NCBI RefSeq assembly: GCF_900104775.1
Contig: NZ_FNSA01000003.1
Coordinates: forward strand, 434,001-498,000
From: Tsukamurella tyrosinosolvens
Lineage (GTDB): Bacteria; Actinomycetota; Actinomycetes; Mycobacteriales; Mycobacteriaceae
Length of the DNA: 64,000 nt
Reading direction: 5' to 3'
This document shows, piece after piece, positions 1 to 64,000 of the stretch (position 1 is the stretch's first letter; every line of letters begins with the position of its first letter). Position numbers and translations under genes: made by a program. The notes beneath the pieces are model-generated. The model made no database searches. It was not told the origin of the DNA and saw only the letters and a program-made list of their open reading frames with translations.

Positions 1-591
1 GACGGCGCCCGTCGGGTTGTTCGGGTTGATCACGACGATCGCCTTGGTGCGCGGTGTGATCTTCGCCTCGATGTCCTCGACGGACGGGTTCCAGCCGTTG
101 TCCTCGTCGCACAGGTAGTGCACGGGCGTCCCGCCGGAGAGCGACGTCATGGCGGTCCACAGCGGGTAGTCGGGCGCGGGGATGAGCACCTCGTCGCCGT
201 TGTTCAGCAGCGCCTGCAGCGTCATGGTGATGAGCTCGGAGACGCCGTTACCGAGGTAGACGTCGCCGATGTCGAAGTACGGGAAGTCCTGGACCTCCTC
301 GTAGCGGGTCACCACGGCCCGTCGCGCGGAGGCGATGCCCTGCGACTCGCTGTAGCCCTGCGAGGTGGGCAGCGCGTGGATCATGTCGCGGACGATGGAG
401 TCCGGCGCCTCGAAGCCGAACGTCGCCGGGTTGCCGATGTTGAGCTTGAGGATGCGGTGCCCCTGCGCCTCGAGCCGAGCCGCCTGTGCCACCACGGGTC
501 CACGGATCTCGTACAGCACGTTCTGCAGCTTGGCGGACTGCTCGAGCGGCTTGAGTTCGGTGCGGATGTGGGGCACATGCGGTCGGCTCAT
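1..591 (-). CDS. PLP-dependent aminotransferase, AspC/AlaA type (C-terminal part outside the window)
   Basis: A class I/II aminotransferase that transfers amino groups between alanine or aspartate and 2-oxo acids using pyridoxal phosphate. The first 197 codons are present; the rest, including the PLP lysine, lies beyond base 1. The reading starts MSRPHVPHI and shows LNIGNPATFGF near residue 52, the GYSESQG substrate-loop motif, and INPNNPTGAV at the edge, all typical of the AlaA/Rv0337c branch. It starts 3 bases after the stop of the upstream membrane protein, so the two are probably co-transcribed. In M. tuberculosis the homologue also sits beside the Fe-S reductase found at 3099-6551. Family is clear; the choice of alanine or aspartate as main substrate is not decided by what is visible. 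Confidence 0.9.
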   Translation of the reverse strand, partial: MSRPHVPHIRTELKPLEQSAKLQNVLYEIRGPVVAQAARLEAQGHRILKLNIGNPATFGFEAPDSIVRDMIHALPTSQGYSESQGIASARRAVVTRYEEVQDFPYFDIGDVYLGNGVSELITMTLQALLNNGDEVLIPAPDYPLWTAMTSLSGGTPVHYLCDEDNGWNPSVEDIEAKITPRTKAIVVINPNNPTGAV

Positions 592-594
592 GGG

Positions 595-1626
595 CTATAT
601 CGTCGCAGGCTGCAGCAAATCCTTTTCCTCCACCTCGCCGTTGTCCGACGGTGCGCCACCCTGCGCCCGGTGCTTGGCCGCGCCGATCACGAGCAGGGCG
701 TAGCCCACGACGATCCACGCGCCGAGGACCGCGAAGGTCGCACCGGCGCCGGCGCCGATGAGGGAACCGTCGGCGAAGAAGGCCGCGCTGCGCAGGGCCG
801 TGCCCGTGGCGCCGATCGGCAGGCTCTGGCCGAGCACCGCCCACACGTGCGGCAGGAACTCGGGCGGCATCGCGATCCCGGCGAGCGGCATCCCGACCAG
901 CATGAACAGCAGCGCCGCGGGGCCGATGCCCTTCGTGCCCGCCAGTTGCACCAGTCCGGCCACCGTCGCGCCGATGGCGAGCATCCCCGCGCTCATCGCG
1001 AGCCACTGGCCCCAGAAGCCGCCGGGCAGCACGCCGATCCACATGGCCGCGCCGACCGCGGCGGCGCCGATGATCGCGGCGCCGATGGGCAGGGCCACGG
1101 CGACGATCTTCGGGTGGCCGCCGATCATCACCGTGGCCAGCGCCAGCACCATGCCGGAGAGGAAGACGGGCATCACGATGGAGCCGAAGCCGGCGCCGCG
1201 CGGGTCGTCGGCCGAGAGCGGCGCGACCTCGACGGTCTGCACCTTCTGGCCCTGCGCCAGCGCGGTCGCCATCTGCGTGATCATGGGCGCGACGGCGGGC
1301 GAGGCGCCGCTGGCGACGACGGCCCTGGTCTGCGCGCCGGGGGTGGCCGGGTTCGCGGGGACGATGCCGCCGTAGACCTCGCGGTCCTTCGCGGCCTGGA
1401 CCAGCGCGGCCTCGGACTCGTAGGCGTGCACTGCGAAGCCGCCGGGCTGCTGCGCGTCGAGCCGCTGCTCGACCTGTTGCGCGGCGGCCGCCGGCCCGAC
1501 GACGCCGATCGGCAGGTCGTGCGGCTTGCCGTGCGAGGCGGGGCCGGTGAACAGCAGGACGATCAGCGGGATGGCGATCGCCAGCCCGGCGAAGACCGCC
1601 GCGAGCTGAGCGTGGGACTTGCTCAT
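595..1626 (-). CDS. Pip/YhgE-like (ABC-2-type) membrane protein
   Basis: 343 residues. An N-terminal membrane anchor (residues about 8-27) is followed by LPIGVVG and a soluble outer region, then about five hydrophobic helices from residue 170 to 325. This is the shape of Pip/YhgE and ABC-2-type permease proteins that lack their own ATPase. Function is unknown; related proteins act in export of lipids or toxic compounds. The ATG at 1626 has a strong Shine-Dalgarno (GGAGGTG) at about 1634-1640. It is divergent from a TetR repressor, and two inverted repeats with a shared TTCAACG word lie in the gap. It is therefore probably repressed by that regulator and induced by a small ligand. No substrate can be inferred. 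Confidence 0.75.
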   Translation of the reverse strand: MSKSHAQLAAVFAGLAIAIPLIVLLFTGPASHGKPHDLPIGVVGPAAAAQQVEQRLDAQQPGGFAVHAYESEAALVQAAKDREVYGGIVPANPATPGAQTRAVVASGASPAVAPMITQMATALAQGQKVQTVEVAPLSADDPRGAGFGSIVMPVFLSGMVLALATVMIGGHPKIVAVALPIGAAIIGAAAVGAAMWIGVLPGGFWGQWLAMSAGMLAIGATVAGLVQLAGTKGIGPAALLFMLVGMPLAGIAMPPEFLPHVWAVLGQSLPIGATGTALRSAAFFADGSLIGAGAGATFAVLGAWIVVGYALLVIGAAKHRAQGGAPSDNGEVEEKDLLQPATI

Positions 1627-1645
1627 GGTGGAGCACCTCCAGGTA

Positions 1646-1706
1646 ATTCAACGTGTGATGAATCCGAGGGTACGACCGGACCGCGAGAGAAGTCAACAGG
1701 CGTTGA
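1646..1706. promoter_or_regulatory. Divergent promoter with two TetR operator candidates
   Basis: Two inverted repeats lie between the membrane-protein and TetR genes: ATTCA-N8-TGAAT at 1646-1663 and TCAAC-AGGC-GTTGA at 1693-1706. Both contain TTCAACG, once on each strand. The second lies 20 bases before the TetR start, so autoregulation is likely. Confidence 0.55.
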
Positions 1707-1726
1707 AATCCTGTTAGGATCGGCGC

Positions 1727-2308
1727 ATGACGACGGGCAGGCGAGCGGGCACCAGCACCGCGAAGGCGGACATCCTCGAGGCGGCGCGCGAGCTCTTCGC
1801 CGAGGTGGGCTACGACCGCGCCACGATCCGCGCCATCGCGGCGCGCGCTGGCGTCGACGTGGCGCTGGTGTCGTACTACTACGGCAACAAGAAGGGTCTG
1901 TTCCGGGGCGTGATGAGCATGCCCGTCGACCCGGAGGAGATCTTCACCGCCGCGCTCGACGGTCCGCGCGAGGGCGTGGGGGAGCGGCTGGTCCGGGCCG
2001 CGCTCGCCGTCTGGGAGGGACCGGAGACCTCGGAGGCCTTCCGGGCGCTGCTCCGCGCCGCGGTCGACGCGGACGAGGGGGCGTCCAAGACGTTCGGCGA
2101 GTTCCTGTCGTCGGTGATGATCCCGACGCTGACGAAGCACTCGGGGATCACCATCGAGACGGCGCGCGTGGTCGCCAGCGCGATGTTCGGGCTGGCCTTC
2201 ATGCGCTACCTGATCGGTGCGCCGCTGTTCGTCGAGCCGTCGTCCGAGGAGCTAGTGGCGACGTACGGCGCCGCGATCCAACGCATCGTCGACGGCGACG
2301 CCGGCTGA
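1727..2308 (+). CDS. TetR-family transcriptional regulator
   Basis: 193 residues. The N-terminal helix-turn-helix is clear: ILEAARELFAEVGYDRATIR at about residues 16-35, then the recognition part GVDVALVSYYYGNKKGLF near 46-63. The C-terminal ligand domain is of the common TetR_C type found in mycobacteria and is not diagnostic. It is divergent from the Pip/YhgE-like gene and likely represses it and itself through the repeats at 1646-1706. Ligand unknown. Confidence 0.9.
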   Translation: MTTGRRAGTSTAKADILEAARELFAEVGYDRATIRAIAARAGVDVALVSYYYGNKKGLFRGVMSMPVDPEEIFTAALDGPREGVGERLVRAALAVWEGPETSEAFRALLRAAVDADEGASKTFGEFLSSVMIPTLTKHSGITIETARVVASAMFGLAFMRYLIGAPLFVEPSSEELVATYGAAIQRIVDGDAG

Positions 2309-2380
2309 CGCGTCCCGACACCGGCGGTTCTCCGGCCGACGATCGACATACGTCGTCGTGCGCCGGACATCGAGCGGTTT

Positions 2381-3061
2381 CTAGAGCCGATCGCCCGGTG
2401 CGGGCAGGATCTCGGTGGGTTCGATGGCCTCGGCCGCCGGGGCGGAGGGCGCGGCCGGTGCCGCGGGGGTGGCGACCTGCGGGTCGTCCTCGTCTCCGAG
2501 GTTGTGGAAAGCGCGCCCCAACTCCTCGGAGACGTTGATGATCCGCGCCTTCTTGATCTCCGGCTTGTCGATCTCCTCGGCGACGTACTGCGCGATGAAC
2601 CGCCGGATCTCCGAGTCGACGCTGGCGACGACGCGGACGATCGACCCGCGGATCGTGCGCGACTCCACGTCGACCCACACGTCCTTCGGCCGCGGCGGAT
2701 CCACCTCGATGCGCAGCTCCAGCGGCGCCGCGGCGCGCACCGTGAGCGGCAGCGTGATGAGGCCGGCCACGTCGTAGCGGATCCGGTCCACCTTGAGGTC
2801 GATCAGCAGGCCGATGCGCAGCGGGATCTTCACCGTGAAGGTGATGAGCTCGCCCACCTGCCGGGTGAGCTGCGGCTCGTCGATCTCGACCTGCGCCCAC
2901 ACCTTGGCCATCCCACCGGGGCCCGACGGGATCGGGCCCACGGTGAAATCACCGCCGGCGATGTCGGCGAACGCGGAGCCCACACGCTCCTCGTTCACGG
3001 CGATCTCGAAGAACCGCCGCCCGAACTCCTCGTAACTCACGTACTCAGGCACGCGGACCAT
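2381..3061 (-). CDS. Conserved actinobacterial protein of unknown function
   Basis: 226 residues with no signal peptide or membrane helix. Residues 1-185 alternate short beta-like segments (VGELITFTVKIPLRIGLLIDL, cut here) with charged turns, which could suit a lipid- or hydrophobic-ligand-binding fold. The last 40 residues are Ala/Pro/Glu-rich and probably disordered. It starts 37 bases after the stop of the Fe-S reductase, with a small hairpin in the gap, so it is probably at the end of that transcript. I do not recognise a named family. Its stop overlaps a CTAG tetramer. Confidence 0.7.
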   Translation of the reverse strand: MVRVPEYVSYEEFGRRFFEIAVNEERVGSAFADIAGGDFTVGPIPSGPGGMAKVWAQVEIDEPQLTRQVGELITFTVKIPLRIGLLIDLKVDRIRYDVAGLITLPLTVRAAAPLELRIEVDPPRPKDVWVDVESRTIRGSIVRVVASVDSEIRRFIAQYVAEEIDKPEIKKARIINVSEELGRAFHNLGDEDDPQVATPAAPAAPSAPAAEAIEPTEILPAPGDRL

Positions 3062-3065
3062 CCTG

Positions 3066-3082
3066 CCCTATGGGCGATAGGG
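3066..3082. other. Short perfect hairpin between Fe-S reductase gene and downstream gene
   Basis: CCCTAT-GGGCG-ATAGGG lies in the 37-base gap, just upstream of the 3061 start on the minus strand. It could reduce read-through or affect translation of the downstream gene. There is no U-tract. Confidence 0.4.
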
Positions 3083-3098
3083 ATTCGTCGTGAACCGA

Positions 3099-6551
<3,453 letters not shown>

Positions 6552-6578
6552 CTTTCTGCCTCGCGGGCTGGGCTTACG

Positions 6579-6606
6579 CCTGATGTTACTCGTCGGTAAT
6601 ATCAGG
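6579..6606. promoter_or_regulatory. Operator-like inverted repeat upstream of the Fe-S reductase
   Basis: CCTGATGTTAC (6579-6589) and GTAATATCAGG (6596-6606) are 11-base arms with a single mismatch and a 6-base spacer. The site ends 28 bases before the 6551 start on the minus strand, a good position for a repressor. I do not recognise the factor. Confidence 0.55.
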
Positions 6607-6652
6607 GCGAAACCACTGCGTCTGGCCTAACGGTAGATCGCGGACCTGCAGG

Positions 6653-6666
6653 CCTTCGCGCGAAGG
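6653..6666. promoter_or_regulatory. 14-base perfect palindrome upstream of the YdcF-like gene
   Basis: CCTTCGCGCGAAGG lies 34 bases before the 6700 start, in the gap divergent from the Fe-S reductase. It may be an operator or just a GC-rich coincidence. Confidence 0.35.
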
Positions 6667-6699
6667 TTCACCTAACTACCTGCTCAGTAAGATGTGCTC

Positions 6700-7275
6700 A
6701 TGAGTTCCGTTGCGTCGTCGAGCGTCCGCCCGCCCGGGCGGCTGCGCTCCGTGGTGACCGGCGTCACGGGCGCGGGGCCGTTGTACGCGCCCGAGACGGC
6801 GCCGCCCGCCCCTGTCGCGATCGCCTTCGGCGCGTCGGTGCGGGGTGGCCGGCCGGGGTCCTTCGTCGAGGGTCGGTTGGAGGCGTCGCTGCAGCTCCTG
6901 CGGCTGGGGAAGGTCGAGAAGATCCTGGTCTCCGGCAACGCCGGCGGCACCTCCGGCGACGAGATCGCCGTGATGACGGGGTGGCTGCGCGCCCGCGGCG
7001 TACCGGATTCGGCCCTGCTGACCGACGGTGCCGGGCTCGACACGTACCTCGCGTGCCTCCGCGCGCGCGATGAGTTCGGGGTGGGGCGTGTGCTGCTCGT
7101 CTCCCAGTTCTTCCATGCCCGACGGGCCGCCGCCCTCGCCCGGCACCTCGGCCTCGATGCGGACGCCGTCCGCGCTCCCTGCGGGTGCACCCGTCGCGCG
7201 TGGGTCCGCAACCTCGCCCGCGAGTACCTCCTGTCGCGACCCAAGGCCGCCCTCGACATCGCCCGCGATCGCTGA
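6700..7275 (+). CDS. YdcF/SanA-like DUF218 protein
   Basis: 191 residues. It shows the DUF218 pattern: IAFGASVRGG near the start, R-LEAS-LLRLG, ILVSGNAGG, the GVPDSALLTD block, and VSQFFHARRAA near the middle. SanA members influence envelope permeability in E. coli; the biochemical activity is not established. No N-terminal membrane anchor is visible, unlike many SanA proteins. I chose ATG 6700; a GTG at 6694 is in frame. Its stop overlaps the next start (TGATG), so the pair is translationally coupled. Confidence 0.75.
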   Translation: MSSVASSSVRPPGRLRSVVTGVTGAGPLYAPETAPPAPVAIAFGASVRGGRPGSFVEGRLEASLQLLRLGKVEKILVSGNAGGTSGDEIAVMTGWLRARGVPDSALLTDGAGLDTYLACLRARDEFGVGRVLLVSQFFHARRAAALARHLGLDADAVRAPCGCTRRAWVRNLAREYLLSRPKAALDIARDR

Positions 7276-7688
7276 TGCGCGAGGATTCGGGTGTTGCATC
7301 GCCCGGTCGCTCGATCGTCCGCCCGGCCGGTGTGCGCGGACGCCGACTTCCGGGGGAGATCGCCTACGTGGCGTTGCCCGTCGTCGGTGCCGTCGCCGCG
7401 GTCTGCGCGTGGCAGGTCGCGCAACTGGTGGGGCGACGGGTCTGCGGCATGGCCTACGGGGTGGCCGAACGCGTCGGGATGAACGCCCTCGGCGTTCTCT
7501 GGGTCGCCGCGAGCGTCATCCTGATGGCGACGGCCGGGGCCCTTCTTCGCGGTCGCCGGCGCGCGGTCCGAGCCGGAGGCTACGTGGCGCTCGTGATCTT
7601 CGTCGTCGGTACCGTCGCACTTCCACTGCTGGCCACAGGGGTGTGCGAGGGCATTCCCCCGGCGGGGCGCTTCCCGGGCGGCCGCTGA
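7275..7688 (+). CDS. Small membrane protein, unknown function
   Basis: 137 residues with about three hydrophobic helices (around residues 30-48, 70-88 and 101-120) and Arg-rich loops between them. It starts inside the stop codon of the YdcF-like gene, so the two are likely made together. A short Cys/Pro/Gly-rich C-terminus follows the last helix. No family was recognised. The stop is 4 bases from the end of the converging gene at 7693. Confidence 0.65.
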   Translation: MREDSGVASPGRSIVRPAGVRGRRLPGEIAYVALPVVGAVAAVCAWQVAQLVGRRVCGMAYGVAERVGMNALGVLWVAASVILMATAGALLRGRRRAVRAGGYVALVIFVVGTVALPLLATGVCEGIPPAGRFPGGR

Positions 7689-7692
7689 GCGC

Positions 7693-8739
7693 TCACGGCT
7701 GGGTGTCGACCCACTCCAGGTAGGCGCTGCCGGCGACGGGCGTGGAGCGGTACGTCCCGATGTAGGTGTACGCGCCCACGTAGCCGCGGCCGTGTCCGTA
7801 CCGCAGCTCACTGTCGACGGAGCCGTCGATGGTCAGGATCTCGTCGTCGCCGTCGCGGACCGTCCATTTCACGAGGACCGGCACCGTCATCGTGCGCCCC
7901 TGGTCGTCGACGACCTCGCGCGTCTCGACGACGTCCATCCGGACGTCCTCGTAGACCTCCGCGGGCTCGCCGAGGCGCCGCACGTGGGCGAGCCGGCAGG
8001 CGATGCGGCCTCGCGCGCGGACGTCGGTGAGCAGGATCTGCGTGCTGGGGTCGATGTCGATGATCTGATACGTGAAGAAGTCGATGGGCAGCTTGAGTGC
8101 CGCCGGAATCACCTTGCGGGACAGTCCCTGATGGCTGCGGATGCGCGCGTATTCGAAGGTGCCGACGCCCTCGACCCGATCACCGTCGACGGTGCCGGTG
8201 TACGGCGCGGTCAGGCTCAGGTGGTCGTAGATCGGCGTCTTGACGAAGTACGAGACCTGGTCGCTGACCTCGAGTTCGAGGTCCACGTCGAAGCCCGGGT
8301 AGCGGCCGCGCACCGTGACGCGCGGCAGATCCACGTCGATCGCGAGCTCGTCTCCCCAGCGCAGCTCGGAACCGTCGGCGGCGAAACGGCATTCGGTCGA
8401 CGCATCGTAGGCGCGGTAGAAGTGCTGGTCCGCGTACGCGGTGGAGGAGAGCACCGTCGTGGTGTTCCGCGCATCCGCGGCGGACAGGTGGTCCTGATCG
8501 AACAGCTCCGCGCCCGACGCGCCGATCAGCGTCATCGTGTTCACGTACCGGTAGGGCTCCGGCAGGTCGGGGACGAAGACGCCGTAGTGCGTGGTGGACC
8601 AGACCTTCGAGGTGGCGTGCGGCCGCAGCATCTCCGGCTGGTCGAAGGGCCGGCGTGACGCGTCGATCCGGCGGTCCAGGAGGGGCAGTGCACCGTCGAC
8701 GACGGCGCGGGACAGCAGGCTGGAAATCATGTGGCTCAC
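7693..8739 (-). CDS. Conserved protein of unknown function, probably a beta-rich ligand-binding fold
   Basis: 348 residues. The sequence is rich in beta-type segments (RVTVRGRYPGFDVDLELEVS, KVWSTTHYGVFVPDLPEPYR) with many aromatic residues and no membrane helix or signal. The pattern resembles the large two-domain lipocalin-like proteins of mycobacteria, but that is only an impression. The GTG start at 8739 overlaps the TetR stop by 4 bases (GTGA), which I prefer to the internal ATG at 8730. It is third in an operon after a flavin monooxygenase and its regulator, suggesting a role with the same hydrophobic substrate. Confidence 0.65.
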   Translation of the reverse strand: MSHMISSLLSRAVVDGALPLLDRRIDASRRPFDQPEMLRPHATSKVWSTTHYGVFVPDLPEPYRYVNTMTLIGASGAELFDQDHLSAADARNTTTVLSSTAYADQHFYRAYDASTECRFAADGSELRWGDELAIDVDLPRVTVRGRYPGFDVDLELEVSDQVSYFVKTPIYDHLSLTAPYTGTVDGDRVEGVGTFEYARIRSHQGLSRKVIPAALKLPIDFFTYQIIDIDPSTQILLTDVRARGRIACRLAHVRRLGEPAEVYEDVRMDVVETREVVDDQGRTMTVPVLVKWTVRDGDDEILTIDGSVDSELRYGHGRGYVGAYTYIGTYRSTPVAGSAYLEWVDTQP

Positions 8740-9404
8740 GGGGTCTCCGTTTCGCGAGAGGGGGACGGGGCCGGGACTGACCAGGCCGCGAGGATGCGGG
8801 TCGAGCTCGCAGCGATCTCCGCGGCCGACATGTCGGGGTTGAGGCGCCACCACTGCATCACGCCGGAGATCATCGACTCCCAGACGATCACGGCGGCCGC
8901 CTGGTCGCGGGGATCGGTGAGCCCGGCGGCGCGCACCACGCCGGAGACGGCGGAGGAGGACTGCTCGCGCAGCCGGTGCCGCTGCCCGCGGGCGACGGTC
9001 CGGCCGTCGCCCTCGGGCACGGATCGGTCGTAGAGCAGCGCCCAGTACCCGGTGCGGCCCTCCAGCGACGTCACGATGCTGGTGAGCACCCGCACCGCGG
9101 CGCGGCTGAACAGCGAACCGGGCAGCGGATCGGGGTCGGGCAGCGCGAAGGCGTCGCGCACCGCGTCGAAGACGAGCGGTCCGGCCTTCTGGACGCACGC
9201 GATGTACAGCTTCTCCTTGGAGCCGAAGTAGGCCAACACCAAGGCTTTCGAGACGCCCGCGCGCTCGGCGACGGCGGTGACCTGCGCCGCGGCGTAACCG
9301 CGGGCGCCGAACTCGGCGGCCGCGGCCTCGACGATCTCGGCCGCCCGCACCTCGCGCGGCACCCCGCGGGTGCCGGTGCGCGGGCGCGTCGCCTCCTGCG
9401 TCAC
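8736..9404 (-). CDS. TetR-family regulator of the monooxygenase operon
   Basis: 222 residues from GTG 9404. The helix-turn-helix is clear: AAAAEFGARGYAAAQVTAVA then RAGVSKALVLAYFGSKEKLY. The C-terminal domain carries Trp-rich segments (GYWALLYDRS, QWWRLNPDM) that suit binding of a hydrophobic effector. It lies between the monooxygenase and the unknown gene on the same strand. The perfect palindrome at 10981-11000 before the operon is the likely target. The open frame extends upstream without a better start. Confidence 0.85.
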   Translation of the reverse strand: MTQEATRPRTGTRGVPREVRAAEIVEAAAAEFGARGYAAAQVTAVAERAGVSKALVLAYFGSKEKLYIACVQKAGPLVFDAVRDAFALPDPDPLPGSLFSRAAVRVLTSIVTSLEGRTGYWALLYDRSVPEGDGRTVARGQRHRLREQSSSAVSGVVRAAGLTDPRDQAAAVIVWESMISGVMQWWRLNPDMSAAEIAASSTRILAAWSVPAPSPSRETETP

Positions 9405-9453
9405 CGCGCTACCCCGTTCACGCCGTTCATCTTCGAGACTGCTCACCGGGCGG

Positions 9454-10962
9454 TCAAGCTCGCGTCGTCGCGTCGTCGCGCCGGGCGTCCTGGCCGGCGT
9501 CCCACGCTGCGGGGCGGAGGGTGTATTCGGACGCGTCGAACCGGTCGGTCCGCCGACGGTACTCGCGCACCGTGCCCGGCCAGTTCGACACGACGCGACC
9601 CGATTCGGTGACGTACCAGCTGTCGCACCGGGACCACACGCTGCTCGCGAGCCGGCGCTGCAGGGCGTCGTCGTAGGCCGCCTCGACCTCGGGGAGGACG
9701 TCGGCGGCGGCACCGTCGGGAATCGCGGCGAGAGCCTCACGGATGTAGTGCGCCTGGCACTCGAGCATCGCGACGATCGAGCCCGATCCGAGGTTCGTGT
9801 TCGGCCCGTACATGAGGAACATGTTGGGGAAGCCGGGGACGGTGATGCCCAGGTGGGCGCGCGGACCGTCGGCCCACGCGGCGCCGAGCTCGGTGCCGCC
9901 CGTGCCGCGGATCGACACGTGGTCCAGGAAGGTGCCGGCGGCGAAACCCGTGCCGTGGACGATGACGTCGGTCTCCCGCTGCACGCCGTCGGCGGTGGTG
10001 ATCCCGGTGGCCCCGACCTGAGCGACGCGCTCGGTCACGAGCTCGACGTTCGGCCGCCGCAGCGCCGGGATGTAGGTGTTGGAGAACAGGGCTCGCTTGC
10101 ATCCGAGCGGGTAGTCGGGCGCGATGGCGCGGTACAGCTCGCCGTCGCGGGCCTGCGCCCGCATGAAGGCGAGGCACGCGAGTTCGAGGACGCGGGCCAC
10201 CGGCGGCGCGTAATGCAGTGCCGCCGTGAACCCCTCGGTCACGCCCAGCCACAGCAGGCGCTGCGCGCGAAGGGTGAGGGGGACGCGGCGGGCGAGCATC
10301 GCGTGCGCGCGGGTGAGTCGGGAGTCGGGGCGCGGCAGGATGTGCGGGGCGGACCGCTGATAGACGGTGACGGACCGCGCGACCTCCGCGATCCGGGGGA
10401 CGATCTGGATGCTGCTGGCGCCGGTGCCGATCACCGCGACCTTCTTGTCCCTGACATCGACCGACGTGTCCCATTGCGCGGAATGGAAAGCGGCGCCGGT
10501 GAATCCGTCGTGGCCGGGCAGGTCCGCGAGGACGGGAGTGGACAGCTGGCCGACAGCGGGCACCAGGAAGTCGGCGTCGAGCTCGGCGACGACGTCCTGG
10601 TCGTCCCCGTCGTCGAAGCGCACCGTCCAGCGGTGCGTGGCGTCGTCGAAGCGCGCCTCGCGGACCGTGACGCCGAACCGGATCCGTTCGTACAGGCCGT
10701 ATTTGTCGGCGTTGTCCCGGAGGTAGTCCAGGATCTCCCGCTGCGGGGCGTACCGCCGGCTCCATCGCGGGTTCGGGGAGTAGGACAGGGAGTAGTACGC
10801 GGACGGGACGTCGCAGGCCGCGCCGGGGTAGTCGTTCTCCCGCCACACACCGCCCACGTCGAGTCCGCGTTCCAGCACGATCACGTCGTGCCCGCCGCGG
10901 AGCAACTCGATGGCGGCCGCGATGCCCGAGAAGCCGGCGCCGACCACGATGACAGAGGCCAT
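9454..10962 (-). CDS. Flavin-containing Baeyer-Villiger-type monooxygenase
   Basis: 502 residues. It has the FAD Rossmann motif GAGFSGIAAAIELL near residue 8, a Baeyer-Villiger-type fingerprint FTGAAFHSAQWD around residue 155, and the NADPH-binding GTGASSIQI about 20 residues later. Enzymes of this group use NADPH and oxygen to convert ketones to esters or lactones, or oxidise alkanes or sulfides. It is first in an operon with a TetR regulator and an unknown beta-rich protein. Regulation is probably through ATATGACT-GTCG-AGTCATAT, which lies 18 bases before its start. The substrate is unknown; steroids, terpenes and long-chain ketones are typical in this group. Confidence 0.88.
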   Translation of the reverse strand: MASVIVVGAGFSGIAAAIELLRGGHDVIVLERGLDVGGVWRENDYPGAACDVPSAYYSLSYSPNPRWSRRYAPQREILDYLRDNADKYGLYERIRFGVTVREARFDDATHRWTVRFDDGDDQDVVAELDADFLVPAVGQLSTPVLADLPGHDGFTGAAFHSAQWDTSVDVRDKKVAVIGTGASSIQIVPRIAEVARSVTVYQRSAPHILPRPDSRLTRAHAMLARRVPLTLRAQRLLWLGVTEGFTAALHYAPPVARVLELACLAFMRAQARDGELYRAIAPDYPLGCKRALFSNTYIPALRRPNVELVTERVAQVGATGITTADGVQRETDVIVHGTGFAAGTFLDHVSIRGTGGTELGAAWADGPRAHLGITVPGFPNMFLMYGPNTNLGSGSIVAMLECQAHYIREALAAIPDGAAADVLPEVEAAYDDALQRRLASSVWSRCDSWYVTESGRVVSNWPGTVREYRRRTDRFDASEYTLRPAAWDAGQDARRDDATTRA

Positions 10963-10980
10963 GTCCCCGTCCCTTCATCA

Positions 10981-11000
10981 ATATGACTGTCGAGTCATAT
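10981..11000. promoter_or_regulatory. Perfect palindromic operator upstream of the monooxygenase
   Basis: ATATGACT-GTCG-AGTCATAT, 8-base perfect arms with a 4-base spacer, ends 18 bases before the 10962 start codon. It is AT-rich against the local G+C and suits a TetR dimer. Confidence 0.7.
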
Positions 11001-11008
11001 AAACACGG

Positions 11009-11026
11009 ATTGACCCGGGGGTCAAT
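11009..11026. promoter_or_regulatory. Second perfect palindrome in the divergent region
   Basis: ATTGACCC-GG-GGGTCAAT, 8-base perfect arms. It sits between the monooxygenase operator and the GCTAAC sites. The TTGAC element may belong to either divergent promoter. Confidence 0.5.
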
Positions 11027-11041
11027 TGCCCGCGTTGCGCG

Positions 11042-11082
11042 GCTAACACCGTTCGCCTACCGTCGAAGCTAACAACGTTAGC
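11042..11082. promoter_or_regulatory. Paired operator candidates for the WHG-type TetR regulator
   Basis: GCTAAC-AAC-GTTAGC at 11068-11082 is perfect. GCTAAC-ACC-GTTCGC at 11042-11056 differs at one base of the second arm. The centres are 26 bases apart, and the perfect copy ends 12 bases before the SRPBCC gene start. The regulator is encoded second in that operon, so autorepression is likely. Confidence 0.7.
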
Positions 11083-11094
11083 CAAGGGGGAACG

Positions 11095-11601
11095 ATGAAG
11101 TGGATTCTGGCGATCGGCGGGGTGATCGTGCTGGTGGTGGGTCTGGCCGCCGTGCTGTACCGAGAGCGCACGGTGGAGCGATCGGTCGAGATCGCTGCGC
11201 CGCCGGCCGAGGTGTGGCGCGTCCTCGTCGACTTCGGCGCCTATCCGCAGTGGAACCCGTTCGTGGTCCGCGCGGCCGCGCCCGACGGGCTGGAGGTGGG
11301 TCGCGACCTCGACGTGCGGATCAGCAACGGCGGCTCCGAGACGGGCTTCCGGCCGGAGGTGCAGGCGGTGGAACCGGAACGCGAGCTGCGGTGGGTGGGC
11401 CGCGTCCTGATCCCCGGCGTGCTCGACGGCGAGCACTCCTTCCGGCTGGAGGCCGTCGCCGGCGGGACGCGGTTCACGCAGGGCGAGCGGTTCCGCGGGG
11501 TGCTCGTGCCCGTCGTGGGCTCGGCACTCGACGTCGGGGGCGGCTTCGACGCGATGAACGCCGCGCTCCGCGACCGCGTGCTGGCTACGATCGCCCGGTG
11601 A
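11095..11601 (+). CDS. Membrane-anchored SRPBCC (START/polyketide-cyclase-like) protein
   Basis: 168 residues. A membrane helix (about residues 4-20) is followed by an SRPBCC fold: VERSVEIAAPPAEVWRVLVD, then YPQWNPFVV, and a C-terminal helix FDAMNAALRDRV. Such proteins hold hydrophobic ligands in a deep pocket. The SD (GGGGG) is at 11086-11090 before ATG 11095. The downstream TetR starts inside its stop codon (GTGA). The two operators upstream suggest ligand-dependent control by that TetR. Confidence 0.8.
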   Translation: MKWILAIGGVIVLVVGLAAVLYRERTVERSVEIAAPPAEVWRVLVDFGAYPQWNPFVVRAAAPDGLEVGRDLDVRISNGGSETGFRPEVQAVEPERELRWVGRVLIPGVLDGEHSFRLEAVAGGTRFTQGERFRGVLVPVVGSALDVGGGFDAMNAALRDRVLATIAR

Positions 11602-12116
11602 TCCCCGACGAGCTGGACCTCCTGCGCGCTGCCTCCCCGCGGGCGCGCCAGATCGTCGAGACCGCCCGAACGCTGCTGGAACGTGATGGCTGGGAGCGGA
11701 TCACCATGCGCGACCTCGCCGACGAGGTCGGCATACGCGCACCGTCGCTGTACAAGCACTTCGCGAGCAAGGACGCCGTGAAGTCCGCGCTGGTCGGGGT
11801 GGCGCTCGCCGAGTCCGGTGCTGCGCTGCGGCCCGTGACCGATGTCGCAGCGTTGCTCCGGGACTACCGCGCGGTGGCCCGGAGCAACCCGAACCTGTAC
11901 CGGCTCGCCACCGTCGGGCCGCTCGACCGGGAAGCGCTTCCGGGCGGTCTCGAGGAGTGGTCGGGGGCACCGTTCTTCGAGGTCACCGGGGATGAGCATG
12001 CGGCGCAAGCCCTCTGGGCGGCCGCGCACGGCATGGCGATTCTGGAGATCGACGGTCGCTTTCCCGCCGGTGAGCTGGACCTGACGTGGGGGGAACTCGC
12101 ACGCCGGTTCACGTGA
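11598..12116 (+). CDS. TetR-family regulator with WHG-type C-terminal domain
   Basis: 172 residues from GTG 11598. The helix-turn-helix is RDGWERITMRDLADEVGI followed by RAPSLYKHFASKDAV. The C-terminal half contains ALWAAAHGMAILEI, the W-HG signature of the WHG subgroup. It overlaps the SRPBCC gene by 4 bases, so the two proteins are made in step. The GCTAAC sites before the operon are the probable target. Confidence 0.85.
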   Translation: MIPDELDLLRAASPRARQIVETARTLLERDGWERITMRDLADEVGIRAPSLYKHFASKDAVKSALVGVALAESGAALRPVTDVAALLRDYRAVARSNPNLYRLATVGPLDREALPGGLEEWSGAPFFEVTGDEHAAQALWAAAHGMAILEIDGRFPAGELDLTWGELARRFT

Positions 12117-12412
12117 AAGCGTCTGTGGATCCATGGCTGAGATCGGTACGAAGCCGAATATGGCCTCCTGTCGCTGTGAGTCGTGGATTCACAGGCGGCT
12201 TCCACCGCGCGACGCACACCGGACTCGAAAAACTCGCGTGACACGCAGCGTAGGGTTGGGCGCATGAACCGAGGAGGAGTGTCCGGCGCCCTGCGCCACG
12301 GCAGATGAACCCGCCCCGCAGCCGATCCACCGGACCGGCTGCGCAGCCCTGCCTTCACACTCCCTCTCCCCGCGGCGCGTCCGCTCGGGGCAGCACACAG
12401 AACGGTTCACTC
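12117..12412. other. 296-base intergenic region
   Basis: No convincing gene. It holds a small hairpin CTGTGA-N9-TCACAG near 12173-12193, and a 14-codon frame starting at ATG 12264 that ends at 12308 and contains an SD-like GGAGGAG. The promoter of the FBP-domain gene must lie here, but I cannot place it. Confidence 0.4.
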
Positions 12413-12907
12413 ATGGATCCCGTATCCCAGCAGCAGATCATCGACGCCTTCCGCGGCGCCACCAAGAGCGAGGTCAAGCGCGTCACGTTCCCGCAGGACT
12501 TCGACGACCTCGACTTCGCCGCCCTCGAGTTCGTCGGCTGGCGCGACAGGAAGATCCCGCGCCGCGCCTACGTCAGCGTCCCCACCGACGACGGGCTCGT
12601 CACGATCCTGCTCACCCAGGCCGAGGCCAAGCCCAAGGCGAAGGCCATGTGCACCTGGTGCCGCGACGTCAACATCACCAGCCAGGCGGTCCTGTTCACC
12701 GTCCGACGGGGCGGCTCCGCCGGCCGCAAGGGCGACACCATCGGCGTGCTCGTGTGCGAGGACTTCCGGTGCGCCGCCAACGCGCGCAAGCTGCCGCCGG
12801 CCTTCCACAAGGGCACCGATACCGAGCAGATCCGCGAGCAGAACCTCGCCGACCTGCGGCGCCGGGTGAACGGTTTCGTCGCCGAGGTGCTCAGCACCGA
12901 GGACTGA
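12413..12907 (+). CDS. FBP-domain (EF-G-binding, treble-clef zinc finger) protein
   Basis: 164 residues. The C-terminal part holds CTWCRD near residue 80 and CEDFRCAAN near residue 116, the four-cysteine treble clef of the FBP_C domain. Related proteins such as FusB bind elongation factor G and free stalled ribosomes in fusidic acid resistance; a housekeeping role is possible here. I chose ATG 12413 because the sequence before it (frame open to 12305) is low-complexity and not protein-like. No SD is evident. Its stop abuts the stop of the converging Lcp-like gene on TGATCA. Confidence 0.75.
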   Translation: MDPVSQQQIIDAFRGATKSEVKRVTFPQDFDDLDFAALEFVGWRDRKIPRRAYVSVPTDDGLVTILLTQAEAKPKAKAMCTWCRDVNITSQAVLFTVRRGGSAGRKGDTIGVLVCEDFRCAANARKLPPAFHKGTDTEQIREQNLADLRRRVNGFVAEVLSTED

Positions 12908-14164
12908 TCACCGGTACCGCGGCTTGCCGTAGTTCGGGTTGTTGCCGGTGGGGATCTCGATGCTGATCGGCCGGAACTCACCGAGGTAGACGAGTTCGAG
13001 CGTGTTCGCGATCGAATCCGTCAGGTGGTAGAGCTCCGGCGGGAGGGCGGTCTGCGTCAGGACGCCCTCCCGGATCGCCACCGCGGTCGGCCAGGACGCC
13101 TCGATCAGCGGCTGCCACAGCGGCTGGCGGGGGAGCTGCATCCAGTCGGTCAGCTTGTCGCCCAACGAGTACCGCGTGAAGGCCTCGAGCACGGGGCGCG
13201 AGAGCAGCGTGCCGTCGGCGGAGCGGCCCAGGTCCATCAACATGCTCGCGATCTTCACGCCCTCGGGCGTGGGACCCATGATCGAGTCGAGGTCGACCTG
13301 GGCCTGCTTCTCCGCCTGTTCCCAGCTCGACGGGATGTACGCCTCGTCGATGCCCAGCATGTACCCGTTGACCTGCCAGGAGTGCAGCAGCCCGTCGACC
13401 TCGTCCTGCGGCAGGTGCACGCCCCAGTTGCGCATGATCCGCATTCCCATGGTGGCCAGGCTGTGCCAGGTGACCATCATGTCCGCCTGCGAGATGGGCT
13501 TGGGCTGGTCGGCGACCTTCTTCCAGTGCGGCGACTGCGGCAGCAGGTGCCGGACGGCGCCGTGGGTGAGGCGGACCTTGACCGCGGTCGTCGCCGCGCG
13601 GCCGCTGGGACCGTACGCACCGACCGCGATCTGGTCGTAGACCAGCCGGTAGGTCTTGGCGATGCGGTCCTTCATGTTCGCTCCGCCCGCGGACCAGTAC
13701 ACGGCCCGCGATTCGCGGGGGATCACCGACATCATCACGCCGCCGGTGAAGCCGATGATCACCGACAGATAGAAGCTGCGCGTCGTGTAGAACGTGTCGG
13801 CGCCCTTCATCAGGCGCGGATCGAGCCAGTCGGGGAGCTTGCGTGCCTCCTCGATGAAGTCCCGCACGTCCGACGGTACGCCCGCCGGCACGGGCTGGTT
13901 GTTCGTCTCCCACTGGGCGAGGGCGCGATTGACCTTCCCGGCGTCTCCCCGCTCGAGCACCGACTTCATCAGCGCGTCGCACTCCGGGTCCCAGCGGTCT
14001 TTCGCGTCCGGGGTGTCCGCGGTGCGGACGCCGGGCGCCGCGGAGACGAGCCCCGTGCCCAGGGTGCCGGCCAGTGCTGCCACCCCGGCGCCCGCCGCGC
14101 CGACGCCGGCAGCCCGCAACGCGTCCCGCCTGGTGATGCCGTCCTGTCCCGCGAACCTGCCCAC
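12908..14164 (-). CDS. Tat-exported latex clearing protein (Lcp)-like DUF2236 heme oxygenase
   Basis: 418 residues. The N-terminus has a twin-arginine signal (ITRRDALRAAG, then a hydrophobic stretch ending GLVSAAPG). The core is the DUF2236 rubber-oxygenase/MpaB domain. Motif R167-x2-K170-T171 and motif R198-x2-H201-x3-R205, followed by H234, match the spacing of the conserved residues of Streptomyces Lcp-K30, where the equivalent of H201 is the proximal heme ligand. Lcp cleaves double bonds of cis-1,4-polyisoprene outside the cell with oxygen. Substrate here is inference. A small palindrome (14211-14226) lies upstream. It converges with the FBP gene. Confidence 0.8.
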   Translation of the reverse strand: MGRFAGQDGITRRDALRAAGVGAAGAGVAALAGTLGTGLVSAAPGVRTADTPDAKDRWDPECDALMKSVLERGDAGKVNRALAQWETNNQPVPAGVPSDVRDFIEEARKLPDWLDPRLMKGADTFYTTRSFYLSVIIGFTGGVMMSVIPRESRAVYWSAGGANMKDRIAKTYRLVYDQIAVGAYGPSGRAATTAVKVRLTHGAVRHLLPQSPHWKKVADQPKPISQADMMVTWHSLATMGMRIMRNWGVHLPQDEVDGLLHSWQVNGYMLGIDEAYIPSSWEQAEKQAQVDLDSIMGPTPEGVKIASMLMDLGRSADGTLLSRPVLEAFTRYSLGDKLTDWMQLPRQPLWQPLIEASWPTAVAIREGVLTQTALPPELYHLTDSIANTLELVYLGEFRPISIEIPTGNNPNYGKPRYR

Positions 14165-14210
14165 GCCACTCCCTCTCGCCTGTGATCCCGGCGAAGAGTA
14201 GCGAGTGAAC

Positions 14211-14226
14211 TGTTGCTATTGCAACA
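14211..14226. promoter_or_regulatory. Palindrome upstream of the Lcp-like gene
   Basis: TGTTGC-TATT-GCAACA, perfect 6-base arms, lies 47-62 bases before the 14164 start and just past the xthA stop. It may be an operator for the Lcp-like gene or a weak terminator for xthA. Confidence 0.45.
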
Positions 14227-14234
14227 TGAAGCTG

Positions 14235-15104
14235 TCAGTCCTTGGCCTGGGGCAGTTTCGCCCCCTTGGGTGAGACCCGCCCGGCTGACGGTGGCGGCAC
14301 CATCGGGCCGACGTCGCCGTCGGGTGCGGTATCGAGATCGAGCATCACGGGGGCGTGGTCCGACGGGCCCTTGCCCTTGCGGGCCTGCCGGTCGATCCAC
14401 GCGGCCGCGGTGCGATCGGCCACGTCGCCGCTGGCCAGGATGAGGTCGATGCGCATGCCGAGGTTCTTGTTGAACATGCCCGCGCGGTAATCCCAGTACG
14501 AGAACACCTGCTCGTCCGGCCAGTGCTCGCGCACCACGTCGCGCAGGCCGAGGTCCGCGAGCGCGGCGAGGGCGCCCCGTTCGGGCGCGGTGACGTGGGT
14601 GTGGCCGACGAAGGCCGCGGGGTCGAAGACGTCCGCATCCGTGGGCGCGATGTTCATGTCTCCGCAGACCAGCTGCGGGACGGTGTCGGCCTTCACCTGC
14701 GCGGCGAGGGCCGCGAGCCACTCCAGCTTGTAGTCGTAGTGGTCGGAGCCGATCTCGCGGCCGTTCGGGGTGTACAGCGAGTGCACGCGGATCCCGTCGC
14801 ACACGCCCGAGATCGCGCGGCCCTCGACGATCCCGTCGAACGCGGGCGCGCCGGGGATGCCGATCACCACGTCCTCGAGCCCCACCTTGGACAGCAGCGC
14901 CGAGCCGTTCCACTGCGGCTGCCCCGCGGTCGCGAACTCGTAGCCGCGCTCCTCCAGGTCCGGGCCGATGAGGGTGGCGAAGGCGTCGTCGGTCAGCTTG
15001 AGTTCCTGCAGGCAGACGACGTCGGGCCGGCGCGAGTCCAGCCACTCCAGCAGCCTGCCGTGCCGCTGCTTGACCGAGTTCACATTCCAGGTGGCGACGC
15101 GCAT
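14235..15104 (-). CDS. xthA: Exodeoxyribonuclease III
   Basis: 289 residues, slightly longer than E. coli XthA (268). An AP endonuclease and 3'-exonuclease of base-excision repair, Mg-dependent, in the cytoplasm. Visible motifs are WNVNSV at the start, LQELKLTDD near residue 33, GDMNIAP near residue 148, MRIDLIL and the final SDHAPV, in the order of the EEP nuclease fold. It is divergent from phytoene synthase with 59 bases between. A 30-residue Pro/Gly-rich tail follows the catalytic domain. Confidence 0.92.
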   Translation of the reverse strand: MRVATWNVNSVKQRHGRLLEWLDSRRPDVVCLQELKLTDDAFATLIGPDLEERGYEFATAGQPQWNGSALLSKVGLEDVVIGIPGAPAFDGIVEGRAISGVCDGIRVHSLYTPNGREIGSDHYDYKLEWLAALAAQVKADTVPQLVCGDMNIAPTDADVFDPAAFVGHTHVTAPERGALAALADLGLRDVVREHWPDEQVFSYWDYRAGMFNKNLGMRIDLILASGDVADRTAAAWIDRQARKGKGPSDHAPVMLDLDTAPDGDVGPMVPPPSAGRVSPKGAKLPQAKD

Positions 15105-15163
15105 GCACCCACCGTATCGGGGTGCCCTGACAGGCCCGGCGGGGCGGTCGGGACACTGGAGGC

Positions 15164-15982
15164 ATGGATCCGAGTGAGCGGTACAGCCGCGCCGCCGTCG
15201 CGGCCTCCGCGGTGGTGATCCGCGACTACTCCACGTCGTTCTCCCTCGCCGCCCGCCTGATGCCGCGCCGCGTCCGCGACCACATCACGTCCATCTACGG
15301 GTTGGTCCGGGTCGCGGACGAGGTCGTCGACGGTGCCTGCCCGACTGACCCGCGCAGTCACCTCGACGCGCTGGAGGAGGCCGTCGAGCGGGCGATCGAG
15401 GAGGGCTTCAGCGCGAACCTCGTGGTGCACGCCTTCGCCCGCACCGCCCGCGAGACCGGTTTCGGCACCGAACTGACGAGGCCCTTCTTCGCCTCGATGC
15501 GCGCGGACCTCACGCCCGCCCCGCACACCGCCGAGTCGCTCGCGGCGTACATCCACGGCTCCGCCGAGGTCGTCGGGCTCATGTGCCTGCGCGCCTACCT
15601 GGTGGGGGTGGCACCGTCGGACTACGATCGGCTCGCGCCCGACGCCCTCCGCCTCGGTGCCGCTTTCCAGAAGGTCAACTTCCTCCGCGACCTCACCGAC
15701 GACGAACTGCGTCTCGGCCGGGCCTACCTCCCCGAGCTCACGCAGCGCGCCTACGACGAGGCCCTCGATGACGCCGCCGCCGACCTCGCCGCCGGGCGCG
15801 CCGGCATCGAGCGGCTCCCGCGGGACGTGCAGCGCGGCGTCCGTGCCGCCGCCGACCTCTACGGCGAGCTCCTGCGCCGCCTCCGCGCCGCCGGGCTCGA
15901 CGGTGCGCGGTCCGGTCGCGTCCGCGTCCCCACCGCAGCGAAGGCCGCTGTGATCGCCCGCGCGCTGGCGACGTCCCGATGA
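15164..15982 (+). CDS. crtB: Phytoene (squalene/phytoene) synthase
   Basis: 272 residues. It condenses two geranylgeranyl diphosphates to phytoene at the membrane surface. Motifs are YSTSFSLAARL near residue 22, the first Asp-rich box with VADEVVD near 51, and the second with FLRDLTDDE near 170; GRAYLP follows. It is a stand-alone gene, 12 kb from the phytoene desaturase in this window. The nested inverted repeats after its stop may end transcription. Confidence 0.88.
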   Translation: MDPSERYSRAAVAASAVVIRDYSTSFSLAARLMPRRVRDHITSIYGLVRVADEVVDGACPTDPRSHLDALEEAVERAIEEGFSANLVVHAFARTARETGFGTELTRPFFASMRADLTPAPHTAESLAAYIHGSAEVVGLMCLRAYLVGVAPSDYDRLAPDALRLGAAFQKVNFLRDLTDDELRLGRAYLPELTQRAYDEALDDAAADLAAGRAGIERLPRDVQRGVRAAADLYGELLRRLRAAGLDGARSGRVRVPTAAKAAVIARALATSR

Positions 15983-16014
15983 TGCTGTAGTCGTCCAGAA
16001 CAGCCATGCGTCCG

Positions 16015-16080
16015 CCGCATACCTCCTGAACTAGCTGGTTAGGAGGCATTGCGCGCGGCAGAGGTATGCGGTATTCGCAT
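16015..16080. terminator. Nested inverted repeats after crtB (terminator or attenuator)
   Basis: CCGCATACCTC (16015-16025) pairs perfectly with GAGGTATGCGG (16061-16071). Inside, CCTCCT (16022-16027) can pair with AGGAGG (16041-16046). A third small hairpin ATGCG-N5-CGCAT starts at 16066. These pairings exclude one another in part, as in attenuators. No U-tract is present. Confidence 0.45.
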
Positions 16081-16124
16081 CATTTCCTCGCCGATGGCGT
16101 TGATCGCCGGAGCATCGACTGCTA

Positions 16125-16151
16125 TACCTAGATACAAATCGGATCTAGGTA
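16125..16151. promoter_or_regulatory. PadR-type operator at the membrane-protein promoter
   Basis: TACCTAGAT (16125-16133) and ATCTAGGTA (16143-16151) are perfect 9-base arms with a 9-base spacer. The site ends 9 bases before the 16161 start and overlaps the ribosome-binding region. The PadR gene second in the operon is the likely binder. Confidence 0.65.
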
Positions 16152-16160
16152 GGAGTCGCG

Positions 16161-17165
16161 ATGGCTGTCGACGATTGGCCCGAGCAGGATCGGGCGTGGG
16201 CCGGGCGATACGTCCTCGGGCTGGCCCGGTTGGGGGTTCCGCTGTCCTCCACGGACGCCCGGCAAGACGAGCTCATCGCCGCTGCCCGCGATGCGGGGGT
16301 GCCCGCCGCGGACCTGTTCGGCGACCCCGCCGAAGCGGCCGCAGCCGACGCACCGGATCTCAACGACGCCGACGCCACTGCAGAGGATGCGGACGGGGCC
16401 GGCGCGCGAGAGGCGCTCGCCTACGGTGGCACGGCTCTGATCTTCATCGGCGTGATCGCGGCGGCCATGCTCCTGATCGGGGGCGGCGGACCCGTGGACG
16501 TCACCGTGGGCATGCTCGCCGTGACTTTCGCCATCGTCACGGCCCTGGTGGTGGGCGGTGCGGCGGCGATGCAGTTCGTCGCGGGGCGGCTGCGGATCGC
16601 GGCGTACCTGGCAGCCGTCGCTATCGGCGCGGTTCTCGTCGGTGGGTCGCAGGTCACCTGGTCGGGACGTGGTGTGGTCGTGGTCGCGGATCTGCCGCGG
16701 TGGGGGGCGGCCCTCGCTCTCCTCGTCCCGGGTGTGCTCGCGATCCTGATCGCCCGCCGCGTTCCGCGGCGGGCCCCGCAAACGACGTGGAGCGACGAGG
16801 AGTGGTTCGCGCGGTTCCGCGGGGTCCTGATCTCGAAGGGCACGCCGGGCACCGTCGTGCGTGAGCACGAGCGTTCGCTTCGGGAGGGTCTGACCAGCAC
16901 GGCGGCGGACGAATACGGACGCCCCGACTCCCTGGCGCTCCAGCTCGTCGCCGCGGATCCGGCGGCGCAGAGTCGCCGCATGTGGTGGGGTGCGGCTGGC
17001 TGGATGGTATTCGCTCTGCTCCAGGCCACCTTCATCCCGGGCGAGACCGGTGCGTGGCTCGTGTTCCGCGTGGCGTTCACGGTCTTCCTTCTCGCGTTGG
17101 CGGGTCGCAGTGTGCTTCGCGCGCGGCGGGCACGGCCCGCATCGTCGTCGAAGACTCCGGCGTGA
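16161..17165 (+). CDS. Multi-pass membrane protein, unknown function
   Basis: 334 residues. An acidic soluble N-terminus (residues 1-85) is followed by five or so hydrophobic helices between 88 and 200, a soluble stretch with WSDEEWFARFRG, and two more helices near 275-310. Proteins of this kind often pair with PadR regulators in actinobacteria, and their role is not known. ATG 16161 is preceded by an SD (AGGAG, 16151-16155) partly inside the operator. The PadR gene begins within its stop (GTGA). Confidence 0.7.
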   Translation: MAVDDWPEQDRAWAGRYVLGLARLGVPLSSTDARQDELIAAARDAGVPAADLFGDPAEAAAADAPDLNDADATAEDADGAGAREALAYGGTALIFIGVIAAAMLLIGGGGPVDVTVGMLAVTFAIVTALVVGGAAAMQFVAGRLRIAAYLAAVAIGAVLVGGSQVTWSGRGVVVVADLPRWGAALALLVPGVLAILIARRVPRRAPQTTWSDEEWFARFRGVLISKGTPGTVVREHERSLREGLTSTAADEYGRPDSLALQLVAADPAAQSRRMWWGAAGWMVFALLQATFIPGETGAWLVFRVAFTVFLLALAGRSVLRARRARPASSSKTPA

Positions 17166-17488
17166 GCACCGCGGCGTGGCAGCGGGCGACGTTGCCGCTC
17201 TTGATCCTCGGCGTGCTGGAATCGGCGCCGCGGCACGGGTACGGCGTCTCCGCGGCGCTGGTGGAGGTGGGGCTGCAGCCGATCAAGGGCGCGCAGCTGT
17301 ACCCGGCGCTGGTGAAGCTGGAGAACGACGGCTGCATCGTCGCCGAGTGGGAGCAGAGCGAGTCCGGCCCCGCCCGCAAGGTCTATGAGCTCACCGACGC
17401 CGGCCGTACCGAATTGGCCCGCCTTCGCGACGAATGGCGCGAGTTCACCGCGGCCGCCGCCGCGCTCGGGGCTGCGCCCGCCCGCTGA
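17162..17488 (+). CDS. PadR-family transcriptional regulator
   Basis: 108 residues from GTG 17162, the short single-domain PadR form. Winged-helix hallmarks are LLILGVLESAPRHGYGV near residue 12, the GAQLYPALVKLENDG recognition region, and KVYELTDAGR. It overlaps the membrane-protein gene by 4 bases and probably represses the operon through the site at 16125-16151. The inducer is unknown. Confidence 0.85.
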   Translation: MSTAAWQRATLPLLILGVLESAPRHGYGVSAALVEVGLQPIKGAQLYPALVKLENDGCIVAEWEQSESGPARKVYELTDAGRTELARLRDEWREFTAAAAALGAAPAR

Positions 17489-17644
17489 GCCACCGCGATC
17501 CGGCACTCCCGCTAGCGTTTCCGCTTCTTCATGGCGTTGCAACGGGATGAAGAGGAGGAAACGGGCTGAGGACCGCGGTCCGGCGGGAGTGCGGTCCGAA
17601 CTCCCAAGCGGCCGCCTGTGCCGACACAGATGGGGCACTCCGAG

Positions 17645-17677
17645 ACGGAGGGTATGCGCTGAACGCATACCCTCCGT
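17645..17677. terminator. Strong hairpin between converging genes
   Basis: ACGGAGGGTATGCG (17645-17658) and its exact complement (17664-17677) are separated by CTGAA. It lies between the PadR gene and the converging hydrolase gene, so it can serve both strands. No U-tract, as is common in mycobacteria-like genomes. Confidence 0.75.
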
Positions 17678-17707
17678 GAACGACTACCACCACCCCGGCG
17701 CCGCGAT

Positions 17708-18580
17708 CTACTGCGACGCGGCCTTCGGCAGCTCCGCGACGGGATTCCGCTGCAGGAAAGACGTGATCAGCGCGGCGAACTCGCGCGTGCACTCGAGCTG
17801 CGGCATGTGGCCGACGCCCGGAATGAGGTGCGTCTCGGCGTGCGGGATGAGCGCCCGCGCGTTGTCCAGGTGCGCGGGCGGCAGCACCTTGTCGCGGGAT
17901 CCCCACAGCACCATGGTCGGCCGCGGCGTGCGAGCGATGGTCCGGTGCAACTCGTCGCGCCAGTCCTGGCGGACGCCGCCCAGCACGGAGCCGAGCGCGT
18001 CGGCGGTCTTCCACGCGGTGAGGCCGGCGTCCGTCTCGCGGGCGATGGCCATCGCGTGGTCGATCCGCGCGCGGGTGGCGTAGGACTTGTCGGCGAAGAT
18101 CAGCCGTTCCTGGACGATCGCACCGGGGCGGCTCGGGGTGGTCGCGATCAGCTTGCCCAGCACGGGAACCCCGAGCAGGCGCAGCAGCGGCGTGACCTCC
18201 TTGCCGAAGCCCGCGGGATCCACGAGAGTCATCGACGCGACCAGCTCCGGGTGCCGGGCGAGCAGCGTCATCGTCACCGCGCCACCCAGCGAGTTGCCCG
18301 CGACGTGCACGGGGCCCGCGACGTTCAGCGCGGCGAGCGTCTCCGCCACCCCGTCGGCGAGCGCGGCGAGGCCGGCACCGTCGGGATGGGGAGCGGACCA
18401 GCCGTACCCGGCGAGGTCGGGCGCGATGAGGTGGTACTCACCTTCGAGTGCCTCGAAGGTCGGGTCCCAGTCCTCCAGGCTGCGCGTGATGCCGTGCAGC
18501 AGAAGCAGAGTGGGCAGCGAGGCGTCGCCCGACTCGCGGACCCGCACCCAGCGGCCGCGGACGGGGATGCTGCGGGTCAC
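17708..18580 (-). CDS. Alpha/beta hydrolase (serine nucleophile)
   Basis: 290 residues from GTG 18580. The oxyanion region LLLHGITRSLEDW is near residue 25, the nucleophile elbow GNSLGG near residue 97, an Asp in LWGSRDKVLPP and a His in GVGHMPQLE. This is a typical Ser-Asp-His hydrolase of the MhpC/lipase type. It is last in a four-gene operon and overlaps the preceding epoxide-hydrolase-like gene by 4 bases. An ester or C-C bond substrate is likely but unknown. Confidence 0.85.
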   Translation of the reverse strand: MTRSIPVRGRWVRVRESGDASLPTLLLLHGITRSLEDWDPTFEALEGEYHLIAPDLAGYGWSAPHPDGAGLAALADGVAETLAALNVAGPVHVAGNSLGGAVTMTLLARHPELVASMTLVDPAGFGKEVTPLLRLLGVPVLGKLIATTPSRPGAIVQERLIFADKSYATRARIDHAMAIARETDAGLTAWKTADALGSVLGGVRQDWRDELHRTIARTPRPTMVLWGSRDKVLPPAHLDNARALIPHAETHLIPGVGHMPQLECTREFAALITSFLQRNPVAELPKAASQ

Positions 18581-19473
18581 CGGTTCGCCTCGACCCACTC
18601 GAAGGTCGCGTCGGCCAGGGGGCCGGGGTTCTGCGCCACCACCCAGTGCCCGCCGGGCACCGAGACGTGCCGCGACTTCGGCGACTTCTCCAGGCCGGCC
18701 AGCTGCAGCGGCGGCGTCACGAACAGATCGCCCTCGGGCGTGATCACCTGGACGGGCACCGAGGTGGTGGCGTCCGCCGGCTTGAGGAACGGCGCGGGCA
18801 TGTTGGCCCGGTAGAGGTTCAGGCCGTTGGTGAAGTCGCGGTCGCTGCGCGTGTAGCCCTCGGCGACCTTGCCGCCGGTGCCGCGCTTCTCCAGCGTCTC
18901 GATGAGCTTCTGGCCCCAGCCGCGCTTGTACAGCGAATCCGCCAGTCCGGGAACGAGGAAGAACGGGATGTACGTCGAGCCCGCCGCCTGGCGCAGCCGC
19001 GCCGGCAGGTCCTTCGCGCTGCGGACGCCCTGGAGGTACTCGCCCGCGTGGTTCAGGTTCGGGCCGGATACCGAGGTGTACGAGGCGGTCTTGTCGGCCA
19101 CCGCGGGATCGACCACGGCGTGCCAGCCCTGGATCGAGCCCCAGTCGTGGCCGATGAGGTGCAGCTTGGAGCGGTCGCCGCTGACCTCGCGCACCGCGTC
19201 GATGACCCGCGAGATGTCGGAGATGAGGCGGTCGAACCGGTACCCGGCCTTGCCCGCCGGCGCCTCCGAGTCGCCCGCGCCGCGGACGTCGAAGGTGTAG
19301 ACGTTCGCGCGACCGTCGAGGGCCGCGGCCACGCCGTCCCACACGTGGTGGTTGTCGGGGTAGCCGTGGATCGCGAGCACCGTCGGGCGCGCCGCGTCAT
19401 GGTTGCCGTAGCGGAAGCCCGCCAGGGTGAGGCCGTCGGACGTGGTCACGTCGAAGCGGTGCTGATCAGTCAT
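18577..19473 (-). CDS. EphD-like epoxide-hydrolase-type alpha/beta hydrolase
   Basis: 298 residues. The elbow is IGHDWGSIQGWH with an Asp as nucleophile, as in epoxide hydrolases, and HGYPDNHHVWDG supplies the oxyanion part. The sequence resembles the hydrolase half of mycobacterial EphD, but the short-chain dehydrogenase half is absent. His in VPGGHWVV completes the triad. It lies 10 bases after the reductase stop and overlaps the next hydrolase by 4 bases. Together with the oxygenase-like genes upstream, it suggests oxidation followed by epoxide or ester hydrolysis of a lipid. Confidence 0.82.
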   Translation of the reverse strand: MTDQHRFDVTTSDGLTLAGFRYGNHDAARPTVLAIHGYPDNHHVWDGVAAALDGRANVYTFDVRGAGDSEAPAGKAGYRFDRLISDISRVIDAVREVSGDRSKLHLIGHDWGSIQGWHAVVDPAVADKTASYTSVSGPNLNHAGEYLQGVRSAKDLPARLRQAAGSTYIPFFLVPGLADSLYKRGWGQKLIETLEKRGTGGKVAEGYTRSDRDFTNGLNLYRANMPAPFLKPADATTSVPVQVITPEGDLFVTPPLQLAGLEKSPKSRHVSVPGGHWVVAQNPGPLADATFEWVEANR

Positions 19474-19483
19474 GGTGTGCGCC

Positions 19484-20620
19484 TTACAGATCGATGGTCA
19501 GATGATCGCCCGCAGCGCGCGAGACGCAGGTCAGCATCTGGCCCTGCTCCCGTTCGAAGGGCGTCAGGGTCCTATCCCGGTGGTCGACGGTGCCCTCGGT
19601 CACCGTCATCCGGCAGGTGCCGCAGAAGCCCTGCTTGCAGGAGTACGGGGCGTCCGGCTTGGCCTTGAGGATCGCGGCCAGCAGCGTCTCGTCGGCGGCC
19701 ACGTCCAGGGTCTGTCCGGACCGGGCCAGCGTGGCGGTGAAGGGCTTCCCGTCCACCACCGGCGGGGCCGAGAAGCGCTCGTAGTGCAGCTCGACGTCGG
19801 TGCGGCCGATCAGGCCCACCCGCAGGGATTCCAGCATGGGGATGGGGCCGCAGGCGTACAGCGCCGTCGGGCCGGGCGTCTCGCCGATGAGGGTCTCGGC
19901 GGTGGGGATGCCGTGCTCGTCGTCGGTACGGATCTCCACCTTGTCGCCGAACCGCGCCACCTCGGCGATGAACGGGATGGTGTCGGTGGACCGACCGGAG
20001 TAGAGCATCGACCAGCTCAGGCCCAGGCGCTCGGCGGCGATCATCATCGGCAGGATCGGCGTGATGCCGATGCCGCCCGCGACGAAGCGCAGGTGCTCCG
20101 CCGAGGAGCCGTGGCCGGGCACCGCCATGGGCATGCCGTTGCGGGGCCCCTTGACGGTCACCGTCGCGCCGACGTGCAGGGTCTCGTGCACCTCGACGGA
20201 GCCACCGCCGCCGTTCGGTATGCGGCGCACCGCGATCCGGTAGGTGTCGGAGTCCGCGGGGTCGCCACACAGCGAGTACTCGCGCATGCGGCCCGAGGGC
20301 AGCAGCAGGTCGAGGTGCGCGCCGGGCGTCCAGCGGGGGAGCGGGGACTCGTCGGCCGAGACGAACGTGAGGGCGACGACGTCCTTGTCGTGCGCGACGA
20401 TCTCGCGCGAGACCACCCGCAGGTCGCGGCTGGTGCTGGGCTCGGCCAGGTTCCGCGGCTTCATCAGGTGCGCGAACGCCGGGATGGTCACCCCGAAGAA
20501 CGCGTTGGCGAAGCGCAGCAGCGGATCCCGCTTCCAGCGGCCGTACAGGTGCGGGGGGATCTCGGTGACGGGCTCGCCCCAGGGCCGGAAGACCGACGGT
20601 GCCTTGCGCTCGCCCGTCAT
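19484..20620 (-). CDS. Ferredoxin reductase with C-terminal plant-type 2Fe-2S domain
   Basis: 378 residues. The flavin-binding motif is REYSLCGDP, the NAD(P) part is GGIGITPILPMM and YACGPIPM, and the C-terminal 2Fe-2S ligands are in YSCKQGFCGTCRM plus a later Cys (QMLTCVSRA). This is the one-component reductase that feeds electrons to oxygenases and desaturases. The ATG at 20620 overlaps the stop of the upstream ExxH protein by 4 bases, so that protein is the probable electron acceptor. About 60 extra N-terminal residues precede the FAD domain. Confidence 0.9.
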   Translation of the reverse strand: MTGERKAPSVFRPWGEPVTEIPPHLYGRWKRDPLLRFANAFFGVTIPAFAHLMKPRNLAEPSTSRDLRVVSREIVAHDKDVVALTFVSADESPLPRWTPGAHLDLLLPSGRMREYSLCGDPADSDTYRIAVRRIPNGGGGSVEVHETLHVGATVTVKGPRNGMPMAVPGHGSSAEHLRFVAGGIGITPILPMMIAAERLGLSWSMLYSGRSTDTIPFIAEVARFGDKVEIRTDDEHGIPTAETLIGETPGPTALYACGPIPMLESLRVGLIGRTDVELHYERFSAPPVVDGKPFTATLARSGQTLDVAADETLLAAILKAKPDAPYSCKQGFCGTCRMTVTEGTVDHRDRTLTPFEREQGQMLTCVSRAAGDHLTIDL

Positions 20621-21513
20621 CCGTTCGCCGCCCGGGCGGCCGGCGACTTCGCGAGGTACGCGACGGCCTGCGCGGTCGACCCGATCGAGGCGGGATCGAA
20701 GCTCGGCTTGAAGTAGATGAGCGTGAACTTCACGACGTCGCGCAGCTTCGGCAGGATGTTCTTGCGCGAGCCCTTGAGGTACTCCCACCACAGGCGCGGG
20801 TAGGAGTAGCTGAAGTTCGGATCCTTGCGCAGCATGTAGCCCGACGTGCGGTGCAGCGCGAGGATCAGGAAGACGATGCCCACGATCATCGCGCGACAGC
20901 GGTGGAAGTAGCTCGGGTCGAAGTAGTTCGCCACGTCGTGCGCGACGGACCGGTGCTCGACCTCCTCGGCGCCGTGCCAGCGACAGATGTCGGCCATCGT
21001 CGGATCCACGTCGAAGTCGTCCCAGGCGTTGTTGAGCGCGAAGACGCCGAGGATGGCGGTGTAGTGCTCGACCGCCGCGATGAGCCAGAGCCGCTGCACC
21101 ATGTCGTTGTACTGGGCGCGGTCCGAGTGGTAGGTCCGCGGCGCGAGGATCTTGCGGAAGATGTACTCGAACTGCCGGGCCACGGGCTGCGTATCGATAC
21201 CGCAGCGCTGCAGGTACTCGGAGAGGGCGCGGTCGTGCGACTCGGCGTGCATGGCCTCCTGGCCGATGAAGCCGCGCATCGTGCGGGCGAGGTTCTCGTC
21301 CTTCACGAAGGGCAGCGCCTCGGTGTAGACCTCGCAGAACCAGCGCTCGCCCTCGGGGAGCACGGAGTGCAGGATGCTGCTGATGATGTCGCTGGCCACG
21401 GGCTCGCCGGGGATCCACTCCAGCGGCACGTTGTCCCAGTCGAACTCCACGTTCCGGGCGTGGATCTCGACCTCCGCGGGCTCGTGCTGCTGAGCCGATG
21501 TACGCGAACTCAT
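20617..21513 (-). CDS. PF10118-type metal-dependent protein with di-iron-like ExxH motifs
   Basis: 298 residues. Database names for this family say metal-dependent hydrolase. The sequence shows two ExxH motifs, E86-H89 (QEAMHAES) and E184-H187 (EEVEHRS), plus E149 and Glu residues near 54-61. This is the ligand set of ferritin-like di-iron oxygenases. Coupling by 4 bases to a 2Fe-2S reductase supports an oxygenase or desaturase role. I chose ATG 21513, with SD GGAAGGAG, over the upstream ATG 21546. It heads the operon. Confidence 0.75.
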   Translation of the reverse strand: MSSRTSAQQHEPAEVEIHARNVEFDWDNVPLEWIPGEPVASDIISSILHSVLPEGERWFCEVYTEALPFVKDENLARTMRGFIGQEAMHAESHDRALSEYLQRCGIDTQPVARQFEYIFRKILAPRTYHSDRAQYNDMVQRLWLIAAVEHYTAILGVFALNNAWDDFDVDPTMADICRWHGAEEVEHRSVAHDVANYFDPSYFHRCRAMIVGIVFLILALHRTSGYMLRKDPNFSYSYPRLWWEYLKGSRKNILPKLRDVVKFTLIYFKPSFDPASIGSTAQAVAYLAKSPAARAANG

Positions 21514-21532
21514 CGTCCGACTCCTTCCACGT

Positions 21533-21562
21533 GGGTGTCTTGACATTCAACACCCTGATGTC
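21533..21562. promoter_or_regulatory. Overlapping inverted repeats upstream of the di-iron operon
   Basis: GGGTGT (21533-21538) pairs with ACACCC (21550-21555). GACAT (21542-21546) pairs with ATGTC (21558-21562). They lie 20-49 bases before the 21513 start on the minus strand and could hold the operator of the operon. No regulator gene of a matching type adjoins except the ArsR gene. Confidence 0.35.
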
Positions 21563-21661
21563 CAGTGAGCGCTACCGGCGGTGAGAGCACTCGGCACGGA
21601 ACCTATCACTTTCGGGTGGCCGGGCCGAAGCTCTTGCGGGCCGGATGTGACGGCGCTAACG

Positions 21662-21679
21662 TACAACCTGATGGTTGTA
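21662..21679. promoter_or_regulatory. ArsR operator overlapping its own start codon
   Basis: TACAACC-TGAT-GGTTGTA, perfect 7-base arms, spans the ATG at 21671. Position and form suit autorepression by the ArsR protein. Confidence 0.65.
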
Positions 21680-22009
21680 GATGAACTGGCACCGGACGAG
21701 GCGGACCGCCTCTTCCACGCCCTCGCGGATCGCACCCGGCGCGACATCGTCGTCCGGGTGATCGGGCGGGAGTGCTCCGTCTCGGAGCTCGCCCGCGGCT
21801 ACGAGATGAGCTTCGCGGCGGTGCAGAAACACGTGGCGGTGCTGGAGAAGGCCGGCCTGGTCGTCAAGACCCGCCGGGGCCGCGAGGTCCTGGTCGGCCC
21901 GGACGTCGAGACCATCGCGCGCGGCACCCGTCTGCTGCGCGGCTACGAGGACCTGTGGCGGGGACGAGTGGCGCGCATGGACGCGCTGCTCGACCCCCCG
22001 ACCGAATGA
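21671..22009 (+). CDS. ArsR/SdpR-type winged-helix regulator
   Basis: 112 residues from ATG 21671. The winged helix is FHALADRTRRDIVVRVIGRE, then SVSELARGYEMSFAAVQKHV and VVKTRRGREVLV. No Cys or His metal site is visible, so this is the non-metal SdpR/YdfF-like branch that usually pairs with AHSA1/START proteins. It precedes such a gene by 11 bases. A longer open frame starts at 21581, but the earlier residues do not fit the family. Confidence 0.85.
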   Translation: MVVDELAPDEADRLFHALADRTRRDIVVRVIGRECSVSELARGYEMSFAAVQKHVAVLEKAGLVVKTRRGREVLVGPDVETIARGTRLLRGYEDLWRGRVARMDALLDPPTE

Positions 22010-22020
22010 GGAGTTCCGTC

Positions 22021-22500
22021 ATGCCCGTGCTCACCACCGGCGCCGATCGCGAGGCGCTCACCTTCACCCTCGAGGCCGAGTTCGCCGCCTCCCCGGAGCG
22101 CGTCTGGCAGCTGTGGGAGGACCCCCGGCTGCTGGAGAAGTGGTGGGGCCCGCCCGGATGGCCCGCCACCTTCGTCCGCCACGAGCTGCGGCCCGGCGGC
22201 GAGTCCCGCTACTACATGACCGGCCCGGACGGCACCAGGGCCGGCGGCTGGTTCTCGACGGTGTCCACCGACGCCCCGTCGACCTTCACCTTCCGCGACG
22301 GCTTCGCGGGCGAGGACGGCGAGCCCGTCGACCCCGAGGACCACTCCACGACCACGGTCGTCATCACGTCCGACGGCGACGTCACCCACATGACCCTCAC
22401 CGCCACCCACCGATCGCTCGAGCAGCTGGAGCAGGTCCTCGAGATGGGTATGGAGGAGGGCATGACCCAGGCGATGAACCAGATCGACGCCCTGCTGTGA
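22021..22500 (+). CDS. AHSA1/START-domain (SRPBCC) protein
   Basis: 159 residues. It has the AHSA1 pattern: FTLEAEFAASPERVWQLW, LLEKWWGPPGWPATF, and a C-terminal LEMGMEEGMTQAMNQID helix. It probably binds a hydrophobic ligand or assists a client protein; its exact role is unknown. ATG 22021 is preceded by SD GAGGAG at 22007-22012. An ATG at 22006 overlapping the ArsR stop is the alternative. A perfect 20-base-arm hairpin follows. Confidence 0.85.
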   Translation: MPVLTTGADREALTFTLEAEFAASPERVWQLWEDPRLLEKWWGPPGWPATFVRHELRPGGESRYYMTGPDGTRAGGWFSTVSTDAPSTFTFRDGFAGEDGEPVDPEDHSTTTVVITSDGDVTHMTLTATHRSLEQLEQVLEMGMEEGMTQAMNQIDALL

Positions 22501-22503
22501 GCG

Positions 22504-22546
22504 GTGCGGTGGATAGTGCCCGCTCAGCGGGCACTATCCACCGCAC
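22504..22546. terminator. Perfect 20-base-arm hairpin between converging genes
   Basis: The left arm (22504-22523, starting GTGCGGTGGA) is exactly complementary to 22527-22546; the loop is TCA. It lies between the AHSA1 gene and the RlaP-like gene. No U-tract. Such long perfect arms in a short gap fit a two-way terminator. Confidence 0.8.
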
Positions 22547-22562
22547 GTCGATCTCGGAGGCG

Positions 22563-23345
22563 TCACCATCCCCAGAACGTGCGCTGTGCGGCGACGGCCC
22601 AGGAATCGATCCGCTCCACGTCGGCGCGCTCGGGAAGCGTGCAGTCGCCGTCCAGCAGCACCCGGACCGCGGCCTCCAGGCGCGCGATCTCCTCGGAGAC
22701 GTCGTCGCGGGGGATCTCGCCGCGCTTGACGGCAAGTACGTGCTCGCGCTCCGCCTCCGGCATCGGCAGCGTCAGCGTGCCGCGCGCGGCGATCTCGTGC
22801 CCCTGGTACGCGAGTCGCAGCGCGTGGCTGCCGTACTTCACGTCCCAGCCGTAGCGGCTGACCAGTTCCGGCCGGTTCGGCACGCCGCTCGCGCGGCCCA
22901 TCATGCGCTCGTGCTGCGAGTGCATGTAGCCGAGGAACCGTTCCACGGCCCGCCGCGACAGGAATGCCGATCGCATGACCCGCAGCGACCGTCCCAGGTC
23001 GGTCATGGTGATCACGGATTCCTGCGGCGCGTACAGGGGCAGTAGCACCGTGGGGTTCCCCTTGACGGCGAGCCGGAGGTACTTGCGGAGGCCGTACATC
23101 ACGAGGTCGGTGTCGCCGGGGCCGCTGCGGACGCCCTCGGGCTGCGTCCGCCAGATGTAGTCCTCGCGACGCGGTTCCACGCCGAGCAGGTGCTCCGGGG
23201 GCTCGAGGTAGACGCCGAGCTCGTCGTGGTCGTCGGTGCCCGCGATCGCGATGCCGTGCACGCCGGAACCCACGACGGTGCGGAGGATCTCGCCTCGCAC
23301 TGCCGTGTCGCGGTCGCCGTACTCGACGTTCTGCCGATCAGTCAT
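22563..23345 (-). CDS. RlaP-like nucleotidyltransferase (PF10127, polymerase-beta fold)
   Basis: 260 residues. The N-terminal part has the pol-beta pattern GSGVHGIAIAGTDDHDELG (residues about 27-45), with the paired acidic residues expected for metal binding. The family PF10127 is known from RNA-repair gene clusters and is thought to add nucleotides to damaged RNA ends. It is divergent from Hen1 with 83 bases between, and Hen1 is followed by Pnkp, which supports that role strongly. No partner domain is fused. Substrate is inference. Confidence 0.82.
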   Translation of the reverse strand: MTDRQNVEYGDRDTAVRGEILRTVVGSGVHGIAIAGTDDHDELGVYLEPPEHLLGVEPRREDYIWRTQPEGVRSGPGDTDLVMYGLRKYLRLAVKGNPTVLLPLYAPQESVITMTDLGRSLRVMRSAFLSRRAVERFLGYMHSQHERMMGRASGVPNRPELVSRYGWDVKYGSHALRLAYQGHEIAARGTLTLPMPEAEREHVLAVKRGEIPRDDVSEEIARLEAAVRVLLDGDCTLPERADVERIDSWAVAAQRTFWGW

Positions 23346-23428
23346 GGTCGACGACGGTAAGCGCGCCCCGCCGTGCGCTCAATTGAATTTCGGTTGGCGA
23401 CCGATGCGCTCCACTGCAGAATGACGGG

Positions 23429-24823
23429 GTGTATCTGACCGTCTCGACCACGCACGTGCCAGCCACCGACCTGGGCTACCTCCTGCACAAGCACCCCGAC
23501 CGCGTGCAGGAGTTCACCCAGCCCTTCGGCACGGCCACCGTCTTCTACCCGGAGGCGACCGAGACGCGCTGCACCGCGGCGTTGCTGCTGGAAGTCGATC
23601 CGATCGCCCTCGCACGGCGCCGCCGGTCCACCCCCGACTTCGCCCTCGCGCAGTACGTCAACGATCGCCCGTACGCCGCGACGTCGCTCCTCGCGGCGGC
23701 GCTCGCGGACGTGTTCCGCAGCGCGCGGGGCGGCCGCGGCGGCAGCCGCCAGGACGTCGCCGACGGGGCGATCCCGCTGGAGATCGAGATCCCGGTACTG
23801 CCGTGCCGCGGCGGGCCGGACGTGGCCAGGCGGCTCTTCGGCCCGCTCGGCTGGACGGTCCAGACCGATCCGCTCCCGCTCGACGAGGCGATCGCCGAGT
23901 GGGGCGATTCGCGCTACCTGCGCCTCCACCTCGCGGGCGACGTGCGGCTCGCGGACGCTCTCAACCACCTCTACGTGCTGCTGCCGGTGCTCGACGAGTC
24001 GAAGCATTACTGGCAGGGCCCTGACGAGGTGGACAAGCTGCTGCGCTCGGGTGCCGGCTGGCTCGAGACCCACCCGGACCGGGAACTCATCACCCGCCGG
24101 TACCTCGGCCGCGGCCCGGGCCTCGCCGCGCAGGCGCTCGAGCGCCTCGCGGAGGTCGAGGGCCTCCCGCCCGGGGTGCAGGACGACAGTGCCGCCTCCG
24201 CCGACGAGCCGACGAAGCCGCTGAACCTTCTGCGGCACGACGCCGTGCTCGCTGCAGTGGCGGCGAGCGGCGCGGCCTCGGTCATCGACCTCGGCTGTGG
24301 TCCGGGGCAGTTCGTGGGCCGGCTCCTGGCGACGCGGGGGATCGACCGCGTCGCCGGCTGCGACGCCTCGGTCCGGTCGCTGCACCGCGCCGCGCAGCGG
24401 CTGCGCCTCGACGACATGACCGAGCGGCAGCGAAGTCGCATCGACCTGTTCCAGGCCGCCCTCACCTACGAGGACGACCGTCTCGCCGGTTTCGATGCGG
24501 CAGTGCTCATGGAGGTGATCGAGCACGTCGACCCGTCGCGGCTCGGCGCCCTCGAGCACGTCGTCTTCGGGGCCGCGCGCCCGGGCACCGTCGTGGTGAC
24601 GACCCCGAACAGCGAGTACAACGCGCTCTACCTCGAGCTCACCGGGATGCGGCACGCCGATCACCGTTTCGAGTGGGACCGCGCGCAGTTCGCCGCGTGG
24701 GCCGGCGGGGTCGCGACCCGGCACGGCTACGCCGTGCGGCACGAGGGCATCGGCGACAGCGATCCCGAGCGCGGAACCCCCACCCAGATGGCCGTCTTCA
24801 CCCGGAAGGAGTCAGGCCGATGA
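23429..24823 (+). CDS. hen1: 3'-terminal RNA ribose 2'-O-methyltransferase Hen1
   Basis: 464 residues from GTG 23429. The N-terminal domain (about 1-240) is the bacterial Hen1 part that activates the Pnkp ligase. The C-terminal methyltransferase has the SAM motif IDLGCGPGQFVG near residue 288. It also has the metal-binding E-x2-E-H pattern in LMEVIEHVD and the later His of DHRFEW. It methylates the 2'-OH at the end of cleaved RNA before ligation, so the repaired site resists the same nuclease. Its stop overlaps the Pnkp start (ATGA). Confidence 0.93.
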   Translation: MYLTVSTTHVPATDLGYLLHKHPDRVQEFTQPFGTATVFYPEATETRCTAALLLEVDPIALARRRRSTPDFALAQYVNDRPYAATSLLAAALADVFRSARGGRGGSRQDVADGAIPLEIEIPVLPCRGGPDVARRLFGPLGWTVQTDPLPLDEAIAEWGDSRYLRLHLAGDVRLADALNHLYVLLPVLDESKHYWQGPDEVDKLLRSGAGWLETHPDRELITRRYLGRGPGLAAQALERLAEVEGLPPGVQDDSAASADEPTKPLNLLRHDAVLAAVAASGAASVIDLGCGPGQFVGRLLATRGIDRVAGCDASVRSLHRAAQRLRLDDMTERQRSRIDLFQAALTYEDDRLAGFDAAVLMEVIEHVDPSRLGALEHVVFGAARPGTVVVTTPNSEYNALYLELTGMRHADHRFEWDRAQFAAWAGGVATRHGYAVRHEGIGDSDPERGTPTQMAVFTRKESGR

Positions 24824-27315
24824 GCATCGACACCGTCGTCACCGTCCCGATGCGCGGGCTGATCCTCCTGGTCGGCGCCTCGGGCAGCGGCAAGTCGACG
24901 TTCGCGCGCACGCACTTCCGCCCGACCGAGGTCGTCTCCAGCGACGTCTGTCGCGGTCTCGTCGCCGACGACGAGAACGACCAGGCCGCGACGGCCGACG
25001 CTTTCGACCTGCTGCACCACCTGGTGGGCATCCGCCTGCGCCGAGGCCTGCTCACCGTCGTCGACGCGACCAACGTGCAGCGGTCGTCCAGGGCCTCGCT
25101 CGTAGCACTCGCACGCGCCCACGACGTCCTCATCGACGCGATCGTCTTCGATCTCCCCGACGACGTCGCGATCGAGCGGAACCGACTGCGCGCCGATCGC
25201 TCCTTCGGCGCGCAGGTGGTCACGCGTCAGTCGCGGGAGCTGCGCCGCTCCCTGAAGGGGATCAAGAAGGAGGGCTTCCGCCGCGTTCACGTCCTTCGCG
25301 ACACCGCGCAGGTCGACGGTGCCTCGATCGTCCGCGAGCGGCCGTGGAACGACCGGACCGAGCTCACCGGGCCGTTCGACGTGATCGGCGACGTGCACGG
25401 CTGCGCGGCCGAGTTGCGCGCGCTGCTCACGGATCTCGGTTGGAGCGTGCGCGATGACGGTGCGGACCACCCGGACGGGCGGACCGCTGTCTTCGTCGGC
25501 GACCTCGTGGACCGTGGGCCGGACACGCCCGGCGTGCTGCGCCTCGTCATGGGCATGGTGGCCGCGGGGAACGCGCTGTGCGTCAGCGGGAACCACGAGG
25601 CGAAGCTGGTGCGCGCACTCAAGGGCAACCCGGTCACCGTCGCGCACGGGCTGCAGGAGTCGCTCGACCAGCTGGCCGCGGAGTCCGAGGAATTCCGTTC
25701 CGCGGCGCAGGCGTTCATGGACGGGCTGCTCAGTCACTACGTCCTCGACGGCGGGCGGCTCGTCGTCGCCCACGCCGGGCTCAAGGAGGAGTATCACGGC
25801 CGGGCGTCGCGGCGGGTTCGCGCGTTCGCGCTCTACGGCGACACCACAGGCGAGACCGACGAGGTCGGGCTGCCGGTGCGCTACCCGTGGGCGCGGGACT
25901 ACCGCGGTCGCGCGGCCGTGGTCTACGGACACACACCGGTCACCGAGCCGCAGTGGATCAACAACACACTGTGCATCGACACCGGTGCGGTGTTCGGCGG
26001 GGCGCTCACCGCGCTGCGCTACCCGGAGCGCGAGATCGTCTCCGTACCGGCGCGGTCGGAGTGGTACGCGCCGGCGCGGCCGGCGGTGGAGGAACCGTCG
26101 GACGACCGGGCCGCCTCTGTCCTGCGGTACGACGACGTCGCCGGCACCCGCTGGCTGTCCACGCGCACGGCGGGCCGTGTGAAGGTGGAGGGCGACAACG
26201 CGGCGGCGGCGCTCGAGGTGATGAGTCGGTTCGCCGTGGACCCGCGGTGGCTGGTGTACCTGCCGCCCACCATGTCGCCGGCATCGGTGTCGCGGGAGGA
26301 CGGCTACCTCGAGCACCCGTCCCGCGCGTTCGAGGACTTCGCGGGCTGGGGCGTGGAGCGCGTGATCTGCGAGGAGAAGCACATGGGCTCGCGGGCCGTC
26401 GCGGTGATCGCGCGTGATTCCGGCACGGCGGCAAGACGGTTCGGCGTCGCCGACGGTGGCACCGGCACGGTGTACACGCGCACCGGACGGGCGTTCTTCG
26501 ACGACGTCGAGCCGCTGGTGGATCGCCTCCGGCGGGCGGTCGCGCCGCTGTTCGACCGGCTCGAGACGGACTGGCTCGCGCTGGACTGCGAACTGCTGCC
26601 GTGGTCCGCGAAGGCGGGCGAACTGATTCGGTCGCAGTACGCGGCCGTGGGCGCGGCGGCGCGCGAGGTGTTCCCGGCCGCGCTCGCCGGCCTCGACGCG
26701 GCTGCGACGCGCAGCCTCGACGTCGCGGCGCTCCGCGAGCGGACCGCGCGGAGGGCCGTGAACGCGAACGCCTTCCGGGACGCCTACGTCCGGTACTACC
26801 GGCCGACTGACGGGCTCGATGGGGTCACCGTCGCGCCGTTCCAGGTGCTGGCGGCGGAGGGTCGGGTGCTCGCCGAGGAGTCGCACGAGTGGCACATGGA
26901 GCTGCTCGGGGAGCTGGACGACCCGTTCCTGACGCGCACGCGCCACCGCGTCGTCGACCTGGCGTCGGAGGCGGACCGCGCGGAGGCGAGCCGGTGGTGG
27001 ACCGAGCTGACGGACGCCGGTGGAGAGGGCATGGTGGTCAAGCCGCTGGGCGACGCGGGGCGGAAGGTACAGCCGGGCCTGAAGGTCCGTGGCCGCGAGT
27101 ACCTGCGGATCATCTACGGCCCGGACTACCTGGACTCGCTCGACGTGCTGCGCGACCGGAATCTCGGCCGCAAGCGGAAGATGGCGCTCGCGGAGCACGC
27201 TCTGGGCCGCGACGCCCTCGCTGCATTCGTCGCGGGCGAGCCGCTGTGGCGCGTACACCGGTCGGTGTTCGCGGTGCTGGCGCAGGAGTCGGAGCCGGTG
27301 GACCCGCGGCTGTAG
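24820..27315 (+). CDS. pnkp: Polynucleotide kinase-phosphatase-ligase Pnkp
   Basis: 831 residues from ATG 24820, close to the usual length of about 850. The 5'-kinase P-loop is G19-ASGSGK25-ST. The metallophosphatase motifs are GDVHG at 190-194, GDLVDRG at 227-233 and GNHE at 257-260. The nucleotidyltransferase (ligase) domain has K520 in EEKHMGSR. The protein heals 2',3'-phosphate and 5'-OH ends and then, with Hen1, seals the RNA, for example tRNA cut by ribotoxins. A longer open frame to 24673 overlaps Hen1 and is not used. Confidence 0.95.
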   Translation: MSIDTVVTVPMRGLILLVGASGSGKSTFARTHFRPTEVVSSDVCRGLVADDENDQAATADAFDLLHHLVGIRLRRGLLTVVDATNVQRSSRASLVALARAHDVLIDAIVFDLPDDVAIERNRLRADRSFGAQVVTRQSRELRRSLKGIKKEGFRRVHVLRDTAQVDGASIVRERPWNDRTELTGPFDVIGDVHGCAAELRALLTDLGWSVRDDGADHPDGRTAVFVGDLVDRGPDTPGVLRLVMGMVAAGNALCVSGNHEAKLVRALKGNPVTVAHGLQESLDQLAAESEEFRSAAQAFMDGLLSHYVLDGGRLVVAHAGLKEEYHGRASRRVRAFALYGDTTGETDEVGLPVRYPWARDYRGRAAVVYGHTPVTEPQWINNTLCIDTGAVFGGALTALRYPEREIVSVPARSEWYAPARPAVEEPSDDRAASVLRYDDVAGTRWLSTRTAGRVKVEGDNAAAALEVMSRFAVDPRWLVYLPPTMSPASVSREDGYLEHPSRAFEDFAGWGVERVICEEKHMGSRAVAVIARDSGTAARRFGVADGGTGTVYTRTGRAFFDDVEPLVDRLRRAVAPLFDRLETDWLALDCELLPWSAKAGELIRSQYAAVGAAAREVFPAALAGLDAAATRSLDVAALRERTARRAVNANAFRDAYVRYYRPTDGLDGVTVAPFQVLAAEGRVLAEESHEWHMELLGELDDPFLTRTRHRVVDLASEADRAEASRWWTELTDAGGEGMVVKPLGDAGRKVQPGLKVRGREYLRIIYGPDYLDSLDVLRDRNLGRKRKMALAEHALGRDALAAFVAGEPLWRVHRSVFAVLAQESEPVDPRL

Positions 27316-27324
27316 GCGGGCGTG

Positions 27325-27400
27325 CTCGTGACGAATCGGCCGATTTCGCGTCGGCGATCGCCATGAGCGTTCCCGTCGAGGAATCGGCCGGTTTCACGAG
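27325..27400. terminator. Imperfect inverted repeat between converging pnkp and crtI
   Basis: CTCGTGA (27325-27331) pairs with TCACGAG (27394-27400), which includes the crtI stop. Between them are the palindrome AATCGGCCGATT (27334-27345) and the related GAATCGGCCGG. It may act as a two-way terminator. Confidence 0.4.
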
Positions 27401-28842
27401 GAACTGATCGCCTCCGCCGCCAGCCGGCCGGAGATCAATGCCGGTGGCACCCCGACGCCGGGGTGCGTCATCGACCCGGCGAGCACTGCGTTCGCGATGC
27501 CGGGGACGCGCTGCGGGCGGCGGAGCGGCCCGGTCTGGGTGAGCGTGTGCGCCGCGGCGAACGGGGTGCCGGCGGACATGCCCTGCCGGGCCCAGTCGGC
27601 GGGGGTGTCCACCCGCAGGATCTCCGCGGAATCGATGCCGCGGTAGCCGCGTCCCGCCAGCGTCCGCAGCGCGTCGCGCACGTAGTCGCCGCCGATCTCG
27701 TCCCAGTCCAGCGGCGCCGACTCGAGGTTCGGGCAGGGCGCGAGCACGCTCACCGGGCCGGGCTCGCCCGTCGTGACCGACGGCCGGGTGATGAGGAACG
27801 ACGGGTCGCTCATGAGCCGCCCGCGGCCCCGCGTCGCGGTGATCTCCGCGAAGGTCTGCTCCCATGCCGCGCCGAAGTCCAGCGTGTGGTGCGCCTGCGT
27901 CGGCCAGTGGTCCTGCAGGTCCGGATCCACGTCCAGGTGGGCCACCACCGCGGACGGCGACAGCCGCACCCGCCGCGGCGCCCGCCCGCCGAGCGGCGCG
28001 ATGAGCTGGTCGGTGACGGGTGCGTCGGCGGTGAGCACCACCCCGTCGAACGACAGTTGGTGCACGCGCGCCGATGTCCGGGCCCGCAGCCCCGTGACGC
28101 GGCCCCGTCGGCCGTCCAGGCCGATCACCTCGTGCTCGAGGAGGAGTCTGCCCCCGGCCCGCTGCACCTGCCGGGCCATGACGGTGGCGACGTGCCCCAT
28201 CCCGGCCCGCGGGTACCAGACGCCGAGGCCGACATCCATGTGTGAGATCACCGCGTACACCGCCCGCGCCGCCGACGGCGCGACCCCGGCGTACAGCGCC
28301 TGGAAGGTGAGCATGCGGCGGGCGCGCGGATCGTCGACGCGGCGGTCCACCTGGTGCTGCATCGAGCGCAGCGCACCCAGCTTCACCAGCCGCCCGAGGG
28401 CGGCGAGGTCGCGCGGATTCGCGTACGAGCCCCACGCGGCGTCGCCGTCGATGAACCGCTCGTAGGCGGCGTCGAACATCGCCTCCTGCCAGCGCATGTG
28501 TTCGTCCACCAGGAGGTCGTCGGGGACGTGCAGGACGCTCGGCGGTAGTCCGTCGAGTGCGGGGAAGCGGCCCGCGTACGCCGGCGTGACGGGCAACAGG
28601 TCCAGCTCGTCCTCGGCGGCGAGCCGGTCGAGGCCGGCGGCGGCGAGGGCGTTGAAGACGAGCTCCGGCATGGTCAGCACGCTCGCACCCGGATCGACGA
28701 GGTGCCCACGGAGGCGCTCCGTCCCCGCGCGCCCGCCGACCTGCGCCGACCGCTCCACGACGGTGACCTCGTGGCCCGCCCCGAGTAGGTGCAGCGCCGC
28801 CGACAGCCCGGACAGCCCCGCCCCGATGATTCCGATGTGCAC
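27394..28842 (-). CDS. crtI: Phytoene desaturase/dehydrogenase, CrtI type
   Basis: 482 residues. The FAD Rossmann motif is GIIGAGLSGLSAALHLL at residues 4-20, followed by VVERSAQVGGRAGT. The C-terminal FAD signature is GSMTHPGVGVPPALISGRL. It introduces double bonds into phytoene at the membrane. It stands alone, with no lycopene cyclase or GGPP synthase beside it, and crtB is 12 kb away. The upstream gap of 68 bases is shared with the metal ATPase promoter. A related FAD carotenoid or lipid oxidase is the alternative. Confidence 0.85.
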   Translation of the reverse strand: MHIGIIGAGLSGLSAALHLLGAGHEVTVVERSAQVGGRAGTERLRGHLVDPGASVLTMPELVFNALAAAGLDRLAAEDELDLLPVTPAYAGRFPALDGLPPSVLHVPDDLLVDEHMRWQEAMFDAAYERFIDGDAAWGSYANPRDLAALGRLVKLGALRSMQHQVDRRVDDPRARRMLTFQALYAGVAPSAARAVYAVISHMDVGLGVWYPRAGMGHVATVMARQVQRAGGRLLLEHEVIGLDGRRGRVTGLRARTSARVHQLSFDGVVLTADAPVTDQLIAPLGGRAPRRVRLSPSAVVAHLDVDPDLQDHWPTQAHHTLDFGAAWEQTFAEITATRGRGRLMSDPSFLITRPSVTTGEPGPVSVLAPCPNLESAPLDWDEIGGDYVRDALRTLAGRGYRGIDSAEILRVDTPADWARQGMSAGTPFAAAHTLTQTGPLRRPQRVPGIANAVLAGSMTHPGVGVPPALISGRLAAEAISSS

Positions 28843-28867
28843 GGGACGAGTCTAGAAAGGCCGCGGA

Positions 28868-28901
28868 GCAATATATTGCAATGTATGCATATGTGGCATA
28901 C
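28868..28901. promoter_or_regulatory. AT-rich promoter with two palindromes before the metal ATPase
   Basis: GCAATATATTGC (28868-28879) is a perfect 12-base palindrome. GTATGC (28883-28888) and GCATAC (28896-28901) are perfect arms with 7 bases between. The AT content contrasts with the genome, and the sites end 10 bases before ATG 28911. An ArsR/SmtB-type metal sensor is a plausible binder; none is encoded nearby. Confidence 0.55.
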
Positions 28902-28910
28902 GCTCAGGCC

Positions 28911-30920
28911 ATGAGCGCAGAACACGACCACGAGTCCGGCCACTCGGCGCGGCGGGAGATCGGCTTCGCCATCGCCTCGGGCGTCACCTACACCGCGGGC
29001 ATGATCGCCGAGTACGCACTGAAGCTGCCCGACGTCGGCACCGCCCTCTTCCTCGCCACCTACTTCTTCGGCGGCTTCTTCACCATCCGCTCCGCCATCA
29101 AGTCCACGCTGAACGGCAAGTTCGAGGTCGACTTCCTGATGCTGGTCGCGGCGATCGGCGCCGCCTCGATCGGGCGGTTCGCCGAGGGCGCGGTGCTGCT
29201 GTTCCTGTTCAGCCTCGGCCACGCGCTGGAGGAGTTCGCGCTGGCCCGGGCCTCGAAGTCGATCGAGGCGCTCGCCGGTCTCGCGCCCCGCACCGCGCTG
29301 GTGCACATCGGCGGACCGTCGACCACGGCGGGCGAGTTCGTCGACCGGCAGGTGGAGGACGTCGCCGTCGGCGACCTCGTGCTGATCCGCCCCAACGCCC
29401 GCGTCAGCTCCGACGGCGTGGTCGTCGACGGCCGGTCCGCGATCGACCAGAGCGCCGTCACCGGCGAGTCGATGCCCGTCGAGAAGGAGCCCCTCGATCC
29501 CACCCGCACGGGTCGCGTCGCCGACGAGAACAAGGTCTTCGCGGGCACCGTCAACGGCTCCGGCGCGCTGGTCGTGCAGGTCACCGCGCTGGCGAAGGAC
29601 TCCACGCTGAGCAAGGTGGTCGAGCTCGTCGCGTCCACCGACCAGGCCAAGTCGCCCACGCAGCGCTTCCTCGACAGGTTCCAGCGCATCTACGTCCCGG
29701 CCGTGATCGCCTTCGTCATCGGCGCCTTCGCCGTCGGCTACTTCGCGCTCGGCAACCCCTTCGACGACGCCTTCTACCTCGCGATGGCCGTCCTCGTCGC
29801 CGCGAGCCCCTGCGCGCTGGCGCTTGCCACCCCGTCGGCCGTGCTGGCCGGCGTGGCCCGCGCGGCCCGCGCCGGCGTGCTCGTCAAGGGCGGCGCCCCG
29901 CTCGAGACGCTGGGCCGCGTGACGTCGATCGCCTTCGACAAGACCGGCACGCTGACCTGGGGCGAGCCGCGGGTCACCGACACCGTCGCCGCGCCCGGGG
30001 TCGAGCTCGACGAGCTGCTCGCGACCACCCTCGCCGTCGAGAAGCTCTCGGACCACCCGCTCGCGGCCGCGGTCGCCGCGGCCCGCACGTCGACTGTGCT
30101 CACCGCCTCCGACCTGCAGTCCGTCACCGGGCGCGGCGTCCGCGCAGTCGTCGAGGGGGAGAGCGTCGAGATCGGCAACGAGCGCCTCTTCACGGACGCC
30201 GCCATCGTGCTCGACGGTGCCGTCGCCGCCGACGTCGAGCGGCTCCAGGCGGGCGGCCGCACCCTCATGATCGTGCGCCGCGGCGGCCGCTTCCTCGGCG
30301 TGATCGGCGTGATGGACACGCCCCGTCGGGAGGCCGGGCAGGTGCTCGACCGCCTGCGCGAGTCCGGCATGACCGACATCGTCATGATCTCGGGCGACCA
30401 CCAGCGGGTGGCGGAGGCCGTGGGCCGCGAGGTGGGCGTCGACCGGGCGCTGGGCGGGCTGCTGCCCGAGGACAAGGTGACCCACGTCCGGGGCCTCTCC
30501 GGCGCCGGGCCGGATGCCCGACGGTGCGCCATGGTCGGCGACGGCGTCAACGACGCCCCCGCGATGGCGCAGGCCGACGTGGGCATCGCGATGGGCGCCG
30601 CCGGCTCCGCGGTCGCGCTGGAGACCGCCGACGTCGCGCTGATGAGCGACGACCTGGGCCGCCTGCCCTTCGCGGTGCGGCTGAGCAGGCAGACGAGCCG
30701 GATCATCCGGCAGAACCTCATCGCCGCGCTCGGCATCGTCGTCTTTCTGGTGATCGTCACCTTCCTCGGCATGCCGATGGGGCCGGTGGTCTTCATCCAC
30801 GAGGGCTCGACGCTCATCGTCGTGGCCAACGCGCTGCGGCTGCTGCGCTTCGAGGTGGGTCGGGAGCACGAAGGGGTGGAGCATGAGGTGCGCCCGGAGC
30901 GAGAGCCCGCGGCAGCGTGA
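28911..30920 (+). CDS. P1B-4-type metal-exporting ATPase (CtpD/CtpJ-like)
   Basis: 669 residues from ATG 28911. P-type motifs are TGES, DKTGTLTWGE, the SDHPLA His-Pro site and GDGVNDAPAMAQAD. Metal-site motifs are SPC (VAASPCALALATPS) and HEGST in the last helices. This pair marks the P1B-4 group (Co2+, Fe2+, related to M. tuberculosis CtpD and CtpJ). There is no N-terminal Cys domain, only a short His-containing start. A longer frame from 28881 overlaps the operator and is not used. Export of Co or Fe is inference from motifs. Confidence 0.88.
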   Translation: MSAEHDHESGHSARREIGFAIASGVTYTAGMIAEYALKLPDVGTALFLATYFFGGFFTIRSAIKSTLNGKFEVDFLMLVAAIGAASIGRFAEGAVLLFLFSLGHALEEFALARASKSIEALAGLAPRTALVHIGGPSTTAGEFVDRQVEDVAVGDLVLIRPNARVSSDGVVVDGRSAIDQSAVTGESMPVEKEPLDPTRTGRVADENKVFAGTVNGSGALVVQVTALAKDSTLSKVVELVASTDQAKSPTQRFLDRFQRIYVPAVIAFVIGAFAVGYFALGNPFDDAFYLAMAVLVAASPCALALATPSAVLAGVARAARAGVLVKGGAPLETLGRVTSIAFDKTGTLTWGEPRVTDTVAAPGVELDELLATTLAVEKLSDHPLAAAVAAARTSTVLTASDLQSVTGRGVRAVVEGESVEIGNERLFTDAAIVLDGAVAADVERLQAGGRTLMIVRRGGRFLGVIGVMDTPRREAGQVLDRLRESGMTDIVMISGDHQRVAEAVGREVGVDRALGGLLPEDKVTHVRGLSGAGPDARRCAMVGDGVNDAPAMAQADVGIAMGAAGSAVALETADVALMSDDLGRLPFAVRLSRQTSRIIRQNLIAALGIVVFLVIVTFLGMPMGPVVFIHEGSTLIVVANALRLLRFEVGREHEGVEHEVRPEREPAAA

Positions 30921-30981
30921 TCGGGGAGGCGCAGGGGAGCACGAGGCGCGCCCGGAGCGGGAGCCCGTCGCGGCCTGATCG
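30879..30981 (+). repeat. Tandem duplication of the ATPase gene end (two 45-base units)
   Basis: 30879-30923 contains the last codons and stop (GAGCATGAGG... TGATCG). It is repeated at 30937-30981 (GAGCACGAGG... TGATCG) with 38 of 45 bases equal, at a 58-base period. The second copy is outside the gene. Confidence 0.75.
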
Positions 30982-30987
30982 CAGCCG

Positions 30988-31038
30988 ATGTCCGGTCGTT
31001 CGTCCTCAGGACCATGAGAACGAACGACCGGACATTTT
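30988..31038 (+). terminator. Intrinsic terminator after the metal ATPase
   Basis: A 16-base perfect stem (30988-31003, starting ATGTCCGG, with 31020-31035) is extended by CTCA/TGAG. It is followed by TTTT at 31035-31038. It is one of the few hairpins here with a U-tract, and it separates the ATPase from lon. Confidence 0.8.
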
Positions 31039-31126
31039 CGCTCGGCCGCCCGGACCCTCGAAAGGGTCTGTCCCGGATCGCTTTCGCCGACGGCGAACGC
31101 TCGGAACAACCCGGCCGTACGTCGGC

Positions 31127-31147
31127 GTTGAGCGGGGCAGACTGAAC
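31127..31147 (+). promoter_or_regulatory. HAIR-like HspR site before lon
   Basis: GTTGAGC-N7-ACTGAAC matches the HAIR consensus CTTGAGT-N7-ACTCAAG at 10 of 14 positions. It ends 12 bases before the lon start. Confidence 0.6.
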
Positions 31148-31159
31148 TTTGGAGGTCCC

Positions 31160-33499
31160 ATGTCTGAGCAGATCTCGCTGCCCGTTCTCTTCGTCCCCGA
31201 CCTCGTCGTGCTCCCCGGCATGGTCGTGCCGATCCCCCTCGACGACGCCGCCGCGCAGGCGGCCGTCGACGCCGGCCGCGCGAGCGACGCCGGCAAACTC
31301 CTCATCGCCCCGCGCCTGGACGACCGCTACCCGACGCACGGCGTCGTCGCGTCGATCGTGCAGGTCGGGCGGGTCCCCGGGCAGTCCGCGTACGTCGCGG
31401 TGCTCCGCGGCGAGCAGCGCGCCCACATCGGCTCCGGCACCACCGGCCCCGGCGCGGCGCTGTGGGTAGAGGTCGACCTCGTCGACGAGACCGCGGTCAC
31501 CGAGCGAACCCGCGAGCTGGCCGCCGAGTACAAGAAGGTCGTGCTCGCGATGCTGCAGCGCCGCGAGGCGTGGCAGGTCATCGACGCCGTCAACCGGCTC
31601 ACCGACCCCGCCGCGCTGGCGGACACGTCGGGCTACTCGTCGTGGCTGACCAACGAGCAGAAGCGCGAACTGCTGGAGACCGGCGACGTCGACGCGCGCC
31701 TGCAGCGGCTCATCGACTGGACCGGCGAGCACCTCGCCGAGACCGAGGTGAGCGACAAGATCGCCTCCGACGTCCGCGACGGGATGGAGAAGCAGCAGAA
31801 GGAGTTCCTGCTCCGGCAGCAGCTGAACGCCATCCGCAAGGAGCTCGGGGAGGACGAGCCCGACGGTGCCGACGACTACCGATCCCGCGTCGAGGCGGCC
31901 GACCTGCCCGAGACGGTCCGCGAGGCGGCGCTGCGCGAGGTCGGCAAGCTGGAGCGCGGCACCGACCAGAGCCCCGAGGCGGGCTGGATCCGCACCTGGC
32001 TCGACACCGTCCTCGACCTGCCGTGGAACGTCACCACCGAGGACTCCGACGACCTGGCGGGCGCGCGGGCGATCCTCGACGCCGACCACCACGGGCTCGA
32101 CGATGTGAAGGACCGCATCGTCGAGTACCTGGCCGTGCGGTCGCGCCGGTCGCAGCGCGGCATGTCGCTGGTCGGCGGCCGCGGCTCGGGCGCCGTCATG
32201 GTGCTCGCCGGGCCTCCCGGCGTCGGCAAGACCTCCCTCGGCGAGTCGGTCGCCCGGGCGCTCGGGCGGAAGTTCGTCCGCGTGGCCCTCGGTGGCGTGC
32301 GCGACGAGGCGGAGATCCGCGGGCACCGTCGCACCTACGTCGGCGCGCTGCCCGGCCGGATCGTGCGCGCGATCGGCGAGGCCGGGTCGATGAACCCGGT
32401 GGTGCTGCTCGACGAGATCGACAAGGTGGGCTCCGACTACCGCGGCGACCCCGCGGCGGCGCTGCTCGAGGTGCTCGATCCCGCGCAGAACCACACCTTC
32501 CGCGATCACTACCTCGACCTCGACCTGGACCTGTCCGACGTGGTCTTCCTCGCGACGGCCAACGTGGTGGAGAACATCCCGTCGGCGCTGCTCGACCGCA
32601 TGGAGCTCGTCACCCTCGACGGCTACACCGAGGACGACAAGGTCGCGATCGCCCGCGACTACCTGGTGCCGCGGCAGCTCGAGCGGGCGGCACTGACCGC
32701 CGACGAGGTGACCGTCACCGACGACGCGCTCCGCGAGATCGCCGCGAACTACACCCGGGAGCCGGGCGTGCGGCAGTTCGAGCGGCTGCTCGCCAAGGCG
32801 CTGCGCAAGGTCGCGGTGGAGCAGTCCTCCTCGTCGGAGGGCGAGCGCACCGTCGTCGACGTCGGGGACCTCAAGGGCTACCTCGGCCGGCCCCGGTTCA
32901 CTCCGGAGACGGCCGAGCGCACCGAGGTGCCGGGCGTCGCGACCGGGCTCGCCGTGACGGGCATGGGCGGCGACGTCCTGTTCATCGAGGCGCTGCACAC
33001 GCCCGGCGATTCCGGCCCCGAGCTGAAGCTGACGGGCCAGCTGGGCGACGTGATGAAGGAGTCGGCGCAGATCGCGCTGTCGTACGTGCAGGCGCACGCC
33101 GCCGAGTTCGGCATCGCGCCGGACGCGCTGAACGGCACGGTGCACATCCACTTCCCGGCCGGCGCCGTCCCGAAGGACGGGCCGTCGGCGGGCGTCACGA
33201 TGGTCACCGCGCTGGTCTCGATGCTGACGGGGCGGCGCGTGCGCAGCGATGTCGGCATGACCGGCGAGGTCACGCTGAACGGCCGGGTGCTGCCCATCGG
33301 CGGCGTCAAGCAGAAGCTGCTGGCCGCGCAGCGCAACGGCCTGAAGACCGTCTTCGTCCCGCAGCGCAACGAGCCCGACCTGGACGACGTCCCGGCCGAG
33401 GTCCTCGATGCCCTGGACGTGAAGCCGATGGTCGACGTCGCCGAGATCGTCGCGCTGGCCCTGGAGCCGGTGTCGGAGGGCGCTCAGGTCGCCGCGTAG
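31160..33499 (+). CDS. lon: ATP-dependent Lon protease
   Basis: 779 residues from ATG 31160, with SD GGAGG at 31151-31155. Domains in order: N-terminal LON substrate domain (1-200), AAA+ module with Walker A GPPGVGKTS and Walker B LLDEIDK, and the protease with catalytic Ser in PKDGPSAG and Lys in GGVKQKLLAA. It degrades misfolded proteins in the cytoplasm. M. tuberculosis lacks Lon, M. smegmatis has it. A HAIR-like site upstream suggests HspR control, as known for Streptomyces lon. A strong hairpin follows. Confidence 0.95.
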   Translation: MSEQISLPVLFVPDLVVLPGMVVPIPLDDAAAQAAVDAGRASDAGKLLIAPRLDDRYPTHGVVASIVQVGRVPGQSAYVAVLRGEQRAHIGSGTTGPGAALWVEVDLVDETAVTERTRELAAEYKKVVLAMLQRREAWQVIDAVNRLTDPAALADTSGYSSWLTNEQKRELLETGDVDARLQRLIDWTGEHLAETEVSDKIASDVRDGMEKQQKEFLLRQQLNAIRKELGEDEPDGADDYRSRVEAADLPETVREAALREVGKLERGTDQSPEAGWIRTWLDTVLDLPWNVTTEDSDDLAGARAILDADHHGLDDVKDRIVEYLAVRSRRSQRGMSLVGGRGSGAVMVLAGPPGVGKTSLGESVARALGRKFVRVALGGVRDEAEIRGHRRTYVGALPGRIVRAIGEAGSMNPVVLLDEIDKVGSDYRGDPAAALLEVLDPAQNHTFRDHYLDLDLDLSDVVFLATANVVENIPSALLDRMELVTLDGYTEDDKVAIARDYLVPRQLERAALTADEVTVTDDALREIAANYTREPGVRQFERLLAKALRKVAVEQSSSSEGERTVVDVGDLKGYLGRPRFTPETAERTEVPGVATGLAVTGMGGDVLFIEALHTPGDSGPELKLTGQLGDVMKESAQIALSYVQAHAAEFGIAPDALNGTVHIHFPAGAVPKDGPSAGVTMVTALVSMLTGRRVRSDVGMTGEVTLNGRVLPIGGVKQKLLAAQRNGLKTVFVPQRNEPDLDDVPAEVLDALDVKPMVDVAEIVALALEPVSEGAQVAA

Positions 33500-33512
33500 C
33501 GGGTTCGACGGT

Positions 33513-33542
33513 GCGGGCGGGTCGCTTCGGCGGCCCGCCCGC
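33513..33542 (+). terminator. Hairpin terminator after lon
   Basis: GCGGGCGGGTCGC (33513-33525) pairs with 33530-33542 with one mismatch; the loop is TTCG. No U-tract. Confidence 0.75.
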
Positions 33543-33554
33543 TCGGTGTTGCGT

Positions 33555-33697
33555 GGGGGAGCCGGCGTCGGGTGGGGGAGAGCTTGGCGTTGCGTGGGGG
33601 AATCGGCGCCGCGCGGGGGACGGCCGCTCCCTCATCAGGGGAGCGGCTTCTCGTGGGGGAGTGAACGGATCCGAGGGGATTCGGTGCGGCGCGGGGG
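33555..33697 (+). repeat. Array of eight phased GGGG(G)A tracts
   Basis: Runs of four or five G followed by A start at 33555, 33574, 33596, 33615, 33638, 33655, 33675 and 33693, that is every 18-23 bases. Six of them share (G/T)(C/G)G(T/C)GGGGGA. The gap otherwise holds no gene that I can support. Confidence 0.7.
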
Positions 33698-33739
33698 ACG
33701 AGCCTCATGCCCGGCGTGCCCGCGCGTGCTCGGCCGCGG

Positions 33740-34054
33740 TCAGTTCGACGCGGCCGCGAGCACGGTGAGGAGGAGGGTCGCGACGACGGGGCCGGTCATG
33801 GCGAGGACGGTGGTGCAGGCGATCCGGCACGGGCCGCGGCCCCAGATGCTGCCGATCGCGGCGAGGAACGGAGTCGTGAGCGCCGCGATGGCGGCAGCGC
33901 CCAACAACTCGTCGAAGTTCGCAAGGCTGTCGCTGAGCATCGCGGCGACGAGCAGGAGGAAACACACGTACGTCCCGCCGCAGGCGACGAGCGCAGCGCG
34001 GCCGATACGGGTGCGCAGTGCGTCGCGGTGTTCGGTGCAGACCGTGTTCGTCAT
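33740..34054 (-). CDS. Small Cys-containing membrane protein, unknown
   Basis: 104 residues from ATG 34054. Two or three hydrophobic helices (about residues 21-39, 50-64 and 80-100) are joined by short loops; the N-terminus is MTNTVCTEHRDA. I see no family. It is divergent from dnaK, and the open frame runs back to 34237 across the HAIR sites, which argues for the 34054 start. It could be co-regulated with dnaK, but I see no direct evidence. Confidence 0.55.
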   Translation of the reverse strand: MTNTVCTEHRDALRTRIGRAALVACGGTYVCFLLLVAAMLSDSLANFDELLGAAAIAALTTPFLAAIGSIWGRGPCRIACTTVLAMTGPVVATLLLTVLAAASN

Positions 34055-34169
34055 GCATCCAGTCCACTCGATGCCGGCGCCCTGCGGATCCGTGGAACTA
34101 CCCAGTCGACCCCGGGGATTCCCCGTGAGAGCGCGACACCGTCGGACTGCGCGACCTGGGAGAACGCGC

Positions 34170-34190
34170 CTTGAGCGACCCGCGCTCAAC
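34170..34190 (+). promoter_or_regulatory. HAIR-like HspR site A before dnaK
   Basis: CTTGAGC-N7-GCTCAAC matches 11 of 14 positions of the HAIR consensus. It lies 160 bases before the dnaK start, between dnaK and the divergent membrane gene. Confidence 0.75.
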
Positions 34191-34246
34191 TTTTTCCGGA
34201 AATCGGGAACATTCCCGTCCGACCGTCCGTTGGACATGACGTACTA

Positions 34247-34267
34247 CTTGAGCGTGCTCCGCTCAAT
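34247..34267 (+). promoter_or_regulatory. HAIR-like HspR site B before dnaK
   Basis: CTTGAGC-N7-GCTCAAT, 11 of 14 consensus positions. It lies 84 bases before the dnaK start. Confidence 0.78.
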
Positions 34268-34291
34268 GGGGTAGAACTGAAGTGTTCGCCC

Positions 34292-34312
34292 CTTGAGCCG
34301 GGGGCGCTGAAG
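34292..34312 (+). promoter_or_regulatory. HAIR-like HspR site C before dnaK
   Basis: CTTGAGC-N7-GCTGAAG, 11 of 14 consensus positions. It lies 38 bases before the dnaK start. Confidence 0.72.
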
Positions 34313-34350
34313 TCTGGATCTGTAGCAGAACTATCAGGAGGCAAATCAAT

Positions 34351-36194
<1,844 letters not shown>

Positions 36195-36195
<1 letters not shown>

Positions 36196-36746
36196 TGACG
36201 AGTCCCGAGAATCCGGTGGAACCGGATGAGGTGACCCCGGAGGCGGAGGTCGCGGCGGAGGAATCCGCCGCGGCCCCGGCCGACGCCGAGATCGTGGAGG
36301 AGGCCGCGCCCGACAAGGAGGCGGAACTCACCGCCGATCTGCAGCGCGTGACCGCCGAGTACGCCAACTACCGCAAGCGCACCGCGCGCGACGTGGTGGA
36401 CGCCCGCGCCGCGGGCAAGGCCTTCGTGGTCGGCGAGCTGCTCGTGGTCCTGGACGACCTCGAGCGGGCGCGCAACCACGGCGATCTCGAGGCCGGGCCG
36501 CTGAAGTCCGTGTCCGACAAGCTCGACGGCGTGCTCAAGACCCTGGGTCTCGAGTCGTTCGGCGTGGAGGGCGACGAGTTCGACCCCGCCATTCACGAGG
36601 CCGTGCAGCACGAGGGCGACGGTGCCGATCCCGTTGTGGGAGCGGTCCTGCGCCAGGGATATCAGATCGATGGCAAGGTGATCCGTAACGCGATGGTCGC
36701 AGTGGTCGACCGTCCGGCGGAGGCCCCGAGCCAGGACGAGCAATAA
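36195..36746 (+). CDS. grpE: Nucleotide exchange factor GrpE
   Basis: 183 residues. An acidic, disordered N-terminus (1-45) is followed by the coiled coil [20 protein letters not shown] and the C-terminal beta domain with [13 protein letters not shown] and [20 protein letters not shown] (cut in two here). It releases ADP from DnaK. It overlaps the dnaK stop by one base (TAATG) and is followed after 15 bases by dnaJ. Confidence 0.97.
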
Positions 36747-36761
36747 AGGAGGTGATGCCCA

Positions 36762-37997
<1,236 letters not shown>

Positions 37998-37999
37998 TG

Positions 38000-38395
38000 A
38001 TGAACGTCGACCAGCAGTTCCCCGACGATCCGGACGCCCACGTGTTCATGATCTCGGTGGCTGCGCAGCTCGCGGGGATGCACGCGCAGACCCTCCGCAC
38101 GTACGACCGCCTCGGGCTCGTGACGCCCGAGCGGTCGGCGGGCGGGGGCCGGCGCTACTCCTCCCGCGACGTCGACCTGCTCCGGGAGGTGCAGCGGCTC
38201 TCGCAGGACGAGGGCGTGAACCTCGCCGGGATCAAGCGGATCATCGACCTCACCAACCAGGTCGACGCCCTGCAGCGGCGGGTCGAGGAACTCGCGGCGC
38301 AGGTCGAGAACGTCCGCCGCGGAGGCGAACTCGTGCACGTGCCGAAATCCAGCGCCATGGTGGTGTGGCAGCCGCGGAGCCGCCGCGGCGGCTAA
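38000..38395 (+). CDS. hspR: MerR-family heat-shock repressor HspR
   Basis: 131 residues. The MerR helix-turn-helix is FMISVAAQLAGMHAQTLRTY then DRLGLVTPERSAGGGRRYS. A coiled coil VDALQRRVEELAAQVENVRR follows near residue 90. HspR binds HAIR sites with DnaK as co-repressor and silences the heat-shock genes. Being last in the dnaK operon closes the loop. Target-like sites are also visible before lon and clpB in this window. A GTG at 37997 is an alternative start. Confidence 0.95.
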   Translation: MNVDQQFPDDPDAHVFMISVAAQLAGMHAQTLRTYDRLGLVTPERSAGGGRRYSSRDVDLLREVQRLSQDEGVNLAGIKRIIDLTNQVDALQRRVEELAAQVENVRRGGELVHVPKSSAMVVWQPRSRRGG

Positions 38396-38412
38396 GGGCG
38401 GCCCTGTCCGCT

Positions 38413-38502
38413 GCCCCGGGAGTCCGGCAACCGCGGAGCCGCCGCCAGAGCTGAGGCGATCGCCGTGCCACGGCCCCGGGAGTCCGACGACCCCGGGGCC
38501 GT
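38413..38502. terminator. Hairpin and direct repeat after hspR
   Basis: GGCCCCGGG (38472-38480) pairs perfectly with CCCGGGGCC (38492-38500). The word GCCCCGGGAGTCCG occurs at 38413-38426 and again at 38473-38486, and similarity continues for about 15 more bases. The hairpin lies between converging hspR and the globin gene. Confidence 0.65.
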
Positions 38503-38552
38503 CGCGCGTCCTGAGCCGGCGCACGTCCTGAGCGGCGCGGGTGCGGTACCGC

Positions 38553-39746
38553 TCACAGCGGGTCGTGGACCACGTCCTCGGGCGCGGCGCCCCGCGCCAC
38601 CGCCTTCTCGCTCGCGGCGCGCAGCAGGCCCTTCGGGCCGGCGATGAGCACCCGGTGTCCGGTGAGGTCCAGGCCGTCCATCGCGTCGACCAGCGAGCCG
38701 TGCCGCAGCGGCAGGGCGCGGTACGCGGTGGCGGGATGCTTGAGCCACCACGGATCCCGCCGCGCGTCCGTCACCTGCGTCACCTTGAGCCACGGATTCG
38801 TGGCCGCCAGCGGTGCCAGCGCCTCCGAGTCGTACAGCAACCCCGGCGATCGCGTCCCCACCAGGAGATGCACGTCGGGGTTGTCGGCGTTCATCGACAT
38901 CGCCAGCAGGATCGACTTCATCGGCGCGAGGCCGGTGCCCCCGGCGATCATCGTGACGGGGCGGTCACCGTCGGGCCGGAGGAGCCCGTGGACCTGCCCG
39001 AACTGCCACACGTCGCCGGGGCGGCTCTCGCCGAAGACGGTGCTGGACAGGTAGCCGCCGGGGACGGCGCGGATGTGGAACTCCAGCTGCCCCTGCGTGT
39101 TCGGCGGCATCGCCAGCGACAGGGGGCGCCACACGCGCGGCACCTGCGGGATCTGGGTCTCGACGTACTGGCCGGGCCGGAAGAGCAGCGGCTCGTCGGC
39201 GACGAGCCGCACCACCGACAGCCCGGGGTGCGGCCGCAGGACGTCGACCACGCGGGCGGTGCGGCGGGCGGGCGTCGGGTCCGAGTGCGCGCCGCCGCGC
39301 ATCACGCCGGTGAGCAGTTGGACGCCCTGCTCGAGCACCGCGGCGTCCTCCTCGTCGAGCCCGCCGTGCGGCGTGTAGACGGCGTGGACCTCGGCGATGA
39401 GCGCCGCCGACATCGTCGCGTAGTGCGCCTCGGTGAGGCCGTACTTGCGGTGATCGCGGCCGAGCTGGGCGAGGAACTCGATGAGCTCGTCGTGCCCGTC
39501 GGTCTTCGGGATCGTGGTGAAGACGTGATCGAGGACGCGCAGGAACGTCGCGCGGTGCCCCGTCATGTTGGCGGGGAAGAGGTCGCGCAGCGACGGGTCC
39601 ATGGCGAAGAGCCGCGCGAACAGGCCCTTGGTGAACTCATCCGCCACCGGCCGGATATCGGCCGCGATCTGCGCGAGACCGTGCCGTGCATGCGCACCCA
39701 CTGCCGCTCCGCTCCTGCCTTCCGAACCCTGCGTTGACGGGCCCAT
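38553..39746 (-). CDS. Globin-ferredoxin reductase fusion (flavohemoprotein-like, Rv0385 family)
   Basis: 397 residues. The N-terminal globin (about 15-145) has LARLF-type helices, with LGRDHRKYGLTEAHY carrying the probable proximal His. The FNR half has RVWRPLSLAMPP (flavin) and MIAGGTGLAPMKSILLAM (NAD(P)H). Flavohemoproteins oxidise nitric oxide to nitrate; the Rv0385 branch differs from classical Hmp, and its activity is less certain. In M. tuberculosis the homologue also adjoins clpB. It converges with hspR. Confidence 0.87.
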   Translation of the reverse strand: MGPSTQGSEGRSGAAVGAHARHGLAQIAADIRPVADEFTKGLFARLFAMDPSLRDLFPANMTGHRATFLRVLDHVFTTIPKTDGHDELIEFLAQLGRDHRKYGLTEAHYATMSAALIAEVHAVYTPHGGLDEEDAAVLEQGVQLLTGVMRGGAHSDPTPARRTARVVDVLRPHPGLSVVRLVADEPLLFRPGQYVETQIPQVPRVWRPLSLAMPPNTQGQLEFHIRAVPGGYLSSTVFGESRPGDVWQFGQVHGLLRPDGDRPVTMIAGGTGLAPMKSILLAMSMNADNPDVHLLVGTRSPGLLYDSEALAPLAATNPWLKVTQVTDARRDPWWLKHPATAYRALPLRHGSLVDAMDGLDLTGHRVLIAGPKGLLRAASEKAVARGAAPEDVVHDPL

Positions 39747-39890
39747 CCTACCTGCGGCTTTGCGACAGTCACATCGTCACGCGCACGGCGCGCCCGGTGC
39801 GGCGCCGATCCCTTCCGTCGAGTATCTTTCTCCCGGGCGCGCACATCGTGCCGAGGGGATCGACGAGCTCGAAGAGAGGGTTCCACCGCC

Positions 39891-40742
39891 ATGATCGCTG
39901 TGCGAGTCAGCCGCCGTGTGCGCCGCATCGGATACGGGATCGCGTTCGGAGCGGGCATCGCGCTCGCGCCGATCGCCGCCGGAGCCGCTTCCGCCGACAC
40001 CGGGCCGGTCGCCGACGCCCCCTCCTCCTCCGCGGCGCAGCGCGTGAAGCCGGTCGTCGTGCCCAAGCCCGCCGTGCAGCCCGTCGCCGCGAAGTCCGTG
40101 ACCAAGGCGGTGGCCGCGAACCCCGTGGCCAAGCCCGTCGCCGGGAAGGCGCTGGCGGCGAAGCCCGCCGCGAAGCCCGCTGCTCGGAAGCCCGTCGCTG
40201 CCCAGCGGGGCGGCTCCACCGACCGCGGTTCGGTCGTCGTGATCGGCGCCTCCGTCTCGTCGGGCAAGGAGGTGTCGGCCTCGCAGGCGTACCCGAGCCG
40301 GGTCGCCGCGCTGTCGGGGCATCCGGTGCGGGTCAGCTCGCGGGTGGGTGCCGGCTACGCCGACGGTTCGATCGCGCGCCTCACCCGCGCCGCGAACCTG
40401 CCCGCCCAGAACCCGTCGCTGGTCGTACTGCAGGCCGGCACCAACGACGTCGGTGCGCCGCCGGCGCTGGTCGCGGGCCAGGTGCGCCAGGTCGTGTCGA
40501 CCGTCCGTCAGCAGGCGCCCGGCGCGAAGATCGCCGTGGTCACGGTGTTCCCGTCGATCCACCGCGGCGCCGCGGCCCGCACCACGGACGCCGCGATCAT
40601 CGGTGCGGCGCGGTCCGTCGATCCGAGCGTCGTCGTGATCTCCCCGCTCAGCGAGGGGTGGACCTACCGCTCCGCCGAGGACGGCCACCCCGGTTCCGCC
40701 GCGCACGAGCGGATCGCCGAGCGCGTCTCCGGCCTGGTCTGA
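39891..40742 (+). CDS. Exported SGNH hydrolase with Lys/Ala/Pro/Val-rich linker
   Basis: 283 residues. A signal peptide (residues 1-35, ending AGAASA) is followed by about 65 residues of KPAVQPVAAKSVTKAVA-type low-complexity sequence. The SGNH domain then shows GASVSSG (block I), GAGYADG, LQAGTNDVG and DGHPGSAAH (block V with Asp-His). It is an esterase or lipase outside the membrane; the basic linker could bind the anionic cell wall. The next gene is a paralogue without the linker. Confidence 0.8.
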   Translation: MIAVRVSRRVRRIGYGIAFGAGIALAPIAAGAASADTGPVADAPSSSAAQRVKPVVVPKPAVQPVAAKSVTKAVAANPVAKPVAGKALAAKPAAKPAARKPVAAQRGGSTDRGSVVVIGASVSSGKEVSASQAYPSRVAALSGHPVRVSSRVGAGYADGSIARLTRAANLPAQNPSLVVLQAGTNDVGAPPALVAGQVRQVVSTVRQQAPGAKIAVVTVFPSIHRGAAARTTDAAIIGAARSVDPSVVVISPLSEGWTYRSAEDGHPGSAAHERIAERVSGLV

Positions 40743-40924
40743 CGCGGCTCACGAATTCGACGTCTGCGGCGTCCGAGGTGCGCTGACGCACGTCCGAGGC
40801 ACGAGAACTCGACATCGTGAGAAGTCCCGCCGGTCCGGCCCGCGGTGTTGTGGTGCGCACGGTATTTGTGTGAAGAAAGTCGCGGAAGTTATGCATGTGA
40901 CAGCTGTTGTGTCAAGATGTCGGC

Positions 40925-41566
40925 ATGAGCGTGTCGCGTTTCGGTGCAATGGTCGGAATCGGAGCCGTGGTGATCGCGTCGGTGGGCGGAGCGTCCGCCG
41001 GCGTCGTCGCCGCTGACCCGGGCACCGTCGTGCGCACCGCGGATTCCCGGCCCATCGTCGTGATCGGTGCGTCGATCTCCACCGGCTACGAGGTCGAGGG
41101 CGTCGTCGCGTATCCGCGGATGATCAGCGCCATCGCCGGGCGGTCGGTGTATCTCAGTGCCCGCAGCGGCGCGGGCTACAACGACGGCGCCATCGCCGGG
41201 CTGACCCGGGCCGCGAAGATCGCGGAGCGTGACCCGGCCCTGGTCGTGGTGCAGGCCGGCTCCAACGATGTGGGCGCCTCGACGTCCGCGATCGACGGCC
41301 AGGTGCGGCAGGTGATCGCGACGGTGCGCTCGCAGGCGCCGAAGGCCAAGGTCGCGCTGATCACGGTCTTCCCGTCGGTGCACGGCAGCGGCCCGAACGC
41401 CCGCGCCACCGAGGCCGCCATCGTGGGCGCCGCCCGCGCCGTCGACCCCTCGGTGTCCGTCATCTCCCCGCTCAGCGAGGGCTGGGTCTACGGCACCAGC
41501 AGCGACGGCCACCCCGACGCCGCCGCCCACCAGAAGCTCGCGGAGCGCGTCGCCGCCCTGGCCTGA
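40925..41566 (+). CDS. Exported SGNH hydrolase (paralogue of the preceding gene)
   Basis: 213 residues from ATG 40925. The signal peptide runs to about residue 32 (VVAADPG). SGNH blocks are IGASISTGYE, GAGYNDGAIAGL, VQAGSNDVG and SDGHPDAAAH. The catalytic domain is aligned along its length with the 39891 gene (both contain ISPLSEGW), so the pair arose by duplication. No basic linker is present. Substrate is unknown, possibly an acylated cell-wall or lipid ester. Confidence 0.8.
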   Translation: MSVSRFGAMVGIGAVVIASVGGASAGVVAADPGTVVRTADSRPIVVIGASISTGYEVEGVVAYPRMISAIAGRSVYLSARSGAGYNDGAIAGLTRAAKIAERDPALVVVQAGSNDVGASTSAIDGQVRQVIATVRSQAPKAKVALITVFPSVHGSGPNARATEAAIVGAARAVDPSVSVISPLSEGWVYGTSSDGHPDAAAHQKLAERVAALA

Positions 41567-41652
41567 TCGTCGCGACGGGCGGCGCAGCGCGCCGTCGAAC
41601 CTCGTCGCGTCGCCGCCGGCGCAGTGTGGCATGGGTCACGCGGAATCCATGA

Positions 41653-41673
41653 GTTGAGCGGAACAGACTCAAG
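41653..41673 (+). promoter_or_regulatory. HAIR-like HspR site 1 before clpB
   Basis: GTTGAGC-N7-ACTCAAG matches 12 of 14 positions, with a perfect right arm. It lies 91 bases before the clpB start. Confidence 0.82.
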
Positions 41674-41704
41674 GTTCTGCGCGTTGAGGACAACAGAAGG
41701 CATA

Positions 41705-41725
41705 CTTGAGCGGAGAAGGCTCAGG
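41705..41725 (+). promoter_or_regulatory. HAIR-like HspR site 2 before clpB
   Basis: CTTGAGC-N7-GCTCAGG matches 11 of 14 positions and lies 39 bases before the clpB start. The spacing to site 1 is 52 bases. Confidence 0.72.
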
Positions 41726-41764
41726 GTGCACGACAGTTGTTCGAGACGACCCAGGAGGAAGTAC

Positions 41765-44317
41765 GTGGATTCGTTCCAGCCCACCACCAAGACGCAGGCC
41801 GCGCTGACCTCGGCTCTGCAGGCGGCGTCCGCCGCGGGGAACCCGGAGATCTCTCCGGCGCACCTGCTGGTGGCGCTGCTCGACCAGACCGACGGGATCG
41901 CCGCGCCGCTGCTCAAGGCGGTGGGCGTGGATCCCGTCACCGTGCGCAATCGCGCGCAGGAGATCGTCGACCGCAAGCCGAAGGCCAGCGGTTCCACCAC
42001 CACGCCGCAGCTCAGCCGCGAGTCGATCGCGTCGATCAGCGCCGCGCAGAAGCTCGCGACCGAGATGGGCGATCAGTTCGTCTCCACCGAGCACGTCCTG
42101 TACGGGCTCGCCGAGGCGGGCGGTGAGGCCGCGCAGGTCCTCACCTCCGCCGGCGCCACGCCGCAGGAGATCCGCGAGGCCTTCACAGCCGTCCGCGGCA
42201 GCGCGAAGGTCACCTCGCAGGATCCCGAGGGCCAGTACCAGGCGCTCGAGAAGTACTCGACCGACCTCACCGCGCGGGCCCGCGAGGGCAAGCTCGACCC
42301 GGTCATCGGGCGCGACAACGAGATCCGCCGCGTCGTACAGGTGCTGTCCCGCCGCACGAAGAACAACCCGGTGCTCATCGGCGAGCCCGGCGTCGGCAAG
42401 ACCGCCATCGTCGAGGGTCTGGCCCAGCGCGTGGTCACGGGCGACGTGCCCGAGTCGCTGCGCGGTAAGACGGTGATCTCCCTCGACCTCGGATCGATGG
42501 TCGCGGGGGCGAAGTACCGCGGCGAGTTCGAGGAGCGGCTCAAGGCCGTCCTCGACGAGATCAAGGCCAGCTCCGGCCAGATCATCACCTTCATCGACGA
42601 GCTGCACACCATCGTGGGCGCCGGCGCCACCGGCGACTCCGCCATGGACGCGGGCAACATGATCAAGCCGATGCTGGCCCGCGGCGAGCTGCGGCTCGTC
42701 GGCGCAACCACGCTCGACGAGTACCGCCAGTACATCGAGAAGGACGCCGCGCTCGAGCGCCGGTTCCAGCAGGTGCTGGTCGGGGAGCCGTCGGTGGAGG
42801 ACACCGTCGGCATCCTGCGTGGCCTCAAGGAGCGGTACGAGGTGCACCACGGCGTGCGCATCACCGACTCCGCGCTGGTCGCCGCAGCGTCCCTCTCCGA
42901 TCGCTACATCACGTCGCGGTTCCTGCCCGACAAGGCGATCGACCTCGTCGACGAGGCCGCCTCGCGCCTGCGGATGGAGATCGACTCGCGTCCCGAGGAG
43001 ATCGACGCCGAGGAGCGGCTGGTCCGCCGCCTCGAGATCGAGGAGATGGCGCTGTCGAAGGAGACGGACGCCGCGTCCGTCGACCGGCTGGGGAAGCTGC
43101 GCGGCGAGCTCGCCGATCACAAGGAGAAGCTGGCCCAGCTCACCTCCCGCTGGCAGAACGAGAAGGGCGCCATCGATTCGGTGCGCTCCCTCAAGGAGCA
43201 GCTCGAGACGCTGAAGGGCGAGTCGGAGCGCGCCGAGCGCGACGGCGACCTCGGCCGCGCCGCGGAGCTGCGCTACGGCCAGATCCCCGCGCTGGAGAAG
43301 CAGCTCGACGAGGCGGTCGCCTCCTCGGGTGCCGCCTCCGACGGCGACGTCATGCTCAAGGAGGAGGTCGGCCCCGACGACGTGGCCGACGTGGTCTCCG
43401 CCTGGACCGGCGTCCCCGCCGGCCGCATGCTCGAGGGCGAGACGGCGAAGCTGCTGCGCATGGAGTCGGAGATCGGCAAGCGCGTGATCGGCCAGGAGGC
43501 CGCGGTCACCGCGGTCTCGGATGCGGTGCGCCGCACCCGCGCCGGCGTCGCGGACCCGAACCGGCCCACCGGCTCGTTCCTGTTCCTCGGCCCCACCGGT
43601 GTGGGCAAGACGGAGCTGGCCAAGGGGCTCGCGGAGTTCCTCTTCGACGACGAGCGCGCCATGGTGCGCATCGACATGTCCGAGTACGGCGAGAAGCACT
43701 CCGTCGCACGGCTCGTCGGCGCCCCTCCCGGGTACGTCGGCTACGAGGCCGGCGGCCAGCTGACCGAGGCCGTCCGGCGCCGCCCCTACACGGTGGTGCT
43801 GTTCGACGAGGTCGAGAAGGCGCACCCGGATGTCTTCGACGTGCTGCTGCAGGTGCTCGACGAGGGCCGGCTCACCGACGGTCAGGGCCGCACCGTCGAC
43901 TTCCGCAACACGATCCTGATCCTCACGTCGAACCTCGGCGCGGGCGGCACGCCCGAGCAGGTGATGGCCGCGGTGCGTGCGAAGTTCAAGCCGGAGTTCA
44001 TCAACCGGCTCGACGACGTGCTGATCTTCGACTCACTGAGCTCGGACCAGCTGACCGGCATCGTCGACATCCAGCTGGACCAGCTGCGCAAGCGGCTGTC
44101 GCAGCGCCGGCTGGAGCTCGAGGTCTCCGACGAGGCCAAGGGCTGGCTCGCGGAGCGCGGTTTCGACCCGCTCTACGGCGCTCGGCCGCTGCGCCGCCTG
44201 GTACAGCAGGCCATCGGCGACCAGCTCGCCAAGGCGCTGCTCGCGGGCGACGTCCGCGACGGCGACACGGTGAAGGTCACCGTCAGCGAGGACGGCGACC
44301 GGCTCATCGTCGGCTGA
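41765..44317 (+). CDS. clpB: ATP-dependent disaggregase ClpB
   Basis: 850 residues from GTG 41765, with SD AGGAGGAA. Domains: Clp N-terminal repeats (1-150), AAA-1 with GEPGVGKT, the coiled-coil middle domain (about 400-525), and AAA-2 with [12 protein letters not shown]; the end lacks a ClpP-binding loop. It pulls proteins from aggregates with DnaK/DnaJ. Two HAIR-like sites upstream place it under HspR. A very strong hairpin follows. Confidence 0.97.
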
Positions 44318-44324
44318 TACGACA

Positions 44325-44365
44325 CGAAGGGCGGGCGCGACCGATCTGGTCGCGCCCGCCCTTCG
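44325..44365. terminator. Perfect 18-base-arm terminator between clpB and the FprB-like gene
   Basis: CGAAGGGCGGGCGCGACC (44325-44342) is exactly complementary to 44348-44365, with loop GATCT. It can end transcription from both converging genes. Confidence 0.85.
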
Positions 44366-44376
44366 GCGTCTCGCGT

Positions 44377-45846
44377 CTACGCGGGCGGGCCCGCGAGCGC
44401 GCCGGCGTGGAAGTCGGCGACCAGGGCGTCGACGGTGCCGCGGGCGTCGAACCGGTTGGTGCCGATGACCCCCGTCGGGCCGCGCTTGCACCAGCCGGCC
44501 ACGTACACGCCGGGGAGGGCGGCACCGTCGGGCCCGAGGACGCGCCCGTCGGCGTTGGGAATGGTGCCGGTGGCCTCGTCGTAGGGCACGCCCGGGACCG
44601 ACGTCCCGCGGAGCCCGATCGACGGCAGGACCAGGCCGCACGCCAGCTCCGACGGAGCGCCGTGGTCGTCGAAGGCGACGGTGAGCCCGCCGTCGGACGC
44701 GGCGACGGCGGTGGGCGGCGTGCCGAACCGCAGCACCACCCGCCGGCCGTCCGGGGCGGAGTCCGCCGCCGGAAGCGCCTGCAGCAGGGCGAGTTTCTGG
44801 GCGCGGTAGAAGCGGGACTGCTCGTCGGCGGGCTCGTCGCCGGCGTCCTCCAGATCAGCGGGCTCGACCACTACGGGCACCGCGCGGGCCAAGCCCACCA
44901 GCTCCGGCGCGGTGAAGGCGGCGTGCCCCGGGCCCCGTCGGGCGAGGATCACGACCTCCCGCACCCGCGAATCCCGGAGCGCGGCCAGGGCCTCCTCGGT
45001 CATGTCGGTGCCCTCGAACGTCGCGGGGTCGGCGGTGAGGATCCGCGCGACGTCGAGCGCGACGTTGCCGTTGCCCAGCACCACGACCCGCTCGTGCGTG
45101 AGATCGGGGGCGAGCCCGGCGAAGTCGGGGTGGCCGTTGTACCAGGCCACGAAGTCCGCGGCGGCGGTGACGCCGGGCAGGTCGGCGCCGGGCAGGCCCA
45201 GGTCGCGGCCGTGCAGCGAGCCCACCGCGTACACCACCGCGTGATGCGTGCGGGACAACTCGTCCGCCGTCACGTCCTCGCCGATCCGCACGCCCAGATG
45301 CGTCGTCACGCCCGCCTGCGCGCGCGACTTCGCGAACTGCTCCTGCACCTTCTTGGTGTCGGCGTGGTCGGGGGCCACGCCGAAACGCACCAGCCCGCCC
45401 GTCTCGGGGAGCCGCTCGTAGACGTCGATCGTCGCGCGGACGTCGATGCGGTGCTGCAGCTCGCTCACCACGTAGTGCCCCGCGGCCCCGGCACCCACGA
45501 CGGCGACGCTCAGCGTCTCGGCGTCGGACGCCGGGCGCTTGCGGCCGATCCGCGGGTCGGTGAACGGGTGATCGCGGTCCGCGGAGGAGCCCACAGCCTC
45601 GTAGTAGTCCGCGTTCATCGTCTCGAACGGGGCCATCTCCGTGCTGAGCTCGTAGTCGGTGGTGATCGCCGAGACGGGGCAGGCGTCGATGCAGGCGCCG
45701 CAGTCGATGCACACGTCCGGGTCGATGTAGAGCATCTCGGCGGTGGCGTAGTCGGGCTCGTCGGGCGTGGGGTGGATGCAGTCGACGGGGCACTCCGGGA
45801 CGCACGACGCGTCGTTGCAGCAGTTCTGGACGATCACGTGGGGCAT
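44377..45846 (-). CDS. fprB: Ferredoxin/ferredoxin-NADP reductase fusion, FprB-like
   Basis: 489 residues from ATG 45846. The N-terminal ferredoxin has CCNDASCVPECPVDCIHP and CIDCGACIDACPVS, suited to a 3Fe-4S/4Fe-4S or two-cluster domain. The adrenodoxin-reductase-like part has VVGAGAAGHYV (FAD) and VVLGNGNVALDVARIL (NADP). It moves electrons between NADPH and ferredoxins or P450s. It seems shorter at the C-terminus than mycobacterial FprB. The upstream ATG at 45882 would add 12 poor residues. It is divergent from an epoxide hydrolase. Confidence 0.9.
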   Translation of the reverse strand: MPHVIVQNCCNDASCVPECPVDCIHPTPDEPDYATAEMLYIDPDVCIDCGACIDACPVSAITTDYELSTEMAPFETMNADYYEAVGSSADRDHPFTDPRIGRKRPASDAETLSVAVVGAGAAGHYVVSELQHRIDVRATIDVYERLPETGGLVRFGVAPDHADTKKVQEQFAKSRAQAGVTTHLGVRIGEDVTADELSRTHHAVVYAVGSLHGRDLGLPGADLPGVTAAADFVAWYNGHPDFAGLAPDLTHERVVVLGNGNVALDVARILTADPATFEGTDMTEEALAALRDSRVREVVILARRGPGHAAFTAPELVGLARAVPVVVEPADLEDAGDEPADEQSRFYRAQKLALLQALPAADSAPDGRRVVLRFGTPPTAVAASDGGLTVAFDDHGAPSELACGLVLPSIGLRGTSVPGVPYDEATGTIPNADGRVLGPDGAALPGVYVAGWCKRGPTGVIGTNRFDARGTVDALVADFHAGALAGPPA

Positions 45847-45911
45847 GCCTTCGATACTGGGCCGTGGACCGCGCGCGGGCAAGGGATCGCGCCGCGTGTC
45901 AGGGTGGAGGC

Positions 45912-46937
45912 ATGACCCTCTCGCCGCACGTCGTCCGGACCGAGCGCCACACCACCGCCTACCTCGCGTCCGGGCCGGTCGACGGTCCGCTGCTGGTCTT
46001 CGTGCACGGCTGGCCCGAGCTCGGCTATACCTGGCGGCACCAGCTGCGGGCGCTCGGCGCCCTCGGCTTCCGGTGCGTCGCGCCCGACATGCGCGGCTAC
46101 GGCCAATCGACGGTGCACTCCGAGAAGGACGCCTACCGGCGCGAGGAGGCGGTCACCGACATGCTGGAGCTGCTCGCCGCGCTCGGCCGCGACTCCGCGG
46201 TGTGGATCGGCCACGACTGGGGCGGACCCGTCGTGTGGAACATCGCCACCCACCATCCGCAGGTGGTCGAGGCCGTGGCCTCGCTCAACGTGCCGCACTT
46301 CCCGTCGAGCGGGCCCTCGCCGTTCGACCTCATCGACCGCGAGAAGTACCCCGCCGACGAGTACCCGTACGGCCAGTGGGATTACCAGGTGCACTACCTC
46401 AAGTCGTTCGACGAGGCGACGGCCCAGTTCGAGAGCGACCTGCCCGGCCTCGTCGCCGCGCTCTTCCGCAGCGGCGACCCGCGGCACCTCGACGGCCCGG
46501 CGCCCACCGCCCTGGTCACCCGGAACGGCGGCTGGTTCGGCGGCGGCCCCGTGCCGCAGCTGCCGCTCGACCCGGCGGTGCTCACCCCCGAGGACCACGC
46601 GGTCTACGTCGCCGCGTTCGAGCGCAACGGCATGGCCGGCCCGAACTCCTGGTACGTCAACACCCCGGCGGACATGGCCTACGCCGCGACCGAACTCGAC
46701 GGCGGACGGATCGACAAGCCCGCCCTGTTCCTGCACGGCCGCTACGACGCGACCCTCGACACCGTCGGGACGCGCCTCGCCGACCCGATGCGCGCCGCGT
46801 GCACCGACCTCACCGAGGTGATCGTCGACTCCGGGCACTGGATGGGGGAGGAGAAGCCCGCCGAGGTCAGCGCCGCCATCGCGGGCTGGATCGCCCGCAG
46901 CGTGCCCGCGTCCTACCCGGTTACGCTGGGGCTATGA
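45912..46937 (+). CDS. Epoxide-hydrolase-like alpha/beta hydrolase
   Basis: 341 residues. HGWPELGYTW (oxyanion hole), the nucleophile Asp in IGHDWGGPVVW and the distal His in VDSGHWMGEE follow the soluble epoxide hydrolase pattern. It opens epoxides with water in the cytoplasm. ATG 45912 has SD GGAGG just upstream. The next gene starts inside its stop (ATGA). It resembles the EphA group of mycobacteria. Confidence 0.87.
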   Translation: MTLSPHVVRTERHTTAYLASGPVDGPLLVFVHGWPELGYTWRHQLRALGALGFRCVAPDMRGYGQSTVHSEKDAYRREEAVTDMLELLAALGRDSAVWIGHDWGGPVVWNIATHHPQVVEAVASLNVPHFPSSGPSPFDLIDREKYPADEYPYGQWDYQVHYLKSFDEATAQFESDLPGLVAALFRSGDPRHLDGPAPTALVTRNGGWFGGGPVPQLPLDPAVLTPEDHAVYVAAFERNGMAGPNSWYVNTPADMAYAATELDGGRIDKPALFLHGRYDATLDTVGTRLADPMRAACTDLTEVIVDSGHWMGEEKPAEVSAAIAGWIARSVPASYPVTLGL

Positions 46938-47308
46938 CCACCGTCGCTGACGTCGCCGACGCCAAGTACGTCCTGCTGACCACCTTCCGCAAGGACGGCA
47001 CGCCCGTCGCGACCCCGATCTGGGCGGTGCGGGACGGCGCCGACCTCGTGGTGTGGACCGTCGCCGACTCCTGGAAGGTCAAGCGACTGCGGCGCAACCC
47101 GTCGGTGCTGGTCCAGGCCTGCGACGCCCGCGGCAAGAAGACCACCGGCCCCGAGGTCGCGGGCACGGGCGAGGTCGTCGACGGCGGTGAGGCCGGGTCG
47201 AAGATCGCGAAGAAGTACGGCGTGCTCGGCTGGCTCACCGTCACCGGTTCCAAGCTCCGCCGGGGCGCGGACGGCACCGTCGGGATCCGGGTCCGCGACG
47301 CCGCCTAG
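46934..47308 (+). CDS. PPOX-class F420/FMN-dependent split-barrel protein
   Basis: 124 residues. The split-barrel pattern is YVLLTTFRKDGTPVATPIWA, then WTVADSWKVKRLRRNPSVLV near residue 40. These proteins bind F420 or FMN and reduce small organic substrates. It overlaps the epoxide hydrolase gene by 4 bases and shares its stop tetramer CTAG with the converging gene. Confidence 0.85.
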   Translation: MTTVADVADAKYVLLTTFRKDGTPVATPIWAVRDGADLVVWTVADSWKVKRLRRNPSVLVQACDARGKKTTGPEVAGTGEVVDGGEAGSKIAKKYGVLGWLTVTGSKLRRGADGTVGIRVRDAA

Positions 47309-48243
47309 GCGTCCGCCGATCGCCACTGCTCGACGACGGGCTGGAGGTACTGCGCGAGTTCCGGCAGCTGCGGGACCAGCGCCAGCGTGGTGATCGCGCG
47401 CAGGACGCCGACGGCGTTGACGAACTCCAGCACGTCCGGGCGCAGCCCGCGGATGCCGGCGGCGGCCGCGCCGCGATCGTAGGCGGCCTCCAGGTCGGGG
47501 CCCAGCGCGGCGAGGTCCCACTCGACGGGGCCCAGCGTGACCAGCTCGAAGTCCGCGTACCGCAGGCCGTCGACCGCGGCGAACATGTTGGCCGGCGGGC
47601 AGTCCCCGTGGATCGGCTGCAGGTCCGCGCCGGGGAAGCGGCTTTCGAACTCGGCGCGGGAGCGGACGGCCGGCTCGAGCGCGGCCCACTCGGCGCGGGC
47701 GCGGGCGACGTCGGCGGCGGGGAGCAGGTCGGGGCGGCCGTCGAGCAGATCCAGGTGGGCCGCGACGCCGTCCGGGTCGGCCGTCGCGAGGAAGCCCAGC
47801 TCGCCCGGGTAGTCGCGCAGCACCGCGTGCAGCCGGGCCGTGCTCTCCGCGTTCGCGGCGTAGTCCGGCTCGGCGGCGCGATCCTCCTCGACGTACTCCC
47901 AGAAGGTCATCGACAGCCCGTCGCGCTGCACCGGCGCCGCAGGGACCAGCGGCGACGGGCGCAACACCGGCTCGCCCTGCGCGGCGAGCCAGGCCGTGAC
48001 GGCCAGCTCGTCGGCCTGCCGTCGCGCGACGCTCTCCGCCGTCTCGGACGCCGGGAGCACCGTCGGGATGCGGACCACGACGGGCGCCGGCTCGAGCCGC
48101 ACCACCACGGAGAACAGGTCGTGCAGCACCGTCGTGCCCGTGACGGCGAGGCCGAGCTCGCGGGCCGCTCCGGTCGCGGCGTCGACGGCGGCGGCGGTGC
48201 GGGCGGTGCGTTCGGTGCCGGTCATGTCGTTCACGCGGGCCAT
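47305..48243 (-). CDS. APH-family phosphotransferase
   Basis: 312 residues from ATG 48243. Kinase-like signatures are VVVRIPTVLPASE, IHGDCPPANMF (catalytic loop with Asp) and YADFELVTLGPVEWDLA (metal-binding part, DFE). Members phosphorylate aminoglycosides, choline, sugars or fructosamines; nothing here fixes the substrate. The downstream end overlaps the PPOX gene stop on CTAG. It lies 44 bases after the DUF202 pair on the same strand. Confidence 0.82.
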   Translation of the reverse strand: MARVNDMTGTERTARTAAAVDAATGAARELGLAVTGTTVLHDLFSVVVRLEPAPVVVRIPTVLPASETAESVARRQADELAVTAWLAAQGEPVLRPSPLVPAAPVQRDGLSMTFWEYVEEDRAAEPDYAANAESTARLHAVLRDYPGELGFLATADPDGVAAHLDLLDGRPDLLPAADVARARAEWAALEPAVRSRAEFESRFPGADLQPIHGDCPPANMFAAVDGLRYADFELVTLGPVEWDLAALGPDLEAAYDRGAAAAGIRGLRPDVLEFVNAVGVLRAITTLALVPQLPELAQYLQPVVEQWRSADA

Positions 48244-48287
48244 GGTGTCCGATTCGCGGCGCGATGTCGACGGATTTGCGCGAACCG

Positions 48288-48554
48288 TCAGCGCACGGCG
48301 GTGAGGACGCCTACCGCCGCCAGCGCGACCACCGCGACGGCGAGGACGAGGTGGGACAGCGGCGGCCGGGTCCGCAGCGTCACGACGGCGGCAACTGCCA
48401 CGACGAGGCACACCGGCGCCGCGGCGGGCCGCACGTCGAGGGCGGCGCGCGCGACGATCGCGCAGGTCAGCACCAGCGCGACGGCGGTGCGTACACGCGC
48501 CAGGAGGGTCCGCTCCGCCGCCTGGGTCGACGGTGCGCCCGCGGCGCCGCTCAC
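48288..48554 (-). CDS. Small DUF202 membrane protein
   Basis: 88 residues from GTG 48554. The DUF202 pattern TLLARVRTAVALVLTCAI is at the start and three membrane helices fill the rest. It overlaps the upstream DUF202 gene by 4 bases. The family (YidH-like) has no known activity. Being so tightly coupled, the two probably form one complex. Confidence 0.75.
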   Translation of the reverse strand: MSGAAGAPSTQAAERTLLARVRTAVALVLTCAIVARAALDVRPAAAPVCLVVAVAAVVTLRTRPPLSHLVLAVAVVALAAVGVLTAVR

Positions 48555-48943
48555 GTCACCAGCAGGGAGACGGCGAGGGCGACCGCGGCCACGACGATGA
48601 GGCCCGCCAGCACCAGGGTCGCCGGGGTGCCGCGCAGCTCGCGGCGGGTGCGTAACGCGCCCTCGACGGCCAGCCACCGCCGGAACGCGTATCCCGCCAG
48701 CGCGGCGGCCACGAGCAGGAGCACCACCACGATCGGCGTCCGCACGGGCCCGGGCACGACGTGCGGGGCGAACGCCTCCAGGCCGACCGCCGCGGCGACG
48801 AGCCCCAGCGAGGTGCGGATCCACGCGAGGAAGGTGCGTTCGTTCGCCAACGTGAAGCGCTCGTCCGGCGCCTCACCGTCGGTGAGGGCGCGCGGCGGCC
48901 ACAGTCGTCCCACGCCGACAACGTTAGCGGGGTGCATAGACAT
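48551..48943 (-). CDS. DUF202 membrane protein (YidH-like)
   Basis: 130 residues. After a 35-residue soluble start comes the DUF202 core RFTLANERTFLAWIRTSLGL and three helices. ATG 48943 is chosen; a second ATG is two codons later. The next gene is a shorter DUF202 protein, coupled by GTGA. The role is unknown. Confidence 0.78.
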   Translation of the reverse strand: MSMHPANVVGVGRLWPPRALTDGEAPDERFTLANERTFLAWIRTSLGLVAAAVGLEAFAPHVVPGPVRTPIVVVLLLVAAALAGYAFRRWLAVEGALRTRRELRGTPATLVLAGLIVVAAVALAVSLLVT

Positions 48944-49055
48944 TGGCCCGTCACATTCACAGGCCCGTCTCAGACACGACGAATAGTTTCGCGCAGGGCG
49001 CGCTCGACGAGGCGCACGATGAAGACCGGGAACGCTATGCGAGGAGGTGGCCGCC

Positions 49056-49499
49056 GTGGGTGGTGACGCTCGCTCCCGCGGCCCCTGGCCCGCCGTCGTG
49101 CTGTGCCTGCTGGGCATCGGCGTCGTCGGCGCGGGCATCGCGTACGCGCTGCACATGTCCGCCGACCTGGGCAGCGCTCGACGCGTGCTCCCCGCGGCCC
49201 AGTCCGCGGGCGTCTCGGTCAACGACCAGCGGAGCGTCGCCATCACACCCGGCCGGGAGGTCATCGGCGCGATCACCGCCGTCGGCGACGCGGCGATCAC
49301 GGTGCGTTCGGCGCCCGACGGCGGCACCGTCGTCCTGCGCACCGGCCCCACCACCCAGGTGACCACGACGCACGGCAGCACGCTGTCCGATCTCGAGGTC
49401 GGCGACGTGGTCATGATCCAGGTGAGCGCGGACGGGAAGTCGGCGCTCGCGATCTACGCCGGTCAGATCTCGGTCGCCGGAAGTCCGTCTGTCGGGTGA
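49056..49499 (+). CDS. Membrane-anchored DUF5666-like protein
   Basis: 147 residues from GTG 49056, 8 bases after GAGGAGG. A membrane helix (about 12-32) is followed by an outer region with small beta-strands: GREVIGAITAVGDAAITV and TLSDLEVGDVVMIQVS, the pattern of DUF5666-type OB-fold repeats. The function is unknown. A start at GTG 49047 is in frame. Confidence 0.65.
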   Translation: MGGDARSRGPWPAVVLCLLGIGVVGAGIAYALHMSADLGSARRVLPAAQSAGVSVNDQRSVAITPGREVIGAITAVGDAAITVRSAPDGGTVVLRTGPTTQVTTTHGSTLSDLEVGDVVMIQVSADGKSALAIYAGQISVAGSPSVG

Positions 49500-49531
49500 A
49501 CTCCCCGGTCGACGCGCTACTGTAGGTGGCG

Positions 49532-50227
49532 ATGTCGTACGTAGTGTTCCTGATCCTCGCGGTGGTCTGCGCGGCGCTGGCCGCCGCGCTCATCTGGTAT
49601 GAGCGCAACCACTCGCCCGCCATGAACTCCGAACGCGCCGACTGGGCCGCCCAGCGCGAGTTCGTCTACAGCGCTGCCGACCCGTCGCTGCACGACGAGT
49701 TCCACCGCGGCGGCATGGCGGTCCCCGGTGATCCCGCGATCGTCGACGTGGCCCACGGCGCCTACTTCGGTGCGGCCGCCTACGTCTTCGACCTGCAGGA
49801 GACCGCGACGATCGTGGCCGTCAGCCGCGGCGCCTCGTCGGGCGCGCTGCTCGACCTGCGGCCCGAGCACCGGCACGCCCCGGGCGAGCCCGGCATGGAG
49901 CCGCTCGGAGCCCTGGGCCCGCGCGTGCTGTACACGAACAACGCCGAGGTCGCGCGCCGCGTCGCCGACCGTCGCATGATCACCTTCGCCGAGCACGTGC
50001 CCGACTACATCGAGTCGCTGTGGAACGAGGGCGAGTGGGCGCTGGCGTCCATGGCCCTCACGGAGGACCCCGAGGACCTCGACGAGGCGCTCGAGGCCGT
50101 CCGCCGCTTCGGCGACCTGCTGCGCGTCCTCCCGCCGGAGGGCCACGCCCGCGTCGTCACCTCGGGTGGGCCCCGCGACCCGGGCCAGCCCGTCCCCGTC
50201 CGCTCGGGCAAGGAATCCGGACGGTGA
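49532..50227 (+). CDS. Conserved membrane-anchored protein, Rv0383c-like
   Basis: 231 residues. A single N-terminal helix (about 3-22) is followed by a soluble domain with no known motif. In M. tuberculosis the like protein also lies beside pyrE. ATG 49532 is preferred to ATG 49526. The pyrE start overlaps its stop (GTGA), so it is co-translated with pyrimidine synthesis, but the functional reason is not known. Confidence 0.7.
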   Translation: MSYVVFLILAVVCAALAAALIWYERNHSPAMNSERADWAAQREFVYSAADPSLHDEFHRGGMAVPGDPAIVDVAHGAYFGAAAYVFDLQETATIVAVSRGASSGALLDLRPEHRHAPGEPGMEPLGALGPRVLYTNNAEVARRVADRRMITFAEHVPDYIESLWNEGEWALASMALTEDPEDLDEALEAVRRFGDLLRVLPPEGHARVVTSGGPRDPGQPVPVRSGKESGR

Positions 50228-50772
50228 CCGCACCCCTCGACCCGGCCGCCAAGGCCCGGCTCGCCGAGCTGGTGCGCGCGCTGGCCGTCGTGCACGGCAA
50301 GGTCACGCTCTCCAGCGGCCGCGAGGCGGACTACTACGTCGACCTGCGCCGCGCGACCCTGCACCACGAGGCCTCCCCGCTGATCGGCGCGCTCCTGCGC
50401 GAGCTCACCGCCGACTGGGACTTCACCGCCGTCGGCGGCCTCACCCTGGGCGCCGACCCCGTCGCCACCGCCGTCATGCACGCGCCGGGCCGGCCGATCG
50501 ACGCCTTCGTCGTCCGCAAGGCCGCCAAGGCGCACGGCATGCAGCGCCAGGTGGAGGGCCCCGACGTGGTCGGCAAGCGCGTCCTCGTCGTCGAGGACAC
50601 CACCACGACCGGCAACTCGCCGCTCACCGCCGTCCGCGCGCTGCGCGACATCGGCGCCGAGGTCGTCGGCGTCGCGACCGTCGTGGACCGCGCGACCGGC
50701 GCGGCCGACGTCATCGCCGCCGAGGGCCTCGAGTACCGCTCGGTGCTCGGCCTCGCCGACCTGGGGCTGTGA
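50224..50772 (+). CDS. pyrE: Orotate phosphoribosyltransferase
   Basis: 182 residues from GTG 50224. The PRPP-binding motif VLVVEDTTTTGNS lies near residue 116, and FVVRKAAKAHGMQR carries the flexible-loop lysines. It joins orotate to PRPP in UMP synthesis. Overlaps by 4 bases with genes on both sides bind it into the Rv0383c-pyrE-Rv0380c unit seen in mycobacteria. Confidence 0.95.
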   Translation: MTAPLDPAAKARLAELVRALAVVHGKVTLSSGREADYYVDLRRATLHHEASPLIGALLRELTADWDFTAVGGLTLGADPVATAVMHAPGRPIDAFVVRKAAKAHGMQRQVEGPDVVGKRVLVVEDTTTTGNSPLTAVRALRDIGAEVVGVATVVDRATGAADVIAAEGLEYRSVLGLADLGL

Positions 50773-51476
50773 CCTCCTCGTCCGACGCCGAGGGCGGCCC
50801 GGACGAGCAGCTCGGGCCGACCGAGTGGGTGACGGGCCTGCCCGGACCGCACACCGTCGGGCTGGGTCCGTGGGCTACGGAGAATCCGGGCGTCCCGGCT
50901 CCGACCGATTCCCGGTACGACCCCGAGCTCCTCGCCGACGGCGACCGCCGCAACGTCGTCGACGCGTACCGGTACTGGACGCGCGAGGCGATCGTCGCCG
51001 ACCTGGACGCCCGCCGGCACCCCTTCGAGGTGGCCATCGAGAACCTCGGGCACGACGCCAACATCGGGACCGTCGTGCGGACGGCGAACGCGTTCGGCGC
51101 GCGCGCCGTGCACATCGTCGGGCGACGGCGCTGGAACCGGCGCGGCGCCATGGTCACCGACCGCTACCAGCACCTGCACCACCACGAGGACACGGACGCG
51201 CTCGCCGCGTGGTGCGCCGAGCGCGACCTGCCGATCGTCGCCGTCGACAACCTGCCGGGCTCCGTGCCGCTCGAGCGCGCCTCCCTGCCCCGACGGTGCC
51301 TGCTCCTGTTCGGGCAGGAGGGGCCGGGCGTCTCCGGGGGCGCGCGGCACGTCGCGGGTACGACGGTGTCCATCGCCCAGTTCGGCTCGACCCGCTCGAT
51401 CAACGTCGGCGTGGCGGCCGGGATCGCCATGCACGCCTGGGTCCGCGAGCACGCGGACCTCGACGCCGCCTGGTGA
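50769..51476 (+). CDS. SPOUT (TrmH/SpoU) RNA methyltransferase, Rv0380c-like
   Basis: 235 residues from GTG 50769. SPOUT motifs are LGHDANIGTVVRTANAFGA, LLFGQEGPGVS and IAQFGSTRSINVGVAAGIAM, which form the knotted SAM site. It methylates a ribose 2'-OH in rRNA or tRNA; the target is unknown. A 50-residue N-terminal extension precedes the fold. It is last of the three coupled genes. Confidence 0.87.
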   Translation: MTSSSDAEGGPDEQLGPTEWVTGLPGPHTVGLGPWATENPGVPAPTDSRYDPELLADGDRRNVVDAYRYWTREAIVADLDARRHPFEVAIENLGHDANIGTVVRTANAFGARAVHIVGRRRWNRRGAMVTDRYQHLHHHEDTDALAAWCAERDLPIVAVDNLPGSVPLERASLPRRCLLLFGQEGPGVSGGARHVAGTTVSIAQFGSTRSINVGVAAGIAMHAWVREHADLDAAW

Positions 51477-51504
51477 CGCAGCCGCGCCGACTCAGCGAGT
51501 GTGT

Positions 51505-51520
51505 TGGTCAGGTCTGACCA
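51505..51520. promoter_or_regulatory. FadR/GntR-like palindrome after the methyltransferase
   Basis: TGGTCAG-GT-CTGACCA is a perfect 16-base palindrome with the T-GGT...ACC-A outline of FadR-type GntR operators. No GntR gene is in the window. It may instead be a short terminator hairpin. Confidence 0.45.
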
Positions 51521-51541
51521 GATGGTGTCGGGCGGGGAGGT

Positions 51542-51643
51542 CGACTCCTGTGGCTCGCTCTGACCTGCGGCGACGTGCACTCGTCGGTGACGCCGACTCC
51601 TGTGGCTCGCTCTGACCTGCGGCGACGTGCACTCGTCGGTGAC
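51542..51643. repeat. Perfect 50-base tandem direct repeat
   Basis: 51542-51591 equals 51594-51643 at all 50 positions, starting CGACTCCTGTGG and with period 52. Each unit holds a small hairpin CGACG-N6-CGTCG. It lies between the methyltransferase and the GH76 gene, the second copy ending 18 bases before ATG 51662. Confidence 0.95.
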
Positions 51644-51661
51644 CCGTGATGTGATGTCAGC

Positions 51662-52777
51662 ATGAGTTCGGTCGAGTGGAATCAGCGCGCGGCCGCGGCG
51701 CAGGCCGCGGTCGTGGAGCGGCACCTGAAACCCGTGTGGGGCATCCCCGGCACCCTGCTCGGCACGCCCGCCTACCCGGCCACCCGCCGTGATTCGCTGT
51801 TCGTCAGCTGGAACTACTGGTGGCAGGCCCACCTGCTCGACGTGGCGGTGGACGCCTACGTCCGTGACGGCGCACCGTCGACCCGGAAACTGGTGCTGCG
51901 CATCGCCCGCGGGCACCGCGTGCGGAACCTGTTCCGCGTCACCAACTCGTACAACGACGACATGGCGTGGATGGGGCTCGCGCTGGAGCGGGCGCAGCGG
52001 CACGCGGGATTGAACTCGGCGCGGCGGTTGCGCGTGCTGCGCGACACCCTGTACGACGCGTGGGTGCCCGACGCCGGCGGCGGCATCACCTGGCGCACCA
52101 AGGGCCTGTTCCTCAACGCTCCCGCCAACGGCCCGGCCGGCATCTTCCTGGCGCGGATGGGCCGGTTCGAGCGCGCGGAGGAGACCTCCGACTGGCTGTA
52201 CCGGCGGCTGCTCGACCTGGAGACGGGCCTCATCAACGACGGGGTCGACGGCGACTACGACAGCCCCGAGGTCGGGAAGATCTACCCGGAGAAGTACTCC
52301 TACAACCAGGGCGTCACGATCGGCCTGGACGCGGAGCTCTCCTCGGATCTGGCGCCGACGCACGCGGTTCGCGCCGCGGGCCTCATCGCCGCGGTCGCGG
52401 AGCACATGACCGACGGTGCCGTCATCACCGGCGGGGACGGGGGCGACGGCGGCCTGTTCAACGGCATTCTCATCCGGTACCTCGCGGTCGCGGCCCGCGC
52501 CCTGCGCGGTCCGGACGCCGAGGACGCGCGCGCGATGGCGTCGGAGATCGTCTTCGCCTCCGCCGAGGCGGCCTGGCACGGCACCCGCGAGCTGGACGGC
52601 CGGGTGCTGTTCTCCGCCGACTGGACCCGCGACGCCCGCATCCCCGGCACGTCCGATGCGCCCGCGTACTTCACCGGCGGCACCGTCCGCTCGAGCGAGA
52701 CGCCCGAACGCGACCTGTCCGTGCAGGTCGGTGGTTGGATGGCGATGGAGGCCGCGGCCGCGCTCGCACGGAGCTGA
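51662..52777 (+). CDS. Glycoside hydrolase family 76 (alpha-1,6-mannanase-like), Rv0365c type
   Basis: 371 residues. The GH76 hallmark is NSYNDDMAWMG with the catalytic pair D99-D100; a second aromatic region WNYWWQAHLLD is near residue 50. GH76 enzymes cut alpha-1,6-mannan, which in this order is the backbone of lipomannan. No signal peptide is visible, so the protein may work inside the cell or be exported another way. It precedes an alpha/beta hydrolase by 28 bases. Confidence 0.82.
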   Translation: MSSVEWNQRAAAAQAAVVERHLKPVWGIPGTLLGTPAYPATRRDSLFVSWNYWWQAHLLDVAVDAYVRDGAPSTRKLVLRIARGHRVRNLFRVTNSYNDDMAWMGLALERAQRHAGLNSARRLRVLRDTLYDAWVPDAGGGITWRTKGLFLNAPANGPAGIFLARMGRFERAEETSDWLYRRLLDLETGLINDGVDGDYDSPEVGKIYPEKYSYNQGVTIGLDAELSSDLAPTHAVRAAGLIAAVAEHMTDGAVITGGDGGDGGLFNGILIRYLAVAARALRGPDAEDARAMASEIVFASAEAAWHGTRELDGRVLFSADWTRDARIPGTSDAPAYFTGGTVRSSETPERDLSVQVGGWMAMEAAAALARS

Positions 52778-52805
52778 GCCGGGCACCGGGACCGAGGAGG
52801 TCGCC

Positions 52806-53660
52806 ATGCGGGTCATCGAGGTCGACGGGGCCGCCCTGGCGGTCGACGTGACGGGGCGCGCCGACGGTCCGGCGGTGCTGCTCGTCGCCGGCGGTGGGCA
52901 GTCCATGGACTGGTGGACGCCGGAGTTCTGCGCCCGGCTCGCGGGCGACGACCTGCGGGTGATCCGCTACGACCACCGCGACAGCGGCGAATCGTCGACG
53001 TCGCCGCCCGGTGCGCCCAGCTACACCGGCGCCGACCTCGCGGCCGATCCGCTGCGGATCCTCGACGCCCTCGGCGTCGACGCGGCGCACGTCGTCGGGA
53101 TGTCCATGGGCGCCGGGATCGGGCAGACGCTCGCGGTCCGCGCACCCGAGCGGGTGCTGTCGCTGACCTTGATCGAATCCAGCCCCGCGGGCGGCGAGCA
53201 CGACCCGCTGCCCGGCCCGACGCCCGCCGTGGCGGCGACCTTCACCGAGCCGCCGCCCGAGATCGACTGGTCCGATGAGGCGGCCGTCATCGACTACCGC
53301 GTGGACGTCGAGCGGCCCTACGCGGGCCCGGGCGGCCTCGACGAGGAGCGGACGCGGGCCATCGCGACCCGCGAGGTGCGCCGCACGCGGACCATGGAGG
53401 CGTCGCTGAACAACCACTTCCTCGCGGAGCCGGCGCCGCCGGTCGATCCCGCGGCGATAGCGGCCCCGACGCTGGTGATCCACAGCGCCGACGACCCGCT
53501 CTTCCCGCTGCCGCACGGCGAGGCCCTGGCACGGATGATCCCGGGCGCGCGGCTGCTCACCCTGCGCGGGCCCGGCCACGAGATTCCGCCGCCCGCGACG
53601 TGGGACGTCGTGATCCCGGAACTGCGCCGTCAGGTGCTCGACGGGGTGGCCGGGCCCTAG
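52806..53660 (+). CDS. Alpha/beta hydrolase
   Basis: 284 residues. VVGMSMGAGIGQ is the nucleophile elbow with Ser near residue 99, Asp in SADDPLFPL and His in GPGHEIPP. It is close to the common actinobacterial hydrolases of unknown substrate that have SYTGADLAADPLRILDALG. SD GAGGAGG is at 52794-52800. It shares the CTAG stop tetramer with the converging PadR gene. Confidence 0.85.
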   Translation: MRVIEVDGAALAVDVTGRADGPAVLLVAGGGQSMDWWTPEFCARLAGDDLRVIRYDHRDSGESSTSPPGAPSYTGADLAADPLRILDALGVDAAHVVGMSMGAGIGQTLAVRAPERVLSLTLIESSPAGGEHDPLPGPTPAVAATFTEPPPEIDWSDEAAVIDYRVDVERPYAGPGGLDEERTRAIATREVRRTRTMEASLNNHFLAEPAPPVDPAAIAAPTLVIHSADDPLFPLPHGEALARMIPGARLLTLRGPGHEIPPPATWDVVIPELRRQVLDGVAGP

Positions 53661-54190
53661 GCCGGCGGCGTGCCGCCCTGGTCCGCGAGATAAGCGAGGG
53701 CGGCTGTGGCCCATTCGATGTCGGTGCGGTTGTGCCGTAGGCCGTGGTCGATGGCGATCCGGTCGAACGGCGTCACGTAGTCGAGATCCTTCAGCCCCTC
53801 GCGGATGGCGGTGAGAACGTCGATGCGGGTGCGCGCGTGGGTGATGACGGTGTCGAAGAACCTGCGCGCCACCGCGTCGTCGGCCTCGGTGAGGAGGAAG
53901 GCACGGAGGAGCTTGGTGTTGCGGGGCGGTGTGTCGATGACCGGCTGGTCGAGCCACGCCGCGAGGTCGGCCCGTCCGGCGGCGGTGGCGGAGTACACCT
54001 TCCGTGCGCGGGGGCCGGTGTCGACGATCTCGATGTACCCGTCCCTCTCGAGCTTCCCCAGTTCGGAGTAGAGCTGGCTCTGCGTCGCCACCCAGAAGTT
54101 TCCGATCGACCGGTCGAATCGCCGCAGGAGGTCGTAGCCGCTGCCGGGCTGCTGGGCCAGCAGCCCGAGCGCTGCGTAGCGGAGACTCAT
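53657..54190 (-). CDS. PadR-family regulator with C-terminal helical domain
   Basis: 177 residues, the two-domain form. The winged helix is LRYAALGLLAQQPGSGYDLL then SQLYSELGKLERDGYI and KVYSATAAGRADL. The C-terminal Vir_act_alpha_C-like part provides dimer contacts. It is divergent from the sigma-factor gene across an AT-rich promoter region, which may be its operator. Ligand unknown. Confidence 0.87.
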   Translation of the reverse strand: MSLRYAALGLLAQQPGSGYDLLRRFDRSIGNFWVATQSQLYSELGKLERDGYIEIVDTGPRARKVYSATAAGRADLAAWLDQPVIDTPPRNTKLLRAFLLTEADDAVARRFFDTVITHARTRIDVLTAIREGLKDLDYVTPFDRIAIDHGLRHNRTDIEWATAALAYLADQGGTPPA

Positions 54191-54198
54191 AGCGAGAA

Positions 54199-54242
54199 AT
54201 CTAACATTTCACAATTGACATGTCTGAATAGGAATGTAGTGT
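54199..54242 (+). promoter_or_regulatory. AT-rich divergent promoter between PadR and the sigma factor
   Basis: TTGACA (54215-54220) and TAGTGT (54237-54242) form a sigma-70-like promoter on the plus strand with a 16-base spacer. ACAT and ATGT words occur around it (ACATTTCACAATTGACATGT), as at PadR sites. The transcript would lead to the sigma gene at 54302. Confidence 0.5.
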
Positions 54243-54301
54243 CATTCGCGGGGGAACCCACGTCGAGGTGTTGCACAGCCGAGAGGGAGATGCGGGGGAG
54301 G

Positions 54302-54769
54302 ATGAAGCGGAGCGGAGTGCATCTCGCGGGTGCCGTGGAGGCCGCGCGGGGCGGCGACAGGCGCGCGGTCCGCGACGTGCTCGACTCGGTCCGCCCGACG
54401 GTGGTGCGCTACTGCCGCGCCCGGGTGTCGGCCTCGGGTGGACGCGCGGACGACCTCGCGCACGCGGTGTGCGGGGAGGTGGTGGCGGCCCTCCCGCGTT
54501 ACCGGCCGCGCGACGAGTCCTTCGCGGCGTTCGTGTACGGCATCGCGGCGGGCGTCGTGACCGGCGAGAGGGTGCCGGAGGATTCGCCCGTCGCCCTTCT
54601 CTCCGCGCGCCACCGGGAGATCCTCATCCTGCGCGTGGCGGTGGGGCTGTCCGCGGAGGAGGCGGCGTCCGCGCTCGGCTGTACCGCGGCGGCGATCCGC
54701 CTCGGCCAGCATCACGCGCTGCCGGAGCTGCGCGCCCGCACGGACGGCGGCGCGGGAGGCGAGGCCTAG
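54302..54769 (+). CDS. Compact ECF sigma factor, SigD-like
   Basis: 155 residues from ATG 54302. Region 2 is present as VRYCRARVSASGGRADDLAHAV and PRYRPRDESFAAFVYGIAA. Region 4 is LSARHREILILRVAVGLSAEEAAS and AAAIRLGQHHALPELRA. This resembles SigD of M. tuberculosis, but the linker between the two regions is only about 15 residues, so the protein is clearly shorter. No anti-sigma gene adjoins. GTG 54317 and ATG 54290 are other starts. Its stop shares CTAG with the converging gene. Confidence 0.75.
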   Translation: MKRSGVHLAGAVEAARGGDRRAVRDVLDSVRPTVVRYCRARVSASGGRADDLAHAVCGEVVAALPRYRPRDESFAAFVYGIAAGVVTGERVPEDSPVALLSARHREILILRVAVGLSAEEAASALGCTAAAIRLGQHHALPELRARTDGGAGGEA

Positions 54770-55656
54770 GACGCCTCGAGGCTGGGGGCGTCGCCCGTGG
54801 GCGCCCGGTGCACGGGGCAGCCGGGCGCGAAGGTGCCCAGCGATTCGGTGCGGAAGCCCTTCGGGTAGCTGCGGATCCGGTGGTTGTTCCGCACGAGGGC
54901 GGGCGTGCGCCGCGACGGCAGGACGGCCAGGAGCCGGGCGCGCAGCTTCATCGCGCCGACGGAGATCCGGCGCACGACGGGCCCGGGATCGTCGTAGTGG
55001 AAGGCGGCCAGCAGCGGCGGGTCCATGAGCGCCCGGCTGAAGACGCCGATCGCAGGGCGCACGGGCGCGAGGTAGAAGCTCTTGAGCAGCTCGAGGGTGG
55101 AGTCGGCGACGCGGCGGGCGCCCTCGTCGAAGGCGAAGTGCTCGGCCTCGTAGGTGTCCATGTAGTCGGCGAACTCGTCGTACGTGGCGGGGATGTCCGG
55201 GATCGCCATGTGCTTGCCGAGGGCCTGGTAGTAGCGGACCGTCGCGAGCTTCTCCGCCTCGGTGAGAGCGCGCCAGCCGTAGTCGGCGTTCCACCGGATC
55301 GGGACGACGACGAAGGTGCACAGCACGTACCGCATGTCGTCGTCGGAGATGTCGTACATCTTGTGCATCTGGTTGATGCGCCGGACGGCGGCCTTGCCCT
55401 CGGGGCTGGCGAAGCCCTTGAGCAGCGGCACCTCGAGGAGGAGCGCCGTGTCGTCGTAGCGCTTCTGCACCCGCTCGGTGAACTCGCCCGTGTCCGCCAG
55501 GAGGCGGCCGATGCTGGGCACGGCGTAGGTGCGGAAGAGCGCGAAGCTCAGCGCCTGGGTGATGTCCCACGGGAAGTCGTACGTCCCGAGGTTGCGCGAG
55601 ATCTCGACGTAGTCGGTCTCGGGGTTGAGGCCGCGGTTGCGGTCGATCTTCTGCAT
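54766..55656 (-). CDS. MpaB-type DUF2236 protein
   Basis: 296 residues. It has the ER-bound oxygenase MpaB/rubber-oxygenase domain pattern, with RRINQMHKMYDISDDDMRYVL near residue 95 as the probable heme or iron region. HFAFDEGARRVADS lies further on. No Tat signal, unlike the Lcp-like protein at 12908. ATG 55656 has SD GAGGAG. A 12-base palindrome lies 30 bases upstream. Substrate is unknown. Confidence 0.75.
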   Translation of the reverse strand: MQKIDRNRGLNPETDYVEISRNLGTYDFPWDITQALSFALFRTYAVPSIGRLLADTGEFTERVQKRYDDTALLLEVPLLKGFASPEGKAAVRRINQMHKMYDISDDDMRYVLCTFVVVPIRWNADYGWRALTEAEKLATVRYYQALGKHMAIPDIPATYDEFADYMDTYEAEHFAFDEGARRVADSTLELLKSFYLAPVRPAIGVFSRALMDPPLLAAFHYDDPGPVVRRISVGAMKLRARLLAVLPSRRTPALVRNNHRIRSYPKGFRTESLGTFAPGCPVHRAPTGDAPSLEAS

Positions 55657-55685
55657 GACGTCTCCTCGGTGGGCTGCCCTCACTG

Positions 55686-55697
55686 TAAGTCGACTTA
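55686..55697. promoter_or_regulatory. Palindrome before the MpaB-type gene
   Basis: TAAGTCGACTTA is a perfect 12-base palindrome in an AT-rich patch, 30 bases before the 55656 start on the minus strand. It fits a TetR-type operator; no regulator gene adjoins. Confidence 0.5.
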
Positions 55698-55758
55698 TAC
55701 ACATGTGCAAGAGGTCACATCGATCGCTCGAGACCGGGCGTGGGGAGCGACGGCGTGA

Positions 55759-55813
55759 CTCTCGAATCCTGTCCACGACGGACATCGTGTCCGCAACGGA
55801 CAGAATCCGAGAG
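55759..55813. terminator. Nested hairpin between ABC-F and MpaB-type genes
   Basis: The outer arms 55759-55774 and 55798-55813 match at 14 of 16 positions. Inside is a perfect hairpin GGACA-TCG-TGTCC (55780-55792). It lies after the ABC-F stop on the minus strand and probably ends that transcript. Confidence 0.6.
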
Positions 55814-55853
55814 CGCGCCGGACGAACAGGGCGCGCAGCGGCGCCGACCGGAC

Positions 55854-57500
55854 TCAGTCCTCGGTCAGGGCACCGTCGGCCATGCGCCAGCGGCGCGTCG
55901 CGCGGACGGTGTCGAGCATCCGGCGGTCGTGCGTGACCAGGATGACCGTGCCGTCGAAGGACTCGACGGCCTGCTCCAGCTGCTCGATCGCGGGCAGGTC
56001 GAGGTGGTTGGTCGGCTCGTCGAGGACCAGCAGGTTCACGCCGCGGGCCTGCAACAGCGCCAGCGCGGCGCGGGTCCGCTCGCCGGGGGAGAGCGACGAG
56101 GCGGGGCGCAGCACGTGGTGCCCGCGCAGCCCGAACTTCGCGAGCAGCGTCCGCACGTCGGCGGGCGGCGTCTCCGGCACCTCCGCGCAGAACGCGTCCA
56201 GCAGCGGACCGTCGGACAGGAAGCGGCCGCGGGCCTGATCGACCTCGCCCACCTCGACCCCGGACCCGTGGACGACCGATCCGGCGGAGGGCGTCAGGCG
56301 GCCCAGCAGCAGCCCCAGCAGCGTGGACTTGCCGGCCCCGTTCGGGCCGGTGAGCAGGATCCGGTCGCCGTACTCGACGCTCACCGTCACCGGCCCGACC
56401 GTCAGGCCGGGATACGCCACGGAGGCCCCGGACGCCGTCACCACGACCGTCCCGCTGCGGGGCGCCGCGAGGATCGACATCCGCAGCTCCCACTCCTTGC
56501 GCGGCTCGGCGACCACCTCGAGGCGCTCGATCGCGCGCTCGGTCTGCCGCGCCTTGGAGGCCTGCTTCTCCGTCGACTCGAGCCGCGCCTTGCGGCCGGC
56601 CTTGTCGGGATCGGAGCCGTTCTTCATCTTGCGGCGCGCGTTGCGCACGCCGTGCTCCATCCAGTTGCGCTGCATCTGCGCGCGATCCTGCAGGTCGGAG
56701 AGCTTGCCCGAATACTCCTCGTACTCCTCGCGCGCGTGCCGCCGCGCGACCTCGCGCTCGGTCAGGTACGCCTCGTAACCGCCGCCGTAGACGCCGATCT
56801 GCTGCTGCGCGAGGTCCAGTTCCACGACCGTGGTCACCGTCCGGGCCAGGAACTCGCGGTCGTGCGAGACCACGACGATCGCGGTCGCCGCCTCCGCGAC
56901 GAAGCGCTCCAACAGCTCCAGGCCGGCGAGGTCCAGGTCGTTGGTGGGCTCGTCGAGCAGCAGTACGTCGTACCGCGAGGCCAGCACCGCCGCGAGGCCC
57001 GCGCGGGCGGCTTGCCCGCCGGACAGACCCGTCATCGCCGCGTCCGGGCTGTCCAGCCCCACGTCGGACAGGATCGCCTCCAGGCGTTGCTCCAGGTCGG
57101 CGCCGCCGAGGGCGAGCCACCGGTCCAGCGCGGGAGTGTAGAGGTCGGTGTCGGGATCGTCGCCGAGGGCGAGCGCGGCCGCGTCCATCGCCTCCTGCGC
57201 CGCCGCGACGCCGGTCCGTCGCGCGACGAACTGTGCGACGGTCTCGCCGGGCCGGCGCTCGTGCTCCTGCGCCAGGTATCCGACCTCCGCGTCGGCGGGG
57301 GAGAGGTCGACGGTGCCGGTGACGTCGGGCCCGCCGTCCGCGCCCACCCCGGCGAGGAGCTTGAGCAGCGTCGACTTCCCGGCGCCGTTGGCGCCGACCA
57401 GCCCGACCACGTCGCCCGGCGCGATCACGAGGTCGAGGCCCGAGAAGAGGGTGCGGTCGGCGTACGCGACGGACAGGTCGCGGGTCTGCAGGACGGTCAT
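55854..57500 (-). CDS. ABC-F family ATPase (ribosome-associated)
   Basis: 548 residues. Two ABC domains without membrane parts: Walker A GANGAGKST (near 40) and GPNGAGKST (near 390), signatures LSGGQ and LSPGE, and Walker B LLLDEPTND and LVLDEPTNH. A basic linker RRHAREEYEEYSGKLSDL with KMKNGSDPDKAGRKA joins them. ABC-F proteins act at the ribosome in translation or antibiotic protection. The second signature LSPGE is a variant. It precedes the DedA pair in the reverse direction, with the DedA stop 1 base from its start. Confidence 0.9.
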   Translation of the reverse strand: MTVLQTRDLSVAYADRTLFSGLDLVIAPGDVVGLVGANGAGKSTLLKLLAGVGADGGPDVTGTVDLSPADAEVGYLAQEHERRPGETVAQFVARRTGVAAAQEAMDAAALALGDDPDTDLYTPALDRWLALGGADLEQRLEAILSDVGLDSPDAAMTGLSGGQAARAGLAAVLASRYDVLLLDEPTNDLDLAGLELLERFVAEAATAIVVVSHDREFLARTVTTVVELDLAQQQIGVYGGGYEAYLTEREVARRHAREEYEEYSGKLSDLQDRAQMQRNWMEHGVRNARRKMKNGSDPDKAGRKARLESTEKQASKARQTERAIERLEVVAEPRKEWELRMSILAAPRSGTVVVTASGASVAYPGLTVGPVTVSVEYGDRILLTGPNGAGKSTLLGLLLGRLTPSAGSVVHGSGVEVGEVDQARGRFLSDGPLLDAFCAEVPETPPADVRTLLAKFGLRGHHVLRPASSLSPGERTRAALALLQARGVNLLVLDEPTNHLDLPAIEQLEQAVESFDGTVILVTHDRRMLDTVRATRRWRMADGALTED

Positions 57501-57501
57501 G

Positions 57502-58137
57502 TCAGTCGTCGAGGTCGACGGTGACGTTCGGCTTGCGCATCTCGCGCCGGTAGCCGACGATCCCGACGATCGTGCCGGCGACGAGCATGACGATCATGCC
57601 GCGCAGCGCCCAGTCGAGGATCCACTTGTAGTCCTGCAGCGCCGAGGAGGCGTAGTAGCCCACGAGCAACAGGAACGGCGCCCAGATCAGTGAGCCCAGG
57701 ACCGAGGCGATGGTGAACTTCCGCTTGTCCATGCCGACCGCGCCGGCGACCAGCGGGCACAGCGTGCGGACCCAGGGGATCCAGCGGGCGATGAGCACGG
57801 AGAAGAAGCCGTGCTTGTCCATCAGTTCCTTGACCCGGTGCAGGTTGTGCGCGTTGAGGTAGCGGCCGTCCTGCTTGGCGAGCACGTGATCGCCCATCTT
57901 GACGCCGATGCCGTAGCCCACGTGGTTGCCGGCGATCGCCGCGAGGAAGGCCGCCAGCGCGAGTCCCCACACGGACATCGCGGAGTGGCCGGTGGTGGCC
58001 ATGGCCAGGCCGGCGGTGAGCAGCAGCGAATCGCCGGGGAGGAACAGCCCGATGATGAAGGCGCACTCGCAGAACACGAATCCGGCCACGACGAGCCAGA
58101 TCATCACCGGCCCGGCGGTCTGGACGAATTCGAGCAC
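57502..58137 (-). CDS. DedA-family membrane protein
   Basis: 211 residues from GTG 58137. The DedA pattern is FLPGDSLLLTAG, then GNHVGYGIGVKMG and the ARWIPWVRTLCPLVAGA re-entrant region. Members move lipid carriers such as undecaprenyl phosphate and help maintain membrane potential. It is 9 bases after a second DedA gene, and its stop is 1 base from the ABC-F start. Confidence 0.88.
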   Translation of the reverse strand: MLEFVQTAGPVMIWLVVAGFVFCECAFIIGLFLPGDSLLLTAGLAMATTGHSAMSVWGLALAAFLAAIAGNHVGYGIGVKMGDHVLAKQDGRYLNAHNLHRVKELMDKHGFFSVLIARWIPWVRTLCPLVAGAVGMDKRKFTIASVLGSLIWAPFLLLVGYYASSALQDYKWILDWALRGMIVMLVAGTIVGIVGYRREMRKPNVTVDLDD

Positions 58138-58146
58138 GGATGGGGC

Positions 58147-58869
58147 CTAGGCGCCGGTATCGGCGGCGGTGGCGCGCCGCCCCGCGAGGTACTTCTTGAC
58201 GACGCCCCACACGATGGGCAGCACGGAGACCAGCACGATGCCGATGAAGATCTTGTCGATGTTGGTGCGGACCCAGTCGATCTTGCCGAGCCACACGCCC
58301 AGCAGGAGGATGCCGTCGGCCCAGATCACGGCGCCGATCGCGTTCCAGATGACGAACTTGGCGTAGCTCATCTTCGCGGCGCCGGCGGCGATCGGCGCGA
58401 AGGTGCGCACGAACGGGACGAAGCGGGCGAGGATCAGCGTGGCGGGGCCGTACTTCTCGAAGAACTCGTGCGACTCGTCGAGGTACTTGGTCTTGAGGAA
58501 GCGGGCGTCGGGCTTGAAGAACTTCTCGCCGCCGAACCGGCCGATGAAATAGCCCACCTGCGAGCCGAGGATCGCCGCGATCGGGGTCGCGATCAACAGC
58601 ACCGGCAGCGACATCGCTGAGCCCGTGTACGTCGCCTCGCCGACGGCGGTGCCGGTCCCGGCCGCGGTCAGCAGGCCGGCGACGAACAGCAGCGAGTCAC
58701 CCGGGAGCACCGGGAACAGCACGCCGGATTCGATGAACACCACGAGCAGCAGGCCCACCAGGGCGATGCCGCCGAAGGCGTTGAGGACGGCCACCGGATC
58801 GGTGATGTCCTTGAGGGCGAACGCCTGCATGGTGGTCGAGGCGGCCAGAGTCAGGTCGTTGAGAGGCAC
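58147..58869 (-). CDS. DedA-family membrane protein (Rv0364-like)
   Basis: 240 residues. LPGDSLLFVAGL, GSQVGYFIGRFGGEKFF and ARFVPFVRTFAPIAAGA mark the DedA/SNARE-associated fold. It is close to M. tuberculosis Rv0364, which lies beside fba as here. The following DedA gene on the same strand is related but distinct, so the two may transport different lipids. Confidence 0.9.
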   Translation of the reverse strand: MPLNDLTLAASTTMQAFALKDITDPVAVLNAFGGIALVGLLLVVFIESGVLFPVLPGDSLLFVAGLLTAAGTGTAVGEATYTGSAMSLPVLLIATPIAAILGSQVGYFIGRFGGEKFFKPDARFLKTKYLDESHEFFEKYGPATLILARFVPFVRTFAPIAAGAAKMSYAKFVIWNAIGAVIWADGILLLGVWLGKIDWVRTNIDKIFIGIVLVSVLPIVWGVVKKYLAGRRATAADTGA

Positions 58870-58888
58870 GCCGACCAGGATACCGGCT

Positions 58889-60760
58889 CTATTTCAGGAG
58901 TTCGTCGATGTAGCACCACCGCCAGGACTCCCCGGGCTGGAAGCTGCGGATCACGGGATGATTGGTGTGCTCGTGGTGGACGGTCGCGTGCTTGCCCTCG
59001 GAGGAGTCGCAGCAGCCGACGTGTCCGCAGGTCAGGCACAGTCGCAGGGCGACGGGGTTCTGGCCCGCCGCGATGCACTCGAGACAGGTCTCGCTGAGCG
59101 GCACCGGGTCGGCGAAATCGTCCGAAACGCGAAGATGGTCACATTCGTCCTGCGCCCACGGCGGGGTGAGCAGTTCGGCCACCGCGATGCGCTCGCTGCG
59201 GACGGCCGAGACCTCCAGCATCGCCTCCTCGACGTCGAAGTTGGACAGCACCTGCTCGAGGACCTCGTGGTCGCCCTGGCCGGCGTCGCGCATCCGCAAC
59301 ACCTCCTCGCGCTCGGCGGCGATCATCTGCAGCCGGATCGCGCGGAGTTGGGCGGCGGGGGTGTTCGCGGAGTCGGGGCCGAGCCGCTCCCAGAACGCGC
59401 GCTCGCGGTTGATCGTGTGCTCCCGCACCCCGTCGAGCACGGTGGCGGGCACGGTGTTCTCCGGGCTCGCCGCGATCTCGTCGAGTCGCGCGAGGCCGGC
59501 GTTGAGGGCGGCCCGCATGACGACGGCCTGCTGCAGCGCATCGGTGCGGGCGTTCGGCCCCTGCACCTTGAGCAGCCTGGCGAGCGCGGGCAGCGTCGAC
59601 CCCTGGATCAGGAGGCTGCCGGCCACGACGACCATGGCGGCGAAGACGAGCACCTCGCGGTCGGGGAAGTCGAGCGGGAGGATGAACGCCGCGGCCAGCG
59701 TGACCACGCCGCGCATCCCGGCCCACGACAGCACCGTCGTCTCGCCGGCCGTGAGCCGCTCGTCGGCGTCGTCCACCTTGATCGCGATGAGGGCCGACGG
59801 CGCGCACCACACCATCCGCGCGAGGATCACCGTGAGCATCACCGCGATGCACGTCGTGATGATGAGCGGCCACCCGATCGGCGAGTTGTCCGCCCCCTCG
59901 AAGATCGTTCGCATCTGCAGGCCGATGAGCAGGAAGACGGCGTTCTCCAGCAGGAACTGGATGGTGCTCCAGTTGATCCGCGCCGACATCCGGCCGATGG
60001 CCGTCTGATCGGTGGGTGCCCGGTACGCGACGATGAGTCCCGCGACGACCGTCGCCACCACACCCGAGGCGTGGATGTGCTCGGCCGGCAGGTAGGCGAT
60101 CCAGGGGCTGATCAGGCTGATACCGGTGGTGAGCACCGGGTCCGTCAGTCGGCGCAGCGCGAACCGGATCAGCAGGGCGGCGAGGACGCCGACGACCACG
60201 CCGCCGACCGCGCTGAGCGCGAACGAGCCGAGGACCTGCCAGAAGCCGATGGTGCCCGCGACCGCCGCGATCGCGGTCCGCAGCAGCACGATCGACGTGG
60301 CGTCGTTGAACAGGGACTCGCCCTCGAGCAGGGTCGTCACGCGGCGGGGCAGGCCGATGCGCCGGCCCACCGCGGTCGCGGCCACCGCGTCGGGCGGCCC
60401 GACGATGGCGCCGAGCGCCAGCCCGGCGGCGAACGGGATGTCGAGGAGGTACGAGGTCACGACGCCGACGGCCGCGGCCGTGAACAGCACCAGCCCGACC
60501 GACAGCATCCCGATGGGCCGGATGTTCTCCTTGAAATCGACGAGCGAGGCCTTCGACGCCGCCGCGTACAGCAGCGGTGGCAGCAGACCCAGCAGCACCA
60601 CGTCGGGATTGAGCGGCACGTCGGGCACCGCGGGGATGAACGACACCCCGATGCCCACCACCGTCAGCACCAACGGCGCGGCGAGACCGAGACGGTCACA
60701 GAATGCACTGACCACCAGAACCGTGGCGACGAGGGCGACCAGCCCAACAGCGAGCTCCAT
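58889..60760 (-). CDS. CPA1 Na+/H+ antiporter with C-terminal UBP-type zinc finger
   Basis: 623 residues. Residues 1-400 are a CPA1 antiporter with about 12 helices; the ion-site region is GAIVGPPDAVAATAVGRR and EGESLFNDATSIVLLR. Residues 400-540 are soluble. The last 80 residues hold a UBP zinc finger: CLECIAAG, LCLTCGHVGCCDSSEGKHA and HHEHTNHPVI, ending in SWRWCYIDE. The zinc-finger type is best known as a ubiquitin-binding domain of eukaryotes, and its role in bacteria is not known. It is divergent from fba. Confidence 0.88.
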   Translation of the reverse strand: MELAVGLVALVATVLVVSAFCDRLGLAAPLVLTVVGIGVSFIPAVPDVPLNPDVVLLGLLPPLLYAAASKASLVDFKENIRPIGMLSVGLVLFTAAAVGVVTSYLLDIPFAAGLALGAIVGPPDAVAATAVGRRIGLPRRVTTLLEGESLFNDATSIVLLRTAIAAVAGTIGFWQVLGSFALSAVGGVVVGVLAALLIRFALRRLTDPVLTTGISLISPWIAYLPAEHIHASGVVATVVAGLIVAYRAPTDQTAIGRMSARINWSTIQFLLENAVFLLIGLQMRTIFEGADNSPIGWPLIITTCIAVMLTVILARMVWCAPSALIAIKVDDADERLTAGETTVLSWAGMRGVVTLAAAFILPLDFPDREVLVFAAMVVVAGSLLIQGSTLPALARLLKVQGPNARTDALQQAVVMRAALNAGLARLDEIAASPENTVPATVLDGVREHTINRERAFWERLGPDSANTPAAQLRAIRLQMIAAEREEVLRMRDAGQGDHEVLEQVLSNFDVEEAMLEVSAVRSERIAVAELLTPPWAQDECDHLRVSDDFADPVPLSETCLECIAAGQNPVALRLCLTCGHVGCCDSSEGKHATVHHEHTNHPVIRSFQPGESWRWCYIDELLK

Positions 60761-60807
60761 GGGCGATAGTCTTTCACTGAAACGCCGAACCGCTCAGGAG
60801 GACAGAC

Positions 60808-61836
60808 ATGCCCATCGCCACCCCCGAGGCCTACCGGGAGATGCTGGACCGCGCCCGTGAGGGCGGTTACGCCTACCCGGCGATCAACTGCACGTCCAGT
60901 GAGACGATCAACGCGGCGATCAAGGGTTTCGCCGATGCGGGCAGTGACGGGATCATCCAGTTCTCCACGGGCGGCGCCGAGTTCGGTTCCGGTCTGGGGG
61001 TCAAGGACATGGTGGTCGGTGCGGTCGCGTTGGCGGAGTTCGCGCATGTGGTGGCGGCGCAGTACGACGTGACCGTCGCCCTGCACACCGATCATTGCCC
61101 GAAGGACAAGCTCGATTCGTATGTGCGGCCGCTGCTGGCGATCTCGCAGGAACGCGTCGATGCCGGCCGCAATCCGTTGTTCCAGTCGCACATGTGGGAC
61201 GGGTCGGCGGTGCCGCTGGAGGAGAACCTCGAGATCGCCCAGGAGCTGCTCGCGAAGGCGAAGGCGGCGAAGATCATCCTGGAGATCGAGATCGGTGTGG
61301 TCGGTGGTGAGGAGGACGGCGTCGAGAACGAGATCAACGACAAGCTGTTCACCTCGGATGAGGATTTCGCGAAGACCGTCGACGCGCTGGGTGCGGAGGG
61401 GTATCTGCTGGCGGCGACGTTCGGCAACGTCCACGGTGTGTACAAGCCGGGGAATGTGAAGCTGCGTCCGGAGGTGTTGCGGGACGGTCAGGCGGTGGCC
61501 TCCGAGAAGTTGGGGCTGCCGGCGGGGAGCAAGCCGTTCGATTTCGTTTTCCACGGCGGGTCGGGGTCGCTGAAGTCGGAGATCGAGGACTCGCTGTCCT
61601 ACGGCGTGGTGAAGATGAACGTCGACACCGACACCCAGTACGCGTTCACCCGTCCGGTCGCCGGGCACATGCTGTCGAACTACGACGGTGTCCTCAAGAT
61701 CGACGGTGAGGTCGGTAACAAGAAGGTCTACGACCCCCGCTCCTACCTGAAGAAGGCCGAGACCTCGATGGCCGAGCGCGTCGTCGAGGCCTGCAACGAC
61801 CTGCACTCCGCCGGCAAGTCCATCAGCGCGAAGTAA
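60808..61836 (+). CDS. fba: Class II fructose-bisphosphate aldolase
   Basis: 342 residues. Zinc ligands lie in ALHTDHCPKD, GVVGGEEDG and GNVHGVYKPG; FHGGSGS binds phosphate and VKMNVDTDTQYA closes the site. It splits fructose-1,6-bisphosphate in glycolysis and makes it in gluconeogenesis. SD AGGAGG precedes ATG 60808. It is the homologue of Rv0363c, also beside a DedA gene. Confidence 0.97.
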   Translation: MPIATPEAYREMLDRAREGGYAYPAINCTSSETINAAIKGFADAGSDGIIQFSTGGAEFGSGLGVKDMVVGAVALAEFAHVVAAQYDVTVALHTDHCPKDKLDSYVRPLLAISQERVDAGRNPLFQSHMWDGSAVPLEENLEIAQELLAKAKAAKIILEIEIGVVGGEEDGVENEINDKLFTSDEDFAKTVDALGAEGYLLAATFGNVHGVYKPGNVKLRPEVLRDGQAVASEKLGLPAGSKPFDFVFHGGSGSLKSEIEDSLSYGVVKMNVDTDTQYAFTRPVAGHMLSNYDGVLKIDGEVGNKKVYDPRSYLKKAETSMAERVVEACNDLHSAGKSISAK

Positions 61837-61844
61837 CGAGCGGC

Positions 61845-62351
61845 TCAGGCCAGCGCCAGTCCCAGGAGGACGGCCAGCACGAGCACGATCATGGCCGCGG
61901 CCGCCGCCCACTCCGGGCCGGTGAGCCGCGGCCGTGCGCGTTCCGGGGCCGGGTTCTGCGCCTGCGGGGCCGGCGGGTTCGACGGTGCGCCCTGCGCCGG
62001 CCCGGCGGGCCGGGCGGGACGGGACTGCGCCTGCGGCGGCCGGGCCTGGTTCGCCTGCTGTGCGCGGGCCTGCTGTGCGGGCGGACGGTGCTGCTGCGCG
62101 CCGTGCGTCGGGTGCGGTCGCGGCGCCATCCGGTGCGGGGCCGCCATCGGCGGGGTCGCCGTGCGGCGGGGCGGGGTCACGCGGCCCGCGCCGCGCGCGA
62201 TCCGGTCGGTCCGGGGCGTGGGCCGGTCGGGGACCTCGGAGTACGCGAGCTTGGGCTCGGACGGTGCCGGCCGCGGCGCGGGGGCCGCGGGTTCGGGCTT
62301 CGGCACGGGTTTCGGGTTACGGAGGGTGGGGTCCTCCGACGGGGTGCTCAT
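61845..62351 (-). CDS. Pro/Ala/Gln-rich tail-anchored membrane protein
   Basis: 168 residues from ATG 62351. A low-complexity Pro/Ala/Arg/Gln region covers about residues 1-140. A single membrane helix AAAMIVLVLAVLLGLALA ends the protein, leaving the rest on one side of the membrane. The position beside fba matches the Rv0360-Rv0362 neighbourhood, but I cannot name a function. Its start overlaps the stop of the upstream gene (ATGA). Confidence 0.65.
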   Translation of the reverse strand: MSTPSEDPTLRNPKPVPKPEPAAPAPRPAPSEPKLAYSEVPDRPTPRTDRIARGAGRVTPPRRTATPPMAAPHRMAPRPHPTHGAQQHRPPAQQARAQQANQARPPQAQSRPARPAGPAQGAPSNPPAPQAQNPAPERARPRLTGPEWAAAAAMIVLVLAVLLGLALA

Positions 62352-64000
62352 CGCGCCCCGACGCGGGTGCACACCTTCCAGGTGTCCGCGTCCTTCTCCA
62401 GTGTGAGGGTGTTGCGCACCTTCGCGCTCGGCTTGTTGGCGTAGTGCACCTCGACCTGCACCTCGGCCTTCTCGCCCCGCACGTCCACGGCCTGGAGGCC
62501 GTCGAGCTCGGGGAGCAGGCCGTCGGCCTTGGCGTTGCCGTAGACGCGCTGCCACTGGTCGTCGCCCAGACCGTCGTAGTAGGCCTTGGCGTTGCCGCAG
62601 GTCTGCGCACGCAGGGCGGCGAGGTCGCCGCGGCCCACGGCGTCGATGAACGACGTCGTCGCGTTGGCCGCCTGCTGCCGCGGGTCGCTCGACGAGCCGG
62701 AACCGGACTTGGGCACCAGCAGTGCGATGGCCGCGACGATCACCACGACCGCCACCACCGCGGCCGCGACGATCCACAGCGTCCGCTTGCCCTTCGACGG
62801 TGCGTCCTGCCCGCCGGCCGGCGCGTAGTACTCGGGCGACTGCCGCCCCGCGCTCTCCTGCGGCGCCCGGGGCTTCGCGAGGTCGGGACCGGGCGCTGCG
62901 GGCGCAGCGAGCGGCGCGACGGGGATCGCCTCCGTGGCCGGCGTCGCGTCCGGCAGCTCGTTCTGCTCCGTGTCGATGATCGCCTGGTCGGGCCGCTCCG
63001 CGACGGGGATCGCCGTCGTCGCAGCCGCGTCCGCCTCGTCGACGTCGCCTGCGTCGTCGGCCGCGGTGGCCTCGTCGGGTGCGGCCCCGTCCGCCTCGTC
63101 CTCGGCGGTCGCCTCCGGCGCGGGCGCCTCGGTCTCGACCGGTCCGACGGTGCGCAGCGGCGACGCCGCCTCGTCGGCGCCGTCCTCGTCGGAGGCTTCC
63201 GCGTCGCCCTCGTCGGCCGCCTCGTCCTGGTCCGCGTCGTCCTGGGCTGTCTCGTCCTGGACGGCGGGATCCTGCTCGTCGTCGTCCGCGGCGGCTTCGT
63301 CGTCCACGGCGTCGTCGGCGACGGGCGCGTCGTCCGCAGTGGGCTCCGGCTCGTCGTCGCTCGCGGTGTCCTCGTCGGCGTCCTCGGCGGCTTCGGAAGT
63401 GACATCGTCCTCGTCGACGGCGTCGTCCGCGGTCGCGTCGTCCTCGGCGGAGGCGTCGTCGTCCTGATCCTCGTCGGCGACCGCGGCAGCGCCTGCCACG
63501 ACGGCAGCGGCTCCCGCAACCCCGGCGGCCGCGGCGGCGACCGAGGGGCCGTCGTCGTCGGCGTCGTCGGACCCGTCCGCACTGTCCGCGCCGTCAGCCG
63601 CATCTGCGCCACCGGGGCCGTCCGCACCGTCCGCGTCCTCGGCGCTGTCGGACCCGTCCGCGCGCTCCGGGCCGTCCTCGTCGGTGCCGTCTGCGTCGGC
63701 CGCGACCGCGTCGGCCGCAACCTGATCGGTGTCCGTGTCGGTGTCGGCTTCGTCGGTCTCGGACGTCGCCGCAGCCTCGTCCGCCTCCTGCGCGCCTTCG
63801 TCGGCGACGGCCTCGTCAGCGCTCGCCTCATCCTCGGCGGGTTCCGCGGGAGTCTCCTCGGCCGGGCGGCTCTGCGCGGGGAAGGCGGTGGTCTCGGCGG
63901 TGCTGGGCCGCTGCACGACGGGGAGCACCGTGGTCTCCGACTCGTCGGCGGCGGGCGAGGTGGTCACCACCGGCCCGACGGTCCGGAGCGGCGACGCCGC
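62348..64000 (-). CDS. Acidic repeat membrane protein with C-terminal DUF4878-like domain (N-terminus outside the window)
   Basis: 551 codons are visible and the frame is open at the edge. About 360 residues are Asp/Glu/Ala-rich, with runs like ADGADGPGG and EDATADDAVDEDD. A membrane helix (WIVAAAVVAVVVIVAAIALLV, split here) then leads to an outer domain of about 110 residues with SFIDAVGRGDLAALRAQTC and LEKDADTWKVC, like Rv0361 and DUF4878 proteins. The phrase AASPLRTVGPV occurs at the edge and again inside, so the start is likely further upstream. Confidence 0.75.
   Translation of the reverse strand, partial: AASPLRTVGPVVTTSPAADESETTVLPVVQRPSTAETTAFPAQSRPAEETPAEPAEDEASADEAVADEGAQEADEAAATSETDEADTDTDTDQVAADAVAADADGTDEDGPERADGSDSAEDADGADGPGGADAADGADSADGSDDADDDGPSVAAAAAGVAGAAAVVAGAAAVADEDQDDDASAEDDATADDAVDEDDVTSEAAEDADEDTASDDEPEPTADDAPVADDAVDDEAAADDDEQDPAVQDETAQDDADQDEAADEGDAEASDEDGADEAASPLRTVGPVETEAPAPEATAEDEADGAAPDEATAADDAGDVDEADAAATTAIPVAERPDQAIIDTEQNELPDATPATEAIPVAPLAAPAAPGPDLAKPRAPQESAGRQSPEYYAPAGGQDAPSKGKRTLWIVAAAVVAVVVIVAAIALLVPKSGSGSSSDPRQQAANATTSFIDAVGRGDLAALRAQTCGNAKAYYDGLGDDQWQRVYGNAKADGLLPELDGLQAVDVRGEKAEVQVEVHYANKPSAKVRNTLTLEKDADTWKVCTRVGAR
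63138..64000 (-). repeat. Duplicated 32-base segment in the acidic protein gene
   Basis: 63138-63169 and 63969-64000 agree at 29 of 32 bases and both encode AASPLRTVGPV. They enclose about 280 codons of acidic low-complexity sequence, a hint of past duplication inside the gene. Confidence 0.7.

Follow-up and report, generated by a model that had tools for sequence, protein, structure and literature searches.

A Hen1-Pnkp RNA-repair cassette in Tsukamurella tyrosinosolvens with RlaP as its probable, movable accessory

The window analyzed here, a 64,000-nucleotide stretch of Tsukamurella tyrosinosolvens DNA, contains a locus that, on balance, is probably an RNA-repair cassette of the Hen1-Pnkp type, accompanied by an accessory and separable nucleotidyltransferase, RlaP, that rebuilds 3' ends before sealing. 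Hen1-Pnkp is a known system for mending ribotoxin-cut RNA, whose scheme runs from phosphatase to kinase, then to 2'-O-methylation by Hen1, and finally to the ligase. Comparing genomes supports the role predicted earlier for RlaP, with RlaP as a movable partner and not a fixed third part. Hen1-Pnkp seals only the ends that remain, so ligation alone would yield a dead tRNA once a nuclease has removed a base. RlaP is the predicted answer to such base loss before ligation.

In the proposed mechanism, a nuclease would cut RNA, probably in the anticodon loop of a tRNA, after which the Pnkp phosphatase would clear the 3' end and the Pnkp kinase would phosphorylate the 5' end. RlaP would most likely extend the cleared 3'-OH by one to a few nucleotides, ahead of methylation and sealing, and would be needed when the attack took bases away besides cutting. 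Hen1 would 2'-O-methylate the 3' terminal ribose, and the Pnkp ligase would then seal the break. As a separate module, RlaP could be lost, kept alone, or placed beside other healing enzymes, and the best reading is that the healing and ligase modules it partners are interchangeable. For RlaP, we infer that RNA is the substrate and the 3'-OH the acceptor, and also at which step it acts and what kind of damage it answers. The original prediction called the system under-described. This holds in that no biochemical test of RlaP is among the literature matches listed, but not for the idea itself, since Burroughs and Aravind reportedly predicted both the association of RlaP with RNA repair and its nucleotide-restoring role in 2016. 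The portions of two papers drawn on here place RlaP in several RNA repair systems and predict that it replaces missing nucleotides ahead of ligation (PMC7824862, PMC6514570).

The hen1 gene (23429..24823, plus strand, GTG start) encodes a 464-residue RNA 3'-terminal 2'-O-methyltransferase that scores 662.3 bits against TIGR04074 (cut-off 340) and 370.5 bits against PF12623 in profile searches. Its Hen1_L domain spans residues 2-241 and its methyltransferase domain residues 281-425. The motifs D287-L-G-C-G, E362/E365/H366, and H412, which we take to be the functional residues of Hen1, are present. The pnkp gene (24820..27315, plus strand) encodes an 831-residue polynucleotide kinase-phosphatase-ligase that scores 1278.8 bits against TIGR04075 (cut-off 750) and 534.6 bits against PF16542, with PF13671, PF00149, and PF16542 marking the kinase (14-145), phosphatase (185-373), and ligase (463-826). 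In Pnkp, K25, GDVHG (190-194, including D191/H193), GDLVDRG (227-233), GNHE (257-260, including N258/H259), and K520 are present as had been claimed, as is the four-base overlap (24820-24823) of the two same-strand genes, which form one predicted operon. With both equivalogs, all domains, and this operon, the pair qualifies as a putative Pnkp-Hen1 system. It shares both genes, all domains and motifs, and the overlap with the system described previously, where pnkp invariably shares an operon with hen1 and about 250 species possess the complex, whereas here a third gene, rlaP, stands divergent 83 bp away; the portion of the source used here mentions no nucleotide-adding component (PMC4411300). 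The Pnkp1-Rnl-Hen1 complex, as outlined in the same portion, follows a common logic of healing, methylation, and sealing but has its kinase-phosphatase and ligase as separate proteins and a distant hen1 (PMC4411300).

The rlaP gene (22563..23345, minus strand) encodes a 260-residue Pol-beta superfamily nucleotidyltransferase. Its assignment to PF10127 is upheld at 98.9 bits (gathering cut-off 23, profile positions 21-204 of 249), and it matches the phrog_388 nucleotidyltransferase at 184.6 bits. The motifs G26-S27, D39-x-D41, and D80 are present, and in a 56-sequence alignment G31, D39, D41, and G44 are invariant while D80 is conserved in at least 90%. D39, D41, and D80 are the predicted catalytic carboxylates of a Pol-beta NTase. 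In an AlphaFold2 model (mean pLDDT 95.3), strand 19-25, helix 27-30, strand 40-46, and strand 79-85 follow one another in an order that fits an NTase-like core and that, together with the motifs, we take to be the Pol-beta NTase core; sequence searches found no solved-structure relative. The protein, here termed type B, belongs to an actinobacterial and actinophage subfamily (types A, B, and C were assigned manually on the basis of profile span, score, and BLAST identity). Although it exceeds the PF10127 cut-off, this subfamily is divergent: the DxD surround reads (T/Q)DD(H/R)DE(L/M)G where others have SDxDxxG, and the Glu of NPTVLE is absent. The T. tyrosinosolvens member also stands divergent to hen1-pnkp. 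With dN/dS of 0.11-0.27 in 27 of 28 Tsukamurella pairs, rlaP is under purifying selection. This selection, the intact catalytic motifs, and the NTase-like order in a confident model argue for a role of RlaP in repair.

Type-B rlaP and hen1-pnkp are linked far above chance, by about 100-fold. Among the best 80 of 219 confirmed type-B genome loci, hen1-pnkp lies within 8 kb of rlaP in 13 (tblastn) and not within that distance in 67. Another eight of these best 80 of 219 have a PNKP-type phosphatase, RtcB, or a P-loop protein close by, so that 21 have hen1-pnkp, HAD_PNKP, RtcB, or the P-loop protein nearby and 59 have none of these in the fetched stretch. The PNKP-type HAD phosphatase adjoins rlaP in five and RtcB is near it in three of the same best 80 of 219; in two Streptosporangiaceae (L142 and L151, the latter Streptosporangium saharense), the phosphatase gene and rlaP have one base in common. 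Pnkp (12 of 77) and Hen1 (11 of 77) are the commonest neighbors within four genes of type-B rlaP, the 77 being loci with rlaP called, as the gene caller missed it in three of the best 80 of 219. Type-B RlaP thus shows the association with RNA-ligase and end-healing genes expected of PF10127. The Hen1 search covered 50 of the 80 loci, with Hen1 found in 33 genomes and lacking in 17. Where Hen1 is present, it is encoded within 8 kb of rlaP in 10 of 33, against about 0.09 expected under an assumption of random placement, with G213 (a 35-residue Hen1 match) left out of that estimate. This linkage, which changed at least eight times on the RlaP tree and takes two main layouts, divergent and co-directional, favors the repair model, as do those RlaPs that lie close to functional equivalents, namely the HAD phosphatase and RtcB, the latter also in five viral loci (best 80 of 240). 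However, base addition to a 3'-OH is not easily reconciled with a neighboring RtcB because, according to the part of the source drawn on here, RtcB seals 3'-phosphate ends (PMC7824862). The 17 of 50 genomes without Hen1 and the 59 of 80 loci (best 80 of 219) without the repair genes sought also speak against the model. Across the order, rlaP and hen1 are within 15 kb in 5 of 34 genomes having both. Together with the 67 unlinked loci (best 80 of 219), this places RlaP mostly away from hen1-pnkp, to the letter the pattern that the original prediction had named as telling against it.

In genus g19, a different RlaP, type C, sits 0.66-0.89 Mb from hen1. A full Hen1 is found in 40 of 41 g19 genomes with type C versus 11 of 60 without it (naive Fisher 8.6e-17; Hen1 fragments in G290 and G313 scored as absent). 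On an rpoB tree, a quick tree with 32 of 96 branches starred that leaves out G340 (no rpoB match) and G308 (a stop in the fetched frame), 12 supported independent pairs differ in Hen1; type C differs in the same direction in 7.9 of them on average, in the opposite direction in 0, and not at all in 4.1 (median p 0.008). Type-C RlaP therefore co-varies in trans with Hen1, which adds to the case for repair. The test concerns a subfamily other than type B, however, and type A does not track Hen1: as a candidate partner, it shows 5 of 22 genomes with Hen1 versus 46 of 79 others in the raw table (borderline G292 and G326 put in type A; fragments G303, G330, and G313 unlabelled) and is not associated with Hen1 on the tree. 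Both the g19 tree and the linkage (10 of 33 versus about 0.09) support the original proposal that RlaP and Hen1-Pnkp take part in one response.

Within Tsukamurella, the divergent trio of rlaP and hen1-pnkp occurs in 6 of 16 genomes. Two others, T. spumae and sp. TY48, have rlaP without hen1-pnkp; in T. spumae, a deletion removed hen1-pnkp and left rlaP intact. One genome has a degenerate hen1-pnkp and no rlaP, one has a hen1 fragment alone, and six lack both RlaP and Hen1 (Pnkp was sought at the variable site). The strictly paired arrangement that had been claimed is contradicted by these counts and by the 13 linked loci among 80 relatives (best 80 of 219), and an obligate three-gene unit gained and lost jointly is likewise rejected, as rlaP-only and degenerate hen1-pnkp-only genomes exist. 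In T. spumae and sp. TY48, rlaP dN/dS is still low, which means that RlaP has a role independent of Hen1-Pnkp or that the loss was recent. HAD_PNKP, considered as a substitute for hen1-pnkp, is absent from all 16 genomes. RtcB, found in 12 of 16, occurs in the two rlaP-only species, T. spumae and sp. TY48, and could be their ligase, but is also encoded in genomes without rlaP. More tentatively, RlaP may be the constant part of an RNA-end repair family, in which a 3'-phosphatase and RlaP form a minimal 3'-end rebuilding unit plugged into Hen1-Pnkp, separate PNK-like parts, or RtcB, either in cis or, with correlated gain and loss, in trans. RlaP would then act on 3' ends with or without Hen1, which would explain the survival of rlaP after the T. 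spumae deletion. This natural deletion, the g19 co-variation, and the phosphatase-rlaP pairs are concrete systems for studying the RlaP step.

A rather unlikely alternative is that RlaP is an independent, general enzyme of RNA 3'-end tailing or CCA-like maintenance, its nearness to hen1-pnkp reflecting common defense-type neighborhoods. It would account for the rlaP genes that outlive hen1-pnkp in T. spumae and stand alone in sp. TY48 under low dN/dS, for the 17 of 50 type-B genomes without Hen1, and for the 59 of 80 loci (best 80 of 219) without the repair genes sought. Phage RlaP homologs, which are common (430 matching records), point the same way, and the three phage RlaP regions examined show neither an RNA ligase nor a kinase among their annotated genes. 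Among the best 80 of 240 viral loci, none has hen1 or pnkp near RlaP. However, the roughly 100-fold excess of hen1-pnkp linkage, the co-variation in trans in g19, and the RNA-end healing genes among several other rlaP neighbors favor RlaP as a repair accessory.

It is improbable that RlaP nucleotidylates a protein such as Hen1, Pnkp, or a toxin (by AMPylation or oligo-AMPylation) and thereby turns repair on or off in the manner of the MNT-type antitoxins, which are members of the same Pol-beta superfamily. The type-B changes around DxD and the Glu missing after NPTVL would suit such a role, but no HEPN domain is found among eight scanned neighbor-cluster representatives, a subset of the neighbors, and the one-base overlap of a PNKP-type phosphatase with rlaP in two loci points to RNA ends. 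It is highly improbable that RlaP is a tRNA-damaging toxin with Hen1-Pnkp as its counterpart, modeled on MenT nucleotidyltransferases, which extend tRNA acceptor ends in the part of the source drawn on here (PMC11541572), because intact rlaP without Hen1 in two Tsukamurella and the lack of nearby hen1 or pnkp in 80 of 80 viral loci (best 80 of 240) show that no such antidote is needed.

PADLOC gives a weak methyltransferase match for Hen1 and none for RlaP or Pnkp. One edge of the Tsukamurella variable site is a 159-residue gene (22021..22500, plus strand), which we take to encode an SRPBCC protein; its ortholog is at the site in 13 of 15 other Tsukamurella; G262 yielded none, and neither did G260, whose contigs are short. 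The other edge is an FAD-dependent amine oxidoreductase gene (27394..28842, minus strand; PF01593, 137.1 bits), with an ortholog in 16 of 16 Tsukamurella. The rlaP-hen1 intergenic region (23346..23428) had been described as an 83-base promoter gap. The length stands, and the gap measures 81-83 bp in three other Tsukamurella, but the promoter is not confirmed: hexamers can be picked out by eye on both sides, whereas a sigma-70 consensus scan of 23250-23500 gave no promoter-like site. A partly conserved block upstream of rlaP in eight Tsukamurella may be regulatory or due to chance.

The window carries rlaP (22563-23345, minus strand) divergent from hen1 (23429-24823, plus strand) across an 83-bp intergenic gap, and hen1 overlaps pnkp (24820-27315, plus strand) by 4 bases. 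The original prediction of these genes and their layout is upheld: RlaP matches PF10127, Hen1 and Pnkp match their curated profiles, all above cut-off by a wide margin, and the motif residues it named are present at their positions. The window pair is an ordinary Hen1-Pnkp with RlaP as its predicted partner, and the cassette belongs to an already known kind of RNA-repair system. PMC4411300 describes the Pnkp-Hen1 system. PMC7824862 and PMC6514570 credit Burroughs and Aravind (2016) with naming RlaP, linking it to RNA ligases, and predicting that it restores lost nucleotides before ligation. The chemistry of RlaP is a prediction; no biochemical study of it was among the matches listed, in literature coverage short of most subscription papers. 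The PF10127 match is the only one found in the 5.28-Mb Tsukamurella genome, and the protein is 99% identical to RlaP of Tsukamurella sp. PLM1. The same genome encodes RtcB (G000:C3:517016-518113) about 19 kb past the window end and about 56 kb from pnkp, and 12 of 16 Tsukamurella genomes have an RtcB gene.

The window RlaP belongs to the subfamily labeled type B, which retains G26-S27, D39-x-D41, and D80. Type-B proteins have (T/Q)DD(H/R)DE(L/M)G in place of the SDxDxxG of seven compared type-A and type-C sequences, and lack the Glu that follows NPTVL (or its like) in those seven. Sequence searches revealed no solved structure clearly related to RlaP. In an AlphaFold2 model of the window protein (56-sequence alignment, mean pLDDT 95.3), a strand, a short helix, the strand bearing DxD, and a further strand with the later Asp are predicted to precede a helical C-terminal half; this is the order expected of a Pol-beta nucleotidyltransferase core.

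Neighborhoods of hen1, pnkp, and RlaP were probably shown already by Burroughs and Aravind in 2016. The claim that the three genes are strictly paired is not borne out. A survey of 200 genomes from the order found RlaP in 51 and Hen1 in 60, with 34 genomes having the two together. In five of the 34, rlaP and hen1 lie within 15 kb on one contig; in the others, the genes are on separate contigs or at least 300 kb apart. The linked arrangements are divergent in the window genome and G030, and co-directional in G066; in G035 and G162, RlaP genes in tandem follow hen1-pnkp. In the G030 pair (L021), the sole other divergent one among the 200 genomes, rlaP (near 1483-2130) is interrupted by an in-frame stop. 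Across 80 type-B genome loci from GTDB (the best 80 of 219 confirmed), hen1-pnkp lies within 8 kb of rlaP in 13. The orientation is divergent in three Tsukamurella, an actinomycete MAG, Nocardioides aequoreus, and, with a 2.3-kb gap, a Nocardioides MAG; it is co-directional in Planosporangium (two), Cellulomonas (one), and Glycomyces (three), and in Gordonia amarae hen1-pnkp is 4 kb from rlaP. Linked and unlinked states interchange at least eight times on the RlaP tree.

The linkage far exceeds what random placement predicts. Whole-genome searches of 50 of the 80 type-B genomes found Hen1 in 33, and the genes are linked in 10 of these versus about 0.09 expected. When the genes of the 77 type-B loci with a called rlaP are clustered, the most frequent neighbors are Pnkp (12) and Hen1 (11), and the third (six loci) is confined to Amycolatopsis. 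A few other clusters span families (three to five loci each); among them are a PNKP-type HAD phosphatase and RtcB, but also unrelated ones, for example an aldo-keto reductase.

In Tsukamurella, the cassette occupies a single site, flanked on one side by a 159-aa gene and on the other by one for an FAD oxidoreductase. Six of 16 genomes carry the divergent trio; one of them (G258, assembly 83% complete) has a frame change in hen1. T. spumae and Tsukamurella sp. TY48 have rlaP, lack Hen1 genome-wide, and lack pnkp at the site. T. spumae keeps about 25 of the first hen1 bases beside a 101-bp intergenic region 92% identical to that of T. pseudospumae, and just past this remnant are 42 bp resembling the pnkp end; hen1-pnkp was therefore deleted there. 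No such remnant was found at the TY48 site, so the lack of hen1-pnkp there need not reflect a loss. G256 lacks rlaP, and the first 201 residues of its Hen1 are fused to Pnkp residues 408-831 across an internal deletion (L248, 8185-10063). In six genomes RlaP and Hen1 are both missing, as is pnkp at the site, and the only match in G260 is a Hen1 fragment at the edge of a contig. The site is therefore accessory, and one of its modules can be lost without the other. RlaP is an interchangeable module rather than part of a fixed trio. Tsukamurella rlaP is under purifying selection: dN/dS is 0.11 between T. spumae and T. pseudospumae, and 27 of 28 pairs fall at 0.11-0.27. The exception, the window genome against PLM1, differs at too few positions for a verdict.

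The comparative evidence, which includes co-variation in trans, strengthens the predicted RlaP/Hen1-Pnkp partnership. In 101 genomes of g19, a genus of family f15, type-C RlaP occurs in 41, full-length Hen1 in 51, and both in 40, with one genome having the former without the latter (naive Fisher 8.6e-17). An rpoB tree of 99 genomes yields 12 supported, independent pairs with contrasting Hen1 status; type-C RlaP differs the same way in a mean of 7.9, the opposite way in 0, and not at all in 4.1 (median p 0.008). With the test reversed, there are nine pairs (7.6, 0, and 1.4, respectively; median p 0.008). Where a single contig holds both genes (18 genomes), they are 0.66-0.89 Mb apart, four of these distances being counted across contig ends. 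Because close linkage cannot explain the co-variation, RlaP and Hen1 probably act in one process, at least in g19, as evidenced by type C, whereas the window RlaP is type B. Type-A RlaP (22 g19 genomes, many tandem) is not associated with Hen1 on the rpoB tree, and in the raw table the association is negative. At one g19 locus (L078, 7193-10679), the type-C RlaP has a tRNA_SAD-domain protein on one side and a short-chain dehydrogenase on the other, with a WYL-domain regulator two genes away.

At loci lacking hen1-pnkp, other RNA-end healing genes can neighbor type-B rlaP. A PNKP-type HAD phosphatase directly adjoins it in five of the 80 type-B loci. In three Streptosporangiaceae, the phosphatase gene is directly 5' of rlaP: L142 (7531-7956 and 7956-8756) and L151 (7561-7965 and 7965-8756), both profile matches sharing one base with rlaP in gene-caller predictions, and L154 (7506-7925 and 7959-8762, PF25109 by domain scan). 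The same kind of phosphatase gene follows type-C RlaP in G012. The phosphatase-rlaP pair is possibly a two-gene 3'-end repair unit. RtcB lies within three genes of rlaP in three of the 80 genome loci (L091, L097, L154) and near type-B RlaP in five of 80 viral loci (L163, L181, L202, L205, L211; the best 80 of 240). As 3'-phosphate ends are RtcB substrates (PMC7824862), these neighbors do not fit the simple repair scheme. A P-loop protein with a weak AAA_33 match, under the Pfam cut-off, is near rlaP in three genome loci. Any of hen1-pnkp, the phosphatase, RtcB, or the P-loop protein is present in 21 of the 80; the other 59 have none of these sought gene kinds, in a search blind to other ligases. 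RlaP homologs are frequent in phages (430 records, including 326 from Mycobacterium phages and 52 from Gordonia phages; e.g., MW578836.1, 36750-37550, and MK937599.1, 40014-41503). The RlaP homolog of Gordonia phage Dmitri has immediately upstream of it a gene for a protein with a dATP/dGTP pyrophosphohydrolase domain (PF04447).
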